This document shows positions 1-64,000 of a DNA stretch of 64,000 bases, piece by piece. The stretch spans positions 620,001 through 684,000 of the forward strand of contig NZ_ML214297.1 of NCBI RefSeq assembly GCF_004698125.1, read 5' to 3'. The number at the start of each line of letters is the position of its first letter. The first letter of the stretch is position 1. This DNA is from Halosimplex halophilum (lineage in GTDB: Archaea; Halobacteriota; Halobacteria; Halobacteriales; Haloarculaceae). The notes beneath the pieces are model-generated. The model worked only from the letters and a program-made list of their open reading frames with translations, was not told the origin of the DNA and did no database searches. Made by a program: the position numbers and the translations under genes.

Positions 1-447
1 GTCTCGAACGTCCCGTTCGTCCTCTCCGGGCCCGGAGTCGAGGACGCCACCGTCGACGCGCAGGTCCGGCAGGTCGACGTGCTGCCGACGCTGCTCGACC
101 TCCTCCGCGTCGAACCGACCGACGACCGGCCGATCGACGGCGAGTCGCTGCTGCCCCCCGAGTCGGTGAGCGACCGCGACGCCTACATCCGCGCCTGCGG
201 GAAGTCGCTCGTCCGCGAGGCCAACTGGCAGCGCGCCGTCCGCGCGGAGGGCCACAAGTACGTCGAGTACGTCGACCGCGACTGGGAGCCCGAGCTGTAC
301 GACCTCGACGCGGACCCGCTCGAACTCCACCCCGTCGAGGACGAACCCACCGCCTCCGACCTCCGGTCGCGGATCCCCGAGGAGGGCGTCCGCGACGGCG
401 AACAGCTGGAGATCGACGGCCTCCTGAAGGACCTGGGCTACAAGTAG
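1..447 (+). CDS. Sulfatase / alkaline-phosphatase-superfamily enzyme, C-terminal part
   Basis: The reading frame is open from the first base of the window and ends at the TAG at 445-447, so only the last 148 residues are visible and the start lies upstream. The visible part has the late sulfatase signature: a stretch of the form VPFVLSGPG, then a motif QVDVLPTLLDLL about 25 residues in, then a C-terminal region with ELYDLDADPLE. That last pattern is typical of sulfatases, where an 'LYDL..DP.E' block closes the fold. The catalytic formylglycine site is off the window, so the substrate cannot be told. Its position beside glycan genes suggests action on sulfated or phosphorylated surface glycans, which is inference. 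Confidence 0.8.
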   Translation, partial: VSNVPFVLSGPGVEDATVDAQVRQVDVLPTLLDLLRVEPTDDRPIDGESLLPPESVSDRDAYIRACGKSLVREANWQRAVRAEGHKYVEYVDRDWEPELYDLDADPLELHPVEDEPTASDLRSRIPEEGVRDGEQLEIDGLLKDLGYK

Positions 448-528
448 GGGCGTCCCGCCTGTCGGGGTCGCACGGCCGCCGAGGCCGTCGGCCGTTCGGG
501 TCGACTCGACCGCTCGCTGCGCTTTCGT

Positions 529-1605
529 TCACCGGATCCAGGTGACGAAGATCGTCCGCGCGAGCCCGACCGCGTAGCCGAGCTTCGGTTTCTTGGTCTC
601 GCCGGCCTCCCGCTCGTGGATGGTCACCGGGACCTCGACGATGCGCAGGCCGTTCTTGCGGGACTCGATGATGAGCTCGGGCGCGGAGAACCGTTCCTCG
701 GTGAGCGTGAGCTCGGCGAGCCGGGAGCCGCGGATGGCGCGGAAGCCGTTGGTGCAGTCGGTGATGTCGGTCTTGGCGAGGCGGTTGATCAGCCAGGTGA
801 ACGTGCGGATGCCGCCCCGGCGGGTGATCGAGTTGCCGGAGTTGTCCTCGCCGCGGTACCGGGAGCCGAGCACGTAGTCGGCCTCGTCGTCGACGATGGG
901 GGCGACGAGGTCGTCGAGCTGGTCGACGGGGTGCTGGCCGTCGGCGTCCATCGTGACGACGATGTCGGCGCCGTGGTCGCTGGCGATGTCGAAGCCGGTC
1001 TGGAGAGCGCCGCCCTGGCCCTGGTTGATCGGGTGTTCGACGACGATGGCGTCGTACTCCTCGGCGGCCCGCCGGGTGGCGTCGTCGGAGCCGTCGGAGA
1101 CGACGACCGCACGGACGAGGTGGTCGTGGATCCGGTCGGGCAGCGCCGCGAGGACGGTCCCGATCGTGTCGGCCTCGTTGTAGGCCGGGACGACGACGTA
1201 CAGCGTCCGCTCGTCGAGGTCCGCGTCCGGGTCGGCCTGCTGGACGGCCAGGCTCCGCGTGAGGTCGCCGATCGTCCGCTGGCTGGTGTTGACCTGCGAG
1301 ACGAGGTAGAAGATGAGCACGAGGAACGTGACGTTGGCGAAGATCTGGATGAGGATGAAGCGGCTCTCGAGGTTCAGGACGCCGGCGAGCGCGCCGTACA
1401 GCCCCGGCGCGAACGCGACGGTGAGCAGCCCGAGCGCGACCCCGAGGGCGATGGCGAGTTCCGCCCGCGAGAAGGTCGTGCGGTAGCGCTCGAACCCCCA
1501 CAGGAGGACGACGGCCGCTACCCCGGCGAACAGCAGGGTCAGCGCCTCGTTGCTCAACCCCGGGAGGGCTGCCAGGGGGGCGTCGGCGGACACCAGCGGC
1601 GACAT
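529..1605 (-). CDS. Membrane glycosyltransferase: DUF2304 domain fused to a family 2 glycosyltransferase
   Basis: The predicted protein has 358 residues. The start chosen is the ATG whose complement is at 1603-1605; the frame extends further upstream but that part is low-quality and would overlap the divergent deacetylase gene. Residues about 1-120 carry three hydrophobic segments (about 22-37, 49-66, 85-103) followed by a pattern ending in IGDLTRSLAV, which matches the small membrane domain DUF2304. Residues about 135-345 are a GT-A fold: VVVPAYNEADTIG at about 137, DGS near 171 and the metal-binding DAD at 220-222, followed by GQHP. This resembles dolichyl-phosphate mannose/glucose synthases. 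A role in charging the polyprenyl carrier for glycan assembly is likely but inferred. The two domains are more often encoded separately. Confidence 0.85.
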   Translation of the reverse strand: MSPLVSADAPLAALPGLSNEALTLLFAGVAAVVLLWGFERYRTTFSRAELAIALGVALGLLTVAFAPGLYGALAGVLNLESRFILIQIFANVTFLVLIFYLVSQVNTSQRTIGDLTRSLAVQQADPDADLDERTLYVVVPAYNEADTIGTVLAALPDRIHDHLVRAVVVSDGSDDATRRAAEEYDAIVVEHPINQGQGGALQTGFDIASDHGADIVVTMDADGQHPVDQLDDLVAPIVDDEADYVLGSRYRGEDNSGNSITRRGGIRTFTWLINRLAKTDITDCTNGFRAIRGSRLAELTLTEERFSAPELIIESRKNGLRIVEVPVTIHEREAGETKKPKLGYAVGLARTIFVTWIR

Positions 1606-1762
1606 TGGTTCACCACGGATCACGAACGCCGCCCGATTTGTATCTGCCGGTCCCCCGCGGACGCTCCCGATACCCTTCTCGGAGATCCGGTCCTGGCGGT
1701 CGCGGGCGAAGCGCATCGCCCAAGTAGGCCGGGGGTGTACCCCACGACGAGTCTCCCCGCCG

Positions 1763-2626
1763 ATGTCACAGCCACGCGCCGCGCTCTCCGTCGACCTCGA
1801 GTTCTTCACGCACCTGCCGGCCTACCGCGGGGCCCGCGGGGTCACCGACCGCCCGGCGGTCGGGCTCGGCGGCGTCACGGCGCTGCTCGACGCCCTCGCC
1901 GACGCCGACGCGGCGGGCACGTTCTTCACCGTCGGCGACATCGCCGACGACCACCCGCGGGTCGTCGAGCGCGTCGCCGACGAGGGCCACGAGGTCGCCT
2001 CTCACACGCACACCCACCAGCACCTCTCCGAACTCGACGGGGCAGAGCGCCGCGAGGAACTGGCGCGCTCGAAGGAGCGGCTGTCCGCGGTCGCCGGCGA
2101 ACCGGTCACCGGGTTCCGCGCGCCGTCGTTCGACCTCGGCCCCGACCACTTCGGGACGCTGTCGGATCTGGGCTACGAGTACGACTCCAGCGTCGTCCCG
2201 TGTCGGTCGATCCCCGGCTGGTACGGCGGGGAGTTCGACGCCGAGCGCCCCGTCCCGGCGAGCGCCGTGGACCCGACCGCGCCGGACGAGTTCGTCGAGG
2301 TCCCGACCTCGGTGATGCCGCGGCTGCGCCTGCCGCTGACGGGGACCTGGATCCGCTTCTTCGGCGTCTCCTACACGCTCGCCGGGATGCGGCTGCTCGC
2401 CCGGCGCGGGATCGCGCCGGTGCTGTACGTCCACCCGTGGGAACTGGTCGACCTCCCGGCGGTCGAGGGGGTCCCGAAGCGCGTGTACGTCCGGACGGGC
2501 GCGTACATGCGACGGGCCATCCGCCGGATCCTCGCCGAGCCGTTCGAGTTCGTCACCGTCCGCGACCTCGCCGACAGCGTCGAGTCGAACGAACGGACGC
2601 CGTCCGCAGGGAGTGGTCGACCGTGA
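1763..2626 (+). CDS. Polysaccharide deacetylase (NodB-like, CE4)
   Basis: The predicted protein has 287 residues with start ATG at 1763, 157 bp from the divergent glycosyltransferase. NodB motifs are visible: the catalytic-base Asp in SVDLEFF (about D11), the metal-binding histidines in SHTHTHQHL (H81-H85), and the RAP motif at about 119-121. A C-terminal segment with YVHPWEL supplies a further conserved histidine. The family removes N-acetyl groups from amino-sugar polymers. There is no signal peptide, so it probably acts on cytoplasmic, lipid-linked sugar intermediates. The stop overlaps the GTG start of the next gene (GTGA), indicating translational coupling with the flippase-like protein. 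Confidence 0.85.
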   Translation: MSQPRAALSVDLEFFTHLPAYRGARGVTDRPAVGLGGVTALLDALADADAAGTFFTVGDIADDHPRVVERVADEGHEVASHTHTHQHLSELDGAERREELARSKERLSAVAGEPVTGFRAPSFDLGPDHFGTLSDLGYEYDSSVVPCRSIPGWYGGEFDAERPVPASAVDPTAPDEFVEVPTSVMPRLRLPLTGTWIRFFGVSYTLAGMRLLARRGIAPVLYVHPWELVDLPAVEGVPKRVYVRTGAYMRRAIRRILAEPFEFVTVRDLADSVESNERTPSAGSGRP

Positions 2627-3705
2627 GCGACGAGGGAACCGAAAGTCCGTCCGGCGACGACTCGGCGGGCCGGTCCTGGCGGGGGCGGGCGCTCTCGGCG
2701 CTGCAGTGGGCGGTCGCGATCGGGGCGTTCTGGTACGTCGCCCGCGGGGTCGACTGGTCGGCGACGGGGGCGGAACTGGCGACGCTGGACGCGGTCGTGG
2801 TCGCCGGCGTGCTCGCGGTCACCGCGGTCGAGTTCGGCTCGCGGTTCGGGATGTGGTACGCGCTGTTGAACGGGCTCGGCCCGACGGACTTCCGGACGAG
2901 CGCGAACGTCGACCTGGTGATCAAGTTCGTCAACCACGTCGTCCCGTCGAAGGCCTCGGGCCACTCGGTGGCGCCGCTGGTCGTCCGCCACTACACGGGG
3001 GTCGACTGGGCCGAGGCCGTGAGCGTCTCGGGGCTCAACACCGGCCTCTACGCCGCCCTCTACGGGCTGGTCGCGCTCGCTGGGCTCGGCCTGTTCGCCC
3101 CCCGGCTCGGCGGCGGGTGGCTGCTCGTCATCCTGCTGTCGACGGGCGTCTACCTCGTCGCCGGCGTGCTCGTCCTGCTCGCGGGCCGGCGGATGAACGC
3201 GGCCGGCCGCCTGGCGAGCCGGCTAGGCGGGCTGCTGGGCCGGATCCCCCGGATCGGCGACCGGCTCGCCGGCGTCGCGGCCGCGCTGCCCTCCTTCACC
3301 GCCGACTCGGCGGGCGTGTTCCGCCGGCTGTCGGCGCGGCCCTCGGTCGTCGGCCCGTACGCGCTCGGGTGGGCGGGGACGCTGATGGTCTGTCCCGGGC
3401 TGCGCGTCTGGCTGCTGCTCACGGGACTGGGCGGGGAGTTCTCGCCCGTCCTCGCCCTGCCGGTCGTGCTCGTGACGGCCTACAGCGTGACCGTGCTGCC
3501 GCTGACGCCCGGGGGCGTCGGCGTCGCGGAGGCCTCGGCGACGGCCGTCCTCGTCGCCCTCGGCGTCGCGCCGGAGATCGCGCCGGTCGTGGTCCTCCTC
3601 GACCGCACCTTCGGCGTCTACCTCCCCGCCGTGCTCGGCTGGCTCCCCGCCGCGACGCTGGACTTCTCGGACCTGCTCGCTCGCGGCGAAGAGGGGAGCG
3701 GGTGA
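2623..3705 (+). CDS. Flippase-like integral membrane protein (UPF0104 / lysylphosphatidylglycerol synthase TM domain)
   Basis: The predicted protein has 360 residues and starts with GTG at 2623, sharing the GTGA with the upstream stop. After a short acidic N-terminus there are about eight hydrophobic segments, beginning with ALSALQWAVAIGAFWYVARG. Typical UPF0104 features follow: a loop with NHVVPSKASGHSVAP after the second or third segment, and near the C-terminus LPLTPGGVGVAEASATAVL. The same domain forms the C-terminal half of the haloarchaeal glycosyltransferase AglD; here it is a separate gene coupled to a deacetylase. A role in moving or retaining lipid-linked sugars at the membrane is the usual suggestion but is not proven for the family. 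Confidence 0.82.
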   Translation: MSDEGTESPSGDDSAGRSWRGRALSALQWAVAIGAFWYVARGVDWSATGAELATLDAVVVAGVLAVTAVEFGSRFGMWYALLNGLGPTDFRTSANVDLVIKFVNHVVPSKASGHSVAPLVVRHYTGVDWAEAVSVSGLNTGLYAALYGLVALAGLGLFAPRLGGGWLLVILLSTGVYLVAGVLVLLAGRRMNAAGRLASRLGGLLGRIPRIGDRLAGVAAALPSFTADSAGVFRRLSARPSVVGPYALGWAGTLMVCPGLRVWLLLTGLGGEFSPVLALPVVLVTAYSVTVLPLTPGGVGVAEASATAVLVALGVAPEIAPVVVLLDRTFGVYLPAVLGWLPAATLDFSDLLARGEEGSG

Positions 3706-3814
3706 CCGCTGCGGGTCCGTCGAATCGGCGGACGGCGGTACGAAACCCCGCTGCGGCGCGGCGACCGTCCGGCCGAACGAAACGTATTTCCGGCGGCCTC
3801 ACGGCCTTCCGACA

Positions 3815-5362
3815 ATGACGCGGACCTTCGTTGTCGGGCTCGACGGCGCCAGCTGGCTGCTGACCGAGCCCTGGATCGACGACGGGCTCCTCCCCAACCT
3901 CGCCGCCCTCCGCGAGTCGGGCACCTACGCGACCAGCCGGAGCTGCCTGCCGCCGGTCACCTACCCCAACTGGAAGTGCTACTCCTCCGGGAAGAACCCC
4001 GGCAAGCACAGCGTCTACTGGTGGGAGCGCATCGACCTCGCCGACGAGCGCATCGACATTATGAGCGGGAGCGACTACAAGACCGCCGAGCTGTGGGACT
4101 ACCTCAACGCCGACGGCCAGCGGGCGGGCGTCGTCAACATGCCCTCGATGTACCCCCCGCGGGAGATCGACGGCTACGTCGTCTCCGGCGGCCCCGACGC
4201 CGTCGAGGGCGAGTACCGCTCGCTCGACTCCGGGTACACCCACCCGCCCGACTTCGAGGACGAACTGGCCGACCGCTACGACTACCAGGTCCACCCCGAC
4301 CCGCTGCTGTCGTCGAACGACGAGCGCGGCGCCGAGGTCGACCAGATCCTGCGGCTGTTCGAACTGCGCCTCCAGGTTGCGAAGGACCTGTTCGTGGAGG
4401 AGGACCTCGAGTTCACCCACGTCACGCTGTTCTACCTCAACGTCCTGCACCACTTCTTCTGGGACGACGAGCCGACGAAGCGCGGCTGGCAGCTCGTCGA
4501 CGAGTGGCTCGGTGAACTGGCCGAACTGGAGGACACGAACCTCGTGGTCATGTCCGACCACGGCGCCGCGGCGACGACCACGGAGTTCTACGTCAACGAG
4601 TGGCTCGCCGAGAACGGCTATCTCACCCGTGCGAGCGGCGTCGAGGACTACTTCCAGCGGGTCGGACTCACCCGCGAGACGGCGCTGGACGTGGCAAAGC
4701 GGTTCGGCCTCGTCGACTTCCTCGCGGAGAACGTCCCCCAGCGCGTCCAGGAACTGGTCCCCCAGAGCGCCGGCGCCAAGCGCGAGCGCAAGATGGAGCT
4801 GATCGTCCCGGAGGAGACGAAGGCGCTCGCCAGCGGCCAGGGGCCGATCTACGTCAACCCGCGCTTCGACGTGGAGTCGGTGCGCGAGGACCTCATCGCC
4901 GACCTCCGGGAGGTCACCGACGAGCACGGCGAGCCGCTGTTCACGGGCGTCTACCGCGCCGAGGAGGTCTACGACGGCCCCTACGTCGACATCGGGCCGG
5001 ACGTGGTCGTCGACCAGCGCCCGGGCGTCCACGTCAACGACGGGATGGGCGGCGACGCCGTCCAGACCGAACCCGACCGCTGGGCCGCCGAGAACACGCC
5101 CACGGGCATCTTCGTCGCGGACGGCCCCGACTTCCGGAACCGCGGCGAGATCCCCGAGATCGACATCCGCGACATCGCGCCGACGATCCTCGCCGCCCAC
5201 GGCGTCGACACCCCGACGGACATGGACGGCGAGGTGCTGGACATCTTCGTCGACGACCCCGACGTGGGCACGCAGGACCCGATCGACCACGAGACCGCCC
5301 GCGCCGGCGGGCCGGGCGACGAAGTGGCCGACCGGCTGGCCGAACTCGGCTACATGGAGTGA
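3815..5362 (+). CDS. Alkaline phosphatase-superfamily phosphodiesterase/phosphatase
   Basis: The predicted protein has 515 residues from an ATG at 3815. The N-terminus FVVGLDGASWLL carries the first metal-binding Asp. A Thr/Ser-type nucleophile region follows in LPPVTYPNW at about residue 50, then YSSGKNPGKHSVYWW. VVMSDHGAAAT near residue 245 holds the next metal ligands (Asp-His), and a late HVNDGMGG holds the last conserved His. This set is characteristic of the type I phosphodiesterase/nucleotide pyrophosphatase branch. There is no clear signal peptide, so a cytoplasmic site is likely. Genes of this family often occur in haloarchaeal glycan clusters; hydrolysis of a sugar-phosphate or nucleotide-sugar is plausible but not shown. 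Confidence 0.85.
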   Translation: MTRTFVVGLDGASWLLTEPWIDDGLLPNLAALRESGTYATSRSCLPPVTYPNWKCYSSGKNPGKHSVYWWERIDLADERIDIMSGSDYKTAELWDYLNADGQRAGVVNMPSMYPPREIDGYVVSGGPDAVEGEYRSLDSGYTHPPDFEDELADRYDYQVHPDPLLSSNDERGAEVDQILRLFELRLQVAKDLFVEEDLEFTHVTLFYLNVLHHFFWDDEPTKRGWQLVDEWLGELAELEDTNLVVMSDHGAAATTTEFYVNEWLAENGYLTRASGVEDYFQRVGLTRETALDVAKRFGLVDFLAENVPQRVQELVPQSAGAKRERKMELIVPEETKALASGQGPIYVNPRFDVESVREDLIADLREVTDEHGEPLFTGVYRAEEVYDGPYVDIGPDVVVDQRPGVHVNDGMGGDAVQTEPDRWAAENTPTGIFVADGPDFRNRGEIPEIDIRDIAPTILAAHGVDTPTDMDGEVLDIFVDDPDVGTQDPIDHETARAGGPGDEVADRLAELGYME

Positions 5363-5438
5363 ACGGCACGCGACCGCCGTCCCACCGGGCCGCCGGTCCG
5401 ACCAGTGATGTGCGCGCGGGCCGTAGCGACGACCGACA

Positions 5439-6197
5439 ATGTCGCTTCGCTCGCTGCTGGACCTCCCGATCGCGATGGGGTGGCGCCACCTCCTGTTCGC
5501 CAACTGGCCGGTCGACCCCGGCCTCGTCGACGCGCACGTCCCCGACGCGCTGACGGTCGACACCCACGGCGGGCGGGCCTGGCTCTCGGTCGTCCCGTTC
5601 ACGAACGTCGCGGTTCGCCCGCGCGGCCTGCCGGCCTGGACCGGCCTCCCGCTGCCCGAACTGAACCTCCGGACCTACGTCACCCGCGAGGGGGAGCGCA
5701 GCGCCGAGGGCGCCGGGCCGACCGACGACGGCCCCGCCGAGGACCTGGGCGTCTACTTCTTCAGCCTCGACGCCGACGGGATCCTGGGCGTGACGGGCGC
5801 GCGCCTGTTCCACCACCTCCCGTACTACCTCGCCGACATGTCCCTGGAGGCCGACGCGTCGGGCGTCGAGTTCAGGAGCCGGCGGCGACACCCCGGCGCG
5901 CGGCCCTGCGACTTCGACGCCCGGTACGAGCCGGTCGGCGACGGCTTCCGCTCGGATCCGGGGTCGCTCGAACGGTTCCTCACGAAGCGCCACCGATTCT
6001 ACACCGAGACGCCCGGCGGCGAGTTGCGCTACGCGCAGATCCGCCACCCGCCGTGGACCCTCTACGAGGCCAGCGTCGACCTCCGCGAGAACGAGGTCTT
6101 CGAGACCAACGGGTTCGACACGCCCGAGAGCGAACCAACCGTACTCTACAGCCCCGGGGTCGACGTGACCGCCTCCGGGAGCCGTCGGGTGGAGTGA
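5439..6197 (+). CDS. YqjF-family protein (DUF2071)
   Basis: The predicted protein has 252 residues. The start MSLRSLLDLPIAMGWRHLLFANWPVDP is typical of DUF2071 (YqjF), which usually begins with a 'W..l.f.hw.v' block. The middle contains LNLRTYVT and a GVYFFSLDAD strand, both recurrent in the family. Structures of the family resemble the acetoacetate decarboxylase fold, but no activity has been established for most members. It stands alone between the phosphodiesterase and a dehydrogenase, 76 bp after the former, and has no obvious partner. No membrane segment or export signal is visible. Confidence 0.8.
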   Translation: MSLRSLLDLPIAMGWRHLLFANWPVDPGLVDAHVPDALTVDTHGGRAWLSVVPFTNVAVRPRGLPAWTGLPLPELNLRTYVTREGERSAEGAGPTDDGPAEDLGVYFFSLDADGILGVTGARLFHHLPYYLADMSLEADASGVEFRSRRRHPGARPCDFDARYEPVGDGFRSDPGSLERFLTKRHRFYTETPGGELRYAQIRHPPWTLYEASVDLRENEVFETNGFDTPESEPTVLYSPGVDVTASGSRRVE

Positions 6198-6292
6198 TCA
6201 CCCCGGGGCGAGGGCCGACCCGGGTGAAGGTCTGGCTGGTCCCGCTCGCAACCGTTGCCCATTCCCGGCTCGGCGCCCAACCGCCGGGTGAC

Positions 6293-7291
6293 ATGACTTC
6301 GGAGATGACCGCCTACGTCGTCGAGGAGTACGGCGACCCGGACGTGTTCACCGAGCGGACCGTCGCGGTGCCCGAGCCGGGACCCGAGGAGGTCCGCGTC
6401 GAGGTGCGGGCGACCAGTCTCAACCCGGTCGACTACAAGATCCGGCGGGGCGACATCCCCGATTTCACCCCGGAGTTCCCCGCAGTCCTCCACTGCGACG
6501 TCTCGGGGGTCGTCGACGCGGTCGGCGAGAACGTCGACCGCTTCGACGTGGGCGACGAGGTGTACGGGATGCCCGGCGGCGCGGGCCGGGACGGCGCGCT
6601 GGCCGACTACGTCGTCGGCCACGCCGGGACCTTCGCACCGGCGCCGGAGACGCTCCCGCTGGCCGACGCGGCCGCGCTCCCCGTGGTCGCGCTGACCGCG
6701 TGGGAGATGCTCGCCGACAAGGCGACGGTCGACGTGGGCGACGACGTGCTCGTCTACGGCGCCAGCGGCGGCGTCGGGCACGTCGGCGTCCAGCTCGCTC
6801 GCTGGTTCGGCGCGGACGTGACCGCGACCGGCTCGACCGAGGCGAAACGGGCGTTCGCGGCCGACCTCGGCGCCGACCACACCGTCGACTACACCGCGAC
6901 CGAGGTCGAGTCGTACGTCGACGAGCACGCCGACGGCGCCGGCTTCGACGTGGTCTTCGACCCGGTCGGCGACGACCACCTCCAGACGGCCTTCGACGCG
7001 GTCCGCCCGTTCGGGACCGTCGTGACCACCGAGTCGAGTTCGACCCAGGACGTATCGGCGCTGCACGCCAACTCGCTGGAACTCGGGGTCGTGCTCGTCA
7101 TCCTGCCGGTGCTGCTCGGCGAGCGCCAGGAGCGGGTCGGCGACGAACTGGCCGACATCGCGGCGCTCGTCGACGACGGCGCCGTCGAGCCCCACGTCGA
7201 CGAGCGGTTCGCCTTCGACGAGGTCGCCGACGCCCACCGCCTCGGCGAGGACGGCGACTTCGTCGGGAAGATCCTGCTCGAAACCGAGTGA
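6293..7291 (+). CDS. MDR-family NADPH:quinone reductase / zinc-less alcohol dehydrogenase
   Basis: The predicted protein has 332 residues, with ATG at 6293. The GroES-like N-terminal domain contains TSLNPVDYKIRRGD and CDVSGVVDAVGENVDRF. The nucleotide-binding domain has YGASGGVGHVGVQLARWFGADV (a GxxGxxG pattern) at about residue 155. The cysteine set that binds structural zinc in classical alcohol dehydrogenases is absent, which points to the quinone oxidoreductase (QOR) branch. It probably reduces quinones or enones with NADPH. It has no operon partner. The upstream 95 bp hold only weak promoter-like sequence. Confidence 0.85.
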   Translation: MTSEMTAYVVEEYGDPDVFTERTVAVPEPGPEEVRVEVRATSLNPVDYKIRRGDIPDFTPEFPAVLHCDVSGVVDAVGENVDRFDVGDEVYGMPGGAGRDGALADYVVGHAGTFAPAPETLPLADAAALPVVALTAWEMLADKATVDVGDDVLVYGASGGVGHVGVQLARWFGADVTATGSTEAKRAFAADLGADHTVDYTATEVESYVDEHADGAGFDVVFDPVGDDHLQTAFDAVRPFGTVVTTESSSTQDVSALHANSLELGVVLVILPVLLGERQERVGDELADIAALVDDGAVEPHVDERFAFDEVADAHRLGEDGDFVGKILLETE

Positions 7292-7335
7292 ACGAACACA
7301 AAGCATTTGTCGCGGTGGCCGGTTTCTCGGCAGTG

Positions 7336-7566
7336 ATGCCCTCCACGATACCCACCGCGGTACCGCTACAGATGGGCGAGGCGGCGTTCGTCCTCCTGTT
7401 CGGCCTGCTGTTTTTCGCCGTCGGGATCGCGCTGATATTCTGGACGTACAGCGACGCCAAGAAGAACAGCAGCCACCCCGCGTTCCTCTGGGCCATCGTC
7501 GTCTTCCTGGCCCCGCTGCTGGGACTCGTACTGTACTTCCTGGTCGGCCGCGACCAGAAGTACTGA
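7336..7566 (+). CDS. Small membrane protein, PLDc_N-like
   Basis: A protein of 76 residues with two hydrophobic segments: about 16-35 (AFVLLFGLLFFAVGIALIFW) and about 49-70 (FLWAIVVFLAPLLGLVLYFL). Between them is a short loop with TYSDAKKNSSHP, and the end is VGRDQKY. This two-helix pattern with 'W.....l.P..g...Y...gr' matches the PLD-nuclease N-terminal domain family (PLDc_N), small membrane proteins of unknown function. The ATG at 7336 was chosen; ATG at 7372 would also keep both helices. Base use in the third codon position is normal for this genome. Confidence 0.75.
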   Translation: MPSTIPTAVPLQMGEAAFVLLFGLLFFAVGIALIFWTYSDAKKNSSHPAFLWAIVVFLAPLLGLVLYFLVGRDQKY

Positions 7567-7608
7567 CGGGCCGATTCCGGCCGCTGTCTGACCGACCTCT
7601 TCCGGTCG

Positions 7609-8760
7609 CTACCGATTCCGACGCCGGACGGCTCGCTGCAGGATCTCGCGATACCGCTCCTGAGCGGCCTCGAAACTGTACTCCGACTCGATCAGCTCGC
7701 GCCCGTTGCGACTGATCGCGGGCAGGTCCTCCCGGTCGAGGACCGCGAGCAGCTCCCGGCGGATGTCGCCGGGGTCGGTGCTGTCCATCAGGAAGCCCGT
7801 CTCGCCGTCGCGGACCACGTCGGGCACGCCCGAGACCGGCGTCGCGTAGACCGGCGTCCCGCAGGCCAGCGCTTCGAGGATCGTCGTCGGCAGCCCCTCC
7901 GTGGGTTCCGAGGGGAGGACGACCAGCCGGAGCCGGTCGAGTTCCGCGGGCACGTCGCCGTGGTCGACCCAGCCGCGCATCTCCACCCGCCCGGCCTCGA
8001 TCTCGTCCGCGAGTTCGTCCTCCAGCCACTCACGGAGGTCGCCGTCACCGATGAAGGTGAAGGTCACGTCGTCGGGGAGGTCCTTCGCCGCGGCGGCGAG
8101 TTCGCGGACGTTCTTCTCCTCGTCCAGCCGGCCGAGGAAGCCGACCCGACGGCCCCGCTCCGCCAGGGGCGTGCGGACCCGGAACTCGTCGGTCCGGACG
8201 TAGCGGGCGCCGGTGGGGTACACGTCGGGGGAGTCGGGGTCGAGGTCGAGTTGCTCGGCCATCGACGGCGTGTAGGTCACGACCCCGTGGGCGGCCGCGA
8301 AGCCCGCGCGTTCGAGCGCGCGGACGAGCCCCGCGAGCGTCCGCGCGACCGGCGAGGGCAGCGACTCCTCCCAGGCGATGCGGAGCGTCAGCGGCACGTC
8401 CCCCCGGGGTTCGACGAGGACCGTCTTCCCGACGGCGCGAGCGAACAGGATCGGCAGGAGGTACGACGTGGCGCCGTAGAACAGGACGACCCCCTCGTCG
8501 CGGCCGGCGAGGACGCGGCACATCCGGAGCTGGTTCAGGAGGAAGCGGACGGCCGCCACCGCGACCGAGTCGCCGGCGCCCTTCCGCGTGAGTTCCACGA
8601 GTTCGTGGCGGTCGCGGATCTCCGAGTCGGCGGGCAGGTCCGCGGTGACGAGCGCGACGCCGGTCACCGCCGAGAGGATGTCCAGCAGGCTCCGCGTGGC
8701 GTTCTCGCCGGCCGCCGCCAGCGGGTGCGTGACGACGCACACGTCGGGCAGATCCGCCAT
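7609..8760 (-). CDS. Glycosyltransferase family 4
   Basis: The predicted protein has 383 residues. The GT-B fold is indicated by the C-terminal donor-binding motif EPTEGLPTTILEALACGTPV (E-x7-E) near residue 290, and by VGFLGRLDEEKNVREL near residue 205, the usual start of the second Rossmann domain. The N-terminal domain has VLFYGATSYLLPILFAR, a hydrophobic surface often seen where GT4 enzymes sit on the membrane. It probably transfers a sugar onto a lipid-linked glycan; donor and acceptor are unknown. It lies 104 bp downstream of the AglG-like gene, in the same orientation, and may be co-transcribed. Confidence 0.85.
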   Translation of the reverse strand: MADLPDVCVVTHPLAAAGENATRSLLDILSAVTGVALVTADLPADSEIRDRHELVELTRKGAGDSVAVAAVRFLLNQLRMCRVLAGRDEGVVLFYGATSYLLPILFARAVGKTVLVEPRGDVPLTLRIAWEESLPSPVARTLAGLVRALERAGFAAAHGVVTYTPSMAEQLDLDPDSPDVYPTGARYVRTDEFRVRTPLAERGRRVGFLGRLDEEKNVRELAAAAKDLPDDVTFTFIGDGDLREWLEDELADEIEAGRVEMRGWVDHGDVPAELDRLRLVVLPSEPTEGLPTTILEALACGTPVYATPVSGVPDVVRDGETGFLMDSTDPGDIRRELLAVLDREDLPAISRNGRELIESEYSFEAAQERYREILQRAVRRRNR

Positions 8761-8864
8761 TACTGGTGGAGTGGCCCCGGCGAACGCTTAACGCTGATCA
8801 TCCCCGTCGGAGGTCACCGCTCCCCGCCGGATATCTCCGCTCGCCGGCTGTTCCCGATCGCAAG

Positions 8865-9794
8865 TCACCGCCACTTGAGTATCCCGTAGAGGTAGCCCAG
8901 GCCGACGACCCCCGTCAGCAGGACGAGCCAGACGAGCTGTTTCGCGGCGGTCGCGTCGGGGTCGCGGAGCAGGCCCGCGAGCCGGCCCGGGACGTACTCC
9001 CCGAGGATCTTCCCGAGGAAGTCGCCCTCCTCCTCGGCCGACCCGGAGACGAACTGCTGCATGCCGCGCTTGGAGTAGCCCTGCCAGAACGCCCGGTCCA
9101 GCAGCCACTTCGGCTCGGTGCGGTAGGCGTACACCTTGTGGCCCACTTCGGCGTCGGGGACGTACCGGACGCCCTGGCCGTACTCCGCCTGCAGCCGGGC
9201 GCAGACCTCCGTCTCGCCGCCCTGGAGGTTCTTGTCGCCCTTGCGGCCGCCGATCTCGTCGTCGAACCCGCCCAGGTCGAGGAACACCTCGCGGCGGAAG
9301 GAGAGGTTCGAGCCGTTGGTGTTGCGGACCTCGGCGGGGGTGTCCCGCCCTTCGCCGAACCCGCGGTAGGTGGCGCCGATCAGGAAGTAGAACTCCGCGG
9401 GGAGAAAGTCGACCGGGCCGTCGACCCAGATGGGGGCCATCCGGCCGCCGACCGCGAGGGCGTCGTGGGCCTCGTAGGCGTCGACGAGTCGCTCGATCCA
9501 CTCGGGGTGGGCGACGGCGTCGTCGTCGAGGAACGCGACCACATCGCCGGTGGCCGCCCTCGCGCCGTTGTTCCGGCTGACGAGCAGGCCGCGGTTCGCG
9601 TCGTTGCAGAGCGTGACGACGTTCCCGCGGTCGCCGAAGTCGGCCTCGAACCGCTCGTAGACCTCCGGGTTGCCGTCGCTGACGAAGACGAGCTCCACGT
9701 CCTCGTAGGTCTGGTCGAGGACGCTGCGAGCGGCCTCGGTGACCGCGTCGTAGCGGTCCATCGTGTGCTCGCAGAGCACGACGGAGACGCGCAT
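8865..9794 (-). CDS. aglG: Glycosyltransferase family 2, AglG-like, beside aglB
   Basis: The predicted protein has 309 residues from an ATG complementary to 9792-9794; the longer upstream frame lacks family similarity. A GT-A domain begins at the N-terminus (MRVSVVLCEHTMDRYDAV) with VFVSDGNPEVYERF and the metal-binding motif VVAFLDDDAVAHPEWI near residue 95. A hydrophobic helix near the C-terminus (LVWLVLLTGVVGLGYLYGI) would anchor it in the membrane. In Haloferax volcanii the AglG glycosyltransferase is encoded next to aglB, and the gene here is divergent from aglB with a shared 181-bp promoter region. The symbol is given on context and domain layout; the exact sugar is not predictable. Confidence 0.6.
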   Translation of the reverse strand: MRVSVVLCEHTMDRYDAVTEAARSVLDQTYEDVELVFVSDGNPEVYERFEADFGDRGNVVTLCNDANRGLLVSRNNGARAATGDVVAFLDDDAVAHPEWIERLVDAYEAHDALAVGGRMAPIWVDGPVDFLPAEFYFLIGATYRGFGEGRDTPAEVRNTNGSNLSFRREVFLDLGGFDDEIGGRKGDKNLQGGETEVCARLQAEYGQGVRYVPDAEVGHKVYAYRTEPKWLLDRAFWQGYSKRGMQQFVSGSAEEEGDFLGKILGEYVPGRLAGLLRDPDATAAKQLVWLVLLTGVVGLGYLYGILKWR

Positions 9795-9975
9795 GTCCCC
9801 CCAATGGACCGGGGGCCGGGATAGGTTTTCCGTCTGCCGTGCCGCGGTGGTCGGCGTCCCGACCCGGCGATCCGGCCCGGAGATCGCAGGAACGCAGCGG
9901 TATCGGTGGGTCCCGGCTGGCCCCATTTATCGTGATATGACAAGGCTTATGCGCGCGATGGGACTGGTTCCGTCA

Positions 9976-12900
9976 ATGAGTCAGTGGCGTGGTCAGATCG
10001 AAAACATCGACGAACCCGGTGACCTCGCCGAGGTCGTGGGCGAGTACTACCACATCCCGGCGGTGGTCGCCCTCCTCGGGTTCATGCTGTGGAGTCGCGT
10101 CCGCGATTGGAAACAGTTCCTCGTAGACGGGACGGTGTACTTCAGCGGGAACGACCCCTGGTACCACTACCGGATGGTCCAGTACACGGTGCGCAACTGG
10201 CCGAGCACGAGTCCGTTCGACCCGTGGACCCAGTTCCCAGTCGGGACTCACTCCAGCCAGTTCGGTACGGTGATGGACCAGCTGGTCGCCACGGCCGCGC
10301 TGGTGGTCGGCCTCGGCAACCCGAGCGACCACACCGTCCGGCTGGTCGTCCTGTTCGCGCCGGCCGTCTTCGGCACCCTGGTTGCGGTCCCCGCGTACTT
10401 CCTGGCCAAGCGACTGGCCGGGAAGTTCGGCGGCGTGATCGCCGTCGCCGTCCTCGCGCTCGCGGGCTCGACCTTCGCCCAGCGCGGGACCGTCGGCTTC
10501 TACGACCACCACATCGCCGAGGCGCTGTTCATGACCGGCGCCGTCCTCGCGACGATGGTCGCCGTCTCCGTCGCCGAACAGGAGAAACCCGTCTGGGAGC
10601 TGTTCAAGGCGCGCGACGTCGCCGCCCTGCGCCGCCCCGTCGGCTGGTCGCTGGTCGCCGGCGCCGCCATCGCCATCTACCTCTGGACCTGGGCGCCCGG
10701 CGTCTTCCTCGTCGGCATCCTCGGCGTCTTCTTCCTCGTCCAGATCGTCTCGGAGTACGCCCACGGCGAGAGCCCGGAACACGTCGCGATCGCCGGCGCG
10801 GTGACGCTGTCGACGACCGGCGTGCTGAGCTTCGCCGTCATCGAGGAACTCGGGCTCAGCGCCACGAGCTACAACCTCCTCCAGCCGATGCTCGCGTTCG
10901 GCGTCGCCGCGGGCTGTGTCTTCCTCGCGTGGTTCGCCCGCGAGTGGGAGTCCCGGGACCTGCCCAACTTCCAGTTCCCGCTCGCGGTGGGCGGCATCCT
11001 CCTCCTGCTGGCGGGCGGGATGGCGGTCCTGCTCCCGGACCTGTGGGGCTTCCTGGTCAACCAGATCACCCGCGTCGTCGGCCTCTCGGTCACGGACACG
11101 GCACAGACCGTCGGCGAGGCGCAGTCGCTGCCGTTCAGCCAGCTGTTCCCCCGGTACGGCTTCACGGTCTTCATCGCGCTGCTCGGGGTCGCCTACGTCG
11201 CGGCCCGGCACTTCTACGACCGGCCGCGCGCCGAGCTGACGCTCGTCGCCGTCTGGACCGTCTTCCTCCTGCTGGCGACGCTGACCCAGCAGCGCTTCGA
11301 CTACTACTTCGCCGTCGCCGTCGCGTCGATGGCCGCGCTCGTGCTCGGCGAACTCGCGCGGTTCTCCGGGCTGTCGACGCCCGACACGGACATCGAGACC
11401 TACCAGGTGCTGACGATCGCCGCCGTCGTCCTGGTGGTGTTCGCCCCGCTGGTCTACCCGACGCCGCTCGCGATGCAGATGACCTCCGCGGAGGGCGGGC
11501 CGGGGCAGGCTCAGCCGGCCTGGAACGAGACGCTCGGCTGGATGCAGACGAACGCGCCCGCACAGGGCACCTACGGCGGCGCCGACAACGCCGACGCCGT
11601 CCCCTACTACGGCACCTTCGAGAACACCGACGACTTCGACTACCCCGAGGGGTACTACGGGACGCTCTCGTGGTGGGACTACGGCCACTGGATCACGGTG
11701 ATGGGCGAGCAGATGCCCACCGCCAACCCGTTCCAGCAGGGGGCCAACCAGGCCGCGAACTTCCTGCTGTCGACCAACGAGTCCCACGCCAACGAGGTGA
11801 TGACCGACCTCAGCGAGGACGACGCCAAGAGCCGCTTCGTGACGGTCGACTGGAAGATGGCCGAGACCTCCCAGTACTACCAGCGGGCGGGGACCCAGCC
11901 GCTGAACATCGGCGGGAAGTACTTCGCGCCGTTCGCGTTCTACTCCGACGGGAACATCTCCCAGAACGACTACTACTCGGGCCTGTACTACCAGACGGGC
12001 CAGCAGGACCGCGTGCAGTACCGCCTCTTCCGGCGCCACCAGCAGCCGTACTACAACTCCACGGCCGTCCGGCTGTACCGGTTCCACGGGAGCGCCGCCG
12101 AGCCGAGCCCGGTCGTCCTCGACTGGACGATCGAGGACGTGGGCGGCGAGCAAGTTCCGATCAGCAACGGGACGCGCCGCTTCGGGTCGATGGCCGAGGC
12201 CCGCGAGTACGTCGAGAGCGACCCGACCTCCCAGATCGGCGGGTTCGGCGGCTTCCCCGAGGAACGGGTCCCCGCGCTCGAACACTACCGGATGGTCCAG
12301 GGCAGCGACACCACGGCCTTCGACTCGGTCCGCTACCAGCTCGGCCTGCGGAAGCAGGCCCAGGGCGCCTTCCAGACCTCGCTGCGCCAGCCGGGCGTGC
12401 TCGGCGCGCTCCAGCCGGCCAGCACGAACTGGGTGAAGGCCTTCGAGCGGGTCCCCGGCGGGACCATCGAGGGCGAGGGGCCCGCGAACGCGACGGTCAA
12501 CGCGGCCGTCCAGATGGAGGTTCCGTCGACGAACTCCACGTTCGTCTACCGCCAGCAGGCCGAGACCGGCCAGGACGGCTCCTTCACGATGACGGTCCCC
12601 TACTCGACGACCGGCTACGACGAGTGGGGCACCGAGGAGGGCTACACGGACCCGAGCGTCACCGCGAACAGCTCCTACCGGCTCAGCACCGGCACGACCT
12701 CCAACGGCACCTACGCGTTCCGCTACGGCGCCACGGTCGACGTGACCGAGGGCCAGGTCATCGGCGAGAACGAGTCGGCCTCGACGGTCACCCTCGAGAA
12801 GGGCCAGGCGCAGCCGCTCCCGACCGCCCAGCCGGACAACGGGACGAGCGGCGACGGCACGGGCGACGGCACCGCCGGTGACGACGGCGCGACCGGCGAC

Positions 12901-13134
12901 GGGACGGCCACGCCGACCCCGGCCGACGACAGCGGCACCGACACGGGCGCGGACGGCACCGCGACGCCCGCCGGCGACGCCGGGACGGCCACGCCGACCG
13001 CGAGCGATACCGGAACCGCGACGGACGCCGGGACCGGCAGCGACGCCGGGACCGACACCGCGGCGCCGGCGACGCTCGTCGCGCTGCTGGGCGGCGGACT
13101 GGTCTCGCTGGTCGGACTGAGCCGGCGCGACTGA
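9976..13134 (+). CDS. aglB: Oligosaccharyltransferase AglB (STT3-type)
   Basis: The catalytic enzyme of archaeal N-glycosylation, which moves a dolichol-linked glycan to Asn of exported proteins outside the membrane. The protein has 1052 residues, close to the Haloferax AglB length as I recall it. The N-terminal part has many membrane spans with the catalytic acidic motif in SGNDPWYHY (D60) and a second one, YDHHIAEALF (D177). The WWDYG acceptor-binding motif is at about 566-570. The soluble C-terminal domain is followed by a Gly/Asp/Thr-rich linker (from about 956) and a final hydrophobic helix ending in Arg-Arg-Asp. The ATG at 9976 fits the family start; in-frame ATGs at 9949 and 9958 are possible alternatives. 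Confidence 0.96.
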   Translation: MSQWRGQIENIDEPGDLAEVVGEYYHIPAVVALLGFMLWSRVRDWKQFLVDGTVYFSGNDPWYHYRMVQYTVRNWPSTSPFDPWTQFPVGTHSSQFGTVMDQLVATAALVVGLGNPSDHTVRLVVLFAPAVFGTLVAVPAYFLAKRLAGKFGGVIAVAVLALAGSTFAQRGTVGFYDHHIAEALFMTGAVLATMVAVSVAEQEKPVWELFKARDVAALRRPVGWSLVAGAAIAIYLWTWAPGVFLVGILGVFFLVQIVSEYAHGESPEHVAIAGAVTLSTTGVLSFAVIEELGLSATSYNLLQPMLAFGVAAGCVFLAWFAREWESRDLPNFQFPLAVGGILLLLAGGMAVLLPDLWGFLVNQITRVVGLSVTDTAQTVGEAQSLPFSQLFPRYGFTVFIALLGVAYVAARHFYDRPRAELTLVAVWTVFLLLATLTQQRFDYYFAVAVASMAALVLGELARFSGLSTPDTDIETYQVLTIAAVVLVVFAPLVYPTPLAMQMTSAEGGPGQAQPAWNETLGWMQTNAPAQGTYGGADNADAVPYYGTFENTDDFDYPEGYYGTLSWWDYGHWITVMGEQMPTANPFQQGANQAANFLLSTNESHANEVMTDLSEDDAKSRFVTVDWKMAETSQYYQRAGTQPLNIGGKYFAPFAFYSDGNISQNDYYSGLYYQTGQQDRVQYRLFRRHQQPYYNSTAVRLYRFHGSAAEPSPVVLDWTIEDVGGEQVPISNGTRRFGSMAEAREYVESDPTSQIGGFGGFPEERVPALEHYRMVQGSDTTAFDSVRYQLGLRKQAQGAFQTSLRQPGVLGALQPASTNWVKAFERVPGGTIEGEGPANATVNAAVQMEVPSTNSTFVYRQQAETGQDGSFTMTVPYSTTGYDEWGTEEGYTDPSVTANSSYRLSTGTTSNGTYAFRYGATVDVTEGQVIGENESASTVTLEKGQAQPLPTAQPDNGTSGDGTGDGTAGDDGATGDGTATPTPADDSGTDTGADGTATPAGDAGTATPTASDTGTATDAGTGSDAGTDTAAPATLVALLGGGLVSLVGLSRRD

Positions 13135-13153
13135 CCGACTCCGCCGGCCGATT

Positions 13154-13197
13154 CCGTTCCGGACCGTTCCGGCCCACGCCGTTCCGGACCGTTCCGG
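13154..13197. repeat. Tandem pair of 19-bp direct repeats after aglB
   Basis: Two identical copies of CCGTTCCGGACCGTTCCGG lie at 13154-13172 and 13179-13197, 25 bp apart, starting 20 bp after the aglB stop. Each copy is itself built of two CCGTTCCGG units. Function is unknown; it lies where a 3' untranslated region would be. Confidence 0.8.
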
Positions 13198-13344
13198 TCC
13201 GCTCCGCCACCCCTTTTTCGCGGCCTCGCCGCGCGCGACTATCCGTCAGTACTAACTACTGGCTCCGACTTCCGTCCCCTATGACACGACAGTCCGGTCG
13301 GCGCAACCGGGGTCGCCGACCGACCGAGCCGCAGGGTGAGGCCG

Positions 13345-14397
13345 ATGGCAGTTGACGGCGGTCTGCTCGCGGTCGACCTGTTGCTCGTGGCGTTCGCGGG
13401 CGGCGCGGTCGGCGCGGCGCTGGGCGGCTACGCGGCCTACGGCCTCGCCGGCCTGGTCGTCACGGTCGGCGAGATCGCGCGGGTCACCACCGGCGCGGGC
13501 GGCTCGCCGCTCGTCGCCGACTCGGCCGACCTCGGGGCGGCGGGCGTCACCGGGCTGGTCGGCTACGGCCCCGTTCTGGGGCCGCACGTCGCGTTCGCGG
13601 GCGCCGCCGCGGCCGCGGCCTACGCCGGCCGCAAGGGCCACCTCGACACCGACTTCCCCTACCACGAGGCCAAACACCTCGCGGCGCCGCTCGGGCCGCG
13701 CCCCGGCGCGCTCGCGGTCGGCGGCGCCTTCGGCGTCCTCGGCTACTGGCTCGCCGGGCTGTCGCTCCGGCTGGGGCTGCCCTGGGACCCCGTCGCGGCG
13801 AGCGTCGTCGTCTCCGCGCTGTTGCACCGGGCCGTCTTCGGCTACCCGCTGCTCGGCCGCCTCGACACGGACCTGCTCGACATGTCGCCCTACCGCGACG
13901 GCGACCGGCGGATGGCCGCCGACGGCGACGGCGCCCGGTCGCTCGCCGGCCGCTACGTCGTCGAGCCGTGGCTCCCCTACCAGTCCGAGTGGGCGACCGT
14001 CGGGTTGCTCGGCCTCGTCGTCGGCGTCTTCGCCGGCTTCCTCGCCGTCGCGACCGGGAGTTACTTCCTCGCGTTCGGCATCGCCGCCACGGGGCTGCTG
14101 TTCCTGACGGCCGGCGTCGAGCGGTTCCCCGTCACCCACCACATGGCGCTGCCCGCCGGGATCGCCGCGCTCGCGGTCCCGGGCGCCGGCCCGACGGTCG
14201 CGATCCTCGTCGGCGGCGCCTTCGGCGTCCTCGCCGGCCTGGTCGGCGAACTCGCCCAGCGAGTCCTGTACGCCCACGCCGACACCCACCTCGACCCGCC
14301 CTCGGTGGCCATCGTCGTCACGACCCTGCTCGTCGCGCTGCTGGACCTGGCGGGCGTGTTCCAGCAGGCCGCGGTCCCGACGGTCGGGCTCGCCTGA
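13345..14397 (+). CDS. Uncharacterised multi-spanning membrane protein
   Basis: The predicted protein has 350 residues, about eight or more hydrophobic stretches and many glycines. I recognise no family. Features that can be seen: an N-terminal helix rich in Gly/Ala (LLLVAFAGGAVGAALGGYAAYGL), a cytoplasmic-looking loop with RKGHLDTDFPYHEAKHL near residue 95, another with LLGRLDTDLLDMSPYRDGDRRM near residue 175, and a repeated 'VGGAFGVL' motif near residues 128 and 290. That recurrence may reflect an internal duplication. ATG at 13345 was preferred to GTG at 13336. The gene follows aglB by 210 bp and could belong to the envelope set, but nothing shows this directly. Confidence 0.75.
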   Translation: MAVDGGLLAVDLLLVAFAGGAVGAALGGYAAYGLAGLVVTVGEIARVTTGAGGSPLVADSADLGAAGVTGLVGYGPVLGPHVAFAGAAAAAAYAGRKGHLDTDFPYHEAKHLAAPLGPRPGALAVGGAFGVLGYWLAGLSLRLGLPWDPVAASVVVSALLHRAVFGYPLLGRLDTDLLDMSPYRDGDRRMAADGDGARSLAGRYVVEPWLPYQSEWATVGLLGLVVGVFAGFLAVATGSYFLAFGIAATGLLFLTAGVERFPVTHHMALPAGIAALAVPGAGPTVAILVGGAFGVLAGLVGELAQRVLYAHADTHLDPPSVAIVVTTLLVALLDLAGVFQQAAVPTVGLA

Positions 14398-14451
14398 GGA
14401 CCCCGCTCGCGTCCGGCGGTCGGCGAACGGGAGATACGCGGTTTCACAGCG

Positions 14452-14460
14452 TTTTTATAC
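14452..14460 (+). promoter_or_regulatory. TATA-like box for the membrane-tethered HTH gene
   Basis: The AT-rich run TTTTTATAC lies 23-31 nt before the ATG at 14483, the spacing expected for a leaderless haloarchaeal transcript. No Shine-Dalgarno is present. Confidence 0.6.
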
Positions 14461-14482
14461 CGACCTCGGCATGTTACGATAG

Positions 14483-15070
14483 ATGCAGCAGTGGCTGGTC
14501 GGCGACGCTGTCGGGGGAGCACTGGCGGCCGGGGGCGGGACGGCGCGGGCGATCGCCGCACGGGGATGGCCGTCGTCCCCGACCGCCGGCGAGCCGTCGG
14601 TCGGCGCCTTGCAGTCGGCCTCGGGCGACATCGGCGGGATGATGGTCGCCGCCGTCGTCCTCGTCGCGCTCGGCCTCGGGGGCGTCGCCGCCTGGCACTC
14701 CGGCCTCCCCTCGCTTCGGTCGGTCGGCGGCTCCGCGGGCGGCGAGTCGTCGACCGACCCGGAGGGGCCGGCGACGACCGACCGGCCGCCCGAACCGGAC
14801 CCGGCCGCCGAGGGGGCCGCCGAACCCGACGAACCCGAGGGCCGGACCGACCGGGAACTCATCGTCGACATCCTCGAATCCCACGAGGGGCGGATGAAAC
14901 AGGCCCGGATCGTCGACGAGACGGGCTGGTCGAAGTCCAAGGTGAGCATGCTCCTCTCGGAGATGGAAGACGAGGAGGAGATCAGCAAGCTCCGGGTCGG
15001 CCGGGAGAACATCATCAGCCTCAGCGGCAACGAGCCGGAGGCCGCCGGCTCCCCGTTCGACGACGAGTGA
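14483..15070 (+). CDS. Membrane-tethered winged-helix protein (DUF7343-like)
   Basis: The predicted protein has 195 residues. There is one hydrophobic segment at about 52-70 (MMVAAVVLVALGLGGVAAW), then a Pro/Glu/Asp-rich linker to about 118. A winged-helix domain follows at about 120-175, with LIVDILESHEGRMKQARIVDE and TGWSKSKVSMLLSEMEDE forming the helix-turn-helix. The recognition helix pattern 'SKSKVS.LL..ME' is MarR-like. The protein may sense something at the membrane and bind DNA or be released by proteolysis; this is inference. It is a monocistronic gene with its own leaderless promoter. Confidence 0.8.
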   Translation: MQQWLVGDAVGGALAAGGGTARAIAARGWPSSPTAGEPSVGALQSASGDIGGMMVAAVVLVALGLGGVAAWHSGLPSLRSVGGSAGGESSTDPEGPATTDRPPEPDPAAEGAAEPDEPEGRTDRELIVDILESHEGRMKQARIVDETGWSKSKVSMLLSEMEDEEEISKLRVGRENIISLSGNEPEAAGSPFDDE

Positions 15071-15194
15071 GCGGCCGGTCCCGGCTTCCCGTTGCGGACC
15101 TTCCGGGTATCCCCGAAACGACGACCAGCCGACGGTACGGAGATCCGGCGCCGGAGAGTGTGCGACGGCGTACCGATACGGGCGCGAAGCGCAA

Positions 15195-15205
15195 CCGTTA
15201 AACCC
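15195..15205 (+). promoter_or_regulatory. Possible promoter element of tRNA-Glu
   Basis: The stretch ACCGTTAAACC, 41-51 nt before the mature tRNA end, is the only AT-containing box of the right kind upstream; it would give a short 5' leader. Weak evidence. Confidence 0.35.
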
Positions 15206-15245
15206 GTATCCGCGCAACGATTTGGTACACACAGAGGGCGTGTGC

Positions 15246-15320
15246 GCTCCGTTGGTGTAGTCCGGCCAATCATCTTGCCCTCTCACGGCAAGGACCAGGG
15301 TTCAAATCCCTGACGGAGCA
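15246..15320 (+). tRNA. tRNA-Glu (anticodon CTC)
   Basis: A 75-nt cloverleaf. The acceptor stem GCTCCGT pairs perfectly with ACGGAGC, followed by discriminator A at 15320. The D arm contains GGTGTAGTCCGGCC. The anticodon stem TTGCC/GGCAA encloses the loop CTCTCAC, giving anticodon CTC (decodes GAG). The T arm is CAGGGTTCAAATCCCTG. CCA is not encoded. No intron is visible. Confidence 0.97.
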
Positions 15321-15378
15321 TCCCACTTTCCTTCAGTCGGTATCCCGTTCCCAGTTCCTCCGCCACGTAACCCCTCGT

Positions 15379-15816
15379 TCAACCGTCGTCGAGCAGTTCG
15401 AGCGTCTTCGGGTCGGGGTCGCCGTCGTAGTACCGCTCCAGTGCCGTCTCGAAGGGGCCCGGGTCGTCGGCGACCGTCGCGAACAGCGTCATCGAGGAGC
15501 GGAACTTCAGGTCGTCCGGCGACCCGAATATCTCGCTGGCCGTCCGGCCCTCGACGGCGTTGACCAGCTCCGTGCACTCGCGCAGGCGCGGCCCGAGTAT
15601 CGGATGGTCCAGGTACGCCTCGGCCTCGGCCCGCGAACCGATGGCGTATCGCTGGGCCATCTCGCTGCTCCCGAGTCCCTCCATCTGGGGGAACACGAAC
15701 CACATCCAGTGGGAGCGCTTGCGACCCGAGCGCAGTTCTTTCTTGACCGCGTCCATGACCGACTCCTGCGCTTCGACGAATCGCCGCAGATCGTGGGGGT
15801 CGTCGGGGTTCGTCAC
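15379..15816 (-). CDS. DUF1810-family protein
   Basis: The predicted protein has 145 residues, the normal size for DUF1810. The start is GTG (complement at 15814-15816), giving VTNPDDPHDLRRFVEAQ. Family hallmarks are SHWMWFVFPQMEGLG, then the YAIGSRAEAEAYLDHPILG block and the late DDLKFRSSMTLF. The family is soluble and of unknown biochemical function. The gene is convergent with tRNA-Glu, whose end is 58 bp away. The frame is open upstream of the GTG, but the extra residues do not look like coding sequence. Confidence 0.88.
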   Translation of the reverse strand: MTNPDDPHDLRRFVEAQESVMDAVKKELRSGRKRSHWMWFVFPQMEGLGSSEMAQRYAIGSRAEAEAYLDHPILGPRLRECTELVNAVEGRTASEIFGSPDDLKFRSSMTLFATVADDPGPFETALERYYDGDPDPKTLELLDDG

Positions 15817-16068
15817 GTTTCTCCCCGCTTCTACGGCCTCCGACAAAACGGTTGGTCCCTGATCACGCCCCTGCGGCGGTCGTTTGCTCGGGGTGAAAAC
15901 GGGGGCGTCACGAGTCGCTTCGTCGTCTCCGACCACCACCTCGGACACGCGAGAATCACCGAGTGTCTCCGAGTAGCCGAGCGACCTTCGAGTAGCGAAC
16001 GACTGTCCGGGACCGAACCCTCGCGGGACCGGCGGTACATTGACACTCGGCAAGACGGTACGACGGGT

Positions 16069-16734
16069 ATGCGGATCGGCCTCATCTCGGACGTACACGG
16101 GAACCGCCCGGCGCTCGAAGCGGTGCTCGCGGATATGCCGGATGTCGAGAAGATCGTCTGTGCGGGGGACGTGGTCGGCTACAACCCCTGGCCGGCCGAG
16201 TGCGTGGATCGGGTCCGCGAAGTCGCGGCGGTGACGGTCGAGGGGAACCACGACCGGACCGTCGGGACGCCCGGGCGGTACAGTCACAACGAGCAGGCTC
16301 AGCGCGGGCTCGAACACGCGAACGACGAACTCTCCGACGAGCAACTCGCGTGGCTCGACGGCCTGCCGCGGGAGACCGAGATCGGGGACAGTCGGTTCCT
16401 GCTGGTCCACGACCACCCGGAAGAGCAGGACCGGTACGTCTGGCCCGCGGATTTCCCGCGGCTTCGACCGTATCTGGACGACTACGAGGGGGTCGTCGTC
16501 GGCCACACGCACGTCCAGCACGAGGCCACTATCGACGGGCGGCTCGTCGTCAACCCCGGAAGCGTCGGGCAGCCCCGGGACGGGGACCCGCGAGCGGCGT
16601 ACGCGGTCCTCGACACGGACGAACCGAGCGTTTCGCTCCGCCGGGTTGAGTACGACATCGATTCAGTGATTACCCGCGTGGAGTCGGCCGGGCTCCCGCC
16701 CCGGGTCGGGACGAGACTGCTCGACGGGGAGTAG
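16069..16734 (+). CDS. Calcineurin-like metallophosphoesterase (YfcE/MJ0936-like)
   Basis: The predicted protein has 221 residues. Metallophosphoesterase motifs occur in order: ISDVHGNRPALEAVL (D-x-H), VCAGDVVGYNP (GDxxG), EGNHDRTVG (GNHD), LLVHDHP and VVGHTHVQH (GHTH), then VVNPGSVGQPR. This set binds two metal ions and matches the small YfcE/MJ0936 phosphodiesterase group. Native substrates are uncertain; members hydrolyse various phosphodiesters. The region before it (15817-16068) shows no gene. It appears monocistronic. Confidence 0.92.
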   Translation: MRIGLISDVHGNRPALEAVLADMPDVEKIVCAGDVVGYNPWPAECVDRVREVAAVTVEGNHDRTVGTPGRYSHNEQAQRGLEHANDELSDEQLAWLDGLPRETEIGDSRFLLVHDHPEEQDRYVWPADFPRLRPYLDDYEGVVVGHTHVQHEATIDGRLVVNPGSVGQPRDGDPRAAYAVLDTDEPSVSLRRVEYDIDSVITRVESAGLPPRVGTRLLDGE

Positions 16735-16828
16735 TCCGGGCGGTCGCCCTGGGTCGAGCCGCGGGGTTCCGTCCCCGGGTCGAGCAGGGTGTCGACCTAA
16801 TACACCTTCGAGACGGCGACACCCACAT

Positions 16829-16834
16829 CTTTAC
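16829..16834 (+). promoter_or_regulatory. TATA-like box for malic enzyme
   Basis: CTTTAC sits 24-29 nt before the ATG at 16858, consistent with a leaderless transcript. Confidence 0.45.
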
Positions 16835-16857
16835 CGCCCCGCTCGCGTACTCGGGAT

Positions 16858-19113
<2,256 letters not shown>

Positions 19114-19189
19114 CTGTCACGGCACGGGAGAACCGGACGAGTCGTCGCCGACTCGAACGTTTTTCCGCCCGGTCGCCGTCGGGACGACC

Positions 19190-20074
19190 ATGCCCACAGT
19201 CGGAGTCATCGGCGTCGGCTACATCGGGAAGACGTTCCTCGACCGGCTGGCCGACACCGAGTACGACACCGTCGCATACGACGTGGACGAGTCACAGGTC
19301 GAAGCGGCGACCGAGCGCGGCGCGAGCCCCGCCGAGAGCCCCGCGGACGCGACGCGCCGGTCGGAGTTCGTCGTCCTCGCGCTCCCCGGGACGCTGGAGG
19401 TCGAGGCGGTCATGGAGAGCGACGACGGCGTCCTCGGCGCGCTCTCGGGGGGTCAGACCGTCGTCGACGCGACGACGACCCACCCGGACACCTCTCGCGA
19501 GTGCGAGCGGTGGTGCGAGGAGCGCGACGCCGCGTTCGTCGAGGCGCCGATCACCCGCGCGGCGCCCCGCGACGGCGCGCACATGATGGTCGGCGGGACC
19601 GACGACGCCTACGAGTCGGCCCGCGAACTGGTCGAAGCCCTCAGCGACGACCACCTCCACGTCGGCCCGGCCGGGAAGGCCACGGTCCTCAAGCTCGCGC
19701 TGCAGATGCGCTATGCCGGACAGAACGCACTCGACGCGGAGATCGTCGAGTTCACGCGGGACAACGGGGTCGACCCCGCCCACCTCCGCGACTTCTTCGG
19801 CATGGACGTGTGGGAGCACTACCTCAACCGCGAGTTCGCCCAGGACATCGAGGGGCTCGGCGGGCTCGCGATCTGGCACAAGGACATCGGCTACGCGCGC
19901 GACGCCGCCCGGGAGAACGGAACCGCGCTCCCGATCAACGCGGCCGTCCACGAGGCGTACAAGGCGACGACCCGCCGGGCCGGCCCGGACGAGGGTCACG
20001 CCGCGACGCTGCTGCGGTACTGGGAACTGCTCAACGACGCCGCCGACCGGGAGTTCCAGCCCGCGGAGGACTGA
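19190..20074 (+). CDS. 3-hydroxyisobutyrate dehydrogenase-like NAD(P)-dependent oxidoreductase
   Basis: The predicted protein has 294 residues. An N-terminal Rossmann motif GVIGVGYIGKTFLDRL is followed by the substrate-binding region APITRAAPRDGAHMMVGG (family motif 'D.P.s.....G.l..m.GG') and the catalytic-lysine region VGPAGKATVLKLALQM near residue 165. This is the beta-hydroxyacid dehydrogenase family (HIBADH, tartronate semialdehyde reductase, 6-phosphogluconate-type). The substrate is not predictable. It is first in a group with an RraA-like aldolase, a 2-hydroxyacid dehydrogenase and a sugar isomerase, which suggests a role in sugar-acid or hydroxyacid breakdown. Confidence 0.88.
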   Translation: MPTVGVIGVGYIGKTFLDRLADTEYDTVAYDVDESQVEAATERGASPAESPADATRRSEFVVLALPGTLEVEAVMESDDGVLGALSGGQTVVDATTTHPDTSRECERWCEERDAAFVEAPITRAAPRDGAHMMVGGTDDAYESARELVEALSDDHLHVGPAGKATVLKLALQMRYAGQNALDAEIVEFTRDNGVDPAHLRDFFGMDVWEHYLNREFAQDIEGLGGLAIWHKDIGYARDAARENGTALPINAAVHEAYKATTRRAGPDEGHAATLLRYWELLNDAADREFQPAED

Positions 20075-20092
20075 GAGACGCCGTGGGCCCCG

Positions 20093-20836
20093 TCAGTCCT
20101 CGCCGTCGAGCGTAAAATCGGGTTCGAGGCCGGCCTTCTCGTAGAGCTGACGGCGGTACTCCTGGTCGTCGGCCTGCTCGCGGCGGGCGGCGTCGGCGAC
20201 CGCGCGGGCGTGCTCGCGGGGGACGACCACGACGCCGTCGCCGTCGGCGACGACCACGTCGTCGGTGCGGATCTGCGCGCCGCCGACGTTGACGGGGACG
20301 TGCGTGTCGTCGAGTTCGGCGCGGCCGGGGATGATCGTCTTGTTGCGGTCCTTCGCGTAGACGGGCGTCCCCTGTTTGACGATCTCGTCGGTGTCGCGGG
20401 GCCCGCCGTTGGTGACGACGCCGACGGCGCCCTCGCCGTCCCAGTCCAGGGAGTTCGCCGACCCGACGATCCCCACGTCCATCTCGTGGGATTCGACGAC
20501 GACCACGTCGCCCTCCCGGATATCGTCGGGCTCGCCCGAGAGGTCGCCGTACCACTCGTCGCGCCACTCGGTCGTCGTCTCGAAGTCCCGCTCGGACTGG
20601 GCGGGCAGGTCCCGGGGCCGCCGGGCGGGGAGGAACCGGATCGTGTTGGCGAAGCCGACGAAGCGGTGGGAGAACTCCTCGAAGTCGCGGTGGAGCGGCT
20701 CGATGGACGAGTCGAGCCGGTTCACGTCGTGGAACCCGAGGAAGTCCATCCCGTCGGTCACGTCGGGCACCCGGAGGCCCTCGAAGGCGTCGAGCAGTTC
20801 GGCGCGGTCCTCCTCGGAGAGGGGTCGGTCGGCCAT
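20093..20836 (-). CDS. RraA-like aldolase/decarboxylase family protein
   Basis: The predicted protein has 247 residues. The family motif is clear: GAVGVVTNGGPRDTDEIVKQGTPVYAK, where the Arg-Asp pair is the catalytic and metal-binding site of HMG/oxaloacetate aldolases. Near the C-terminus DDVVVADGDGVVVVPREHA is the usual closing strand pair. N-terminal 60 residues contain VPDVTDGMDFLGFHDVNRLDSS, longer than in the bacterial RNase E inhibitor RraA. Since archaea lack RNase E of the E. coli type, an enzymatic role (retro-aldol cleavage or decarboxylation of a keto acid) is more likely. Convergent with the oxidoreductase, 18 bp apart. Confidence 0.87.
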   Translation of the reverse strand: MADRPLSEEDRAELLDAFEGLRVPDVTDGMDFLGFHDVNRLDSSIEPLHRDFEEFSHRFVGFANTIRFLPARRPRDLPAQSERDFETTTEWRDEWYGDLSGEPDDIREGDVVVVESHEMDVGIVGSANSLDWDGEGAVGVVTNGGPRDTDEIVKQGTPVYAKDRNKTIIPGRAELDDTHVPVNVGGAQIRTDDVVVADGDGVVVVPREHARAVADAARREQADDQEYRRQLYEKAGLEPDFTLDGED

Positions 20837-20940
20837 GGCCGCGCTTCCGGCCGTCCGCCCATAGTCGCTGGGGTGGCGGTCGGACGTTCCGCGACTCCCG
20901 AAGGGTCGGATTTATCCCCAGCGGCGCGGGTATCGGGGGC

Positions 20941-21924
20941 ATGGACATCCTCGTCGCGCTCCCGCCGGGCGACCTCCGCGAGTCGTTCTTCCCGCCGGAC
21001 CTGCGCGCCCGCCTCGAATCGCTGGGAACCGTCGAGTGGCCCGACGCGTCGCTCTCGGAGGCGGACCTCGTCGACCGGATCGGCGGCGTCGACGTGCTCG
21101 TGACCGGCTGGGAGAGCCCGAAAGTGACCGCCGAGGTCGCCGAGGCGGCCGACGACCTCGCGCTCGTCGCGCACACCGGCGGGAGCGTCGCGCCGGTCGT
21201 CGCCGAGGCCGTCTACGACGCCGGGATCGCCGTCGCCAGCGCCAACGACGTGATGGCAGACCACACCGCCGAACACACGCTCGCGCTGCTGGTGGGTCAC
21301 CTGCGGTCGGTCCCGGCGCTCGACCGCGCGGTGGCCGACAGCGAGTGGGTCCCGGAAGACGCGGACATCCGGACGCTCCACGGCGCCGAGGTCGGACTGG
21401 TCGGCCTGGGTACGATCGGGCGGAAACTGCTCGACCACCTCGCGCCGTTCGAGCCGGACGTGACGGTCTACGACCCGTACGTCGACCCCGAGGCGCTGTC
21501 GGCGTGGCCGTTCGCGTCGCTCGGGGACCTCGACGCCGCGCTGGACTCGTCGGTGGTCTCGATCCACGCCGCCCGGACCGAGGAGACGGTCGGCATGCTC
21601 GACGCCGGGCGACTCTCACAGGTCCCGGACGGGGCGCTGCTGGTCAACACCGCCCGGGCCGAGATCGTCGACGAGGACGCGATGCTGGCGGAACTCCGCT
21701 CGGGCCGGATCGCGGCGGCGCTAGACGTGTACCACGAGGAACCCCTTCCCGTCGACCACGAGCTCCGGGACCTCGACGGCGTCCTCGCGACGCCGCACGT
21801 CGGCGGGTCGCAGATCCGGCCGCCGCTGACGGCGGCGGTCCTCGACGACGTCGAGCGCTGGAAGGACGGGGAGTCGCTCGAACACCGCGTCCCGCGCGAG
21901 CAGTGGGCGACGATGACGCGGTGA
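20941..21924 (+). CDS. D-2-hydroxyacid dehydrogenase family, NAD-binding
   Basis: The predicted protein has 327 residues. The nucleotide-binding motif is VGLVGLGTIGRKLLDHL near residue 150. The catalytic set is complete: Arg in LLVNTARAEIVDEDAM, Glu in DVYHEEPLP and His in LATPHVGGSQI. This is the phosphoglycerate/glycerate/formate dehydrogenase superfamily. The first 100 residues form the substrate domain with LVAHTGGSVAPVV. Likely reduces a 2-oxo acid to a D-hydroxyacid, or the reverse. It is divergent from the RraA-like gene with a 104-bp gap and convergent with the isomerase/epimerase gene. Confidence 0.9.
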   Translation: MDILVALPPGDLRESFFPPDLRARLESLGTVEWPDASLSEADLVDRIGGVDVLVTGWESPKVTAEVAEAADDLALVAHTGGSVAPVVAEAVYDAGIAVASANDVMADHTAEHTLALLVGHLRSVPALDRAVADSEWVPEDADIRTLHGAEVGLVGLGTIGRKLLDHLAPFEPDVTVYDPYVDPEALSAWPFASLGDLDAALDSSVVSIHAARTEETVGMLDAGRLSQVPDGALLVNTARAEIVDEDAMLAELRSGRIAAALDVYHEEPLPVDHELRDLDGVLATPHVGGSQIRPPLTAAVLDDVERWKDGESLEHRVPREQWATMTR

Positions 21925-21954
21925 GCGACCGGGTGTCCGGTCGCGGACTCCGGA

Positions 21955-22791
21955 TCAGACCGAGACGCCGACCTCGTCGGCCACGCTCCGGACGTGGTCG
22001 GCCGCCCGTTCGTACGCCTCGGGGCCGTCGAGGTGTTCGAGCATGACCGGCAGGTCGTCGTCGAGATCGTCGAGCGCCCGCAGCAGGGCGCGGTAGTCGA
22101 GGTTCCCCTCGCCGGGCGGCACCTCCGAGAGGTGGACGAGCGGCTCGCCCCCCATCGCCACGTCCTTGAGGTGGACACACTGGATCCGCTCGCCCAGTTC
22201 GTCGACGAACTCGTCGATGAGGCCCGCGGTGTCGGCGTAGCGGCGCGGCGAGGCGACGAGGTTGACGGGGTCGAAGTGGACGGCAAAGGCGTCGCGGTCG
22301 ACCGCGTCGAGCAGGCGGCAGTAGCTGTCGACGGAATCGGGCACCGTCGTCGGCATCGCTTCGAGCGTGTAGCTGGCCGAATCGGGATCCGCGGCGTCGA
22401 TTATCTCCCGAACCGACTCGACGACCAGATCGAAGGTGTCGGCGTCGAAGTTCTCGGGGTGGGGGCCGGCCCACGAGTCCCCGCGGGAGCCGGCGACGTT
22501 GACGGCGCAGTTCGCCCCCACGGCGTCGGCCAGTTCGAGGTGGCGTGCGCAGGACGCGACCGCGTCCTCGCGCTCGTCGGGGTCGGGGCTGACGGGGTTC
22601 ACTCCCCACGCGCCCACCTCGGCGATCTCCACGTCCGCCTCCGCGGCGGCCTCGCGATAGGCGCGGACCGTCTCCGGGTCCGCGTCGGGGTCGACCGGGC
22701 AGTAGGCCGCCCCGTAGCCGAGGTCGTCCAGCGCGTCGATCCACTCTCCGGGCGTGTCGTGGTCCGCGAAGACCGGGCCGCCGAGTCGCAT
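21955..22791 (-). CDS. Sugar phosphate isomerase/epimerase (xylose isomerase-like TIM barrel)
   Basis: The predicted protein has 278 residues from an ATG complementary to 22789-22791; the longer frame upstream crosses the regulatory region and was rejected. The AP-endonuclease-2 type TIM barrel is indicated by IAEVGAWGVNPVSPDPDER, YTLEAMPTTVPDSVDSY (metal-binding Glu), AVHFDPVNLV (Asp/His), CVHLKDVAMGGE (His) and LPVMLEHLDGPE (Glu). Members interconvert keto- and aldo-sugars or epimerise them. Transcribed away from the HTH_10 regulator, with two palindromes in the shared 196-bp promoter, so it is the likely control target. Confidence 0.88.
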   Translation of the reverse strand: MRLGGPVFADHDTPGEWIDALDDLGYGAAYCPVDPDADPETVRAYREAAAEADVEIAEVGAWGVNPVSPDPDEREDAVASCARHLELADAVGANCAVNVAGSRGDSWAGPHPENFDADTFDLVVESVREIIDAADPDSASYTLEAMPTTVPDSVDSYCRLLDAVDRDAFAVHFDPVNLVASPRRYADTAGLIDEFVDELGERIQCVHLKDVAMGGEPLVHLSEVPPGEGNLDYRALLRALDDLDDDLPVMLEHLDGPEAYERAADHVRSVADEVGVSV

Positions 22792-22893
22792 GACGACCCG
22801 TACCGCGACAGGGGCCAAACCGTTGCCGGAGCGGGCAGTCCAGTCCGGTTGTCGGCCCGGACCGACTCGGACACCGGTCGCCGGGGCCGAACC

Positions 22894-22910
22894 CCCGAAC
22901 ATCGTTCGGG
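22894..22910. promoter_or_regulatory. Inverted repeat CCCGAAC-N3-GTTCGGG (operator candidate 1)
   Basis: A perfect 7-bp inverted repeat with a 3-nt spacer between the divergent isomerase and HTH_10 genes. It shares the GAAC/GTTC half-site with the palindrome about 41 bp away. Confidence 0.55.
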
Positions 22911-22932
22911 CGAAGGGACGGGTCGCCGACCG

Positions 22933-22954
22933 GTTTCCGAACATGTTCGGGAAC
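22933..22954. promoter_or_regulatory. Palindrome with core CCGAACATGTTCGG (operator candidate 2)
   Basis: The 14-bp core at 22937-22950 is a perfect palindrome, and the whole 22 bp is symmetric except one pair. It lies 34-55 nt before the HTH_10 start codon, where it would overlap the promoter. Together with operator candidate 1 it suggests cooperative binding of a dimeric regulator. Confidence 0.6.
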
Positions 22955-22987
22955 ACTGATAGTCCCCGCGGCTCGTAAGGATCGGAT

Positions 22988-23650
22988 ATGCCGCGGGCCA
23001 CTCTGGAGATCACCGTGCCGGACTCGGTGTGGATCGGCGAATTGTCGCGCGAGTATCCGGACGCACAGTTCGAGATCCTGACGGTCTTCCCGAAGGAGGA
23101 CGGCGGGGTCGCGCTGGCGGAGATCGCCGCCGACGACATCGAGGCGGTCGTCCTGGCGATGGACGAGTACGACGAGGTGACCAACACGGACTTCCTCCAG
23201 CGGACGGCCGACACCGGGCTCGTGCAGTTCGAGACCTCCAACCCCGTCCTCCTGCTCCCGGTGCGCAACGCCGGGACGCCGCTGGAACTGCCCTTTACGG
23301 TCGTCGACGGGAGCGTCGAGTGGGAGGTCACGGCCCCGCGGGACCGCCTCTCCACGCTGGGCGACCAGCTCCGGCAGTTCGGCATCGAGTTCGAGGTCAT
23401 GGCCGTCCGCCAGGAGATGGAGACCGAGCAGCTGCTGACGCCGAAACAGCTCCGGCTCGTCCAGACGGCCGTCGAGGAGGGGTACTACGACACGCCGCGG
23501 GAGTGTACGCTCACCGAGCTCGCCGACGAGGCCGACATCGCCAAGTCGACCTGCAGCGAGACGCTCCACCGCGCCGAGGAGAAGATCGTCAAGGAGTTCG
23601 TCGACGAGACCGACCAGACCGACGAGCGGGCGCCCGCGATGCGCGCCTGA
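22988..23650 (+). CDS. HTH_10 (bacterio-opsin activator-like) transcriptional regulator
   Basis: The predicted protein has 220 residues. The C-terminal region from about 145 shows the HTH_10 signature: [52 protein letters not shown] in two blocks, where 'L(T/D).rQ...l..A...GYyd.PR....eLa...gis.st.se.LrraE' is the family pattern. The N-terminal 140 residues form an unassigned sensor-like domain. Such proteins are common haloarchaeal regulators of metabolic genes. It is divergent from the sugar isomerase gene; paired inverted repeats between them are its likely binding sites. Confidence 0.9.
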
Positions 23651-23780
23651 CCGGTCCGTCGCGGGCCCGGGAGGTCCAAGAGCCGATCCGAGCGTCCGCC
23701 GAGGCCCCGGCGGAGGGTCCGCCGAGGCGCCCGACCCCGTGTCGGGAGTTTCAAGACAGTCGAGGGCCCGACTCTACTCG

Positions 23781-24695
23781 ATGCGTCACGACCACATTAT
23801 CAGTGCGAAACAACTCTCGCGGGCGGACATCGAGGCGGTGTTGGACCGGGCGGCGGAGGTGGCCGCCGACCCCGAGTCGTTCGCCGACCGCCACGAGAAC
23901 GCCCTGCTCGGGCTCTGTTTCTTCGAGCCGAGCACGCGGACGAAGATGAGCTTCACCGCGGCGATAAAGCGGCTGGGCGGCGACGTGGTGGACATGGGCA
24001 CCGTCGAGTCCTCCAGCGTCAAGAAGGGCGAGAGCCTCGCGGACACGGTCCGGGTGGTCGAGGGCTACGCCGACGCCCTGGTGTTGCGCCACCCCAGCGA
24101 GGGGTCGGCCCAGATGGCCAGCGAGTTCGTCGACGTGCCGCTGATCAACGCCGGCGACGGCGCCGGCCAGCACCCCACACAGACCCTGCTCGACCTCTAC
24201 ACGATCCGCGAGTCGGCGGGTTTCGACGACCTGACGGTCGGGATCATGGGCGACCTGAAGTACGGTCGCACCGTGCACTCGCTGGCCCACGCGCTGACGA
24301 ACTTCGACGCCGACCAGCACTTCATCAGCCCGGAGAGCCTCCAGCTCCCCCGGAGCGTCCGCTACGACCTCCACGAGGAGGGCGCGTCGATCCGCGAGCA
24401 CACCGAGCTCGAACCGGTCCTGCCGGAACTCGACGTGCTGTACGTCACCCGGATCCAGGCCGAGCGGTTCCCCGACGAGAGCGAGTACCGCGCGGTCGCC
24501 GGCGAGTACCAGATCGACGCAGAGACGCTGGAGGCGGCCCGCGACGACCTGACGGTCATGCACCCGCTGCCCCGCGTCGACGAGATCGCCCACGAGATCG
24601 ACGACACCGACTACGCCCACTACTTCCAGCAGGCCCACAACGGCGTCCCCGTCAGGATGGCGCTGCTGGACCTGCTGCTCGGAGGTGACGAATGA
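23781..24695 (+). CDS. pyrB: Aspartate carbamoyltransferase catalytic subunit
   Basis: Catalyses carbamoyl phosphate plus aspartate to carbamoyl aspartate, the committed pyrimidine step. The protein has 304 residues. The carbamoyl-phosphate loop [13 protein letters not shown] is near residue 45, [13 protein letters not shown] (Ser/Lys from the neighbouring subunit) follows near 75, then HPSEGSAQ and [19 protein letters not shown] near 130. The C-terminal [10 protein letters not shown] and [14 protein letters not shown] are diagnostic of PyrB. The start ATG at 23781 gives the standard N-terminus. Its stop overlaps the PyrI start by 4 bp (ATGA). Confidence 0.97.
24681..24688 (+). promoter_or_regulatory. 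Strong Shine-Dalgarno before pyrI
   Basis: GGAGGTGA, a perfect match to the 3' end of 16S rRNA, lies inside the end of pyrB and 3 nt before the pyrI ATG. It explains internal initiation in the pyrBI operon in a genome where most genes lack such sites. Confidence 0.75.
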
Positions 24696-25153
24696 GCGAC
24701 CGCGAACTCCGCGTCTCGAAGATCCGCAACGGCACCGTCGTCGACCACATCACCGCCGGCCAGGCGCTGAACGTGCTGGCCATCCTCGGCATCGACGCCG
24801 ACAGCGGCGAGACGGTCAGCGTCGGCATGCGCGTCCCCAGCGACCGCCTCGGCAGCAAGGACATCGTCAAGGTCGAGGGCCGCGAGCTGAGCCAGGACGA
24901 GGTGGACGTGCTCTCGCTGATCGCCCCCGCGGCGACGATCAACATCGTCCGCGAGTTCGACGTGGTCGAGAAACACCGCGTCGAGCGTCCCGAGGAGGTC
25001 GTCGGCGTCCTCTCCTGTCCCAACCGCCACTGCATCACCACCGAGGACGAGCCCGTCCAGTCCCGGTTCGACGTGCTCGACGACGGGATCCGCTGTACCT
25101 ACTGCGACACCATCGTCCGCGACTCCATCGCCGAGCAGATCGACGTGGCCTGA
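24692..25153 (+). CDS. pyrI: Aspartate carbamoyltransferase regulatory subunit
   Basis: The predicted protein has 153 residues, the usual PyrI length. The N-terminal allosteric domain contains [24 protein letters not shown] and [12 protein letters not shown], which form the nucleotide-binding site. The C-terminal zinc domain has four cysteines in the arrangement SCPNRHC and RCTYC. PyrI gives ATCase feedback control by nucleotides. It is translationally coupled to pyrB by an ATGA overlap and a strong internal Shine-Dalgarno. Confidence 0.97.
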
Positions 25154-25247
25154 GCGTCTTTCGTCACGAGACGGTGGGTACCGGCGATTCTCGGCTGCTT
25201 GCCATCGACGGGAGTCGACCTATTGACAGCCCCTCCGAGTGGCCGGT

Positions 25248-25252
25248 GGAGG
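25248..25252 (+). promoter_or_regulatory. Shine-Dalgarno supporting a GTG start for Mn catalase
   Basis: GGAGG lies 7 nt before GTG at 25260 and decides that start over the in-frame GTG at 25239. Confidence 0.6.
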
Positions 25253-25259
25253 CGTTCCA

Positions 25260-26099
25260 GTGTTCTACCACGACGACAAACTCCAGTACCCGGTCGAAGT
25301 CGAAGAGCCCGACCCGGCGTTCGCGAAGATGCTGCAGGAGGCCATCGGCGGCGTCGAGGGCGAGATGCGCGTCTGCCTGCAGTACATGTTCCAGGCGTTC
25401 GGCGTGCCGGACGAACACGCCGAGTACCGCAAGCTCCTCATGGAGACGGCCGTCGAGGAGATCGGCCACATCGAGATGCTCGCGACCGCGGTCGCGAAGA
25501 ACCTCGAAGGCGCGCCGACGGAACTGCGCGAGGAGATGCAAAACGACGGCGCGGTCAACGCCGCGATGTCCGGCATGATGCCCCGCCAGTACCTCTCGGC
25601 GGGGATGAACGCGATGCCGGTCGACGCGAACGGCAACCCGTTCAACGCCAGCTACGTGGTCGCGAGCGGCAACCTCGCGGCGGACATGTACGCCAACGTC
25701 ATGGCCGAGTCGACCGGGCGGCTGCTCGCGGCGCGGCTCTGGGAGATGACCGACGACCCGGGGATGAAGGACATGCTGTCGTACCTGGTCGCCCGCGACG
25801 CGATGCACCAGAACCAGTGGCTGAAGGCGCTGCACTCGCTGGGCGACCCCGAAGACCCCTTCGACCACCTGCCGATCCCCAACACCTTCCCCGAGGAGGA
25901 GATGCCCGACGAGTTCGACTACTCCTTTATGTCCACCACCCGCGACGGCGAGGAGTACGAGGCGCCGTGGACGCAGGGCCCCTCCGTCGACGGCAAGGAG
26001 GACTTCTCGTTCGTCTGGGAGGGCGACATGGAGGGCGCGATGCGGGACATCTCCGCGGCCGACCCCGACACCCACAACGAGGTGGCCGGCGACGACTGA
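25260..26099 (+). CDS. Manganese catalase (non-haem)
   Basis: Ferritin-like dimanganese enzyme that disproportionates hydrogen peroxide. The protein has 279 residues, starting (M/V)FYHDDKLQYPV as family members do. Metal ligands fit the known set: Glu35 (GVEGEMRVCLQY), Glu67 and His70 (VEEIGHIEM), Glu150 (MAESTGRLLA) and His183 (RDAMHQNQWL). The C-terminal tail after the four-helix bundle, with FDYSFMSTTRDGEE, is also typical. The start is GTG supported by a Shine-Dalgarno. A haloarchaeal cell would use it as a haem-independent peroxide defence. Confidence 0.92.
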   Translation: MFYHDDKLQYPVEVEEPDPAFAKMLQEAIGGVEGEMRVCLQYMFQAFGVPDEHAEYRKLLMETAVEEIGHIEMLATAVAKNLEGAPTELREEMQNDGAVNAAMSGMMPRQYLSAGMNAMPVDANGNPFNASYVVASGNLAADMYANVMAESTGRLLAARLWEMTDDPGMKDMLSYLVARDAMHQNQWLKALHSLGDPEDPFDHLPIPNTFPEEEMPDEFDYSFMSTTRDGEEYEAPWTQGPSVDGKEDFSFVWEGDMEGAMRDISAADPDTHNEVAGDD

Positions 26100-26160
26100 G
26101 CGGTCGCTCCTGGTGCGAGCGCCCGGCGACCGGGCGCCCGGTCGTTTCGCACCAGAAACA

Positions 26161-26168
26161 CTTTAACC
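26161..26168 (+). promoter_or_regulatory. TATA-like box before the 25-residue microprotein
   Basis: CTTTAACC is 23-30 nt before the ATG at 26191, the spacing for a leaderless mRNA. Confidence 0.55.
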
Positions 26169-26175
26169 GGTTGCC

Positions 26176-26187
26176 ACGAACGTTCGT
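26176..26187. promoter_or_regulatory. 12-bp perfect palindrome ACGAACGTTCGT at the microprotein start
   Basis: It lies between the TATA-like box and the ATG, ending 3 nt before it. A repressor bound here would block initiation. The GAAC/GTTC half-sites recall those at 22.9 kb. Confidence 0.5.
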
Positions 26188-26190
26188 TCG

Positions 26191-26268
26191 ATGTCGAAGA
26201 AATCACTGCTCGTGCTGGTCGCCCTGGTCGCAGTCGCCGTCGCCTACAAGACGGCGCTCGGCGAGTAA
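26191..26268 (+). CDS. 25-residue single-span membrane microprotein
   Basis: The ORF reads ATG to TAA and encodes 25 residues: a positively charged start (MSKKS), a hydrophobic helix LLVLVALVAVAVAY and a short charged end KTALGE. It would sit in the membrane with its N-terminus inside. Support for a real gene is the TATA-like box at leaderless spacing, the palindrome just before the start, and the high third-position GC like its neighbours. I know of no function. It could be a free peptide or an accessory subunit of a membrane complex. Confidence 0.6.
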   Translation: MSKKSLLVLVALVAVAVAYKTALGE

Positions 26269-26358
26269 GGGGGTACCAGGGCGCGACCGCCCCGGCGAGG
26301 CATCGCTCTCCGACCGCCTTTTCGAACGACTTACACCGCGCGCTCCCGACCCACGGGT

Positions 26359-27186
26359 ATGTACGGCGTCGTCACGCGCAACGAGCCCGAGCTGGAGTGG
26401 GCGGAGTTCGACCGCGCCTTCTACGAGGTCAAGGACGTGACCGGCCGCGCGGCCGAGCCCGTCGACAACGGCGTCAACATGGTCTCCTGTTTCGGCGACA
26501 ACAAGGCCGCCGCCGACAACCCCGACCTGGTCCCCGTCAGCGACGAGGGCGAACAGGCGACCCGCGAGCGCCCGTACTTCGACTGGGCGTACGTCTGTCC
26601 CACCCACGAGCGCTACCGCGAGGGCCTGCTGGAGATAATCGAAGACGCAGCCGAGGCGAACGAGGACGTGCGCCTCGACGACGTGGGTTTCCCCCGCGAG
26701 GAGTACTGTCACTGCGACCGCTGCGAGGAGACCTTCGCGGCCAGCGAGTTCGACGACTGGCGCGCCTGGCGGGCGTCGGTCATCACCGAGTTCGTCGCCG
26801 AGGCCCGCGAGCGCGTCCCCGGCGACCTGTATCTCACGCTCTACCCCGACCCCTACCCGGGACACATCTACGACCGCGCGGGACTCGACGTGGACGAACT
26901 CGCCGAGTACGTCGACGAGTTCGTCGTCCCGCTGTACGACATGGCCTACTCGACGACCTACTGGCTGGAGATCCTCGCGAAGGGGTTCGTCGACGAACTC
27001 GACTCGCCGTTCTCGATCGAGCTCTACGCGGTCGAGGTCGACATCGACGACCTCGTCCACGCGACGGAGGTCGCCGAGGAGTACGCCGAGTCGGTGCTGT
27101 TCGGCTACGACGCCAGCAACGCCCGCGCGACGGTCCGGCGGATGCGTGCCGACGCCCGCGACGGCGAGCAGTTCGGCCCGGAGTAG
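26359..27186 (+). CDS. Uncharacterised protein, TIM-barrel glycosidase-like with a Cys cluster
   Basis: The predicted protein has 275 residues; no named family is recognised. The middle recalls putative glycoside hydrolases of the TIM-barrel type: DWAYVCPTHERYREGLLEIIED, then VRLDDVGFPREEYCHCDRCEETF. In those proteins a line 'VCP....Y...L.......G.hlD..rfp..CyC..C...F' carries the barrel strand and a zinc-like cysteine knot. Later strands have LYLTLYPDPYPG and EFVVPLYDMAYST. No signal peptide is visible, so it would be cytoplasmic. Function is unknown. It stands alone between the microprotein and a Nudix gene. Confidence 0.75.
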   Translation: MYGVVTRNEPELEWAEFDRAFYEVKDVTGRAAEPVDNGVNMVSCFGDNKAAADNPDLVPVSDEGEQATRERPYFDWAYVCPTHERYREGLLEIIEDAAEANEDVRLDDVGFPREEYCHCDRCEETFAASEFDDWRAWRASVITEFVAEARERVPGDLYLTLYPDPYPGHIYDRAGLDVDELAEYVDEFVVPLYDMAYSTTYWLEILAKGFVDELDSPFSIELYAVEVDIDDLVHATEVAEEYAESVLFGYDASNARATVRRMRADARDGEQFGPE

Positions 27187-27247
27187 CGGCGACTCTCTCT
27201 CGGCTCGGCGGTCCAGCCCGCCGCCACCGACCCGACGTGGCGACCGC

Positions 27248-27811
27248 TCACTCGCCGAACCGTTTCTGGCGCCACTCGCGGAGGACCGACCGATCCCGGG
27301 TGTTTTCGGGCAGTTCGTCGAACCAGCGAGCGTCGGTGATCTCGCCGTCGGGGTCGGCGACTTCGGGGTCGGTCGACTCGGCCTCGCCCTCGAAGATGGG
27401 GAGGACGCCCCACGTCTCGTGGCCGTCGCCGCGGAAGCGGACCTCGCCGAGGACCCCGAGACCGTCGTAGGACACGTCGATTCCCGCCTCCTCGCCGAGC
27501 TCCCGGCGGGCGCCCTCGCGGACGGACTCGTCGGGTTCGACCTCGCCGCCGGGGAGGACCCAGGTGTCGATGGCCGCCTGCTTGACGAGCAGGAGTTCGC
27601 CCGAGGGGCGGTAGGCGAGCGTGTGCGCGCCGTAGGGGAGCCCCTGGGCCTCGATGCGCTCGGCGACGGTCCGGAAGCGCTCCCGGGAGACCGTCCGGGT
27701 GGTCCGGAATTCGACGAAGTCGTCGTACTCGTCGGCGAAGCGGTGGTACACCTGTTCGGCTGCCTGGCGGGCCTCGGTGGCGAGGTACCAGAGGTTGTCG
27801 ACGGCCGTCAT
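27248..27811 (-). CDS. Nudix hydrolase
   Basis: The predicted protein has 187 residues with ATG complementary to 27809-27811. The Nudix box is complete: GEVEPDESVREGARREL followed by GEEAGI, matching G-x5-E-x7-REU-x-EE-x-G-U. The N-terminal 60 residues are an added helical segment (WYLATEARQAAEQVYHRF) common in haloarchaeal members. The family hydrolyses nucleoside diphosphates linked to another group; the substrate is not predictable. Its 5' region is divergent from the 28-kb cluster. Confidence 0.9.
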   Translation of the reverse strand: MTAVDNLWYLATEARQAAEQVYHRFADEYDDFVEFRTTRTVSRERFRTVAERIEAQGLPYGAHTLAYRPSGELLLVKQAAIDTWVLPGGEVEPDESVREGARRELGEEAGIDVSYDGLGVLGEVRFRGDGHETWGVLPIFEGEAESTDPEVADPDGEITDARWFDELPENTRDRSVLREWRQKRFGE

Positions 27812-28093
27812 CGCGGCGGTGTCGGCGGGCGGGGTCCGCTCGGCAAACGCTTCCGCCGGCCTGCGCGCGTTCGCTCGGTCATGGCCACACGTTCGCGGGT
27901 CACCGGCATAAGTTTTCGACCTCCTGGCCAGTTGCCCCGGGCTACCCCGGTGGGGTATCGGTGGAGTATCGAGGGTGCCGAGGGGCGACGGGGAGCCCGC
28001 GAGCGGACGACCGCGGCCGCCGGCGAGGGCCCCGAGCGCCCTCGCGTGGGACGGATCAATCCCTTTTTGACGGGCGGTCGAGTATCGCCGCCC
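27812..28093. other. Divergent intergenic region with a TACCCC hairpin
   Basis: No gene is visible in these 282 bp. A 6-bp stem TACCCC/GGGGTA with a 3-nt loop lies at 27943-27957, followed by short GTATCG direct repeats. Near the right end CCTTTTTGA (28062-28070) stands 24-32 nt before the ATG of the KOW-like gene and is its probable TATA element. Confidence 0.45.
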
Positions 28094-28276
28094 ATGGCAT
28101 TCGAAGAGGACGACCGCGTCATCCTCCACGACGAGCACAGCGAGTACGACGGGCAAGAAGGCACGATCACGCAGGTCGTCGAGACGATGTTCGGCGACGA
28201 GAACTACACGGTCTCCTTCGAGGACGGCCAGGAAGCGGGCGTCTCCGAGGACAGCCTCGAAGCCGCCGAGGAGTAA
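28094..28276 (+). CDS. Small KOW/DUF1918-like protein
   Basis: The predicted protein has 60 residues. The pattern EEDDRVILHDEHSEYDGQEGTITQVVE, then YTVSFEDGQEAGV, is a small SH3-like beta barrel as in KOW and DUF1918 proteins, where 'G.v....h...G..G.i......' recurs. It is very acidic. It is first in the run leading to the COG1325, RNase P, proteasome and SBDS genes, with its own leaderless promoter. RNA or nucleoprotein binding is a guess from the fold. Confidence 0.75.
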   Translation: MAFEEDDRVILHDEHSEYDGQEGTITQVVETMFGDENYTVSFEDGQEAGVSEDSLEAAEE

Positions 28277-28284
28277 GCCGCCCG

Positions 28285-28710
28285 ATGCCCTCCGTCCCGC
28301 TGCACTACGTCGACCTGCGCGCGTTCTGCTACGTCACCGAGGACGAGGAGCGCGTCGAGTCGGCGCTGCGGACCTTCCTCCCGGAGGACTTCGAGGTCGA
28401 GCGGGCGGTCTCGGAGGGCCACCACGGCGACCGCATCGTCGTCCTCTCGGCACGGGTCGAGCGCGCCGACGAGATCCGCCACGTCCTCGACGCGCTCGGC
28501 GACCTCGGCGACCTCGACGCCGTCGTCGACGAGCTCGACGAGCGGGTCGACGACAACTGCGCCTTCTACCTGACGCTGGACAAGCAGGCGGCGTTCCGCG
28601 GCGAAATCGAGCGCGGCGACGGCATCACCTTCCGCTCGAAGGTCGAGGCCTACCCCGCCAAAAAGCCCAAGGCCGTCGAGAACGCCCGCGAGGTCTTCGA
28701 GGCGCTCTGA
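28285..28710 (+). CDS. RNA-binding protein of the COG1325 family
   Basis: The predicted protein has 141 residues. The pattern LRAFCYVTEDEERVESALRTFLP at the N-terminus and the later FRSKVEAYPAKKPKAVENAREVF match the archaeal COG1325 / PF01877 family, small RNA-binding proteins found beside exosome and RNase P genes. It follows the KOW-like gene by 8 bp and precedes the Rpp30 gene by 7 bp, so the three are surely co-transcribed. Its exact role in RNA processing is unknown. Confidence 0.85.
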   Translation: MPSVPLHYVDLRAFCYVTEDEERVESALRTFLPEDFEVERAVSEGHHGDRIVVLSARVERADEIRHVLDALGDLGDLDAVVDELDERVDDNCAFYLTLDKQAAFRGEIERGDGITFRSKVEAYPAKKPKAVENAREVFEAL

Positions 28711-28717
28711 GCGCGCG

Positions 28718-29512
28718 ATGAGCGACACGGATCGAAGGGCGGACGACTCGGCCTTCGAGGCCGTCCACGCCCATTCCGACGGCGAGGCGACCGTCGCCCG
28801 CCACGCGCTGACCGCCGCCGAGTACGGCTTCGACGGGGTCGTCGTCCGCAACCACGGCGACGCTCCCGCCGAGTTCGACGCCGAGGAGATCGCCGACCAG
28901 TACGGCGTCGAGGTGGTCGAGGGCGTCGAGATCCGGGCCGAGGACCCCTCGCGGGCGAGCGGATTCGTCGGCAACCACCGCCGGTCGAAGACGGTGGTGG
29001 CGGTCCACGGCGGGACGCCCGCGATCAACCGCTTCGCCGTCGAGCAGCCGGCCGTCGACGTGCTCGCCCACCCGATGGTCGGCGACGGCGACGTGAACCA
29101 CGTCCTCGCGAAGGCAGCCGCCGAGAACGGCGTCCGCTTCGAGTTCTCCTTCCGGCGGGTGCTGCGGGCCGACGGCGGCCGACGGGTCCAGGCGATCCGG
29201 GACCTGCGCAAACTCCGGGAGATCGTCGAGGCCTGCGACGCCCCCTACGTCGTCAGCGCCGACCCGCGCAGTCACCTGCAGCTCCGGGCGCCCCGCGAAC
29301 TCGCCGCGGTCGGCGAGGTGCTCGGGTTCGACGCCCAGCAGGTGCGGGCGGGGCTCGCCGAGTGGGGCCGGATCGCCGACCGCAACCGCCGGCTGACGAG
29401 CGACGCGTTCGTCGAACCCGGTGTCTACCGGGTGTCCACGGACGACGACAGCGACGAGGCGATGCCGCTCGACGGCGACGGGGAGGCGTCGCCCGATAGC
29501 GACGACCGGTAG
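28718..29512 (+). CDS. rnp3: RNase P protein component 3 (Rpp30 type)
   Basis: The predicted protein has 264 residues. It is a TIM-barrel (PHP-like) subunit of RNase P, the enzyme that matures tRNA 5' ends. Family blocks: AFEAVHAHSDGEATVARHALTAA, the strand VVRNHGD, then VEVVEGVEIRAEDP, VDVLAHP and VRFEFSFRRVL with RKLREIVEACDAPYVVSADPRSH. It lies immediately after COG1325 and two genes before the Rpp14-type subunit, an arrangement typical for archaeal RNase P operons. The C-terminal acidic tail after about 240 is haloarchaeal. Confidence 0.93.
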   Translation: MSDTDRRADDSAFEAVHAHSDGEATVARHALTAAEYGFDGVVVRNHGDAPAEFDAEEIADQYGVEVVEGVEIRAEDPSRASGFVGNHRRSKTVVAVHGGTPAINRFAVEQPAVDVLAHPMVGDGDVNHVLAKAAAENGVRFEFSFRRVLRADGGRRVQAIRDLRKLREIVEACDAPYVVSADPRSHLQLRAPRELAAVGEVLGFDAQQVRAGLAEWGRIADRNRRLTSDAFVEPGVYRVSTDDDSDEAMPLDGDGEASPDSDDR

Positions 29513-29563
29513 CCTCCCGCCGGGAGCGAGGCGTTCTTGCCCCCGCGGGGCGAACGCGGTGGT

Positions 29564-30244
29564 ATGAAACGCTCCATCGACGAGCACGCCGCCCGCTTCG
29601 ACGAGAAGGCCGGCGAGTACGACGACTCGAAGAGCGACGAGTACCGCGCCTGCGCGTCGCTGGTCGTCGAGCACGCCAACCCCCGCCCGGGCGACACCGT
29701 CCTCGACCTGGGGACCGGAACGGGTGCGATCGCCCTCCCGCTGGCCGAGGAGGCCGAGCGGGTGATCGGCCGCGACATCAGCGAGGGAATGCTCGACGAG
29801 GCCCGCTCGAAGGCCGACGACCGCGGGCTCTCCAACGTCGAGTTCGGCGAGGGGCGGTTCCGCGAGCCCGCCGTCCCCGACGACGCCGACGTGGACGTGG
29901 TGACGACGAACTTCGCGATGCACCACCTCTCGGACGGGGAGAAACGGGAGGCCATCGAGGTGATCACCGACCTCGGACCGCGGCGGATCGTCCTGGGCGA
30001 CGTGATGTTCTTCGACGGCCCCGACCCCGAGGAGCCGTTCTACAGCCCCGAGGTCGACGACCCGGCGACGGTGGGCGCGCTCGCGGACGCGTTCACGGAC
30101 GCCGACTACCCGGTGACGGCGGTCGAGCGGGTCCACGACCAGGTGGGCGTGCTCGTCGCCCAGCGCGTGGTACCCCTGGGCGGCCGGAGAGGGACGGGAC
30201 CGTCGGAAGCCGAGCGGGCGTCGGAGGCGGGTGAGGAGTCGTGA
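29564..30244 (+). CDS. Class I SAM-dependent methyltransferase
   Basis: The predicted protein has 226 residues. The SAM motif VLDLGTGTGAIALPLAEEAERVIG is near residue 47, then DISEGMLDEARSKA (motif II), and NFAMHHLSDGEKREAI (post II). Substrate is unknown. It is inserted between the two RNase P protein genes, and its stop overlaps the GTG start of the Rpp14-type gene (GTGA), so the two are translationally coupled. This placement suggests an RNA-related substrate, which is inference only. Confidence 0.87.
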   Translation: MKRSIDEHAARFDEKAGEYDDSKSDEYRACASLVVEHANPRPGDTVLDLGTGTGAIALPLAEEAERVIGRDISEGMLDEARSKADDRGLSNVEFGEGRFREPAVPDDADVDVVTTNFAMHHLSDGEKREAIEVITDLGPRRIVLGDVMFFDGPDPEEPFYSPEVDDPATVGALADAFTDADYPVTAVERVHDQVGVLVAQRVVPLGGRRGTGPSEAERASEAGEES

Positions 30245-30717
30245 AACACCTCCCGAAACACCTGCAGCCGCGGTGGCGCTACCTGGCGGTCGGGCTGGAG
30301 GGGTGGCCCGACGCGGAGATCGGTCGGCGGGCGTTCCAGCGGGAGCTGTGGTTCGCGGCGCAGAACCTCGTGGGCGACGCCGGGAGCGCCGAGGCGGACC
30401 TGTCGGTGGTCCGGTTCGGCTTCGAGGCGGGAGCGGGCCACGCCATCGTACGGGCGCGGCGGGGGGAGGTCGACCGCGCGCGGGCAGTGCTGGCCTGTCT
30501 GGACGGGGTCGACGGGGCGGAGGTGGGCGTCCGCGTGCGGGGGGTTAGCGGCACGGTGCGGGCCTGTGAAGAAAAGTATATACGGAGCCCGCCGGAACCA
30601 ACGGACCAGAGAAACGTCGTCTTCGAGAACGCCGAGCGGCGTGCCGTCGGTCGCGGCGGCCGAATCGACGTGCGGGCCGACGACGCGTTCGTCGGGGCGA
30701 CCGAACTCGATCTATAA
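30241..30717 (+). CDS. rnp2: RNase P protein component 2 (Rpp14/Pop5 type)
   Basis: The predicted protein has 158 residues with GTG start at 30241. The N-terminus MKHLPKHLQPRWRYLAVGLEGW is the archaeal Pop5/Rpp14 signature ('LPp.LR...RYia..i'). Other blocks are RFGFEAGAGHAIVRARRGEVDRARAVL and a conserved CEEKYI near residue 110. It partners Rpp30 in the RNase P specificity/catalytic-core proteins. It overlaps the upstream methyltransferase by 4 bp and ends 2 bp before psmA. An AT-rich AAAAGTATATAC at 30572-30583 inside the gene is set by the conserved EEKYI codons. Confidence 0.9.
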   Translation: MKHLPKHLQPRWRYLAVGLEGWPDAEIGRRAFQRELWFAAQNLVGDAGSAEADLSVVRFGFEAGAGHAIVRARRGEVDRARAVLACLDGVDGAEVGVRVRGVSGTVRACEEKYIRSPPEPTDQRNVVFENAERRAVGRGGRIDVRADDAFVGATELDL

Positions 30718-30719
30718 AT

Positions 30720-31487
30720 ATGCAGGGACAATCGCAACAGCAGGCGTACGACCGAGGGATCACGATCTTCTCGCCGGACGGTCGGCTCTACCAGGTCGAG
30801 TACGCCCGCGAAGCCGTCAAGCGCGGCACGGCGAGTATCGGCGTCCGAACAGCTGACGGGGTCGTGCTGGCGGTGGACAAGCGCATCCGCTCGCCGCTGA
30901 TGGAGCGCTCCAGCGTCGAGAAGATCCACAAGGCCGACGACCACATCGGCATCGCCAGCGCGGGCCACGTCGCCGACGCGCGCCAGCTCATCGACTTCGC
31001 CCGCCGCCAGGCGCAGGTCAACCAGCTGCGCTACGGCGAGCCCATCGGCGTCGAGACGCTCACCAAGGCCGTCACCGACCACATCCAGCAGTACACCCAG
31101 GTCGGCGGCGCGCGCCCGTTCGGCGTCGCGCTCATCATCGGCGGCATCGCCAACGGCGAGCCCCGCCTCTACGAGACCGACCCGTCGGGGACGCCCTACG
31201 AGTGGAAGGCGCTGGCCGTCGGCGCCGACCGCGGGGACATCCGGGAGTACCTGGAGGACAACTACGACGAGGAGATGGACCTCGACGGCGGCGTCGGCCT
31301 CGCCCTGGAGGCGCTCGCGTCGGTCAACGACGGCGAGCTCTCCCCGGAGGGCATCGGCATCGCCACCATCAGCGTCGACGACGAGACGTTCACCGAGATG
31401 AGCGACGCCGAGAAGGAATCGCACCTCGACGAGCTCGACCTGCTTGCCGTCGAGGACGAGGACGACGAGGCGGACAGCGAGGAGTAA
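30720..31487 (+). CDS. psmA: Proteasome alpha subunit
   Basis: Forms the outer rings of the 20S proteasome and gates entry. The protein has 255 residues. The alpha-type N-terminal extension is clear: QAYDRGITIFSPDGRLYQVEYAREAVKRGTASIGV, with the YDRGITIFSPDG motif that forms the gate. Downstream blocks are VDKRIRSPLMERSSVEKI, HIGIASAGHVADARQLI and GVALIIGGI. The acidic tail after about 235 is typical of haloarchaea. The start is 2 bp after rnp2, and the order Rpp14-PsmA-SBDS matches the archaeal RNA-processing/proteasome superoperon. Confidence 0.96.
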   Translation: MQGQSQQQAYDRGITIFSPDGRLYQVEYAREAVKRGTASIGVRTADGVVLAVDKRIRSPLMERSSVEKIHKADDHIGIASAGHVADARQLIDFARRQAQVNQLRYGEPIGVETLTKAVTDHIQQYTQVGGARPFGVALIIGGIANGEPRLYETDPSGTPYEWKALAVGADRGDIREYLEDNYDEEMDLDGGVGLALEALASVNDGELSPEGIGIATISVDDETFTEMSDAEKESHLDELDLLAVEDEDDEADSEE

Positions 31488-31572
31488 CACGGTTCGCGGT
31501 CGGCGCCCGTTCCCGGGCTCGGCCGGGCGGCCCGCCGCCGCGGGGTCGCCAGCGCGGAGTCGGGCCCCACAC

Positions 31573-31584
31573 ACCTTTTTACCC
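31573..31584 (+). promoter_or_regulatory. TATA-like box for SBDS
   Basis: ACCTTTTTACCC lies 21-32 nt before the ATG at 31605, allowing SBDS a leaderless promoter separate from psmA. Confidence 0.55.
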
Positions 31585-31604
31585 ACACGGTGTTACCTCC
31601 GGGT

Positions 31605-32330
31605 ATGATATCGCTCGACGAGGCCGTGACGGCGCGTCTGGAGTCCCACGGCGAGCGCTTCGAAGTGCTCGTCGAACCCGACGCCGCCCTCGCCATGAAG
31701 CGCGGCGAGTTCGACGGGGACCTGGAGGACGTGATCGCCGCCGAGGACGTCTTCGAGAACGCCTCCCGCGGGGACCGCCCGCCGGAGAACGCGCTCGAGG
31801 AGGTGTTCGGCACCACCGACCCGCTGGAGATCATCCCCGAGGTCGTCGAACGCGGGGAGATCCAGATCACCGCCGAGCAGCGCAAGGAGATGCAGGAGCG
31901 CAAGCACAAGGAGCTGGTCAACCGCATCACGCGCAACGCGGTCAACCCGCAGATGGACGACGCGCCCCACCCGCCCGACCGCATCGAGAGCGCCCTGGAG
32001 GAGGCCGACTTCAAGGTCGACCCGATGGAGCCCGTCGAACAGCAGGTCGACGAGGCGCTCGACGCGCTGCGGCCGGTGATCCCAATCCGCTTCGACACCG
32101 TGAAGGTCGCCGCCCAGTTGCCGCCGGACTACGCCGGCAGCGGCCAGGCGCAGATCCGCGAGTTCGGCGACCTCGAACGCGAGGAGTGGCAGCCCGACGG
32201 CTCCTGGGTCGGCGTCGTCGAGTTCCCCGCCGGGATGCAAAACGAGTTCTACGACCTCGTCAACGAGGTCTCCAGCGGCGAGGCCGAGACCCGCATCCTC
32301 AAAGACGAGGACGACATCGACACCCGGTAA
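31605..32330 (+). CDS. Ribosome maturation protein SBDS/SDO1
   Basis: The predicted protein has 241 residues, the normal SBDS length. Three domains can be followed: the N-terminal FYSH domain (MISLDEAVTARLESHGERFEVLV; ASRGDRPPENALEEVFGTTDPLEI), the central helical domain (ITAEQRKEMQERKHKELVNRIT) and the ferredoxin-like C-terminal domain (RPVIPIRFDTVKVAAQLPPDYAG). SBDS releases the anti-association factor aIF6 from the large ribosomal subunit. It is separated from psmA by 117 bp and has its own TATA-like box. Confidence 0.95.
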   Translation: MISLDEAVTARLESHGERFEVLVEPDAALAMKRGEFDGDLEDVIAAEDVFENASRGDRPPENALEEVFGTTDPLEIIPEVVERGEIQITAEQRKEMQERKHKELVNRITRNAVNPQMDDAPHPPDRIESALEEADFKVDPMEPVEQQVDEALDALRPVIPIRFDTVKVAAQLPPDYAGSGQAQIREFGDLEREEWQPDGSWVGVVEFPAGMQNEFYDLVNEVSSGEAETRILKDEDDIDTR

Positions 32331-32495
32331 CCTCCCTCCCCCGCTCGCGACCGCAGTTCGTGCCGCCGGTGTGGACCGCCGGACGGCGCCGGTTCTGGAG
32401 AGTTGATCACCCCGGTTGTCCGAGGTTACCGGCCGCCGTCCCGCGGTTCGCGCCATCGCGCGAGCGGTTCCCGCGGACGTGAACGTTCCGGTGTT

Positions 32496-32504
32496 GATAT
32501 ATGG
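32496..32504 (+). promoter_or_regulatory. TATA-like box for the zinc-finger gene
   Basis: GATATATGG lies 22-30 nt before the ATG at 32526. It is one of the clearest TATA boxes in the window. Confidence 0.6.
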
Positions 32505-32525
32505 AGCGATCCCGAACTTCCGATC

Positions 32526-32765
32526 ATGACCCACGTCTGCCGCAACTGCAAACGCACGTTCAGTACAGAGCTCGAACTCGAACTCCACCGGGACACGTGC
32601 TCGCAGGGCGACCTCTTTTGCGACGAGTGCGGCGAGCGGTTCGCGGAGCGAACGGCCACCGAGGACGGCTGGCACTATCGATGCCCCAGCGACGACTGCG
32701 ACGGCGAGGGCATGGGCGAGGACATCCACAAAGTGACCGACGTACGCCTCGAGAAGTCGGTCTGA
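32526..32765 (+). CDS. Small haloarchaeal zinc-finger protein
   Basis: The predicted protein has 79 residues. There are two putative metal sites: a C2H2/C2HC-like finger CRNCKRTFSTELELELHRDTC at residues about 5-25, and a zinc-ribbon type CDECGERF...YRCPSDDC at about 31-60. The end KVTDVRLEKSV is short and basic-acidic mixed. I recall a haloarchaeal small zinc-finger family of this form but cannot confirm it. A DNA/RNA- or protein-binding role is likely. It has a strong leaderless promoter. Confidence 0.83.
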   Translation: MTHVCRNCKRTFSTELELELHRDTCSQGDLFCDECGERFAERTATEDGWHYRCPSDDCDGEGMGEDIHKVTDVRLEKSV

Positions 32766-32798
32766 CGACGACCCCGGTCACACTGTTCGCGAACTGTC

Positions 32799-33224
32799 CT
32801 ACCGCTTCGATAGCTCGTCGCGCTCGGCGAGCGACGCGATCCGGTCGAGCGCCCGGCGGCAGACGACGGCGTACCCGCCCGCGAGCAGCGGGATCTCGAA
32901 GGCGACCCGCGAGCGGTCGTCGCCCAGCGGCGTGACCGCGTGACCGGTCGCCGGGATCTTCGCGACGCGCCACGTCCAGCGGTAGTCCGCACACGTCTCG
33001 ACCTCGAAGGGGACCCACGGGCCGCCGGCGACCTGTACCTCCCCCCTCGACCCGGGTTCGATGTAGCGGTCCCGGGACCGGACGGCCGTGACGCTCGGGC
33101 CCCACTCGGGCCACCGCTCGGTGTCGGTCAGGACCGTCCAGGCGGCCCCGGCGTCCGCGCCGACGACGCGGTCCACGACCAGCCGCCGTCCGTCGGGCGT
33201 TCGCTCGATCCGCGGCAGTGCCAT
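32799..33224 (-). CDS. SRPBCC (START-like) family protein
   Basis: The predicted protein has 141 residues. The pattern DRVVGADAGAAWTVLTDTERWPEWGPSV is the START/Bet v1 opening ('a....vw..ltd...wp.w.p'). It is followed by IEPGSRGEVQVAGG and WRVAKIPATGHAVTPLGDDRSRVAFEI strands. The fold forms a hydrophobic ligand cavity; the ligand is unknown. It is convergent with the zinc-finger gene, 33 bp apart. Confidence 0.85.
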   Translation of the reverse strand: MALPRIERTPDGRRLVVDRVVGADAGAAWTVLTDTERWPEWGPSVTAVRSRDRYIEPGSRGEVQVAGGPWVPFEVETCADYRWTWRVAKIPATGHAVTPLGDDRSRVAFEIPLLAGGYAVVCRRALDRIASLAERDELSKR

Positions 33225-33297
33225 GTGTGCCCGTTGGGGCCGCCCGGTCTTGGGTGTCGGGGTGGAAGTGTCGCGAGAGCGGCGCCCGGGATCGCCG

Positions 33298-33936
33298 TCA
33301 GGGGATCTCGCCGACGGCCCGCCGGAGGTCCGACTCGTCGCGCCAGCGGACGACGCGGTCGCCCGCCGCGCGTTCGAGCGCCGCGAGGTGGGCGGCGGCC
33401 ATCCCGTTGTCGTAGCGCTCGCGCCGCCGCTCGTCGCTCTCGTAGGTCCGCTTCAGCAGCCAGAGCGCGTCGCGGACGCGGCTCCCCTCGTGGTAGAGGT
33501 ACCCCAGTTCCCAGACGTGGCCGCCGTCGAAGTCCTCCAGGACGCCGACGACGTGGGTCGCCTGCTCGCAGAGGATCTCGAAGGCGGGCGCCCACAGGTC
33601 GATCTCCTCGCCCGAGAGCCCGAAGTCCTCCAGCATGAAGGCCGTCGCGTCGCGGCGGTCGTCCAGCAGGTCCCGGGCCCGCCGGCGGCGCCGCCCCGGG
33701 CCGCCGTCGCCGCCCCGTCCCACGACGAGGTACCGCCGGTCGCTGTACTCGATCTCGTTCAGCCGGTCCCCGTGGAGGTGCGTCTTGAGTCGCTCGTGTT
33801 GCTCCGGCGTCAGCGTCAGCGAGTCCGGGCTCGTGTCGACGAGTTCCCCGCCGTCGACGCCGTCGACGTACTCCCCTCGCCGCTCCGCTCCCGCCTCGCC
33901 GCTCGCGTCCCCCGACGCGTTCCCGTCGTCGACCAT
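33298..33936 (-). CDS. Uncharacterised haloarchaeal protein, possible nucleoside-deoxyribosyltransferase-like fold
   Basis: The predicted protein has 212 residues from an ATG complementary to 33934-33936; the longer frame runs into the divergent promoter. No established family is recognised with certainty. After an acidic, probably disordered N-terminus comes RRYLVVGRGGDG, a Rossmann-like strand with glycines, then RARDLLDDRRDATAFMLED. Later comes THVVGVLEDFDGGHVWELGYLYH. That last line resembles the 'D...V..l......G...ElG.a' strand-helix of nucleoside 2-deoxyribosyltransferase and TIR-like folds, where the Glu is catalytic. This is a weak, by-eye similarity. Confidence 0.7.
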   Translation of the reverse strand: MVDDGNASGDASGEAGAERRGEYVDGVDGGELVDTSPDSLTLTPEQHERLKTHLHGDRLNEIEYSDRRYLVVGRGGDGGPGRRRRRARDLLDDRRDATAFMLEDFGLSGEEIDLWAPAFEILCEQATHVVGVLEDFDGGHVWELGYLYHEGSRVRDALWLLKRTYESDERRRERYDNGMAAAHLAALERAAGDRVVRWRDESDLRRAVGEIP

Positions 33937-34040
33937 GCCGGCCCGACTCCCGGGGGTGGCAAGTGTCTTCCGACAGTCGGAGCGACGGTCGTGCGATCGT
34001 TCGACGAACAGTCGAGAATTACTCGCGCTCAGCGTCCAAG

Positions 34041-34049
34041 TGTTTATGC
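34041..34049 (+). promoter_or_regulatory. TATA-like box for the winged-helix regulator
   Basis: TGTTTATGC is 24-32 nt before the ATG at 34073, giving a leaderless transcript. Confidence 0.5.
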
Positions 34050-34072
34050 CGGCGGGGGTCGTACGGGCGAGT

Positions 34073-34504
34073 ATGAGGCCCGAACCGGTCGAGGCGAGCG
34101 ACGGCGGGGCTGACGGGGCGACCGACGCGTTCGACCCGTGGCTCGCGCTCCAGCGGGTCACCGACGAGACGCGGGCGAACATCGTCGCGGACGTGGTCGG
34201 CCACCCGAAGGGCGCGCCCAGCGTCGACGAGCTCGACTACACCAACCCCAGCCTGGAGGCCGACACCATCCGCAACCACCTGAAGACCCTCGCGGAGGCG
34301 GGCGTCGTCGAGGAGCTGACGGTCCCCGCCGGCCAGCGGACCCGGGGCTACCCCTACAAGTTCTACCGGGTGACGGAGGCGGCCCGGGAACTGTTCGACC
34401 GCAACGGCCTGTTCCCCGCGGAGGCGTGGCGACGCCAGTACGAGCGCGTCGAGAAGACCCCCGAGATCCGTGAGCTCGAAGCGATGCCCCGCCCGGATGA
34501 GTAG
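34073..34504 (+). CDS. Winged-helix transcriptional regulator
   Basis: The predicted protein has 143 residues. The helix-turn-helix lies at about 22-75 with LALQRVTDETRANIVADVVGHPKGAPSVDEL, the recognition helix SLEADTIRNHLKTLAEAGVV and a wing with YPYKFYRVTEAAREL. The pattern resembles ArsR/PadR-like haloarchaeal regulators. It has no visible sensor domain. It is divergent from the unknown gene at 33.3-33.9 kb, with a 136-bp shared promoter, and may regulate it. Confidence 0.85.
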   Translation: MRPEPVEASDGGADGATDAFDPWLALQRVTDETRANIVADVVGHPKGAPSVDELDYTNPSLEADTIRNHLKTLAEAGVVEELTVPAGQRTRGYPYKFYRVTEAARELFDRNGLFPAEAWRRQYERVEKTPEIRELEAMPRPDE

Positions 34505-34562
34505 ACGGAGTCTGTGACTGGGGCCGATCGCTCGCGATCGACTCGTTTTGGCTCGGCGGCAA

Positions 34563-34645
34563 GCGGTGAAAGCCTTCGACGCGCTCGCTAGCAGTCGTCT
34601 CGACCGTACTCGACAGCAGGCGGTGAAAGCCCTCGCCGCGCTCGC
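34563..34645. repeat. Pair of 26-bp direct repeats
   Basis: Copies at 34563-34588 and 34620-34645, 57 bp apart, begin GCGGTGAAAGCC and end CGCGCTCGC. They differ at two positions only. They may be remnants of a dispersed haloarchaeal repeat. Confidence 0.8.
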
Positions 34646-34809
34646 GGTCGCTGAGGCGGGATATCCGCGCTCTCCGCACCGCCCGCGCGGATAGTGCCCG
34701 CTCAGGCGACTAAACTGCACGCGAGCGCGCCTCGCCCGTTCAGTCCGCCAGGCGCCGCAACCGCACGGCACCGCAACCGCACCGCAGGGGGCCACGAGCC
34801 TCCCCAGCC

Positions 34810-34874
34810 GATTCGCGACACACGAGTCGCGAATCCCTCGCGCGGTGCTGTCGCGACACGAGAGTCGCGACAGC
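34810..34874. repeat. Two adjacent perfect hairpins with TCGCGAC stems
   Basis: Hairpin 1, 34810-34835: stem GATTCGCGAC with its complement (10 bp), 6-nt loop ACACGA. Hairpin 2, 34847-34874: stem GCTGTCGCGAC with its complement (11 bp), 6-nt loop ACGAGA. The shared TCGCGAC stem and similar loops show that the two are related. They could be transcription terminators, part of a small RNA, or protein-binding sites. Confidence 0.75.
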
Positions 34875-35002
34875 GCGCGCCGACCGCACCGTAACCGTCC
34901 GTCACGGGCACCGAGAGCCCCACAGTTGGTCGTTCGTGCCATCCCCAGATCCGATAACGGGGGACGAACCTATACAATCCCCCACCCGCAAGGGTCGGTC
35001 GA

Positions 35003-35902
35003 ATGATCACGGCCCGCGACCTGCGCAAGGAGTACGGCGGCTTCGTCGCGGTTGAGGGGAGCACGTTCACGGTCGAGGAGGGCGAGGTCTTCGGCATCAT
35101 CGGCCCGAACGGGGCCGGCAAGACGACGACGCTGAAGATGCTGGCGGGCCTCGTCGAACCGACCGACGGCGAGGTCTCCGTCGCTGGCTACGACGCTGGC
35201 GAGACGGAGATGCGCCAGCGGCTGGGCTTTCTCCCCGAGGAGTCGCCGCTGTACGAGGAGATGACGCCGGTCTCGTACCTGCACTTCTTCGCGGATCTGT
35301 ACGACGTGCCGGAGGGCGTCGCGGACCGGCGCATCCACGACACGCTCGAACGGCTGGAGCTCGACCACCGCGACCGCCCGCTGGGGGACATGTCCAAGGG
35401 GATGAAGCGGAAGGTCGCCATCGCGCGGTCGCTCATCAACGACCCCGACGTGCTGATCTACGACGAACCCGGCAGCGGCCTCGACCCGCTGACGACCAAC
35501 TACATCATCGACTTCACGCGCGAGCTGGGCGAGCAGGGCAAGACCATCGTCTTCAGCGCGCACAATCTCTACCACGTCGAGAGCATCTGCGATCGCGTCG
35601 CCATCATGAACGAGGGTCGCATCGTCGCCAAGGGCGACCTGGACGAACTCCAGGCGGAGTACGGCCGGACCGAGTACCACGTCTACACGACCGTCGAAGT
35701 GCCGGATAGCGCCCGCGAGAACGGCCACTACCGGCGCGTCGTCGAGAGCATGGACGCGGTCGACGAGACCCGGGAGGCGGCCCAGGCCGCGGGCGGCGAG
35801 GTCGTCGACATCCGGACCGAGGAGTCCAGTCTCGAAGAGGTGTTCCTCAACGTCGCCGAGTCCGACCCCGAGGCCGAGCGGACCTCGGGGCCGCGGCCGT
35901 GA
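35003..35902 (+). CDS. ABC-2 exporter ATP-binding protein
   Basis: The predicted protein has 299 residues. The Walker A motif GPNGAGKTTTLKML is at about residues 34-47. The signature loop is MSKGMKRKVAIARSL, a variant of LSGGQ seen in NatA-type exporters, followed by Walker B DVLIYDEPGSGLDP and the switch His in IVFSAHNLYHVESI. The C-terminal 80 residues form the extra domain seen in Nat/Nod/Yha ATPases. It energises the two permeases encoded downstream, which overlap it (GTGA at 35899-35902). Substrate unknown. Confidence 0.93.
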   Translation: MITARDLRKEYGGFVAVEGSTFTVEEGEVFGIIGPNGAGKTTTLKMLAGLVEPTDGEVSVAGYDAGETEMRQRLGFLPEESPLYEEMTPVSYLHFFADLYDVPEGVADRRIHDTLERLELDHRDRPLGDMSKGMKRKVAIARSLINDPDVLIYDEPGSGLDPLTTNYIIDFTRELGEQGKTIVFSAHNLYHVESICDRVAIMNEGRIVAKGDLDELQAEYGRTEYHVYTTVEVPDSARENGHYRRVVESMDAVDETREAAQAAGGEVVDIRTEESSLEEVFLNVAESDPEAERTSGPRP

Positions 35903-37911
35903 GCGGCCAGCCGCCGGTCGGCGGGGACTCCGGGACCGAGAGCGACGCCTCCCGCAGTCGCCGACTCGCCCGCTGGCTGCGCACGCGCGTCGAGAACGTC
36001 GCCCGGATCGCCCGCTGGGAGGTGACGAAGAACGCCGGCGGCGTCGACCGGCGGACGGCCGCCATCGCCTTGCTGGCGGTGCTCGGGCTGGGCGCGATGG
36101 CCCCGGTCGCCGTCAGCCAGGGGGTCGCGCTCGACCAGGGGATCTACCGGGTCGGCGTCGTCCAGGAGGACCCCCTCTACGACCCCGTCTACCTCGACCC
36201 GACCTTCCGGGTGCAGGACCCGAGTTCGGCGGCCGTCGAGGCGGGCTATCAGGAGGTCATGGTCGTCGGCCCCCAGGTCCGCGAGTACGCCGACTCGACG
36301 AAGGGCCGGGCCGCGGTCTCCGAGTTGCGGTCGACCGTCAAGCGGTACAACGACGGGATCATGGACACCGAGGACAACCAGTCGGCGGCGTTCCCCGTCG
36401 TCGTGAACCTGACCTACGTCGACCGCGAATCCTCCCGCGTCACGGCCGCGCAGACACAGACGATCCCGATTCAGACCGACGAGAACGACGAGGCCGGGGA
36501 CGGCGACGGCTCGGCCGGCGAGGGCGACGGCGGGGACGGATCCGGCGGTGACTCCGCGGACGGCGCCGCCGACGAGACCGACGGGTCGGCGGGCGGTGAC
36601 TCCGGCGACGGCGGGGACGGCGGCGACGGCTCCGGCGGCGTCACGCGGCCGGGCGAGGGCTCGAACGTCGCCGGGTCGAGCATCGGCGCGCGGCTGACCG
36701 GCGGGAGTTCCACCGGCGCGCCGTCGGACATCACGCCCCCCTTCCCCTTCCGGTCGCTCGTGCTCGCGTTCGTGTTCGTCCTCCCGCTGAACTTCGTCAT
36801 CCAGGCCTACGGGTCGACGATACTCAGCGAGCGGATCAACCGCCGGGGCGAACTCCTGCTGGTCGCGCCCGTCTCCCGCGGGGACATCATCGTCGGGAAG
36901 ACGCTGCCGTACTTCGCCGCCGCTATCGGCGTCGCGGCGGCGATCACCGTCGCGCTCCAGGCCGGACTCGGGCTGGCCGGCTCGGTCGTCTCCGTGCTCG
37001 CCATCGTCCCGCTGGCGCTGCTCTTCCTCGCCGCGACCTTCCTCGGCGCGATGTTCGCCCGGTCGTTCAAGGAGCTGACCTTCGTCACGGTGACGATCAC
37101 CGTCACGCTCACCTCCTACGCGTTCGTCCCGGCGATCTTCACGGACGTGACGCCCATCGCGCTCATCTCGCCGCTGACGCTCGTGGTCCGGGACCTGCAG
37201 GGCCAGGCCATCGGCCTCGGCCAGTTCGTCTTCTCGACGCTGCCGCCGACGCTGACGGCGCTGGTCTGTTTCGGCCTGGGTGCGGGGCTCTACCGCGAGG
37301 AGGACATGTTCACCCAGCGGCCGATCCCCTACAAGGTGCTCGACGCGCTGGCGGGGCCGATCAAACGGCGCCGCAGCGTCGCGCTCGTGACCGCGGTCCT
37401 GCTGCCGTTCGTCCTCGTGGCGGAGCTGGTCGTCGTCGCGTTCGCGTACCCGCTCTGGCAGGCGGAGATCCCGGTCGGGGTCATCGTCGTCGCCCTGCTC
37501 GTCGGCATCGCGGTCGTCGAGGAACTCGCCAAGAGCCTGCACGTCTACGCCGGCTACGCCCACGCGCTGTTCGACGACCGGCTGCGGACGGCGCTGGTCG
37601 TCGGCGCCTTCAGCGGCCTGGGCTTCTTCCTCGCGGAGAAGCTCACGCTGATCGTCCGGCTCGCGGACCTGCAGACGCTCCCCGTCGGCCAGGCCGCGAT
37701 GGGCGAGCAGGCGCTCGTGGCGACCGGCGTCCCGCTCCCGTTGCTCGTCGGGGCGCTGTTGCTGGCGCCGCTGGCGCTGCACGTCGTCACGGCGTCGATA
37801 TCGGCGCTCGGCGCGCGCCGGGGGCCGCGCTCGTACGCGGTCGCCCTCGCCGTCGCGGTCGTCGTTCACGTCGCCTACAACCTGACGGTGGTGAGTACCC
37901 TTGTCCGGTGA
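35899..37911 (+). CDS. ABC-2 permease fused to a PrsW-like intramembrane protease
   Basis: The predicted protein has 670 residues and starts with GTG at 35899, overlapping the ATPase stop. Residues about 35-470 look like an ABC-2 permease: one N-terminal span (55-74), a large external region (75-280) with an Asp/Gly/Ser-rich linker (198-247), then about five spans (286-460) with YGSTILSERINRRGELLLVAPVSRGDIIVGK between them. Residues about 490-670 carry PrsW features: VVEELAK (EExxK, E541-E542-K545), GFFLAE (FxxxE, E580), and membrane histidines H628 and H657 in HVVTA and VHVAYN. PrsW is a glutamic-type intramembrane protease in Bacillus. The fusion suggests coupling of export with membrane proteolysis. 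Confidence 0.85.
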   Translation: MSGQPPVGGDSGTESDASRSRRLARWLRTRVENVARIARWEVTKNAGGVDRRTAAIALLAVLGLGAMAPVAVSQGVALDQGIYRVGVVQEDPLYDPVYLDPTFRVQDPSSAAVEAGYQEVMVVGPQVREYADSTKGRAAVSELRSTVKRYNDGIMDTEDNQSAAFPVVVNLTYVDRESSRVTAAQTQTIPIQTDENDEAGDGDGSAGEGDGGDGSGGDSADGAADETDGSAGGDSGDGGDGGDGSGGVTRPGEGSNVAGSSIGARLTGGSSTGAPSDITPPFPFRSLVLAFVFVLPLNFVIQAYGSTILSERINRRGELLLVAPVSRGDIIVGKTLPYFAAAIGVAAAITVALQAGLGLAGSVVSVLAIVPLALLFLAATFLGAMFARSFKELTFVTVTITVTLTSYAFVPAIFTDVTPIALISPLTLVVRDLQGQAIGLGQFVFSTLPPTLTALVCFGLGAGLYREEDMFTQRPIPYKVLDALAGPIKRRRSVALVTAVLLPFVLVAELVVVAFAYPLWQAEIPVGVIVVALLVGIAVVEELAKSLHVYAGYAHALFDDRLRTALVVGAFSGLGFFLAEKLTLIVRLADLQTLPVGQAAMGEQALVATGVPLPLLVGALLLAPLALHVVTASISALGARRGPRSYAVALAVAVVVHVAYNLTVVSTLVR

Positions 37912-39079
37912 GGACGCGCCCGCCCCGCAGCCGGGGTCGGCGGCCGCCGAGTCCGGCGACGGGCCGAGTGTCGACGCGCCGAGCGACGGCGAACCGTCCG
38001 ACGGCGACGACGCCGCGGTGCGGTCGCTGCTCGCCGACCCGCGACTCACCATCGCGAAGCGCGACCTCGCCTCGCTCAGCCGCGAGAAGACGATCGTCCT
38101 CGCGCTGCTGATCCAGCTGTTCGTCGCCGCGTTCTCGTCGTTCCTCGTCGTCGGGCTCACGTCGCTGTACAGCCCCGGGTCCGTCTCGGCCGGCGAGGTG
38201 GTCGTCGGCGTGGCCGGCGAGCACGACGACGCGCTCGTCCGCGCGGCCAACGACCAGGAGGGCGTCCGCGCGATCGTCTACCCGAACCCCGACGCCGCTC
38301 GCGACGCCTACCACGACGGGAGCGTCCACGCGACGCTGCTGGCGACGGACTCGGGCGACCGGATCGACGTGGCGGTGATCGCCCCACAGGAGAGCATCGA
38401 GACGACGCTGATCGTCGACCAGGTCCGGACCCTGCTCGAATCGGTCGAGCGCACCGAGCGGATCGCCCGCGCCGACCACCTCGACAACTCGCCGGTGCCG
38501 CTGCCGGAGGACGTGGACGCCAGCCCCTACTTCGGGTTCACCTACACGGTGCTGGTCCCGCTGCTCCTGTTTCTCCCCCCGTTCATCAGCGGCTCCGTCG
38601 CCGTCGACGCGCTGACCGAGGAGATCGAGCGCGGCACGCTGGAACTGCTGCGGGTCGCGCCGCTGTCGCTGGTCGACATCGTCGACGGGAAGGCGCTGGC
38701 GATGATCCTGATCGCGCCCGCCCAGGCCGCGCTGTGGATCGGCCTGCTCGGGTTCAACGGCATCGCCGTGTCGAACGTTCCCCAGATCCTGCTCGTCGTG
38801 ACCGCGCTGACGACGCTGGTCGTCACCCTCGGGCTCTCGCTGGGCGTCCTGACAGCGAAACGCCGGCAGGCACAGCTACTGTACTCGGTGCTGGTGATCT
38901 TCGGGTTCGGCCTGCTGACGTTCGTCCCCGAGCACCCGGCGACGACCGTCGCGAAACTCGCCGTCGACAGCCCGACGGCGACGACGACGCTCCACGTCGC
39001 CGCCTACGCCGTCGCCGCGGTCGTCCTGTTCGTCGGCGCCCGCCGGCTCGTTGCGCGGACGGATCCCGAAGGGCTCTGA
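37901..39079 (+). CDS. ABC-2 permease, second subunit
   Basis: The predicted protein has 392 residues. The only usable start near the 5' end is TTG at 37901, overlapping the previous stop by 11 bp; a TGA at 37892 blocks upstream starts in this frame. After an acidic N-terminus of about 45 residues comes a span at about 65-85, an external domain (about 95-210), then five spans from about 217 with LFLPPFISGSVAVDALTEEIERGTLELLRVAPLS, the typical ABC-2 cytoplasmic loop. It pairs with the fused permease to form the export channel. Confidence 0.88.
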   Translation: MSGEDAPAPQPGSAAAESGDGPSVDAPSDGEPSDGDDAAVRSLLADPRLTIAKRDLASLSREKTIVLALLIQLFVAAFSSFLVVGLTSLYSPGSVSAGEVVVGVAGEHDDALVRAANDQEGVRAIVYPNPDAARDAYHDGSVHATLLATDSGDRIDVAVIAPQESIETTLIVDQVRTLLESVERTERIARADHLDNSPVPLPEDVDASPYFGFTYTVLVPLLLFLPPFISGSVAVDALTEEIERGTLELLRVAPLSLVDIVDGKALAMILIAPAQAALWIGLLGFNGIAVSNVPQILLVVTALTTLVVTLGLSLGVLTAKRRQAQLLYSVLVIFGFGLLTFVPEHPATTVAKLAVDSPTATTTLHVAAYAVAAVVLFVGARRLVARTDPEGL

Positions 39080-39169
39080 GCCGTCGACAGCGGCAGTTCC
39101 GGGCGTCTGCCGGCGCCCGCTCGCCGGGTACCCGCCGGGAGAGCCGGCGACAGCACCCGGGGAACCCAC

Positions 39170-39180
39170 CTTTTTGCGCC
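39170..39180 (+). promoter_or_regulatory. TATA-like box for aldo/keto reductase
   Basis: CTTTTTGCGCC lies 20-30 nt before the ATG at 39200. Confidence 0.45.
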
Positions 39181-39199
39181 GCGGCGCCATCCCTGGCGT

Positions 39200-40174
39200 A
39201 TGGAGTACACCACACTGGGATCGACCGGCGTCGAGGTCAGCCGCATCTGTCTCGGGTGCATGAGCTTCGGCTCGTCGGACTGGCGCGAGTGGGTCTTGGA
39301 CGAGGAGGAGGGCATCGAACTGGTCGAGCGCGCTCGCGACCTCGGCATCAACTTCTTCGACACCGCGAACATGTACTCGCGGGGCGAGTCCGAGCGGGTC
39401 CTCGGGAAGGCGCTGGAGGGCCACCGCGAGGAGAGCGTCGTCGCGACGAAGGGCTTCTTCCAGATGGACGACGACGACCCGAACTCGGGCGGACTCTCGC
39501 GGAAGGCCATCGAGCAGGAACTCGACAACTCCCTCGACCGGCTGGGGATGGACACGGTCGACCTCTACCAGATCCACCGCTGGGACTACGACACGCCCGT
39601 CGAGGAGACGCTGCGGGCGCTCGACGACGCCGTCCGCCGCGAGAAGGTCCGGTACGTCGGCGCCTCGTCGATGTGGACCCGCCAGTTCGCCGACGCGCTG
39701 CACACGAGCGAGCGGCTGGGGCTCGAACGGTTCCAGACGATGCAGAACCACTACAACCTCCTCTACCGGGAGGAGGAGCGGGAGATGTTGCCGTACTGCG
39801 AGCAGGAGAACGTCGGGGTCATCCCCTGGAGTCCGCTGGCCCGCGGGTATCTCACCCGGCCGCACGAGGAGTACGACGCGACGACGCGGGGCGAGACCGA
39901 CGATTACGCCCGGGAACATCCCTACTTCGAGGGGGGCGGGAAGGAGATCAACGAGCGCGTCGCGGAGCTGGCCGACGAGTACGGCGCGACGATGGCCCAG
40001 ATCGGGCTGGCGTGGCTGCTGGACAAGGAGCCCGTCGACGCGCCGATCGTCGGCACGACGAGTATCGAACACCTCGAACAGGCCGTCGAGGCGCTGGACA
40101 TCTCGCTGTCGGAGTCCGACACCGAGTATCTGGAGGAGCCGTACGAACCGGTCCGGGTGTCCGGTCACGAGTGA
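39200..40174 (+). CDS. Aldo/keto reductase
   Basis: The predicted protein has 324 residues. The NADPH-dependent AKR barrel has the catalytic set: Asp in NFFDTANMYSRGESE with Tyr in the same segment, Lys in SVVATKGFFQ and His in LYQIHRWDYDTP. The later YNLLYREEEREMLPYC and VIPWSPLARGYLTRP, plus VGTTSIEHLEQAVEAL, match the YajO/Gfo-like AKR branch. It reduces aldehydes or ketones; the substrate is unknown. It is monocistronic with its own promoter. Confidence 0.93.
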   Translation: MEYTTLGSTGVEVSRICLGCMSFGSSDWREWVLDEEEGIELVERARDLGINFFDTANMYSRGESERVLGKALEGHREESVVATKGFFQMDDDDPNSGGLSRKAIEQELDNSLDRLGMDTVDLYQIHRWDYDTPVEETLRALDDAVRREKVRYVGASSMWTRQFADALHTSERLGLERFQTMQNHYNLLYREEEREMLPYCEQENVGVIPWSPLARGYLTRPHEEYDATTRGETDDYAREHPYFEGGGKEINERVAELADEYGATMAQIGLAWLLDKEPVDAPIVGTTSIEHLEQAVEALDISLSESDTEYLEEPYEPVRVSGHE

Positions 40175-40253
40175 GAACTGCGGATCGGCGGGCCGGAGCG
40201 GTCCGCGTACGGGGCCGATACCACTAAACCGCGCCCGGCCCACGACTGAGGCG

Positions 40254-40991
40254 ATGACAGATCCCCGCGACGACGGCGACGAGGCGGACCCGCCCCCCGA
40301 CGGCGCCGCGCCGCCCGCCGAGGGCGTCTCCGCGGACGCGGAATCCGTAGAGGGCGACGCCGCCGACACGGAGACGGCCGACGACCCGGCGACAGACAGG
40401 AACCGGTCGCCGGTCGACGACGAAGCCCCGGCGGGCGACGACGGCTCGGCGGCCGACGGGACGGACCGGCCGGTCGCCGAGTCCGTCGAGACGCCGGGCG
40501 AACCGCGGACGCTGCACCCGAAGGTCCGGATCGAGTGGGTCGTCGGCCCGCTGTTCGGCGCGCTCCTGACTGCGGCGGTCGCCGGGTTCATCACCTGGGC
40601 GGTCGCGGCCGAGTACCTCCCCTACGATCGGACGAGAAGCGCCGTCGCGGTCGGAGCGGGGCTGTTCCTCCTGTTCGCGGTGTACGGCGCCGTGCGCGCC
40701 GTCTTCCTCTACCGGTCGTGGCGCTACGTCGTCCGCGAGGAGTCGCTGTATCTCACCCGGGGCGTCCTCACCAAGGTCCAGACCGTGGTGCCCTACGTGC
40801 GCGTCCAGCACATCGACACGCGCCGCTCGGCGTTCGAGCGCGTGCTCGGCCTCTCGACGCTGGTCGTCTACACCGCCGGCTCCCGCGGCGCCGACGTGAC
40901 GATCCCCGGACTCACGCCCGACACGGCCGAGGACCTGCAGTCCCGGCTCGAACGGCTCGCGATCGCCTCCGAGGACGAAGACGCAGTATGA
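40254..40991 (+). CDS. Bacterial-PH (bPH2) membrane protein, YdbS-like
   Basis: The predicted protein has 245 residues. The first 85 are acidic and probably disordered. Two spans follow (about 97-115 and 127-147), then a bPH2 domain with WRYVVREESLYLTRGVLTKVQTVVPYVRVQHIDTRRSAFERVLGLSTLVVYTA in two blocks. This is the YdbS family, almost always next to a YdbT-like protein. It overlaps the following gene by 4 bp (ATGA at 40988). Function is unknown; the pair is membrane-associated. Confidence 0.88.
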   Translation: MTDPRDDGDEADPPPDGAAPPAEGVSADAESVEGDAADTETADDPATDRNRSPVDDEAPAGDDGSAADGTDRPVAESVETPGEPRTLHPKVRIEWVVGPLFGALLTAAVAGFITWAVAAEYLPYDRTRSAVAVGAGLFLLFAVYGAVRAVFLYRSWRYVVREESLYLTRGVLTKVQTVVPYVRVQHIDTRRSAFERVLGLSTLVVYTAGSRGADVTIPGLTPDTAEDLQSRLERLAIASEDEDAV

Positions 40992-42745
40992 GCGACGACC
41001 GCCCGACCGACGACTCGCCAGCCGACATCCCGCCGGGCGACGCCCCGGCGGCCGACGACGCCCGGCCGGCGGACGCGGACCGCGAGACGGTCGGCGAGGC
41101 CGCCGCCGAGGAGGCCGAGAGCGCCGGTCCCTCGGCGGCGACGCCCCGGATCGAGGGGCCACAGAAGCTGAACGCGCTGACGGTCCCCTACCAGATCGCC
41201 CAGCAGGGGATCAGCATCGTCGTCGCCATCTTCATCTTCGGCGGGGGCGGCGTGTCGGCGCTGTTCGGGTCGGGTCGGAGCCTGCTGGCGATCGGCGCGG
41301 TCGTCGCCATCGTCCTCGGGATCGCGGCGTTCGTCGGCTACTTCGTCGCCCGCTACCGCCGCTTCGAGTACGAACTCACCGCCGACACCTTCGACATCCG
41401 CTCGGGTGTGCTCTCGCGGCGCGTGCGCGAGATCCCGCTGCGACGCATCCAGAACGTCGACATCAGCCAGAACGTCGTCCAGCGCGTCCTCGGGATCGCC
41501 GAGGTCGACCTGGAGACCGCCGGCGGCGGCGGGACGGAGGCGCAACTGCAGTACGTCGGCGTCGACGACGCCGAACGGCTCCAGTCGGAGATCAGCCGAC
41601 TGAGCCGCGCGGCGAAGGCCGAGGAGGGCGAGACGACCGCGACCGACGAGGAGCGCTTCGAGACGGTGTTCTCGATCACCGACCGCGAGCTCGGGATCCT
41701 CGCGCTGATCTCGGTGGACCTCCGGCTCGCCTCCTTCCTCTTTTTCGGCGCCTCCATCTTCGCGCCGTCGGCGGTCTCGATGGCCCAGCCCGACAACTGG
41801 TGGGAGTACGGGTTCGGCCTCGACAGCCTCGTCGGCGCGTTCCTCGGGCCGCTGGCGGCGCTGGCCGCCGTCGCGGCGCTCGCGGTCGCCTCGGGCGTGC
41901 TCAACGCCGCCCGCTACTACGGGTTCCGGCTGGACCGGGGCGACGAGGAACTGCGCTACGAGCGGGGCCTGCTCCAGAAGTTCCGCGGGACGATCCCCCT
42001 CTCGAAGGTCCAGACGCTGACGCTGGAGGAGAACGTCCTCGCGCGGGCGCTGGGCTACGGCGCGCTGACCATCGAGACGGCGGGCTACACGCCGACGAGC
42101 GGCGAGTCGAACGGCTCCCAGTCGGCGATCCCCGTCGCCGAGCGCGACCGCGTCGTCTCGCTGGCGCGGTCGCTCGAACCGTTCGACGACTCGGGGCTCG
42201 AACGCCCGCCGAAGCGAGCGCGCCTGCGCTACGGCTTCCGCTACGCCATCGGGCTCGCCGTCGTCGTCGCCCTGCTGTACGCCGGCACGGCGTTCACCGA
42301 CTTCCGGCTGTACTGGTACGTCCCGCTGGTCGCCGTGCCGCTCGTCCCCGTCGCCGCCCACTACAAGTGGAAGAACCGCGGCTACGCGCTCGGCGACGAA
42401 CACGTGATCACCCGCAACGGCTTCTGGGTCCGCCGGCAGAAGGTGGTCCCCTACCACCGCGTCCAGACGGTCTTCAGCTCCCAGACGGTCTTCCAGCGGC
42501 GGCGGGACCTCGCGACGGTCACCGTCGACACCGCCGGCTCCCAGAGCCTCACCGGCCAGGACGCGAAGGCCGTCGACATCGACGCCGGGCGGGCCGAGGA
42601 GATCCGCGAGGAGGTGTCCGACGAGCTCTACGGGGCGCTCGCACGGCGCCGACGCGAGGGTCGTGGCCGCGGTTCCGGCCCTGATTCCGGCCCCGACACC
42701 CGCCCCGACGGACCGGGCCCGGGCGGGACGCCGGCGGACGACTGA
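40988..42745 (+). CDS. Multi-bPH2 membrane protein, YdbT-like
   Basis: The predicted protein has 585 residues from the ATG at 40988. After an acidic N-terminus (1-65) come paired spans and three bPH2 modules. Each has the motif of a basic/aromatic strand followed by 'PL.kVQ.l...q..lqR.lg...v...tAg': SRRVREIPLRRIQNVDISQNVVQRVLG, GTIPLSKVQTLTLEENVLARALG and QKVVPYHRVQTVFSSQTVFQRRRD. The last module ends VDTAGSQSL. It forms a unit with the upstream YdbS-like protein. The role is unknown. Confidence 0.9.
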   Translation: MSDDRPTDDSPADIPPGDAPAADDARPADADRETVGEAAAEEAESAGPSAATPRIEGPQKLNALTVPYQIAQQGISIVVAIFIFGGGGVSALFGSGRSLLAIGAVVAIVLGIAAFVGYFVARYRRFEYELTADTFDIRSGVLSRRVREIPLRRIQNVDISQNVVQRVLGIAEVDLETAGGGGTEAQLQYVGVDDAERLQSEISRLSRAAKAEEGETTATDEERFETVFSITDRELGILALISVDLRLASFLFFGASIFAPSAVSMAQPDNWWEYGFGLDSLVGAFLGPLAALAAVAALAVASGVLNAARYYGFRLDRGDEELRYERGLLQKFRGTIPLSKVQTLTLEENVLARALGYGALTIETAGYTPTSGESNGSQSAIPVAERDRVVSLARSLEPFDDSGLERPPKRARLRYGFRYAIGLAVVVALLYAGTAFTDFRLYWYVPLVAVPLVPVAAHYKWKNRGYALGDEHVITRNGFWVRRQKVVPYHRVQTVFSSQTVFQRRRDLATVTVDTAGSQSLTGQDAKAVDIDAGRAEEIREEVSDELYGALARRRREGRGRGSGPDSGPDTRPDGPGPGGTPADD

Positions 42746-42788
42746 ATTCGGCCAAAGGGTTTCGGGGGAGGGCGTTCCACGCTACCGT

Positions 42789-43712
42789 ATGTCACACGCA
42801 GGACCCGGCGAGTTCGACCACGGCGTCGACTGCGCGGTCGTGACCGGTGCGCTCGGCGGCGTCGGGGCGTGGATCGTCGACAGACTGGCCGACGACGGCG
42901 TCGAAGTCGTCGGCGTCGACCTGGACCGGCCCGACGGCGACCGGCCGAACGCGCAGTTCCGCGCCGTCGACCTGACCGACATGGGCGAGACCTGGGAGAC
43001 GGTCCACGAGGTCGACCCCGACGCGGTCGTCCACGCGGCGGCAATCTCCGGCCCGCTGGACGACCCCGGGACCCGCGTCTTCGAGAACAACACGACGAGC
43101 ACGTACAACGCGCTCGTCGCGGCCGGGCGGGCCGACGCCGAGGTGGTCTGGACCTCCTCGCAGGCGGCCTACGGGATGCTGTTCGCCGAGGAGCCGTGGC
43201 TGCCCGACTCGCTGCCGATCGAGGAGGACCACGAGCGTCGCCCCGAGGACCCCTACGGCGCCTCGAAGTACTGCGGCGAGGTGGTCGCCGGGACGGTCGC
43301 CCGGCGCTACGACGTGCCGGTCACGACCATCAGACCGGCGAGCGTCTACGGGCCCGAGGCCGAGCGCGCCCGCCCGCAGCGCGAGGGGTTCGACCTGGAG
43401 GAGGGCGAACTGAGCGGCAACCTCTGGTCGTACGTCGACGTGCGGGACGTGGCCCGGATGGTCGAGGCGGCGCTGGCCGCCGACGAGTCGGGCCACGAGG
43501 TCTACCACTGCGTCGCCGACGAGAACTACCTCGGCCAGCCGACCGCCGAGATCATCGAGGCCGTCGCGGGCGAACTCCCCGCGGAGTGCGACCTGGAGGG
43601 CCAGCAGGCCGCCCTCTCGAACGCGAAGGCGAAGGCGCGACTCGGCTGGGAGCCGGCCTACTCCTGGCGGGCGGCCGACGAGTCGCCGTCGCCCGGGATC
43701 GACTGGCGCTGA
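42789..43712 (+). CDS. NAD-dependent epimerase/dehydratase (extended SDR)
   Basis: The predicted protein has 307 residues. The nucleotide-binding loop AVVTGALGGVGAWIVDRL is an extended-SDR GxxGxxG. The catalytic set is TSSQAAYG and YGASKYCGEVVAG (Tyr-x3-Lys), with TTIRPASVYGPEA after it. The family epimerises or dehydrates nucleotide sugars, or acts on uronic acids. The C-terminal half has SYVDVRDVARMVEAAL. It is a single gene with an upstream TATA-poor region and no visible partner. Confidence 0.9.
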   Translation: MSHAGPGEFDHGVDCAVVTGALGGVGAWIVDRLADDGVEVVGVDLDRPDGDRPNAQFRAVDLTDMGETWETVHEVDPDAVVHAAAISGPLDDPGTRVFENNTTSTYNALVAAGRADAEVVWTSSQAAYGMLFAEEPWLPDSLPIEEDHERRPEDPYGASKYCGEVVAGTVARRYDVPVTTIRPASVYGPEAERARPQREGFDLEEGELSGNLWSYVDVRDVARMVEAALAADESGHEVYHCVADENYLGQPTAEIIEAVAGELPAECDLEGQQAALSNAKAKARLGWEPAYSWRAADESPSPGIDWR

Positions 43713-43836
43713 GAGCCGACTCCGCGGTTGGCGCCCGGATATCCACGTCGACAGCCCCGCCAGAACCACTAAGGGACCGGCCGCGAGACGTACGCCAGAC
43801 ACAGGGGCCGTCCGGCGGACGGGCCGCCGAGCGGCC

Positions 43837-43841
43837 GGAGG
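43837..43841 (+). promoter_or_regulatory. Shine-Dalgarno before the second ABC ATPase
   Basis: GGAGG stands 8 nt before the ATG at 43850, marking a leadered transcript. Confidence 0.55.
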
Positions 43842-43849
43842 ACACCACT

Positions 43850-44635
43850 ATGGGCGCAATCGAGACGGACGGACTGACGAAGCGATACGGGGACGTGACG
43901 GCGCTGGAGGGGCTGTCGCTGTCGGTCCCCGAGGGCGAACTGTTCGGCCTGCTCGGCCCCAACGGCTCGGGCAAGACGACGACCATCGAGATACTCACGG
44001 GCCAGCTCGACCCTACCGGGGGCACCGCCGCAGTCCTCGGCCACGACCCCGTCGACGACTCGCTGGCCGTCCGCGAGGCGGTCGGGATCCTCCCCGAGCG
44101 GGAGGACCCGCCGAGCTTCCTCACGCCGCGGGAGTACCTCCAGTTCGTCGGCGACGTGCGCGACCTGTCGGCCGTCGACGACCGCATCGCCGAGTGGGCC
44201 GACCGGCTGGGCTTCGCCGACACGCTCGACACAATCTCGACGGACCTCTCGGAGGGCGAGCGCCAGCGCGTGATGCTCGCCCAGACGTTCATCCACGAGC
44301 CCGACCTCGTGTTCATCGACGAGCCGCTGGTCAACCTCGACCCGATCATGCAGGCCGAGGTCAAAGACCACATGCGCGACTACTGCGAGCGGGGCAACAC
44401 CCTCTTCCTCTCGACGCACTTTCTGGAGGTCGCCGAGGAGCTGTGCACCTCCGTCGGCATCGTCCGCGACGGCGAACTCGTCGCCGAGCGCGACCCTCGC
44501 GACCTCGACGACGGCGAGCAACTGCTCGACTACTTCCGACGGGAGGTCGAGCCCGAGGCGGCGACCGGGAGCGGTGCCGCCGCCGGCCCGGCAGCGACTT
44601 CGGCCGGGGGACCCTCCGGCGGATCCGACCCATGA
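43850..44635 (+). CDS. ABC transporter ATP-binding protein (second system)
   Basis: The predicted protein has 261 residues. Walker A GPNGSGKTTTIEIL is at about residue 37, the signature loop is DLSEGERQRVMLAQ, Walker B is DLVFIDEPLVNLDP and the switch His is in LFLSTHFLEVAEEL. The tail after about 235 is Ala/Gly/Ser-rich. This ABC-2 type ATPase is coupled by ATGA to the permease gene that follows. It is less like NatA than the first ATPase in the window; its substrate is unknown. Confidence 0.92.
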   Translation: MGAIETDGLTKRYGDVTALEGLSLSVPEGELFGLLGPNGSGKTTTIEILTGQLDPTGGTAAVLGHDPVDDSLAVREAVGILPEREDPPSFLTPREYLQFVGDVRDLSAVDDRIAEWADRLGFADTLDTISTDLSEGERQRVMLAQTFIHEPDLVFIDEPLVNLDPIMQAEVKDHMRDYCERGNTLFLSTHFLEVAEELCTSVGIVRDGELVAERDPRDLDDGEQLLDYFRREVEPEAATGSGAAAGPAATSAGGPSGGSDP

Positions 44636-46098
44636 GCGGCGCCGACTCGACCGCGGCGGACCCGACGACGGACTCGCCGACGCCGAACCGACGGGGCGGC
44701 CTCTCGACGCGGCTGCTCGTCCGGATGATCCGCGAGGAGTGGCGCCTCCAGGCGGAGCTGTTCGGTGACCGGTTCGCCGCGTTCCCGTTCGTGATCGCCG
44801 TCTTCGGCGGCCTCGGGGTCTGGCTGCTGACGGTGGCGGGCACCTCGATCGACGCGGTCGCGGCGGGGCTGCACGGCCTGGTCTTCTTCTTCGGGCTCCA
44901 GACCGGCACCATCGGTCTCGTGGGCCGCGACGCGCTGCGGGACGTGCTGGGCGACGTGATGCTGCTCGTGTTCTCGGCGCGGACGCTCCCGGTCACCTGG
45001 CGGCGCCTGCTCGCGGTCTTCGTGGTCAAGGACCTGCTGTACTACTCGGCGCTGTTCCTCGCCCCCCTCTCCGTCGGCTACGCCGCCGTCGCGCTCTCGG
45101 CGGGCGAGCCGGCCGCTCGCGTCGCCCTGCTGTGGCTGACGACGACCGGCGCGTTCGCGCTCGGCGTCGGGACGAGCCTCACCCTCACCGGCGTCGGAAC
45201 CCGGAGTAGAGCGGCAGTGCTCGCGCTCGTCCTCGCGGTCGCCGCCGGGATACTCACGGGTCGGCTCGACGCCGTCGCGCTCTCGCCGTACGGCTTCTAC
45301 CTCGACCCGTCGCTCCGGTCGGCGGTCGCCGGGTTCGGCCCCGCCCTCGCGCTGGCGGTCGCCGGGCCGCTCGCGTTCGAGCCGGTCGAGAGCGGCGGTG
45401 CGCGGTCTGCGCCCCAGCGGTACGAACGGGTTCGGTCCACGATCCGCGACCGCGACGGGGTCGCCACGCGGACGCTGCTGGAGGTCGCCCGCTCGTCGGG
45501 CTCGGTGTGGAAAGTCCTCTTCTCGATGGGCGTCCTGTTCGGCGTCACCGTCCTACTCGTCCGGGAGGTCGCACGGGCGACGACGCTCGCGCCCTCCTAC
45601 GGCATCGCCGTCGGCACCCTGCTCGGCCTTGGTGCGTTCACGACTTACAGCTGGGTCACGCAGTTCGACTCCGCCGAGGAGTACCTACGGCTGCCGCTCT
45701 CGCTGTCGGCCGCGTTCGCCGGCAAGCGGACCGCGTTCCTCGTCCTCTCGGTGCCCGCGGGGCTGGTCTACCTGGTGGGGTCGCTCGTCTGGCTCTCGCC
45801 GGTCCAGGTCGCGGTCGGCGCGGTCGTCTTCCCGCTCGTCGCGGTCTACGTCTTCGGCGTGACGGCCTACGTGACTGGATTCTCACCGAACGAGCTACTG
45901 TTCGACACGCCGCTGTTCGTCGCCTTCGGCGCGGCGCTGGCGGCGGTCGCCGTCCCGCTGGTCGTCGCCGCGCTCGCCTACACCGAGGCGCCGACCGTCG
46001 CCGTCGGCGTCGCCCTGGGCGTCTCCCTCGTCGCCGCCGCCGTCGGCGTCGTCCTCTCGCGACGCGCCGGTCCGCGCTGGGGTCGGAAACTGCGGTGA
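44632..46098 (+). CDS. ABC-2 type permease (second system)
   Basis: The predicted protein has 488 residues with ATG at 44632, overlapping the ATPase stop. About twelve hydrophobic segments are visible, e.g. FPFVIAVFGGLGVWLLTVAG and VALLWLTTTGAFALGVGTSL. The central loop GARSAPQRYERVRSTIRDRDGVATRTLLEVARSSG divides it into two halves, which suggests a duplicated permease. One ATPase plus one large permease could make a complete exporter. It has no recognisable substrate domain. Confidence 0.85.
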   Translation: MSGADSTAADPTTDSPTPNRRGGLSTRLLVRMIREEWRLQAELFGDRFAAFPFVIAVFGGLGVWLLTVAGTSIDAVAAGLHGLVFFFGLQTGTIGLVGRDALRDVLGDVMLLVFSARTLPVTWRRLLAVFVVKDLLYYSALFLAPLSVGYAAVALSAGEPAARVALLWLTTTGAFALGVGTSLTLTGVGTRSRAAVLALVLAVAAGILTGRLDAVALSPYGFYLDPSLRSAVAGFGPALALAVAGPLAFEPVESGGARSAPQRYERVRSTIRDRDGVATRTLLEVARSSGSVWKVLFSMGVLFGVTVLLVREVARATTLAPSYGIAVGTLLGLGAFTTYSWVTQFDSAEEYLRLPLSLSAAFAGKRTAFLVLSVPAGLVYLVGSLVWLSPVQVAVGAVVFPLVAVYVFGVTAYVTGFSPNELLFDTPLFVAFGAALAAVAVPLVVAALAYTEAPTVAVGVALGVSLVAAAVGVVLSRRAGPRWGRKLR

Positions 46099-46202
46099 GA
46101 CTGCGGTTCCCGGCCGCTGACCGCCGAAGACCATCCCCGGGCGGCATCGCCCGACGACCGGCCCCCTTTTGCCGTGACGGTCCCAACCGCCGGCCGAACT
46201 AG

Positions 46203-47012
46203 ATGTCCGTCACATCCGATTCCGAGACGTTCGACGACATCCGCGGGGTCGTCCTCGACCTCGACGGGACGGTCTACCGCGGCGAGGGGGCCATCCCCGG
46301 CGCCGCCGAGGCGGTCGCCGCGCTCCGGGAGCGCGGTATCTCGGTCTGCTTCTGCTCGAACAACCCGACGAAGACGCCCGCCGAGTACGTCGACCGCCTC
46401 GCCGGGATGGGGATCGACGCCGACGAGTCGGCGGTCCTCCCCGCCTCGACGGTCACGCGGGACTACCTCCGCGACAGCCATCCCGGCGAGCCCACCTATC
46501 TCCTCGGGTCGGACTCGCTCGCCGACTACCTCCGGGAGTCGGGCCAGCGCCTCGTCGACGACCCGCGGGCGGCCTCGGTGTTCGTCGCCTCGTGGGACGA
46601 GCGGTTCGACTACGGCGACATGCGCGACGCGCTCGCCGGCATCGACGACGACACCGCCTTCCTCGGGACCGACCCCGACCGGACGATCCCCGCCGCCGAG
46701 GGGTTCGTCCCCGGATCGGGCGCGATCATCGGCGCCGTCGCCCGCACGGTCGGGCGGGAACCGGATCGAGTGCTCGGCAAACCCGCCCCCGAGACCGCCG
46801 AGGACGCACTTGCTCGCCTCGGTGTCCCGGCCGAGCGCTGCCTGGTCGTCGGCGACCGCCTCGACACGGATCTGCGGATGGGCGCCGACCACGGGATGGC
46901 CACCGCGCTGGTGCTCACCGGCGTCTCGACCCGGGCCGACGCCGCCGGCAGCGCGGTCGATCCCGACGCCGTCCTCGACTCGCTGGCCGACCTGCCCGCG
47001 CTGCTCGATTAA
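46203..47012 (+). CDS. HAD-superfamily hydrolase, subfamily IIA (NagD/phosphoglycolate-type)
   Basis: The predicted protein has 269 residues. Motif 1 is [19 protein letters not shown], motif 2 is [10 protein letters not shown], and motifs 3/4 are the Lys in [11 protein letters not shown] and [15 protein letters not shown]. The central cap domain (about 80-180) with [27 protein letters not shown] is the NagD-type C2 cap. Such enzymes dephosphorylate sugar phosphates or nucleotides; the substrate is unknown. Monocistronic, following the ABC permease by 104 bp. Confidence 0.93.
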
Positions 47013-47131
47013 CTGCGAACGGCGCTCTCGCGCCGGACCGACCGCGCTCGGGTCCGGATCCCGACAGGTCGAGATACGCTTATGCTGTCGGGAGACCAAC
47101 CACTACGTGGACTCCGAGGGGGTTCACAACC

Positions 47132-47716
47132 ATGGCGAAGCTACTGCTCATCACCGGCGACTTCGGGGAGGACTACGAGGTAATGGTACCGTTCCAGGCG
47201 CTCCAGGCGGTCGGCCACGAGGTCGACGCCGTCTGCCCGGACAGGGAGGCGGGCGAGACGGTCAAGACCGCCGTCCACGACTTCCGCGGCGACCAGACCT
47301 ACCTGGAGGAACGCGGTCACGACTTCGAACTGACGGCGACCCTGTCGGAGGTCGACCCCGCCGACTACGACGGGCTCGTCCTCCCGGGCGGCCGCGCCCC
47401 CGAGTACATCCGCAACTACGACGCCGTCATCGACGCCGTCGAGCACTTCTTCGACGAAGACAAGCCGGTCGCGGCCATCTGCCACGCGATGCAGATCCTC
47501 GTCGCCGCCGACGCCGTCGAGGGGCGAACCTGCACCGCCTACCCGGCGCTGGAGGCAGACGTGCGCGCGAGCGGCGGGGAGTGGGCCGAGGGTGTCGTCA
47601 CCGACGGCAACCTCGTCACCGCGCAGGCCTGGCCCGACCACCCCGAGTGGATCGCCGAGTTCCTCGACGTGCTCGGCACCGACATCCAGCACGGCCAGCC
47701 CGTCACCGCGGACTGA
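47132..47716 (+). CDS. DJ-1/PfpI family protein
   Basis: The predicted protein has 194 residues. The nucleophile elbow [10 protein letters not shown] carries the conserved Cys (with the adjacent His), and Glu from [14 protein letters not shown] completes the family dyad. The sequence [24 protein letters not shown] is the usual strand-loop before it. Family members are proteases, deglycases or chaperone-like stress proteins; which is not predictable. The ATG at 47132 gives the normal family start. Confidence 0.92.
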
Positions 47717-47801
47717 CCGCGGCCCCGTCGCTCACCGTTTCTTCGACCGCTCCGCGCCCACCGATCCGACCGCTGCTACGCCCCCGGCAGCCGAAACGCC
47801 G

Positions 47802-49289
47802 TCACACGCCCGACAGTCGGAACACTGCGCCGCTCTCGCCGGTGACCTGTCCCTGTGCGGTGGTACAGACGAACAGCTCGCCGTCCGGGTTGCGTCCGAA
47901 CGAGAGGACCATCGGGCCGAACTGTTCGTCCGCGTCGATGGAGACGGTCGTCGTCGGCCACAGGCCCTCGTCGACCTCGCGGGCGGCGAACAGCCGTCCG
48001 CCGGCTCGCCAGTCGGCGAACAGGTAGCGACCCTGGAGGTCGGGCATCGCGTCGCCGCCGTAGAGGTACCCGCCGATGACGGCGATGCCGCTCACGGCCG
48101 CGCCGCCGTGGGGATACTCGATCACCGGGTCGCGAAGGGGTCGACCGCGCGGGCTCTCCGACGGGCAGTCGTCGGCCCGGAAGCAGTCGGTCCCCTCCCT
48201 GACGTTCCAGCCGTAGTTGCCGCCCCGTTCGACGACCGACACCTCCTCCCAGGCGCCCTGGCCCACGTCGCCGACGAGCAGGCGGCCCTCGGGGCCGAAC
48301 GAGAACCGCCAGGGGTTCCGGAACCCCCAGGCCCACTGCTCGTCGAGGCCCTCGCCCCCCACGAGCGGGTTGTCGTCGGGGACCGCGTAGTTCCGGGCCG
48401 GGCCGTCCGAGCCGGCACTCCCGTTCCCGCTGCCCGTCGCGGTCCCCGCCGTCGACCCCTCCCCGTCCACGTCGATCCGCAGCATGCTCCCGAGCAGATT
48501 CTCGGTGATGTCCTGGCCGTTGCCGCCGTCGACGGCGTCGTACCAGTCGTCGACGTGGCCGACGCCCTGGTCGTTGGCCTGCCCGCCGTCGCCGGTCGCG
48601 ACGTAGAGGTAGCCGTCCGGGCCGAAGGCGACGGCGCCGGCGTTGTGGTTGCTCTGTGGCTGGGCGATTTCCATGACGACCCGCTCGGAGTCGGGGTCGG
48701 CCGTCGCCGCGCCCGGGTCGGCGCGGAACTCCGAGAGGACGAACGTGTGGGAGTAGTCGTCGGGCACCCACCCGCGGGGCGGCGCGCTGTAGCGGACGAA
48801 AAACCGCCCGTTGTCCGAAAAGTCCGGGTGGAAGGCGGCGCCGAGCAGCCCCTGCTCGGAGTAGCCGCTCACGTCGACCATCCGGTCGGACACGTCCAGG
48901 AACGGCTCCTCGCGGAGGCTCCCGTCCTCCTGCAGGTAGATCTGGCCGGCCTGGTCGACGACGAAGCGCCGCCCCCGCTCGGGGATGGCGAGCGCCAGCG
49001 GCGAGGTGAACCCCGAGGCGACGCGCTCGGCCCGGACCGTCAGGTCCTCGAAGGCGGCCGTCCCCGGCGAGCCGTCGCCGGCTGTGGGGGATCCGCCGGC
49101 GTCCGTCGGGCCGTCCGTATCCCCGTCGGTGTCCGCGCCCGGCCCCTCTGTCGCCGTGCCGTCGGGGCTCGCCGGGTCGCCTCCCGGTCCGCCACCGTCA
49201 GAGTCACTCCCGCACCCTGCGAGACCTCCGGTCAGCGCCAGCCCGCTCACCGCGAGTGCTCGCCGGCGCGTCAGTCTGTCGTCGGTCAT
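47802..49289 (-). CDS. PQQ-type glucose/sorbosone dehydrogenase-like lipoprotein
   Basis: The predicted protein has 495 residues. The N-terminus has a Tat motif (TRRRALAVSG) and a lipobox LAGC near residue 25, so it is exported folded and anchored by a lipid at the outer face. An Asp/Gly/Thr-rich linker extends to about 70. The rest is a six-bladed propeller with LALAIPERGRRFVVDQAG, DVSGYSEQGLLGAAFHPDF, GPDGYLYVATGDGGQAND and GGNYGWNVREG, all typical of the soluble aldose/sorbosone dehydrogenase family. It probably oxidises sugars outside the cell; whether it binds PQQ is not shown. Confidence 0.9.
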   Translation of the reverse strand: MTDDRLTRRRALAVSGLALTGGLAGCGSDSDGGGPGGDPASPDGTATEGPGADTDGDTDGPTDAGGSPTAGDGSPGTAAFEDLTVRAERVASGFTSPLALAIPERGRRFVVDQAGQIYLQEDGSLREEPFLDVSDRMVDVSGYSEQGLLGAAFHPDFSDNGRFFVRYSAPPRGWVPDDYSHTFVLSEFRADPGAATADPDSERVVMEIAQPQSNHNAGAVAFGPDGYLYVATGDGGQANDQGVGHVDDWYDAVDGGNGQDITENLLGSMLRIDVDGEGSTAGTATGSGNGSAGSDGPARNYAVPDDNPLVGGEGLDEQWAWGFRNPWRFSFGPEGRLLVGDVGQGAWEEVSVVERGGNYGWNVREGTDCFRADDCPSESPRGRPLRDPVIEYPHGGAAVSGIAVIGGYLYGGDAMPDLQGRYLFADWRAGGRLFAAREVDEGLWPTTTVSIDADEQFGPMVLSFGRNPDGELFVCTTAQGQVTGESGAVFRLSGV

Positions 49290-49397
49290 GGGTCGACTTT
49301 GCGCTCCAGTGATAGGAATCTTGGGTTCGGGCAGGGGAGCGACGGGCGAGGGGCGGGGCGATAAACGAGCAACTGGTTTGAAGATGTGAATCTCGAA

Positions 49398-49408
49398 CCT
49401 TTTTTACG
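49398..49408 (+). promoter_or_regulatory. TATA-like box for the MTH865 gene
   Basis: The T-rich run CCTTTTTTACG lies 22-32 nt before the ATG at 49430, a leaderless arrangement. Confidence 0.55.
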
Positions 49409-49429
49409 GTCATACGGACATCTAGGGGT

Positions 49430-49681
49430 ATGGTTGACAGGCAAGACCTCCGCGAACAGTTCACCGAGGCGTTCGAGGGCGCGGACTACCCCATCTCCAG
49501 CCCGATGGACCTGGTGCCGGCGCTGCCGAACGGGCCGGGCACGAAGTTCGAGTCGGGCGACTTCTCGATGACCGCGATGGAGCTCAACACCAAGCTCGGC
49601 AGCGGCAACTTCCCGTACGACAGCGTCGACGCGTTCGTCGACGACATCATGGAGCAGCTCGACGACCAGGACCTCCTCTAG
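49430..49681 (+). CDS. MTH865-family protein
   Basis: The predicted protein has 83 residues, the size of the MTH865 family, an EF-hand-like helical fold of unknown function. Typical blocks are LREQFTEAFEGADYPISSPMDLVPALPNGP and FSMTAMELNTKL. It starts at a leaderless promoter. Its stop (TAG, 49679-49681) overlaps the convergent DUF457 gene's stop by 4 bp. Confidence 0.88.
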   Translation: MVDRQDLREQFTEAFEGADYPISSPMDLVPALPNGPGTKFESGDFSMTAMELNTKLGSGNFPYDSVDAFVDDIMEQLDDQDLL

Positions 49682-50163
49682 CTCCCGGCCACCAGCGCCG
49701 TTGCGACGGTCACCAGTACTCCCGCTCCGAGCAGGAGGTAGTTCGCCATCGCGTTGTCCGCGCGAGTCAGCGATATCGTGTAGTGAGCGTCCGAGAACGG
49801 CCGGAACGGCGTGACCCCCATCGGCGTCAGCGCGTCGGCCAGCAGGTGCGACCCGACGGCGAGTCCGCCGACGAGGAAGCCGAACGCGCCCAGTGCCGCG
49901 GCCGTACCGGGCGCGCCCGCTCGACCGAGCGCGACGCCGGTGGCGCCGACGGCGAGGCCCACGAGGACGAGGAAGCCCGCCGTGTGCGTCGGGCCGCGGT
50001 GCTCGACGAACGGGATCCGCTGGTCCACGTCCGGGAGCCCGGAGAGCCCGACGACGACCGCACCGCCGACCAGCGCCGCCGCGTCGAACCCGGCGGCCAG
50101 CAGCGTGCCGCCGACCGGCGCGTAGACGAGCAGCGCCGCCCCGTAGTGACCGGTCCTGTACAT
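49678..50163 (-). CDS. Membrane-bound metal-dependent hydrolase-like protein (DUF457/YdjM)
   Basis: The predicted protein has 161 residues with four hydrophobic segments. The conserved metal-type motif is LSGLPDVDQRIPFVEHRGPTHTAGFLVL, where 'lPDlD......HRg.tHs' is the DUF457/YdjM pattern. A second His is in GSHLLADALTPMGVTPF. The family is predicted to be a membrane-embedded hydrolase; substrates are unknown. Confidence 0.87.
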   Translation of the reverse strand: MYRTGHYGAALLVYAPVGGTLLAAGFDAAALVGGAVVVGLSGLPDVDQRIPFVEHRGPTHTAGFLVLVGLAVGATGVALGRAGAPGTAAALGAFGFLVGGLAVGSHLLADALTPMGVTPFRPFSDAHYTISLTRADNAMANYLLLGAGVLVTVATALVAGS

Positions 50164-50263
50164 CGCCGTTCGTAGCTCTGTTCGCCACGGTACTTACGCC
50201 CTCGGGACGCTCGCGCCGTTCGCCGCCCGAGCACTGAAGGCCGTGCCGGGCGCTCGATCCCGT

Positions 50264-50830
50264 ATGAGCGACCCAGCGATGACGCGGTTCCCGGTCCCCG
50301 ACGTCGACGAACTGCCCGACGACCTCCAGGAGCGCATCGCCGCGGAAGAGGACGACGCCGGCTTCGTCCCGAACGTCTTCCGCGCGCTGGCCTACCGGCC
50401 GTCGCACTTCCGGGCGTTCTTCCAGTACTACGACGCCCTGGTCGAGCACACCGAACTCGACCGCGCGGAGATCGAGATGATAATCGTCGCCGTCAGCGGC
50501 GCCAATGACTGCCTCTACTGCAACGTCGCCCACGGCGCGCTCGCCCGCATCTACGCCGACGACCCCCAGATCGCCGAACAGTTGATGAGCAACCACTGGA
50601 CCGCGAACGTCTCCGAGGCCCACCTGGCGATGCTCGACTTCGCCGTGAAGCTGACCGAGAACCAGGCCGAAGTCGGCGAGGACGACTTCGAGGAACTGCG
50701 CGAGCACGGTTTCTCGCAGCGGGCGATCTGGGATATCGGCAGCGTCACGGCCTTCTTCAACCTCTCGAACCGGATGGCCCACCTCGCGGACATGCGGCCG
50801 AACGACGAGTTCTACGAACTCGGTCGGTGA
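50264..50830 (+). CDS. AhpD/carboxymuconolactone decarboxylase-like (peroxidase-related) protein
   Basis: The predicted protein has 188 residues from the ATG at 50264 (ATG at 50279 also possible). The AhpD motif CLYCNVAHGALA (C-x2-C-x3-H) lies near residue 85, the catalytic pair of alkyl-hydroperoxidase D. Flanking helices VPNVFRALAYRPSHFRAFFQYYDAL and ELDRAEIEMIIVAVSGAN match the 'peroxidase-related enzyme' branch. It likely acts in thiol-dependent peroxide reduction. It lies 107 bp before a DtxR-family regulator. Confidence 0.9.
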   Translation: MSDPAMTRFPVPDVDELPDDLQERIAAEEDDAGFVPNVFRALAYRPSHFRAFFQYYDALVEHTELDRAEIEMIIVAVSGANDCLYCNVAHGALARIYADDPQIAEQLMSNHWTANVSEAHLAMLDFAVKLTENQAEVGEDDFEELREHGFSQRAIWDIGSVTAFFNLSNRMAHLADMRPNDEFYELGR

Positions 50831-50905
50831 CGCGCCGCGGCCGAACGGGCCGTCGATCGGTCCGGCTGTCGATCCGATCGATAGTGCAACCGTTCGGTGC
50901 AACAC

Positions 50906-50912
50906 CCTTAAG
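50906..50912 (+). promoter_or_regulatory. TATA-like box of the DtxR-family gene
   Basis: CCTTAAG stands 26-32 nt before the ATG at 50938. It abuts the inverted repeat that follows. Confidence 0.5.
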
Positions 50913-50931
50913 GTTTAGATGGGTCTAATCC
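50912..50931. promoter_or_regulatory. Putative self-operator of the DtxR-family regulator
   Basis: The inverted repeat GGTTTAGA-TGGG-TCTAATCC (8-bp arms, one mismatch) lies between the TATA-like box and the start codon. Metal-loaded DtxR-type repressors bind AT-containing inverted repeats of about this size, so autoregulation is plausible. Confidence 0.5.
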
Positions 50932-50937
50932 GGGGTG

Positions 50938-51633
50938 ATGCTCAGCGCCAAGATGGAGGATTACCTGAAGGCGATCTACGAGCTCCAGCGGGAGGGGGAG
51001 GAGCCGGTCGCCACCTCGCGCATCGCGGAGCTGCTGGACGTGACGGCGCCGACGGCGACCAGCATGATGGAGAAGCTGGAGGAACGGGAGCTCGTGGAGC
51101 GCGAGAAGTACAAGGGCGTCCGGCTGACGCCCGAGGGGGAGACCGTGGCGCTGGAGGTCGTCCGCCACCACCGGCTGCTGGAGACCTACCTCACCGAGGA
51201 GCTGGGCTACGACTGGGCGGAGGTCCACGACGAGGCCGACCGGCTCGAACACCACATCAGCGAGGAGTTCGAGCGCCGGGTCGCCGAGCGGCTCGACGAC
51301 CCGACCGTCGACCCCCACGGCGACCCGATCCCGACCGACGCGCTGGACCCGGTCGACGAGACGGCCGGCGACACCCTCGACGACTGTGCGGAGGACGAGA
51401 CGGTCGTCGTCCGGCGCGTCCGCGACCGCGACCCGGAGGAGCTGGCCTACCTCGACGAGGCCGGTATCACGCCGGGCACCGAACTCGTCGTCGCGGAGGT
51501 CGCGCCCATCGGCATGGTGACCGTCCGGCTCGTCGAGGCCGACGAGACCGTCTCGCTCCCGGAGAGCGTCGCGGGCACCATCTTCGTCGACGCGCCCGGG
51601 GAGACCGCCGAGAGCGCGAGCGGCGCGGCCTGA
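50938..51633 (+). CDS. DtxR/MntR-family metal-dependent transcriptional regulator
   Basis: The predicted protein has 231 residues. The N-terminal winged helix has YLKAIYELQREGEEPVATSRIAELLDVTAPTATSMMEKLEERELV in the DtxR form. The dimerisation/metal domain has LEVVRHHRLLETYLTEELGYDWAEVHDEADRLEHHISEEFERR with the conserved His/Glu ligands. The C-terminal 80 residues form an SH3-like FeoA domain. ATG at 50938 was preferred to GTG at 50935. It probably controls iron or manganese uptake and itself. Confidence 0.93.
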   Translation: MLSAKMEDYLKAIYELQREGEEPVATSRIAELLDVTAPTATSMMEKLEERELVEREKYKGVRLTPEGETVALEVVRHHRLLETYLTEELGYDWAEVHDEADRLEHHISEEFERRVAERLDDPTVDPHGDPIPTDALDPVDETAGDTLDDCAEDETVVVRRVRDRDPEELAYLDEAGITPGTELVVAEVAPIGMVTVRLVEADETVSLPESVAGTIFVDAPGETAESASGAA

Positions 51634-51715
51634 GTCAGTCGCCCTGCGGCGACGGCCCGCTCGCGCGCGCCGAGCGGCCGAAACCAGTTTTGCCAGGGGC
51701 CCGCTCGTCTGTGGT

Positions 51716-52312
51716 ATGCGCGACCTCGACGACACCGACCGGACGATCCTGGGACTCCTCCTCGACGACGCCCGCCGCTCCTGGCGGGACATCGCCGACG
51801 CCGTCGACCTGTCGCCGCCGGCCGTCGCCGACCGCGTCGAGCGCCTCGAAGAGATCGGCGTCATCCGCGGGTTCACCGTCGACGTGGACCGCTCGAAGCT
51901 CCGCGAGGGCGCGCCCGTGCTCGTGACCGTGAGGGTGACACCGCGGGCGGCCTCGGCGGTCGCGGACGCGCTCGGGGACGCCGACGCCGTCGAGCACGTC
52001 TTCACGACCGCCGAGGAGCGCGTCGTCTTCACCGCGACCGTCCCGGAGGGCGACGTGCTCTCGCTGCTCGACTCGACGGTCCCCATGGAGGACGTGCGCG
52101 ACTACGAGGTGTCGCTGCTCGCGGACCGCTCGTGGAGCCCCTCCGTCGCCGAGGCCGAGCTGGCGCTGACCTGCGACGAGTGCGGCAACACCGTGACCGC
52201 CGAGGGCGAGACCCGCGAGATCGACGGCGAGACCTACCACTTCTGCTGTGAGTCCTGCGAGGCCTCCTTCGTCGAGATGTACGAGGAGCTGCGGGAGGGC
52301 GCGGAGGGCTGA
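51716..52312 (+). CDS. Lrp/AsnC-type regulator with C-terminal TRASH metal-binding domain
   Basis: The predicted protein has 198 residues. The N-terminal Lrp HTH has LDDTDRTILGLLLDDARRSWRDIADAVDLSPPAVADRVERLEEIGVI. A short RAM-like domain follows to about 135. The C-terminal TRASH domain has cysteines at 153, 156, 177, 178 and 181 (LTCDECGN, YHFCCESCEASF). In Halobacterium salinarum a regulator of this architecture controls the copper-exporting ATPase, and here a CopA gene lies 2.3 kb downstream. A copper-responsive role is therefore likely. Confidence 0.92.
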   Translation: MRDLDDTDRTILGLLLDDARRSWRDIADAVDLSPPAVADRVERLEEIGVIRGFTVDVDRSKLREGAPVLVTVRVTPRAASAVADALGDADAVEHVFTTAEERVVFTATVPEGDVLSLLDSTVPMEDVRDYEVSLLADRSWSPSVAEAELALTCDECGNTVTAEGETREIDGETYHFCCESCEASFVEMYEELREGAEG

Positions 52313-52336
52313 AGCCGGAGCGCCCGGCCGGCGGAC

Positions 52337-53479
52337 TCAGTCGCTCGCCAGTCGGACGACGTGTTCGGCGCCGGTCGCGACCGTCTCCACGCGGTCGAAC
52401 GGCGCGAAGTACCCGTCGAGGTCGAGCGCCCGGTGGTGGACGACCCAGCAGCGACCCCCGGGAGCGAGCACGGCGGCGGCCCCGCGGAGGAGGTCCGCGA
52501 GCACCCCGCTCCCGGCGTGGGTCGGCGGATTGCAGAGGATCGTGTCGAACGACTCGTGGGCGACGCCGGCCGTGCAGTCACCGGTGACGACCCGACCGTC
52601 GACGCCGTTGGCGGCCAGTGTCCGCTCGGCGGCCGCGGTCGCGAGCGCGTCGTCGTCGGTCGCCCACACCGAACAGTCGGCGGCGCGGCCCGCGCAGGCG
52701 GCGAGCGGGCCGTAGCCGCAGCAGAGGTCCAGGACCGCGTCGCCGTCCTCGACAATCGCCGTCTCGGCGAGCAGGCGCGTCCCGCCGTCGAGGGCGCCGG
52801 CGGCGAACAACCCGGGTGCGGTCACCAGTTCGAGGTCGGTCCCGTCGACCGTCGCGTCGATCCGGTCGAAAGGTGGATTGGGGCGGCCACCGTCGGCCGC
52901 CGGTGACTCCTCGGCGCGCAAGAGCGACCAGCCGTCGCGCTCGGCGACCGTCTCGACGGTCGTCGCGGCGCCGGCCAGCGCGTCCTCGTATCGGCCCAGT
53001 CCGGTCTCGGGCTTCGCTGCGAGATAGAGGGCCCCGCCGCTCACCAGCGAATCGAGCGCGGATCGGATACGCCGGATCCCGACCTCGATGGGGGCGTACG
53101 CTCTGGGAACGAAGACGGCAGTGTCGGCGCGCTCGTCGGCGGATCCGTCTATCGAGGCGAGGCCGGTCGCGAGTTCGACGGCCGCGTCGGCGCCGTTTTC
53201 GGCCGCGTTGCGCTCGCAGAGCGCGGCCGCGCGGGCGCTCGCCGTCGTCATCCGGACGCTCGTCGCTCGGTCGGCGAGGACGACGCCGACGACGCCGTAG
53301 CGGGCGCCGACCGTTCGGAGTCGCCCGAGGTCGCGGCCCCACAGGTGTTCGAGCGCAAGCAGTTCGCCGGGGCAGAACGCGTCGGCCGCCGCGACACCGT
53401 CGGCGGTGTGGAACTCGAACCGGTCCGGGCCGGCGTCCGTTCTCGACCCGAGGACGAGCGGCTCCCGGTCGGCGGTCAT
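52337..53479 (-). CDS. RsmC-like class I methyltransferase (two-domain)
   Basis: The predicted protein has 380 residues. The C-terminal half has the active methyltransferase domain: VLDLCCGYGPLAACAG near residue 245, VWATDDDALATAAAERTL and the catalytic NPP motif LCNPPTHAGSGVLADLLRGAA. The N-terminal half resembles a degenerate copy, as in RsmC/RlmG, which methylate guanine N2 in rRNA. A ribosomal RNA target is plausible by family. It is convergent with the TRASH regulator and separated by 24 bp. Confidence 0.87.
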   Translation of the reverse strand: MTADREPLVLGSRTDAGPDRFEFHTADGVAAADAFCPGELLALEHLWGRDLGRLRTVGARYGVVGVVLADRATSVRMTTASARAAALCERNAAENGADAAVELATGLASIDGSADERADTAVFVPRAYAPIEVGIRRIRSALDSLVSGGALYLAAKPETGLGRYEDALAGAATTVETVAERDGWSLLRAEESPAADGGRPNPPFDRIDATVDGTDLELVTAPGLFAAGALDGGTRLLAETAIVEDGDAVLDLCCGYGPLAACAGRAADCSVWATDDDALATAAAERTLAANGVDGRVVTGDCTAGVAHESFDTILCNPPTHAGSGVLADLLRGAAAVLAPGGRCWVVHHRALDLDGYFAPFDRVETVATGAEHVVRLASD

Positions 53480-54063
53480 CTGCGACCTCCCCGGGCGGCG
53501 CCGCGGTCGCGAGTGTGCGAGCGGAACGGTACCGGACGGTGTGTGGTCGAACGGCGGGCGGTCGAACGGCAGGCGGCCGGACGGTGGACGGCTGGGCGGT
53601 GAACAGTCGGGCAGTTATCGAGGCTATGCAGTCGTGGGCGTGCGTGGCGTGGCATTCGGATGGTCGGCAGGGCTGGCGGTCGTCGACCGACTCAGAGCCG
53701 CGCCTCGGGAGTATCGCTACAGACGCCGTCGAGGAGACGGGCGCCGCTGTCCGCGAAGCGCGGCACCGGGTACCGAAAGCGCGACCGCCCGGAGAAGAGA
53801 CGCGTCCGACAGCGACTCGGACGCGCGTCCGGACGGCGCACAGCCGGCGAGCCGGTCGAGCCCGCCCCGCCCGCGCGACCGCCGCTGCCGTCGGCGGTCT
53901 ACGCGAGTCGGAGGGCGCGGCCCGACCTCGGGCCCTTGTCCATCCTGTCCGACGGTATTCGGCCGCCCTACAAATTCGTTTCCGTGCCGTGGACCCCGTT
54001 CACGCGTGGGACCGCGACCCGGCCCGGGACAACACGTATGCGGGCGCCGCTTGACCGGCGCGT
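53480..54063. other. Non-coding region with period-15 repeats
   Basis: No convincing gene lies in these 584 bp. The long forward frames translate to arginine-rich, low-complexity protein unlike the acidic proteome, and their amino-acid content is not conserved-looking. Near its left end are about six degenerate 15-bp repeats. The right end holds a TATA-poor leader to the acetyltransferase. Confidence 0.55.
53528..53617. repeat. Degenerate tandem repeat, unit about 15 bp
   Basis: About six units such as GTGGTCGAACGGCGG (53543-53557), GCGGTCGAACGGCAG (53558-53572) and GCGGCCGGACGGTGG (53573-53587). Each unit carries a GGNCGRACGG-like core; the later units are more diverged. Confidence 0.7.
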
Positions 54064-54528
54064 ATGGAACTCGTCGAAGCGACCCGCGACGACGTGGCGA
54101 CGCTCGCCGAGTACTGGTACGACCTCGCCTCGGCGATGGAGCAGTACGACGAACTCAACGAGGTCGCCTACGACGGCCCCGAGCCCGCCGAGGCGGGGAT
54201 CGAGGGCCTGCTGGCCGACGAGGACACGACGGTCTATCTGCTCACCGTGGACGACGGCGAGGGCGGCTATCTCGTCGTCCGCTCCGGTGAGCACCCGTCA
54301 CGGGTCCACTCGGAGTACGTCGAGATCGTCGACCTGTACGTCGCGCCCGAATATCGGGACAGCGGCCACGGCAGCGACGCCCTCGACGCTGTCCAGCGGA
54401 TCGCCCGCGAGCGGGGCGCCGACTACGTCGAGGTGTCCTGCGAGTGGGGCAACGACGGCGCCCGCCGGTTCTACCGGGACAACGGTTTCGAACCCAAACA
54501 GGTGACCTACGCTCGACGGGTCGACTGA
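54064..54528 (+). CDS. GNAT-family N-acetyltransferase
   Basis: The predicted protein has 154 residues. The GNAT core is clear: VEIVDLYVAPEYRDSGHGSDALDAVQRIARERG (motif A with the Q/R-x-x-G-x-G/A acetyl-CoA loop near residue 100) and DGARRFYRDNGFE (motif B). The N-terminus MELVEATRDDVATLAEYW is usual for the family. Acetyl acceptor is unknown. It precedes copA by 116 bp and is probably not co-transcribed with it. Confidence 0.9.
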   Translation: MELVEATRDDVATLAEYWYDLASAMEQYDELNEVAYDGPEPAEAGIEGLLADEDTTVYLLTVDDGEGGYLVVRSGEHPSRVHSEYVEIVDLYVAPEYRDSGHGSDALDAVQRIARERGADYVEVSCEWGNDGARRFYRDNGFEPKQVTYARRVD

Positions 54529-54629
54529 CGTTCGAACCGCCAACTGAGCGCCGAAACTAGTTGGGATCGAAAAATTGCCGTCGGGATTACCTTCGAAACA
54601 CAGGCACAAACCGCATGAACGGGTAGCCC

Positions 54630-54637
54630 CTATATAC
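54630..54637 (+). promoter_or_regulatory. TATA-like box very close to the copA start
   Basis: CTATATAC lies only 8-15 nt before the ATG at 54645, too close for a usual leaderless start at that ATG. Either transcription starts elsewhere or the TATA match is accidental. Confidence 0.3.
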
Positions 54638-54644
54638 AACCAAC

Positions 54645-57287
54645 ATGAGCGAGCGCACGACCAGGCTGGAACTCCACGGGATGAGCTGCGCGAACTGCTC
54701 GCAAACCATCGAGGAGCGGGTGGGGTCGCTGGCGGGCGTCTCCGAGGTCGACGCCAACTACGCGACCGACGAGGGGTCGGTCACGTACGACTCCGAGGAG
54801 ACGAGCCTGCGTGAGATCTACGACGCTATCGAGGACGCCGGCTACGAGGCGGCGAGCGAGACGGTCTCCGTGGGGATCACGGACATGTCCTGCGCGAACT
54901 GCGCGGAGACCAACGAGTCGGCGCTGCTGGACACGCCCGGGGTGATCGACGCCGACGTGAACTACGCGACCGACGAGGGGACGGTCACCTACAACCCCGC
55001 CGAGGCGTCGCTCGACGATATCTACGACGCCATCGAGTCGGCCGGCTACACGCCCGTCCGGGAGGATGAGGGAGGCGAGGACGGCGACACCGGAGACACC
55101 GCCGACTCGTCCCGGGACCGCCAGCAGGCCGCGCGCGACGAGGAGATCCGCCGCCAGCGGAACCTGACGATCTTCGGCGCGGTGCTGTCGCTACCGCTGC
55201 TCGTGATGCTGGTCGACCACGTGTTCGGGCTCGGCGTCCTGCCGGAGGAGGTCGCGGGCGTCTCGGTCGGCTGGGGCGCGTTCGCGCTCGCGACGCCCGT
55301 CCAGTACGCGCTCGGCAAGGAGTTCTACGAGAACTCCTACAAGGCGGTCGTCAAGAACCGGACCGCGAACATGGACGTGCTGATAGCCCTGGGGTCGTCG
55401 ACCGCCTACCTCTACTCGGTGGCCCGACTACTGGGATTCCCCGGCGAGGGGCTGTACTTCGACACCGCGGCCCTGATCCTCGTGTTCATCACGCTGGGCA
55501 ACTACCTCGAGGCCCGCTCGAAGGGCCAGGCCTCCGAGGCGATCCGCTCGCTGCTGGAGATGGAGGCCGACACGGCGACGCTTGTCCGCGACGACGGGAC
55601 CGAGGAGGAGGTCCCGCTCTCGGAGGTCGAGGTCGGCGACCGCCTCAAAGTGCGCCCGGGCGAGAAGATCCCGACCGACGCCGAAGTAGTGGAGGGCGAC
55701 AGCGCGGTCGACGAGTCGATGGTCACCGGCGAGTCGGTGCCCGTCTCGAAGGAACCCGGCGACGAGGTGATCGGGTCGACCGTCAACCAGAACGGCGTGC
55801 TCATCGTCGAGGCCACGAAGGTCGGCGAGGAGACGGCCATCCAGCAGATCGTCTCCCGGGTCAAGGACGCCCAGAGCCGCCAGCCGGAGATCCAGAACGT
55901 CGCCGACCGCATCAGCTCCTACTTCGTCCCCGCGGTGATCCTGAACGCGCTGTTCTGGGGCGGCGTCTGGTACGCCTTCCCCGAGGCGATGGCCGGGTTC
56001 GTCGACTCCCTGCCGGTGTGGGGGCTCGCCGCGGGCGGCCCCGCGGCCGTGGGCGTCTTCGAGTTCGCGGTCGTCGTCTTCGCGTCGGCGGTACTGATCG
56101 CCTGTCCCTGCGCGCTGGGGCTGGCCACGCCCGCGGCGACGATGGTCGGGACCGCCATCGGCGCGCGCAACGGCGTGCTCTTCGAGGGCGGCGACATCCT
56201 CGAACGGGTCCGCGACGTGGACACCGTCGTCTTCGACAAGACCGGGACCCTGACGGAAGGCGAGATGGAGCTGACCGACGTGGTCGCGCTGCCCGCTACC
56301 GACGGCGGGGCCGTGGAGGGCGACGCGGCGACCGACGGCGGCGCCCTCGCCGAGCCCGAGGTGACGGAGGAGTTCGTCCTCGAGGTCGCCGCGAGCGCCG
56401 AGTCGGGCAGCGAACACCCGCTCGCCGAGGCCATCGTCTCCGGCGCCCGCGAGCGCGGCATCGACGTGGAAGATCCCGAGGACTTCGAGAACGTCCCCGG
56501 CCACGGCGTGAAGGCGACCACGAGCCACGGGCGCGTCCTCGTGGGCAACCGGAAGCTCATGCGCGAGGCGGACGTCGACGTGTCGCCCGCGGACGAGGCG
56601 ATGGATCGGCTCGAACGCGAGGGCAAGACCGCGATGCTGGTCGCGCTCGCCGACGGTGAGGGCGCCGACGGGGCCGCCGGCGACTACCGGCTGCTCGGCG
56701 TCGTCGCCGACGCGGACACGGTCAAGGAGACGGCCGAGGCGGCCGTCTCGGAGCTCCGCGAGCGCGGGACGGACGTGTGGCTGATCACCGGCGACAACGA
56801 GCGGACCGCCGAGGCGGTCGCCGAGCGAGTGGGCATCGACCCGGACAACGTGATGGCCGGCGTCCTCCCGGAGGACAAGGCCGACGCCGTCGACGACATC
56901 CAGTCGGACGGCCGCCGCGCGATGATGGTCGGCGACGGCGTCAACGACGCGCCGGCGCTCGCGACGGCGTTCGTCGGCTGCGCCATCGGCAGCGGCACCG
57001 ACGTTGCCATCGAGGCCGCCGACGTGACGCTGATGCGGTCGGACCCGCTGGACGTGGTGAAGGCCGTCCGCGTCTCGGAGGGGACCCTCTCGAAGATCAA
57101 GCAGAACCTCTTCTGGGCGCTGGGCTACAACACGGCGATGATCCCGCTGGCCTCGCTGGGGCTGCTCCAGCCGGTGCTCGCCGCGGCGGCGATGGCCGTC
57201 TCCAGCGTCTCCGTGCTGACCAACAGCCTCCTCTTTCGCCGGTACGAGCCCGACGAGGACTACCGGCTGCTCGGGTTCCTGCGCTGA
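54645..57287 (+). CDS. copA: Copper-translocating P1B-type ATPase CopA
   Basis: The predicted protein has 880 residues. Two N-terminal heavy-metal-associated domains carry GMSCANC (C15, C18) and DMSCANC (C83, C86). The ATPase core has TGES (361-364), the membrane metal motif CPC (487-489), DKTGTLT (D531 phosphorylated), the HP pair (591-592) and GDGVNDAP (763-770). Near the C-terminus YN (828-829) and MAVSSVS (850-856) are the Cu(I)-specific residues of the last two spans. It exports Cu(I). An Lrp-TRASH regulator lies upstream and a halocyanin downstream. No separate CopZ-like chaperone gene is visible next to it. Confidence 0.96.
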
Positions 57288-57436
57288 GGGCGACCGGTCG
57301 GGAGGGTCGCCGCCGGTCGCCCGAACTGGTTCGGCCGGATCGGGCGTTTTCGCGCGGTTGACTGCACCGAGGCGGTCTATCACGGTCTGTATTGCGAACC
57401 CTCTTTTTCGTGGGCTACCAAGGGTCGAGTTGCGAC

Positions 57437-57952
57437 ATGACCGACGGAATCCGACGTCGACGGCTGCTCGGTGGTATCGGAGCGATGGCGACCGCGGGCG
57501 TCCTCGCGGGGTGCTCGACGGAGACATCCGGCGGAGACGGCGGTGACGGCGGAGACGCCGGTGACGGGGGCGACGGCGGCGACGGCGGCGGTGGCACGCC
57601 CTCGTGGCCCTCCTACCTCGACGACGCCCAGGGCGACACCAGTCAGGACGCCCGCGGCCAGAGCGAGGTCACGGTCGCGGTCGGGCCGGACGGCAACTTC
57701 GTCTACGACCCGGTGTACCTGCGCGTCGATTCGGGGACGACGGTCAACTTCGAGTTCGAATCGCCCAGCCACAACGTCAAGCCCGAGAGCCAGCCCGACG
57801 GCGGCTCCCTCGAGGGGACGGAGGGCGGCGAGATGGACGTCGTCGACCAGGGCGAGACGTACTCGGTCACGCTGGAGACGACCGGCATCTACACCTACTA
57901 CTGCGGACCGCACGAGGGGACCGGCATGAAGGGCGGCATCTCCGTCGAGTAG
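57437..57952 (+). CDS. Halocyanin-like blue copper lipoprotein
   Basis: The predicted protein has 171 residues with ATG at 57437. The Tat signal RRRRLLGGIG and the lipobox VLAGC near residue 23 give a membrane-anchored, exported protein. A Gly/Asp-rich linker of about 25 residues precedes a plastocyanin-like domain. The type 1 copper ligands can be placed: His in SPSHNVKPE, then Cys, His and Met in YYCGPHEGTGMKG. It is an electron carrier at the cell surface and lies 149 bp after copA, consistent with a copper-handling neighbourhood. Confidence 0.92.
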   Translation: MTDGIRRRRLLGGIGAMATAGVLAGCSTETSGGDGGDGGDAGDGGDGGDGGGGTPSWPSYLDDAQGDTSQDARGQSEVTVAVGPDGNFVYDPVYLRVDSGTTVNFEFESPSHNVKPESQPDGGSLEGTEGGEMDVVDQGETYSVTLETTGIYTYYCGPHEGTGMKGGISVE

Positions 57953-57986
57953 AGACGGGGACGCCGGCTGCGGTTGTTTTACCGCG

Positions 57987-59396
57987 TCACTCGCCGCGCA
58001 GTTCGGCCACGTGGTCGATGCGCTGCTGGACCAGGTCGGGCTTGCCGATGTCGTGGCGGATGCGGACGCCGTCGCCGGCCGCTTCGAGCGCGTCCTCGGC
58101 GATCTCCTCGGCGACGGAGATAGTGTCGGCGATCCCGACGACCGCGAACGAGCGCGAGGTGGTCGTGTAGATGCCGTCGTCGCGCTCGTCGACCGAGGCG
58201 TAGAACAGCCGGACCTCCGGCGGGGACCCGCCGTCGGACCGCAGGCCCGACGAGGGTCGCGAAACGGCGTTTCGCTCACCGCCGTCGGCGACCGCGTTCG
58301 ACTCGCCGCCGTCGCCGCGATAGCGCTCGTTGACGCGCTCGATGGTGTCCTCGTCGACGGTGACGCGGGCGCCGCTGTCGGGGTCGGTCGGGTAGCCCTC
58401 CGGGACGGCGTACTTGCAGACGGTCGCCCGCGGAGCGAAGGACAGCTGGGGGAGCGAGTCGCCGTCCCGCGCCGCGGTCAGCACGTCCAGGAAGTCGGTG
58501 TTGAGCACCGGGAGGGTGTTCATCGCCTCGGGGTCGCCGAAGCGGGCGTTGAACTCGACGACCTTGATGCCGTCGGCGGTGAGCATGAACTGGCCGTAGA
58601 GGACGCCCTTGTAGCCGTCCAGCGCGTCGACGGTCGCCTCCAGCACGTCGACGGCCTCCATGTAGTCGTCCTCGTCCATGAACGGGAGCTCCAGCGTCGC
58701 GTCGGAGTAGCTGCCCATCCCGCCGGTGTTCGGCCCCTCGTCGCCCTCGTAGGCGCGCTTGTGGTCCTGGACGGCCGGGGTGACGCGCACCTCGCCGTTG
58801 GCGACGAACGCCTGGACGGTGAACTCCTCGCCGACCAGCCGCTCTTCGAGGACGATCCGCTCGTAGTCGGACTCGCGGACGTACTCCTTGGCCTCCGCCT
58901 TGGTGATCTGGTCGCCGGTCACGCGGACGCCCTTGCCGCCGGTGAGTCCCGCCGGCTTGACCGCCAGGTCGCCGTCGAACTCGTCGATAAAGTCGCAGGC
59001 GGCGTCCATGTCCTCGAACGTCTCGAAGGTCGGACAGCCCGGGATGTCGTGCTGTTCCATGAACCGGCGCTGGAACGCCTTGTCCGTCTCGATGCGCGCC
59101 TCGGCCTCCTGCGGGCCGAACGTGAAGATGTCGGCGTCGTCCAGCGCGTCGGCGACGCCGGCCTCCAGGGCCGCCTCGGGACCGATCACCGCCAGCGTCG
59201 CGTCGACCTCGCGACCGTAGGCGGTCACGGCCGATGGGTTCGTGGTGTCCAGCGACTCGAAGCCCTCCGCGAGCCGAGCGATGCCGGGGTTGCGGTTGCC
59301 CGCACAGGCGTACAGGTCCGCGTCCGAATCGGCGAGCGCCCGGGCGATCGCGTGTTCGCGGCCGCCGCCGCCCACCAGCAGGACTGTCTCCGTCAT
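57987..59396 (-). CDS. purD: Phosphoribosylamine-glycine ligase
   Basis: Makes glycinamide ribonucleotide in purine synthesis. The protein has 469 residues with ATG complementary to 59394-59396. The ATP-grasp features are VLLVGGGGREHAIARAL at the N-terminus, VIGPEAALEAGVADAL, DLAVKPAGLTGGKGVRVTGDQ and VEFNARFGDPEAMNTLPVL. A haloarchaeal-looking insert of about 35 residues lies at about 359-393, rich in Gly, Ser and Asp, with repeated DGGE/DGGS units; the length exceeds typical PurD. It is convergent with the halocyanin gene (34 bp). Confidence 0.96.
   Translation of the reverse strand: MTETVLLVGGGGREHAIARALADSDADLYACAGNRNPGIARLAEGFESLDTTNPSAVTAYGREVDATLAVIGPEAALEAGVADALDDADIFTFGPQEAEARIETDKAFQRRFMEQHDIPGCPTFETFEDMDAACDFIDEFDGDLAVKPAGLTGGKGVRVTGDQITKAEAKEYVRESDYERIVLEERLVGEEFTVQAFVANGEVRVTPAVQDHKRAYEGDEGPNTGGMGSYSDATLELPFMDEDDYMEAVDVLEATVDALDGYKGVLYGQFMLTADGIKVVEFNARFGDPEAMNTLPVLNTDFLDVLTAARDGDSLPQLSFAPRATVCKYAVPEGYPTDPDSGARVTVDEDTIERVNERYRGDGGESNAVADGGERNAVSRPSSGLRSDGGSPPEVRLFYASVDERDDGIYTTTSRSFAVVGIADTISVAEEIAEDALEAAGDGVRIRHDIGKPDLVQQRIDHVAELRGE
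58259..58275. repeat. Palindrome GCGAAACG-G-CGTTTCGC inside purD
   Basis: A perfect 8-bp inverted repeat with a 1-nt spacer, within the insert region of purD. It is flanked by two CCGCCGTCGG direct repeats at 58228-58237 and 58279-58288. Confidence 0.7.
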
Positions 59397-59558
59397 ATCC
59401 GGTAATCCGGCGCGGTGGGAGCCTAAAGGTTGCCTTTCGCGCGACGCGATCCGCGCGGGCGAGCCGGCTGCGGACCGAGCGACTGCCGCCGCCGTCAGCG
59501 CGGCCGACTGCCCGCGGGGCTCGCAAATAAGTGGGTCGCGGCCGATACTCGACCAGCG

Positions 59559-60920
59559 ATGGAGGTCGTCAACCCCGCGACCGGCGAGCGCATCGACACC
59601 TACGAGGAAGCCGACGGGGCAGCCGTCGAGCGGACGCTGGCCGACGCCGACGCGGCCTTCGCGGAGTGGCGCGAGCGGCCGCTGGCCGACCGCGAGGAGC
59701 TGATCGCGTCGGCCGCCGACGTGCTCCGCGAGAACAAACGGGAGTACGCCGAGCTGATGACCCGGGAGATGGGCAAGCCGGTCTCCCAGGCCGAGTCCGA
59801 GATCGAGAAGTGCGCGTGGGTCTGCGAGCACTACGCCGAACACGCCCACGAGTACCTCTCGGAGGAGCACCACCCCAGCCCGCCCGGTACCGAGGTCAAG
59901 ACCGTCTACGAGCCGCTGGGGGTCGTGCTGGCGGTGATGCCGTGGAACTTCCCGTTCTGGCAGGTGTTCCGCTTCCTCGCGCCGTATCTCACCGCCGGGA
60001 ACGTCGGCGTGCTGAAACACGCCTCGAACGTCCCCGGCTGTGCCGAAGCCATCGAGGAGATCCTGCTGGAGGCCGGCTACCCCGAGGGCGTCTTCCAGTC
60101 GCTACTCGTCCCCTCCGACCGGGTCGAGGATATCATCGCGGACGACCGCGTCCGGGCGGCGACGCTCACCGGGAGCGGCCCCGCGGGTCGCGCCGTCGCG
60201 TCGGCCGCCGGCGACGAGCTGAAGAAGACGGTGCTGGAACTCGGCGGGAGCGACCCGTTCGTCGTCCTCGACGACGCCGACCTGGACGCCGCCGCCGAGA
60301 CCGGCGCCTGGGCGCGCAACCTCAACGGCGGCCAGTCCTGCATCGCCGCCAAGCGTTTCGTCGTCCACACCGCCGTTTACGACGACTTCCTCGACCGCTT
60401 CGTCGACGAGGTCGAGTCGCTCTCCGTCGGTGATCCGACCGACGAGGACACCGAGGTCGGCCCCCAGGCACGCCAGGACCTCATGGAGGAACTCCACGAG
60501 CAGGTCGAGGCCAGCGTCGCGGCCGGCGCCGAGGTCGTCACCGGCGGCGAGCCGCTGGACCGCGAGGGCGCGTTCTACCCGCCGACGGTCCTGACGGACG
60601 TACCCGAGGGGTGCCCGGCCGACACCGAGGAGCTGTTCGGGCCGGTCGCGGCCGTCTACGAGGTCGACTCCGAGGACGCCGCGGTCGAGCGGGCCAACGA
60701 TACCGAGTTCGGTCTCGGCGCGAGCGTCTGGACCGAGGACCGCGAGCGCGGCGAGCGGGTCGCCCGCCGGATCGACGCCGGCTGTACGTACGTCAACCAG
60801 CTCACGAAGTCCGACCCGCGAGTCCCGTTCGGCGGGGTCAAGCAGTCGGGGTACGGCCGCGAACTCTCCGAGGCGGGGATGAAGGAGTTCCTCAACCGCA
60901 AGACGGTCTGGATCGAGTAG
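59559..60920 (+). CDS. Aldehyde dehydrogenase (succinate-semialdehyde type)
   Basis: The predicted protein has 453 residues with ATG at 59559. Family motifs: [12 protein letters not shown] (near 127), the catalytic Glu in [12 protein letters not shown] (near 228), the catalytic Cys in [13 protein letters not shown] (near 262), and the late [10 protein letters not shown] and [16 protein letters not shown]. The short length and the 'NGGQSCIA' site match the GabD1-type NAD(P)-dependent succinate-semialdehyde dehydrogenase group. Monocistronic, divergent from purD with a 162-bp gap. Confidence 0.93.
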
Positions 60921-61027
60921 TCGCTGGGGCGTCGGGGACCCGACAGGGAGTTCGGTGTCGTCGCGTCGGGTCGTCCCGACCGTCCCGTTCCCGGTTCCTT
61001 TTCGGCGTCCCCGGCGTACGGGCGTCC

Positions 61028-63223
61028 ATGACCGACGCGGACCCCACCGCCCGCAACCGCCTCGACGAGGAGGAGAGCCCGTACCTCCGCCAGCACGCCG
61101 ACAACCCCGTCAACTGGCAGCCCTGGGACGAGGCGGCCCTGGCGGCCGCCGAGGAGCAGGACAAGCCCATCTTCCTCTCGATCGGCTACGCCGCCTGCCA
61201 CTGGTGTCACGTCATGGAGGAGGAGAGCTTCGAGGACGAGGACATCGCCGCGTTGCTCAACGAGCAGTTCGTCCCGATCAAGGTCGACCGCGAGGAGCGG
61301 CCGGACATCGACTCGGTGTACATGAGCATCTGCCAGCAGGTCAGCGGCCGCGGCGGCTGGCCGCTCAACGCCTGGCTCACGCCCGACGGCGAGCCCTTCT
61401 ACGTCGGCACCTACTTCCCGCCGGAGCCCAAGCGCGGCACGCCCGGCTTCCGGCAACTGCTCGAAGACATCTCCGAGTCGTGGGCCGACCCCGAGCAGCG
61501 CGAGGAGATGGAGAACCGGGCCCGCCAGTGGACCGAGGCCATCGAGGACGACCTGGAGTCGACGCCCGACCAGCCCGGCGAGGCGCCCGACGAGGGCGTG
61601 CTCGACACGGTCGCGGGCGCCGCGCTCCGGGGCGCCGACCGGGAGTTCGGCGGCTGGGGCAAGGGCCAGAAGTTCCCCCAGCCCGGACGGCTGCGCGCCC
61701 TGATGCGCGCCCACGGGGCCGGCGGCCGCGACGCCTACCGCGAGGTCGTCGGGGAGACCCTCGACGCGATGGCCGACGGCGGGCTCTACGACCACGTCGG
61801 CGGCGGCTTCCACCGCTACACGACCGACCGGGAGTGGGTCGTCCCCCACTTCGAGAAGATGCTGTACGACAACGCCGAGCTCGCCCGCGCCTTCCTGACC
61901 GGCTACCAGTTCACCGGGCGCGAGCGCTACCGCGACACCGCCCGCGAGACGCTCGCGTTCGTCGAGCGCGAACTCACCCACCCCGACGGCGGGTTCTACA
62001 GCACGCTCGACGCCGAGAGCGTGGCCCCGACCGACGAGAGCGGCCACGACACGGACGAGGACGGGAGCGGCGAGCGCGAGGAGGGCGCCTTCTACGTCTG
62101 GACGCCCGACGGGATCGACGACGCGATCGCCGAGTACGGCCCCGAGCACGGGATCCCAGGCGAACAGGCGGACCTCGCGGCCGACATCTTCCGCGAGCGC
62201 TACGGCGTCACCGCGACCGGCAACTTCGAGGACGGGAAGACGGTGCTCACGCGGAGCGAGTCCGTCGAGTCGCTCGCCGACGACTACGGGCTCTCGTCCG
62301 ACGACGCCGAGGAACTGCTCGACTCGGCGAGAGCGGCCGTCTTCGAGGCCCGCGAGGAACGCCCGCGCCCGCCCCGCGACGAGAAGGTGCTGGCGGGCTG
62401 GAACGGCCTGATGGTCTCGGCGTTCGCAGAGGCGGCGCTGGTCGACGACGAGACGTGGGCCGAGACGGCGACCGACGCGCTCGACTTCGCGCGCGAACAG
62501 CTGTGGGACGCCGACTCGGGGCGGCTCTCCCGGCGCTACAAGGACGGCGACGTGGCGATCCAGGGGTACCTGGAGGACTACGCGTTCCTCGCGCGCGGCG
62601 CGTTCGACACCTATCAGGTGACCGGCGAGGTCGAACACCTCGCGTTCGCGCTGGACCTCGCCCGGACCGTCGAGGCGGAGTTCTGGGACGACTCGGAGGG
62701 GACGCTGTATTTCACCCCCCAGAGCGGCGAGTCGCTGGTCGCCCGCCCGCAGGAGCTGGCCGACCAGTCGACCCCCTCCAGCGCGGGCGTGGCCGCCGAG
62801 TTGCTACTCGCGCTGGACGGGTTCGTCGCCCACGACCGCTTCGAGTCGGTCGCCGCCGGCGTGCTCGCCACCCACGGCAACCGGGTGGAGTCGAACCCCC
62901 AGCAGCACCCGTCGCTCGCGCTCGCCGCCGACACCTACCGCCGGGGCGCCCACGAACTCACGCTCGCCGCCGAGTCGTTGCCCGATTCCTGGCGCGAGAC
63001 GCTCGCCGACACCTACGTCCCGCGGCGGGTGCTCGCGCCGCGGCCGCCGACCGACGACGCGCTCGACGCCTGGCTCGATACGCTCGGTCTCGCGGCGGCG
63101 CCGCCGATCTGGGCGAACCGCGAGGCGCGCGACGGCGAACCCACGGTGTACGCCTGCCGGTCGCGGGCCTGTTCGCCGCCGACCCACGACATCGACGAGG
63201 CGCTGGCGTGGTTCGAGGACTGA
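61028..63223 (+). CDS. DUF255 thioredoxin-domain protein (YyaL/SSP411-like)
   Basis: The predicted protein has 731 residues. The N-terminal thioredoxin-like domain opens with [25 protein letters not shown] and has the active-site-like [15 protein letters not shown] and RPDIDSVYM. The rest is an alpha/alpha toroid with [29 protein letters not shown] and [19 protein letters not shown], as in N-acylglucosamine 2-epimerase-type barrels. The family is widespread but without proven activity. The ATG at 61028 matches the usual start. A short thioredoxin-like gene follows on the other strand. Confidence 0.95.
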
Positions 63224-63314
63224 CGGGGCTCTAGGATCGACGGGAAGGAGCGAGGACTGACGGAGAGGCGGGAGCGCGAGCGGAGAGGTGTGGGTCCGGT
63301 GGGACCGACCGCGC

Positions 63315-63701
63315 TCAGACGGAGGTCAGGTGGTCGAGCTCGCGGGCGAGGTAGACGGCGATGGGGACCGGTTCCTCCTCGACGAAGCGGGCGACCTCCT
63401 CGCCGTTCCGCTCCACGACGACCGTCGGGATGTACTCGATGTCGTACTCCTCGACCTTCGGGCCGACCTTCGTGCCGTCCTCTTCCTTCTCGACGGCGTA
63501 CTCCTCGATCCGGTGGTCGGGGACCCCTGCGGCGTCGAGCGCCGCGCCGAAGTCCGGGAGCTGCGAGCGGCAGTCGATACACCAGTCGCCCCCCCAGACC
63601 TTGTAGGTGAGTTCGTCGCCGAGCGCCGCGAGCACGTCCACCGTCTCGGCGTAGGCCTCCTCGGTCCACACCGGGTTCGGGTCCATGGTCTCCAGTGACA
63701 T
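63315..63701 (-). CDS. Thioredoxin-family protein
   Basis: The predicted protein has 128 residues. The redox motif CIDC is in VWGGDWCIDCRSQLPDFG, near residue 41, and the cis-proline region is YIPTVVVERNGEEVARFVEE. No signal peptide is seen, so it is cytoplasmic. It resembles the thiol reductase group with a CxDC active site. It is convergent with the DUF255 gene, 91 bp apart. Confidence 0.92.
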   Translation of the reverse strand: MSLETMDPNPVWTEEAYAETVDVLAALGDELTYKVWGGDWCIDCRSQLPDFGAALDAAGVPDHRIEEYAVEKEEDGTKVGPKVEEYDIEYIPTVVVERNGEEVARFVEEEPVPIAVYLARELDHLTSV

Positions 63702-63784
63702 ACCAGTCTCTTGCGCACGGGGTGGCTTAACGACAACGCTCCGTTCACGCGCGCTGCGCTCGCCTCCGCGGCGTCACCGACGGT

Positions 63785-64000
63785 TCACTCCGCCAGCGCG
63801 GCCGCCCGCTCGCGGAGTTCGTCGTCGAGGATCCGCCGGTGACACCGCTTGTCGTCGCCCTCGAAGCAGACGAGCGCGACCGACTCCCCGTCGGCGACCC
63901 GTTCGGCCAGCGCCGAGAGCGCCTCGGCGGCCGCCCCGTTCGCGAGGTGCTCGCGGTAGCGCGCCTCGAAGTCGACCTCGCCCCAGGCGGCGTTGTGGGC
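63785..64000 (-). CDS. DUF488-family protein, C-terminal part
   Basis: The frame is open at the right edge of the window and ends at the TGA complementary to 63785-63787; 71 residues are visible. The family motif at the C-terminus is VALVCFEGDDKRCHRRILDDEL, where 'l.C.E.d...CHR..i' is diagnostic of DUF488. The earlier ARYREHLANGAAAEAL fits too. The start is off the window. Function of the family is unknown. Confidence 0.88.
   Translation of the reverse strand, partial: AHNAAWGEVDFEARYREHLANGAAAEALSALAERVADGESVALVCFEGDDKRCHRRILDDELRERAAALAE

What the first reader, a model, noticed from the sequence alone, without database searches (positions are those of the whole stretch)
34505..35002. Structured 498-bp non-coding region before the ABC-PrsW operon
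It holds two related perfect hairpins (10- and 11-bp stems sharing TCGCGAC, each with a 6-nt loop) and two 26-bp direct repeats with GGTGAAAGCC. Its short frames do not look coding. This could be a small RNA, a paired terminator, or a relic of a dispersed repeat.
Basis: partly seen in the sequence, partly recalled or inferred. Interest (0 to 1): 0.55.

Follow-up and report, generated by a model that had tools for sequence, protein, structure and literature searches.

The report
Haloarchaeal dispersed hairpin DNA element
The gap between two genes is filled by one of many scattered copies of an unannotated hairpin-forming DNA element of salt-loving archaea, whose two ends hardly change while its middle changes freely but stays self-complementary.

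Summary
The hairpins and direct repeats are real, but they are the edges of something larger. Window 34552-34885 is one copy of a dispersed intergenic element of the haloarchaeal genus Halosimplex. Rfam has no match. In 120 of 120 copies the core avoids predicted genes, in every orientation, which speaks against a terminator or leader. The core is a hairpin of mostly 105-135 nt with near-invariant ends (GAAAGCCC...GCCCTTTCAGTCCRCCAGG) and a variable middle that stays paired (28 of 35 pairs with changes on both sides; covariation 0.405 against 0.03-0.06 for slid controls). Copies at shared sites are seldom each other's closest relatives; some sites are swapped or empty between species. Best reading: a REP/MITE-like, protein-less mobile DNA hairpin, homogenised by recombination, enzyme unknown; Y1 transposases do not track it. 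A multi-copy RNA is not excluded.

The parts
34552..34885 (+). the whole element copy (left edge approximate, right edge taken at the CAGCGCGCGCC end)
   Evidence: extent of matches to other copies in the genome; no precise empty site was found to fix the ends
34525..34638 (+). two 57-nt units; each holds a left end of the hairpin (GCGGTGAAAGCC...GCGCTCGC), the second being the core's own left end
   Evidence: 65 of 120 copies have at least one left-end motif besides the core's own
34624..34752 (+). core hairpin with near-invariant ends TGAAAGCCCTCG and GCCCGTTCAGTCCGCCAGG (T for G at one place in most copies)
   Evidence: alignments A1 and A2, covariation; model R1
34753..34795 (+). ACCGCA-rich linker of variable length
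   Evidence: alignment of 40 copies; 15-nt direct repeat 34752-34782
34796..34835 (+). CCTCCCCAGCC motif and hairpin 1 (34810-34835)
34836..34885 (+). ATCCCTCGCGCGG motif, hairpin 2 (34847-34874) and right end CAGCGCGCGCC
34073..34504 (+). HTH gene left of the element (context)
   Evidence: Pfam HTH_20, E 9.2e-07
35003..35902 (+). ABC ATPase gene right of the element (context)
   Evidence: Pfam ABC_tran, E 6e-31

Best explanation
It is one copy of a non-autonomous, hairpin-forming dispersed DNA element of haloarchaea that behaves like bacterial REP and MITE elements. SHOWN: many copies per genome; the copies checked lie between genes; near-invariant asymmetric ends; a middle that varies widely but stays paired; sites shared, empty or swapped between species; copies at shared sites mostly not each other's closest relatives; extra left ends in tandem. 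INFERRED: an enzyme acting in trans recognises the invariant ends on a single-stranded or extruded hairpin and copies or inserts the element; insertions into genes are lost by selection; later recombination between copies (gene conversion, now and then crossover) homogenises the family and rearranges the chromosome. I infer no role in controlling the ABC operon: the element merely sits in that gap.
For: 85 and 97 model matches in two species (floors, 150 candidates scored in each); 61 of 194 class genomes; core outside predicted genes in 120 of 120 copies and the longer BLAST extent outside genes in 40 of 40 G000 copies (my own gene caller); invariant ends and covarying arms; no recurrent neighbouring gene among 150 loci; the G004 site of L035 is empty, the G005 site of L037 holds other sequence while G004 has the element; 11 G000 sites conserved, 2 swapped, 12 with one flank only among 40; orthologous copies rank first in 0 of 10 (core) or 1 of 10 (longer stretch); extra left ends upstream in 15 of 94 hairpins, 0 of 84 in the downstream control.
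Against: No mobilising enzyme found; Y1 transposases show no association (37 of 61 element-bearing genomes against 96 of 133 others, p=0.13). No target duplication or exact insertion boundary was obtained. The HTH-ABC site is occupied in 7 of 8 Halosimplex genomes, so movement is slow at least here. The minus strand folds to lower energy in most copies (33 of 35, 82 of 83, 60 of 64, 62 of 64) and wobble counts lean to that strand, which an RNA gene would also show. The core is very conserved, so the ranks are noisy.
Confidence: 0.6

Rival explanations
1. A multi-copy family of structured RNA genes, most likely read from the minus strand, with the hairpin kept by selection on the RNA.
For: Strong covariation. 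Strand-neutral wobble counts, GT to AC on the plus strand: 4:9, 4:15 and 15:24 in MAFFT alignments of the element, against 37:16 for haloarchaeal SRP RNA on its own strand, so the element leans to the minus strand. Minus-strand energies are lower in nearly all copies. With wobble allowed in the fold, the minus strand gave 32:8 and 46:18, though that choice of structure favours the folded strand.
Against: In A2 the count is 31:28, no lean. This copy folds into the covarying hairpin on the plus strand and not on the minus strand, and neither core strand folds significantly better than shuffles (z -1.41 and -0.77). No promoter-like AT peak outside either end. About a hundred copies of one RNA gene would be unusual.
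Confidence: 0.2
2. A host-maintained chromosomal site, for example a binding or recombination site of a nucleoid or DNA-repair protein, kept by selection at many places.
For: Near-invariant ends across genera; same gap occupied in 7 of 8 Halosimplex genomes; all orientations used.
Against: Sites differ between species; 133 of 194 class genomes had no match under the strict filters, so no general haloarchaeal need; extra left ends and nested insertions look like mobile DNA.
Confidence: 0.12
3. A transcription terminator pair or regulatory leader of the flanking genes.
For: Position between two co-directional genes; the stretch 34552-34885 folds as single-stranded DNA better than 100 of 100 shuffles (z -4.33).
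Against: No orientation bias; 32 of 118 copies with both neighbours known lie between divergent genes. The one terminator-like site in the stretch, 34525-34540, is not beyond chance (1 found, mean 0.5). G004 lacks the element in this gap while the stretch just upstream of the ABC gene is still alike.
Confidence: 0.03

Closest known systems
Bacterial REP/REPIN elements (GTAG and CGTC super-families)
   Same: High copy number, extragenic, imperfect palindrome with an unpaired conserved tag at one end; CGTC REPs are also said to lack a dedicated transposase (passages of PMC3733652; PMC3116915).
   Different: REPs are 20-40 bp and this core is mostly 105-135 nt; the unpaired tag here is AGTCCRCCAGG, not GTAG or CGTC; Y1 transposases do not track it.
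Prokaryotic MITEs
   Same: Short, non-coding, multi-copy, non-autonomous; known in Halobacterium and Haloquadratum (passage of PMC10969869).
   Different: No parent insertion sequence, terminal inverted repeat of a transposon or target duplication was found; only the ends are conserved and the middle is rewritten.
Integron attC sites (recalled, not searched)
   Same: Conserved ends around a hairpin whose sequence is free while its fold is kept.
   Different: The ends differ from the attC core boxes as I recall them, and the copies are scattered, not in cassette arrays.
CRISPR repeats
   Same: Tandem units with a conserved and a less conserved part.
   Different: Adjacent 57-nt units are alike over their whole length (72%), so there are no unique spacers; copies are dispersed.

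Membership tests
REP/REPIN | many extragenic copies per genome | tested here: met
REP/REPIN | imperfect palindrome with a conserved unpaired tag at one end | tested here: met
   hairpin plus AGTCCRCCAGG tail
REP/REPIN | GTAG or CGTC tag, 20-40 bp length (passages of PMC3733652) | tested here: not met
   different tag and mostly 105-135 nt
REP/REPIN | association with a Y1 (RAYT-type) transposase | tested here: not met
   PF01797 in 37 of 61 element-bearing and 96 of 133 other genomes, p=0.13; absent from G185, G172 and G188, each with 17 of 17 scored candidates matching
MITE | short non-coding multi-copy element | tested here: met
MITE | terminal inverted repeats shared with an autonomous transposon | tested here: inconclusive
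   ends pair with each other, but no parent element was seen; neighbours of 150 loci show no recurrent transposase
MITE | target-site duplication | tested here: inconclusive
   the empty site found is too diverged to place the ends
Structured RNA family | covarying base pairs | tested here: met
Structured RNA family | excess of GU over AC on the transcribed strand | tested here: inconclusive
   weak minus-strand lean in three alignments, none in A2
Structured RNA family | a transcript | not testable with these tools
   no RNA data
Rfam families | match to any of 4227 models | tested here: not met
   no match at E<=1 in 34450-35050
Intrinsic terminator | fixed orientation downstream of genes | tested here: not met
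Integron attC site | attC core boxes and an integron integrase | not tested
   considered from memory only

The most novel reading that the evidence does not exclude
A class of protein-less hairpin DNA elements confined to haloarchaea, spread by an enzyme that is not of the IS200/REP (Y1) kind, recognised through short invariant ends while the interior is rewritten in paired fashion, and driving gene conversion and rearrangement among up to about a hundred sites per genome.
Probability: 0.35. Interest if true: 0.72.

Novelty: new variant of a known kind. Interest (0 to 1): 0.57.

Why it matters
A family of this size, matched in 61 of 194 sampled haloarchaeal genomes and absent from Rfam, would give archaea their own counterpart of bacterial REPs, with an open question about its enzyme. 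The invariant ends are a ready bait for finding that enzyme, and the copies are markers for gene conversion and rearrangement in archaeal chromosomes.

Tried and rejected
Rfam at gathering score over the window and at E<=1 over 34450-35050: nothing for this stretch. Phages: no match in 50,697 records. Viral contigs: 0 exact matches to the right-end pattern. Plasmids: partial matches on 6 records (Halorussus, Halovenus, Haloarcula, Natrinema), with no annotated feature under the best place in the 5 annotated records; three regions read; the right part alone also matches a Halobaculum plasmid. A dedicated partner gene: none recurrent; the largest cluster, 18 proteins in 16 of 150 loci, looks like ABC ATPases to my eye. 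Y1 transposase as mobiliser: no association (both searches look at a limited number of candidates, and one search used strict filters, so absences are soft). Coding sequence: core lengths vary in steps that are not multiples of three, 116 to 130 in 35 copies. Terminator or leader: rejected on orientation. Strand of a putative RNA: left open.

Rows dropped before counts: 5 of 40 G000 copies not in A1 because the motif search missed them; 2 of 40 G000 copies and with them 1 of 11 shared sites (L055); 8 of 120 copies; 7 of 120 copies had no right end; 80 of 97 G003 matches were fetched. A2 came from 63 chosen sources of those held. Genome match counts are floors: 150 of 12,047 and 150 of 12,332 candidates were scored, and 17 per genome. 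Paper searches (listings seen) showed no description of this element; one search looked for six short strings, five from the ends and one mistyped, and found four unrelated papers. Passages, not whole texts, were seen of PMC3404096, PMC3733652, PMC10969869 and PMC3116915. The library is open-access only.

Full report
Observation. The 498-bp gap 34505-35002 is non-coding, lies between an HTH gene (34073-34504) and an ABC ATPase gene (35003-35902), and holds the two perfect hairpins and the direct repeats as described. Both motifs are beyond chance in the window.

What it belongs to. A DNA search of the window's own genome (G000, 4.47 Mb, 7 contigs) returned 58 matching pieces from 40 scored candidates of 269, mostly within window 34552-34897. 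Each of the 7 other genomes of the genus gave 21 to 27 pieces. The genus is Halosimplex: G003 and G005 have contigs exactly as long as H. pelagicum R2 (5,199,031) and H. aquaticum XZYJT29 (4,824,346) (inferred from lengths). A model built from 35 cores (window 34624-34752) matches 85 places in G000 at E<=0.01, 64 of them at E<1e-15, and 97 in G003. In 194 class genomes 61 have a match at E<=0.001, from 31 of 65 genera. Rfam has nothing at E<=1.

Anatomy. From left to right: 57-nt units that repeat the left end of the hairpin (here one besides the core's own; 65 of 120 copies have at least one extra, up to five); the core hairpin; an ACCGCA-rich linker; CCTCCCCAGCC with hairpin 1; hairpin 2 and the right end. 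Some copies are shorter (L058 loses similarity after the core, L035 after the linker) or carry nested hairpins. Extra left ends recur outside Halosimplex with other spacings: 54-nt units in L078, 60-63 nt in a Halobacteriales MAG. In named and class loci, 15 of 94 hairpins have an extra left end within 420 nt upstream and 0 of 84 in a downstream control stretch; 9 of the 15 are Halosimplex.

Structure. In 64 class-wide sequences the ends GAAAGCCC and GCCCTTTCAGTCCRCCAGG barely change, while the arms between them differ widely yet pair: 92.8% of cells paired, 28 of 35 pairs with changes on both sides, 325 such cells against 81 in shuffles, covariation 0.405 against 0.03-0.06 when partners are slid. 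A2 was aligned to the model and leans towards the structure. Most matches are 105-135 nt, one 179 nt. At the window's own site the arms are GCGGG/CCCGC here, GCGAC/GTCGC with a second paired change in G003, and GCGAG/CTCGC in G001; G002, G006 and G007 each have a mismatch in these arms, and G005 lacks the inner hairpin. A subset of sequences (for example L112, L119, L123, L155) keeps the ends and basal stem but has a different inner part.

RNA or DNA. A strand-neutral count of wobble (GT) against its mirror (AC) gave 37:16 for 30 haloarchaeal SRP RNAs on their own strand. For the element on the plus strand it gave 4:9 (A1), 4:15 (A3), 15:24 (A4) and 31:28 (A2): a weak minus-strand lean, or none. 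Energies are lower on the minus strand in nearly all copies. Yet this copy folds into the covarying hairpin on the plus strand and not on the minus strand, and neither folds significantly better than shuffles; the longer stretch folded as DNA does (z -4.33). No promoter-like AT peak lies outside either end. I regard this as undecided.

Placement and evolution. In 120 of 120 copies (40 in G000, 80 in G003) the core avoids genes predicted by my own caller, with all four gene contexts represented. At the HTH-ABC gap the element is detected in 7 of 8 genomes, partly in some, and not in G004. Of 40 G000 sites, 11 have both flanks at one G003 element, 2 have flanks at two different G003 elements, 12 keep one flank and 15 none (80 of 97 G003 matches examined). 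One G003 element (L229) joins flanks that in G000 lie beside two different elements, L039 and L042. A 20-kb stretch around the window site is collinear between the two genomes, so breaks are not frequent everywhere, but this is a single control. At 10 comparable shared sites the orthologue was the closest G003 copy in 0 (core) or 1 (longer stretch), although the flanks are 84-97% identical; nested insertions and few free positions make these ranks noisy. Of three further sites looked at in the genus, the L035 site is empty in G004, and the L037 site holds other sequence in G005 but an element in G004.

Mechanism. The best fit is a protein-less mobile hairpin recognised in trans at its ends, with later homogenisation by recombination. 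The enzyme is unknown. Y1 transposases, which are thought to move bacterial REPs, show no association (37 of 61 against 96 of 133, p=0.13), and no neighbouring gene recurs among 150 loci.

Known or new. It works like REPs and MITEs but fails the REP size, tag and enzyme tests, and MITE membership could not be settled. My open-access literature searches showed no description.

Noticed in passing
L108, L112, L119, L120, L121, L123, L155, L174, L181: A sister type with the same ends and basal stem but a different inner domain, often with GTGCTTGC; it suggests that the ends are the unit of recognition.
   Followed up: no
L025, L031, L043, L053, L056 and 20 of 80 G003 loci (for example L224, L233, L240): A T-rich module TTTTTCACCCATGTTTTT near the right side of some copies: 5 of 40 G000 loci and 20 of 80 G003 loci. 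Its nature is unknown.
   Followed up: partly
L047, L052, L053; also left of the match in L093: A small hairpin CGAAAATC-N3/4-GATTTTCG lies in or near some copies: 3 of 40 G000 loci, 0 of 80 G003 loci, and a copy is visible in another genus beside the L093 match. It may be a second tiny mobile hairpin.
   Followed up: partly
window 34945-34985: The stretch before the ABC gene (CCCAGATCCGATAACGGGGGACGAACCTATACAATCCCCC) is kept in closely similar form in the other Halosimplex genomes, including G004 which lacks the element; probably the operon's promoter.
   Followed up: partly
L085 and L087: Two genomes of another genus carry the element beside what look like the same flanking genes, with different but still paired arms.
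   Followed up: no
   Followed up: no
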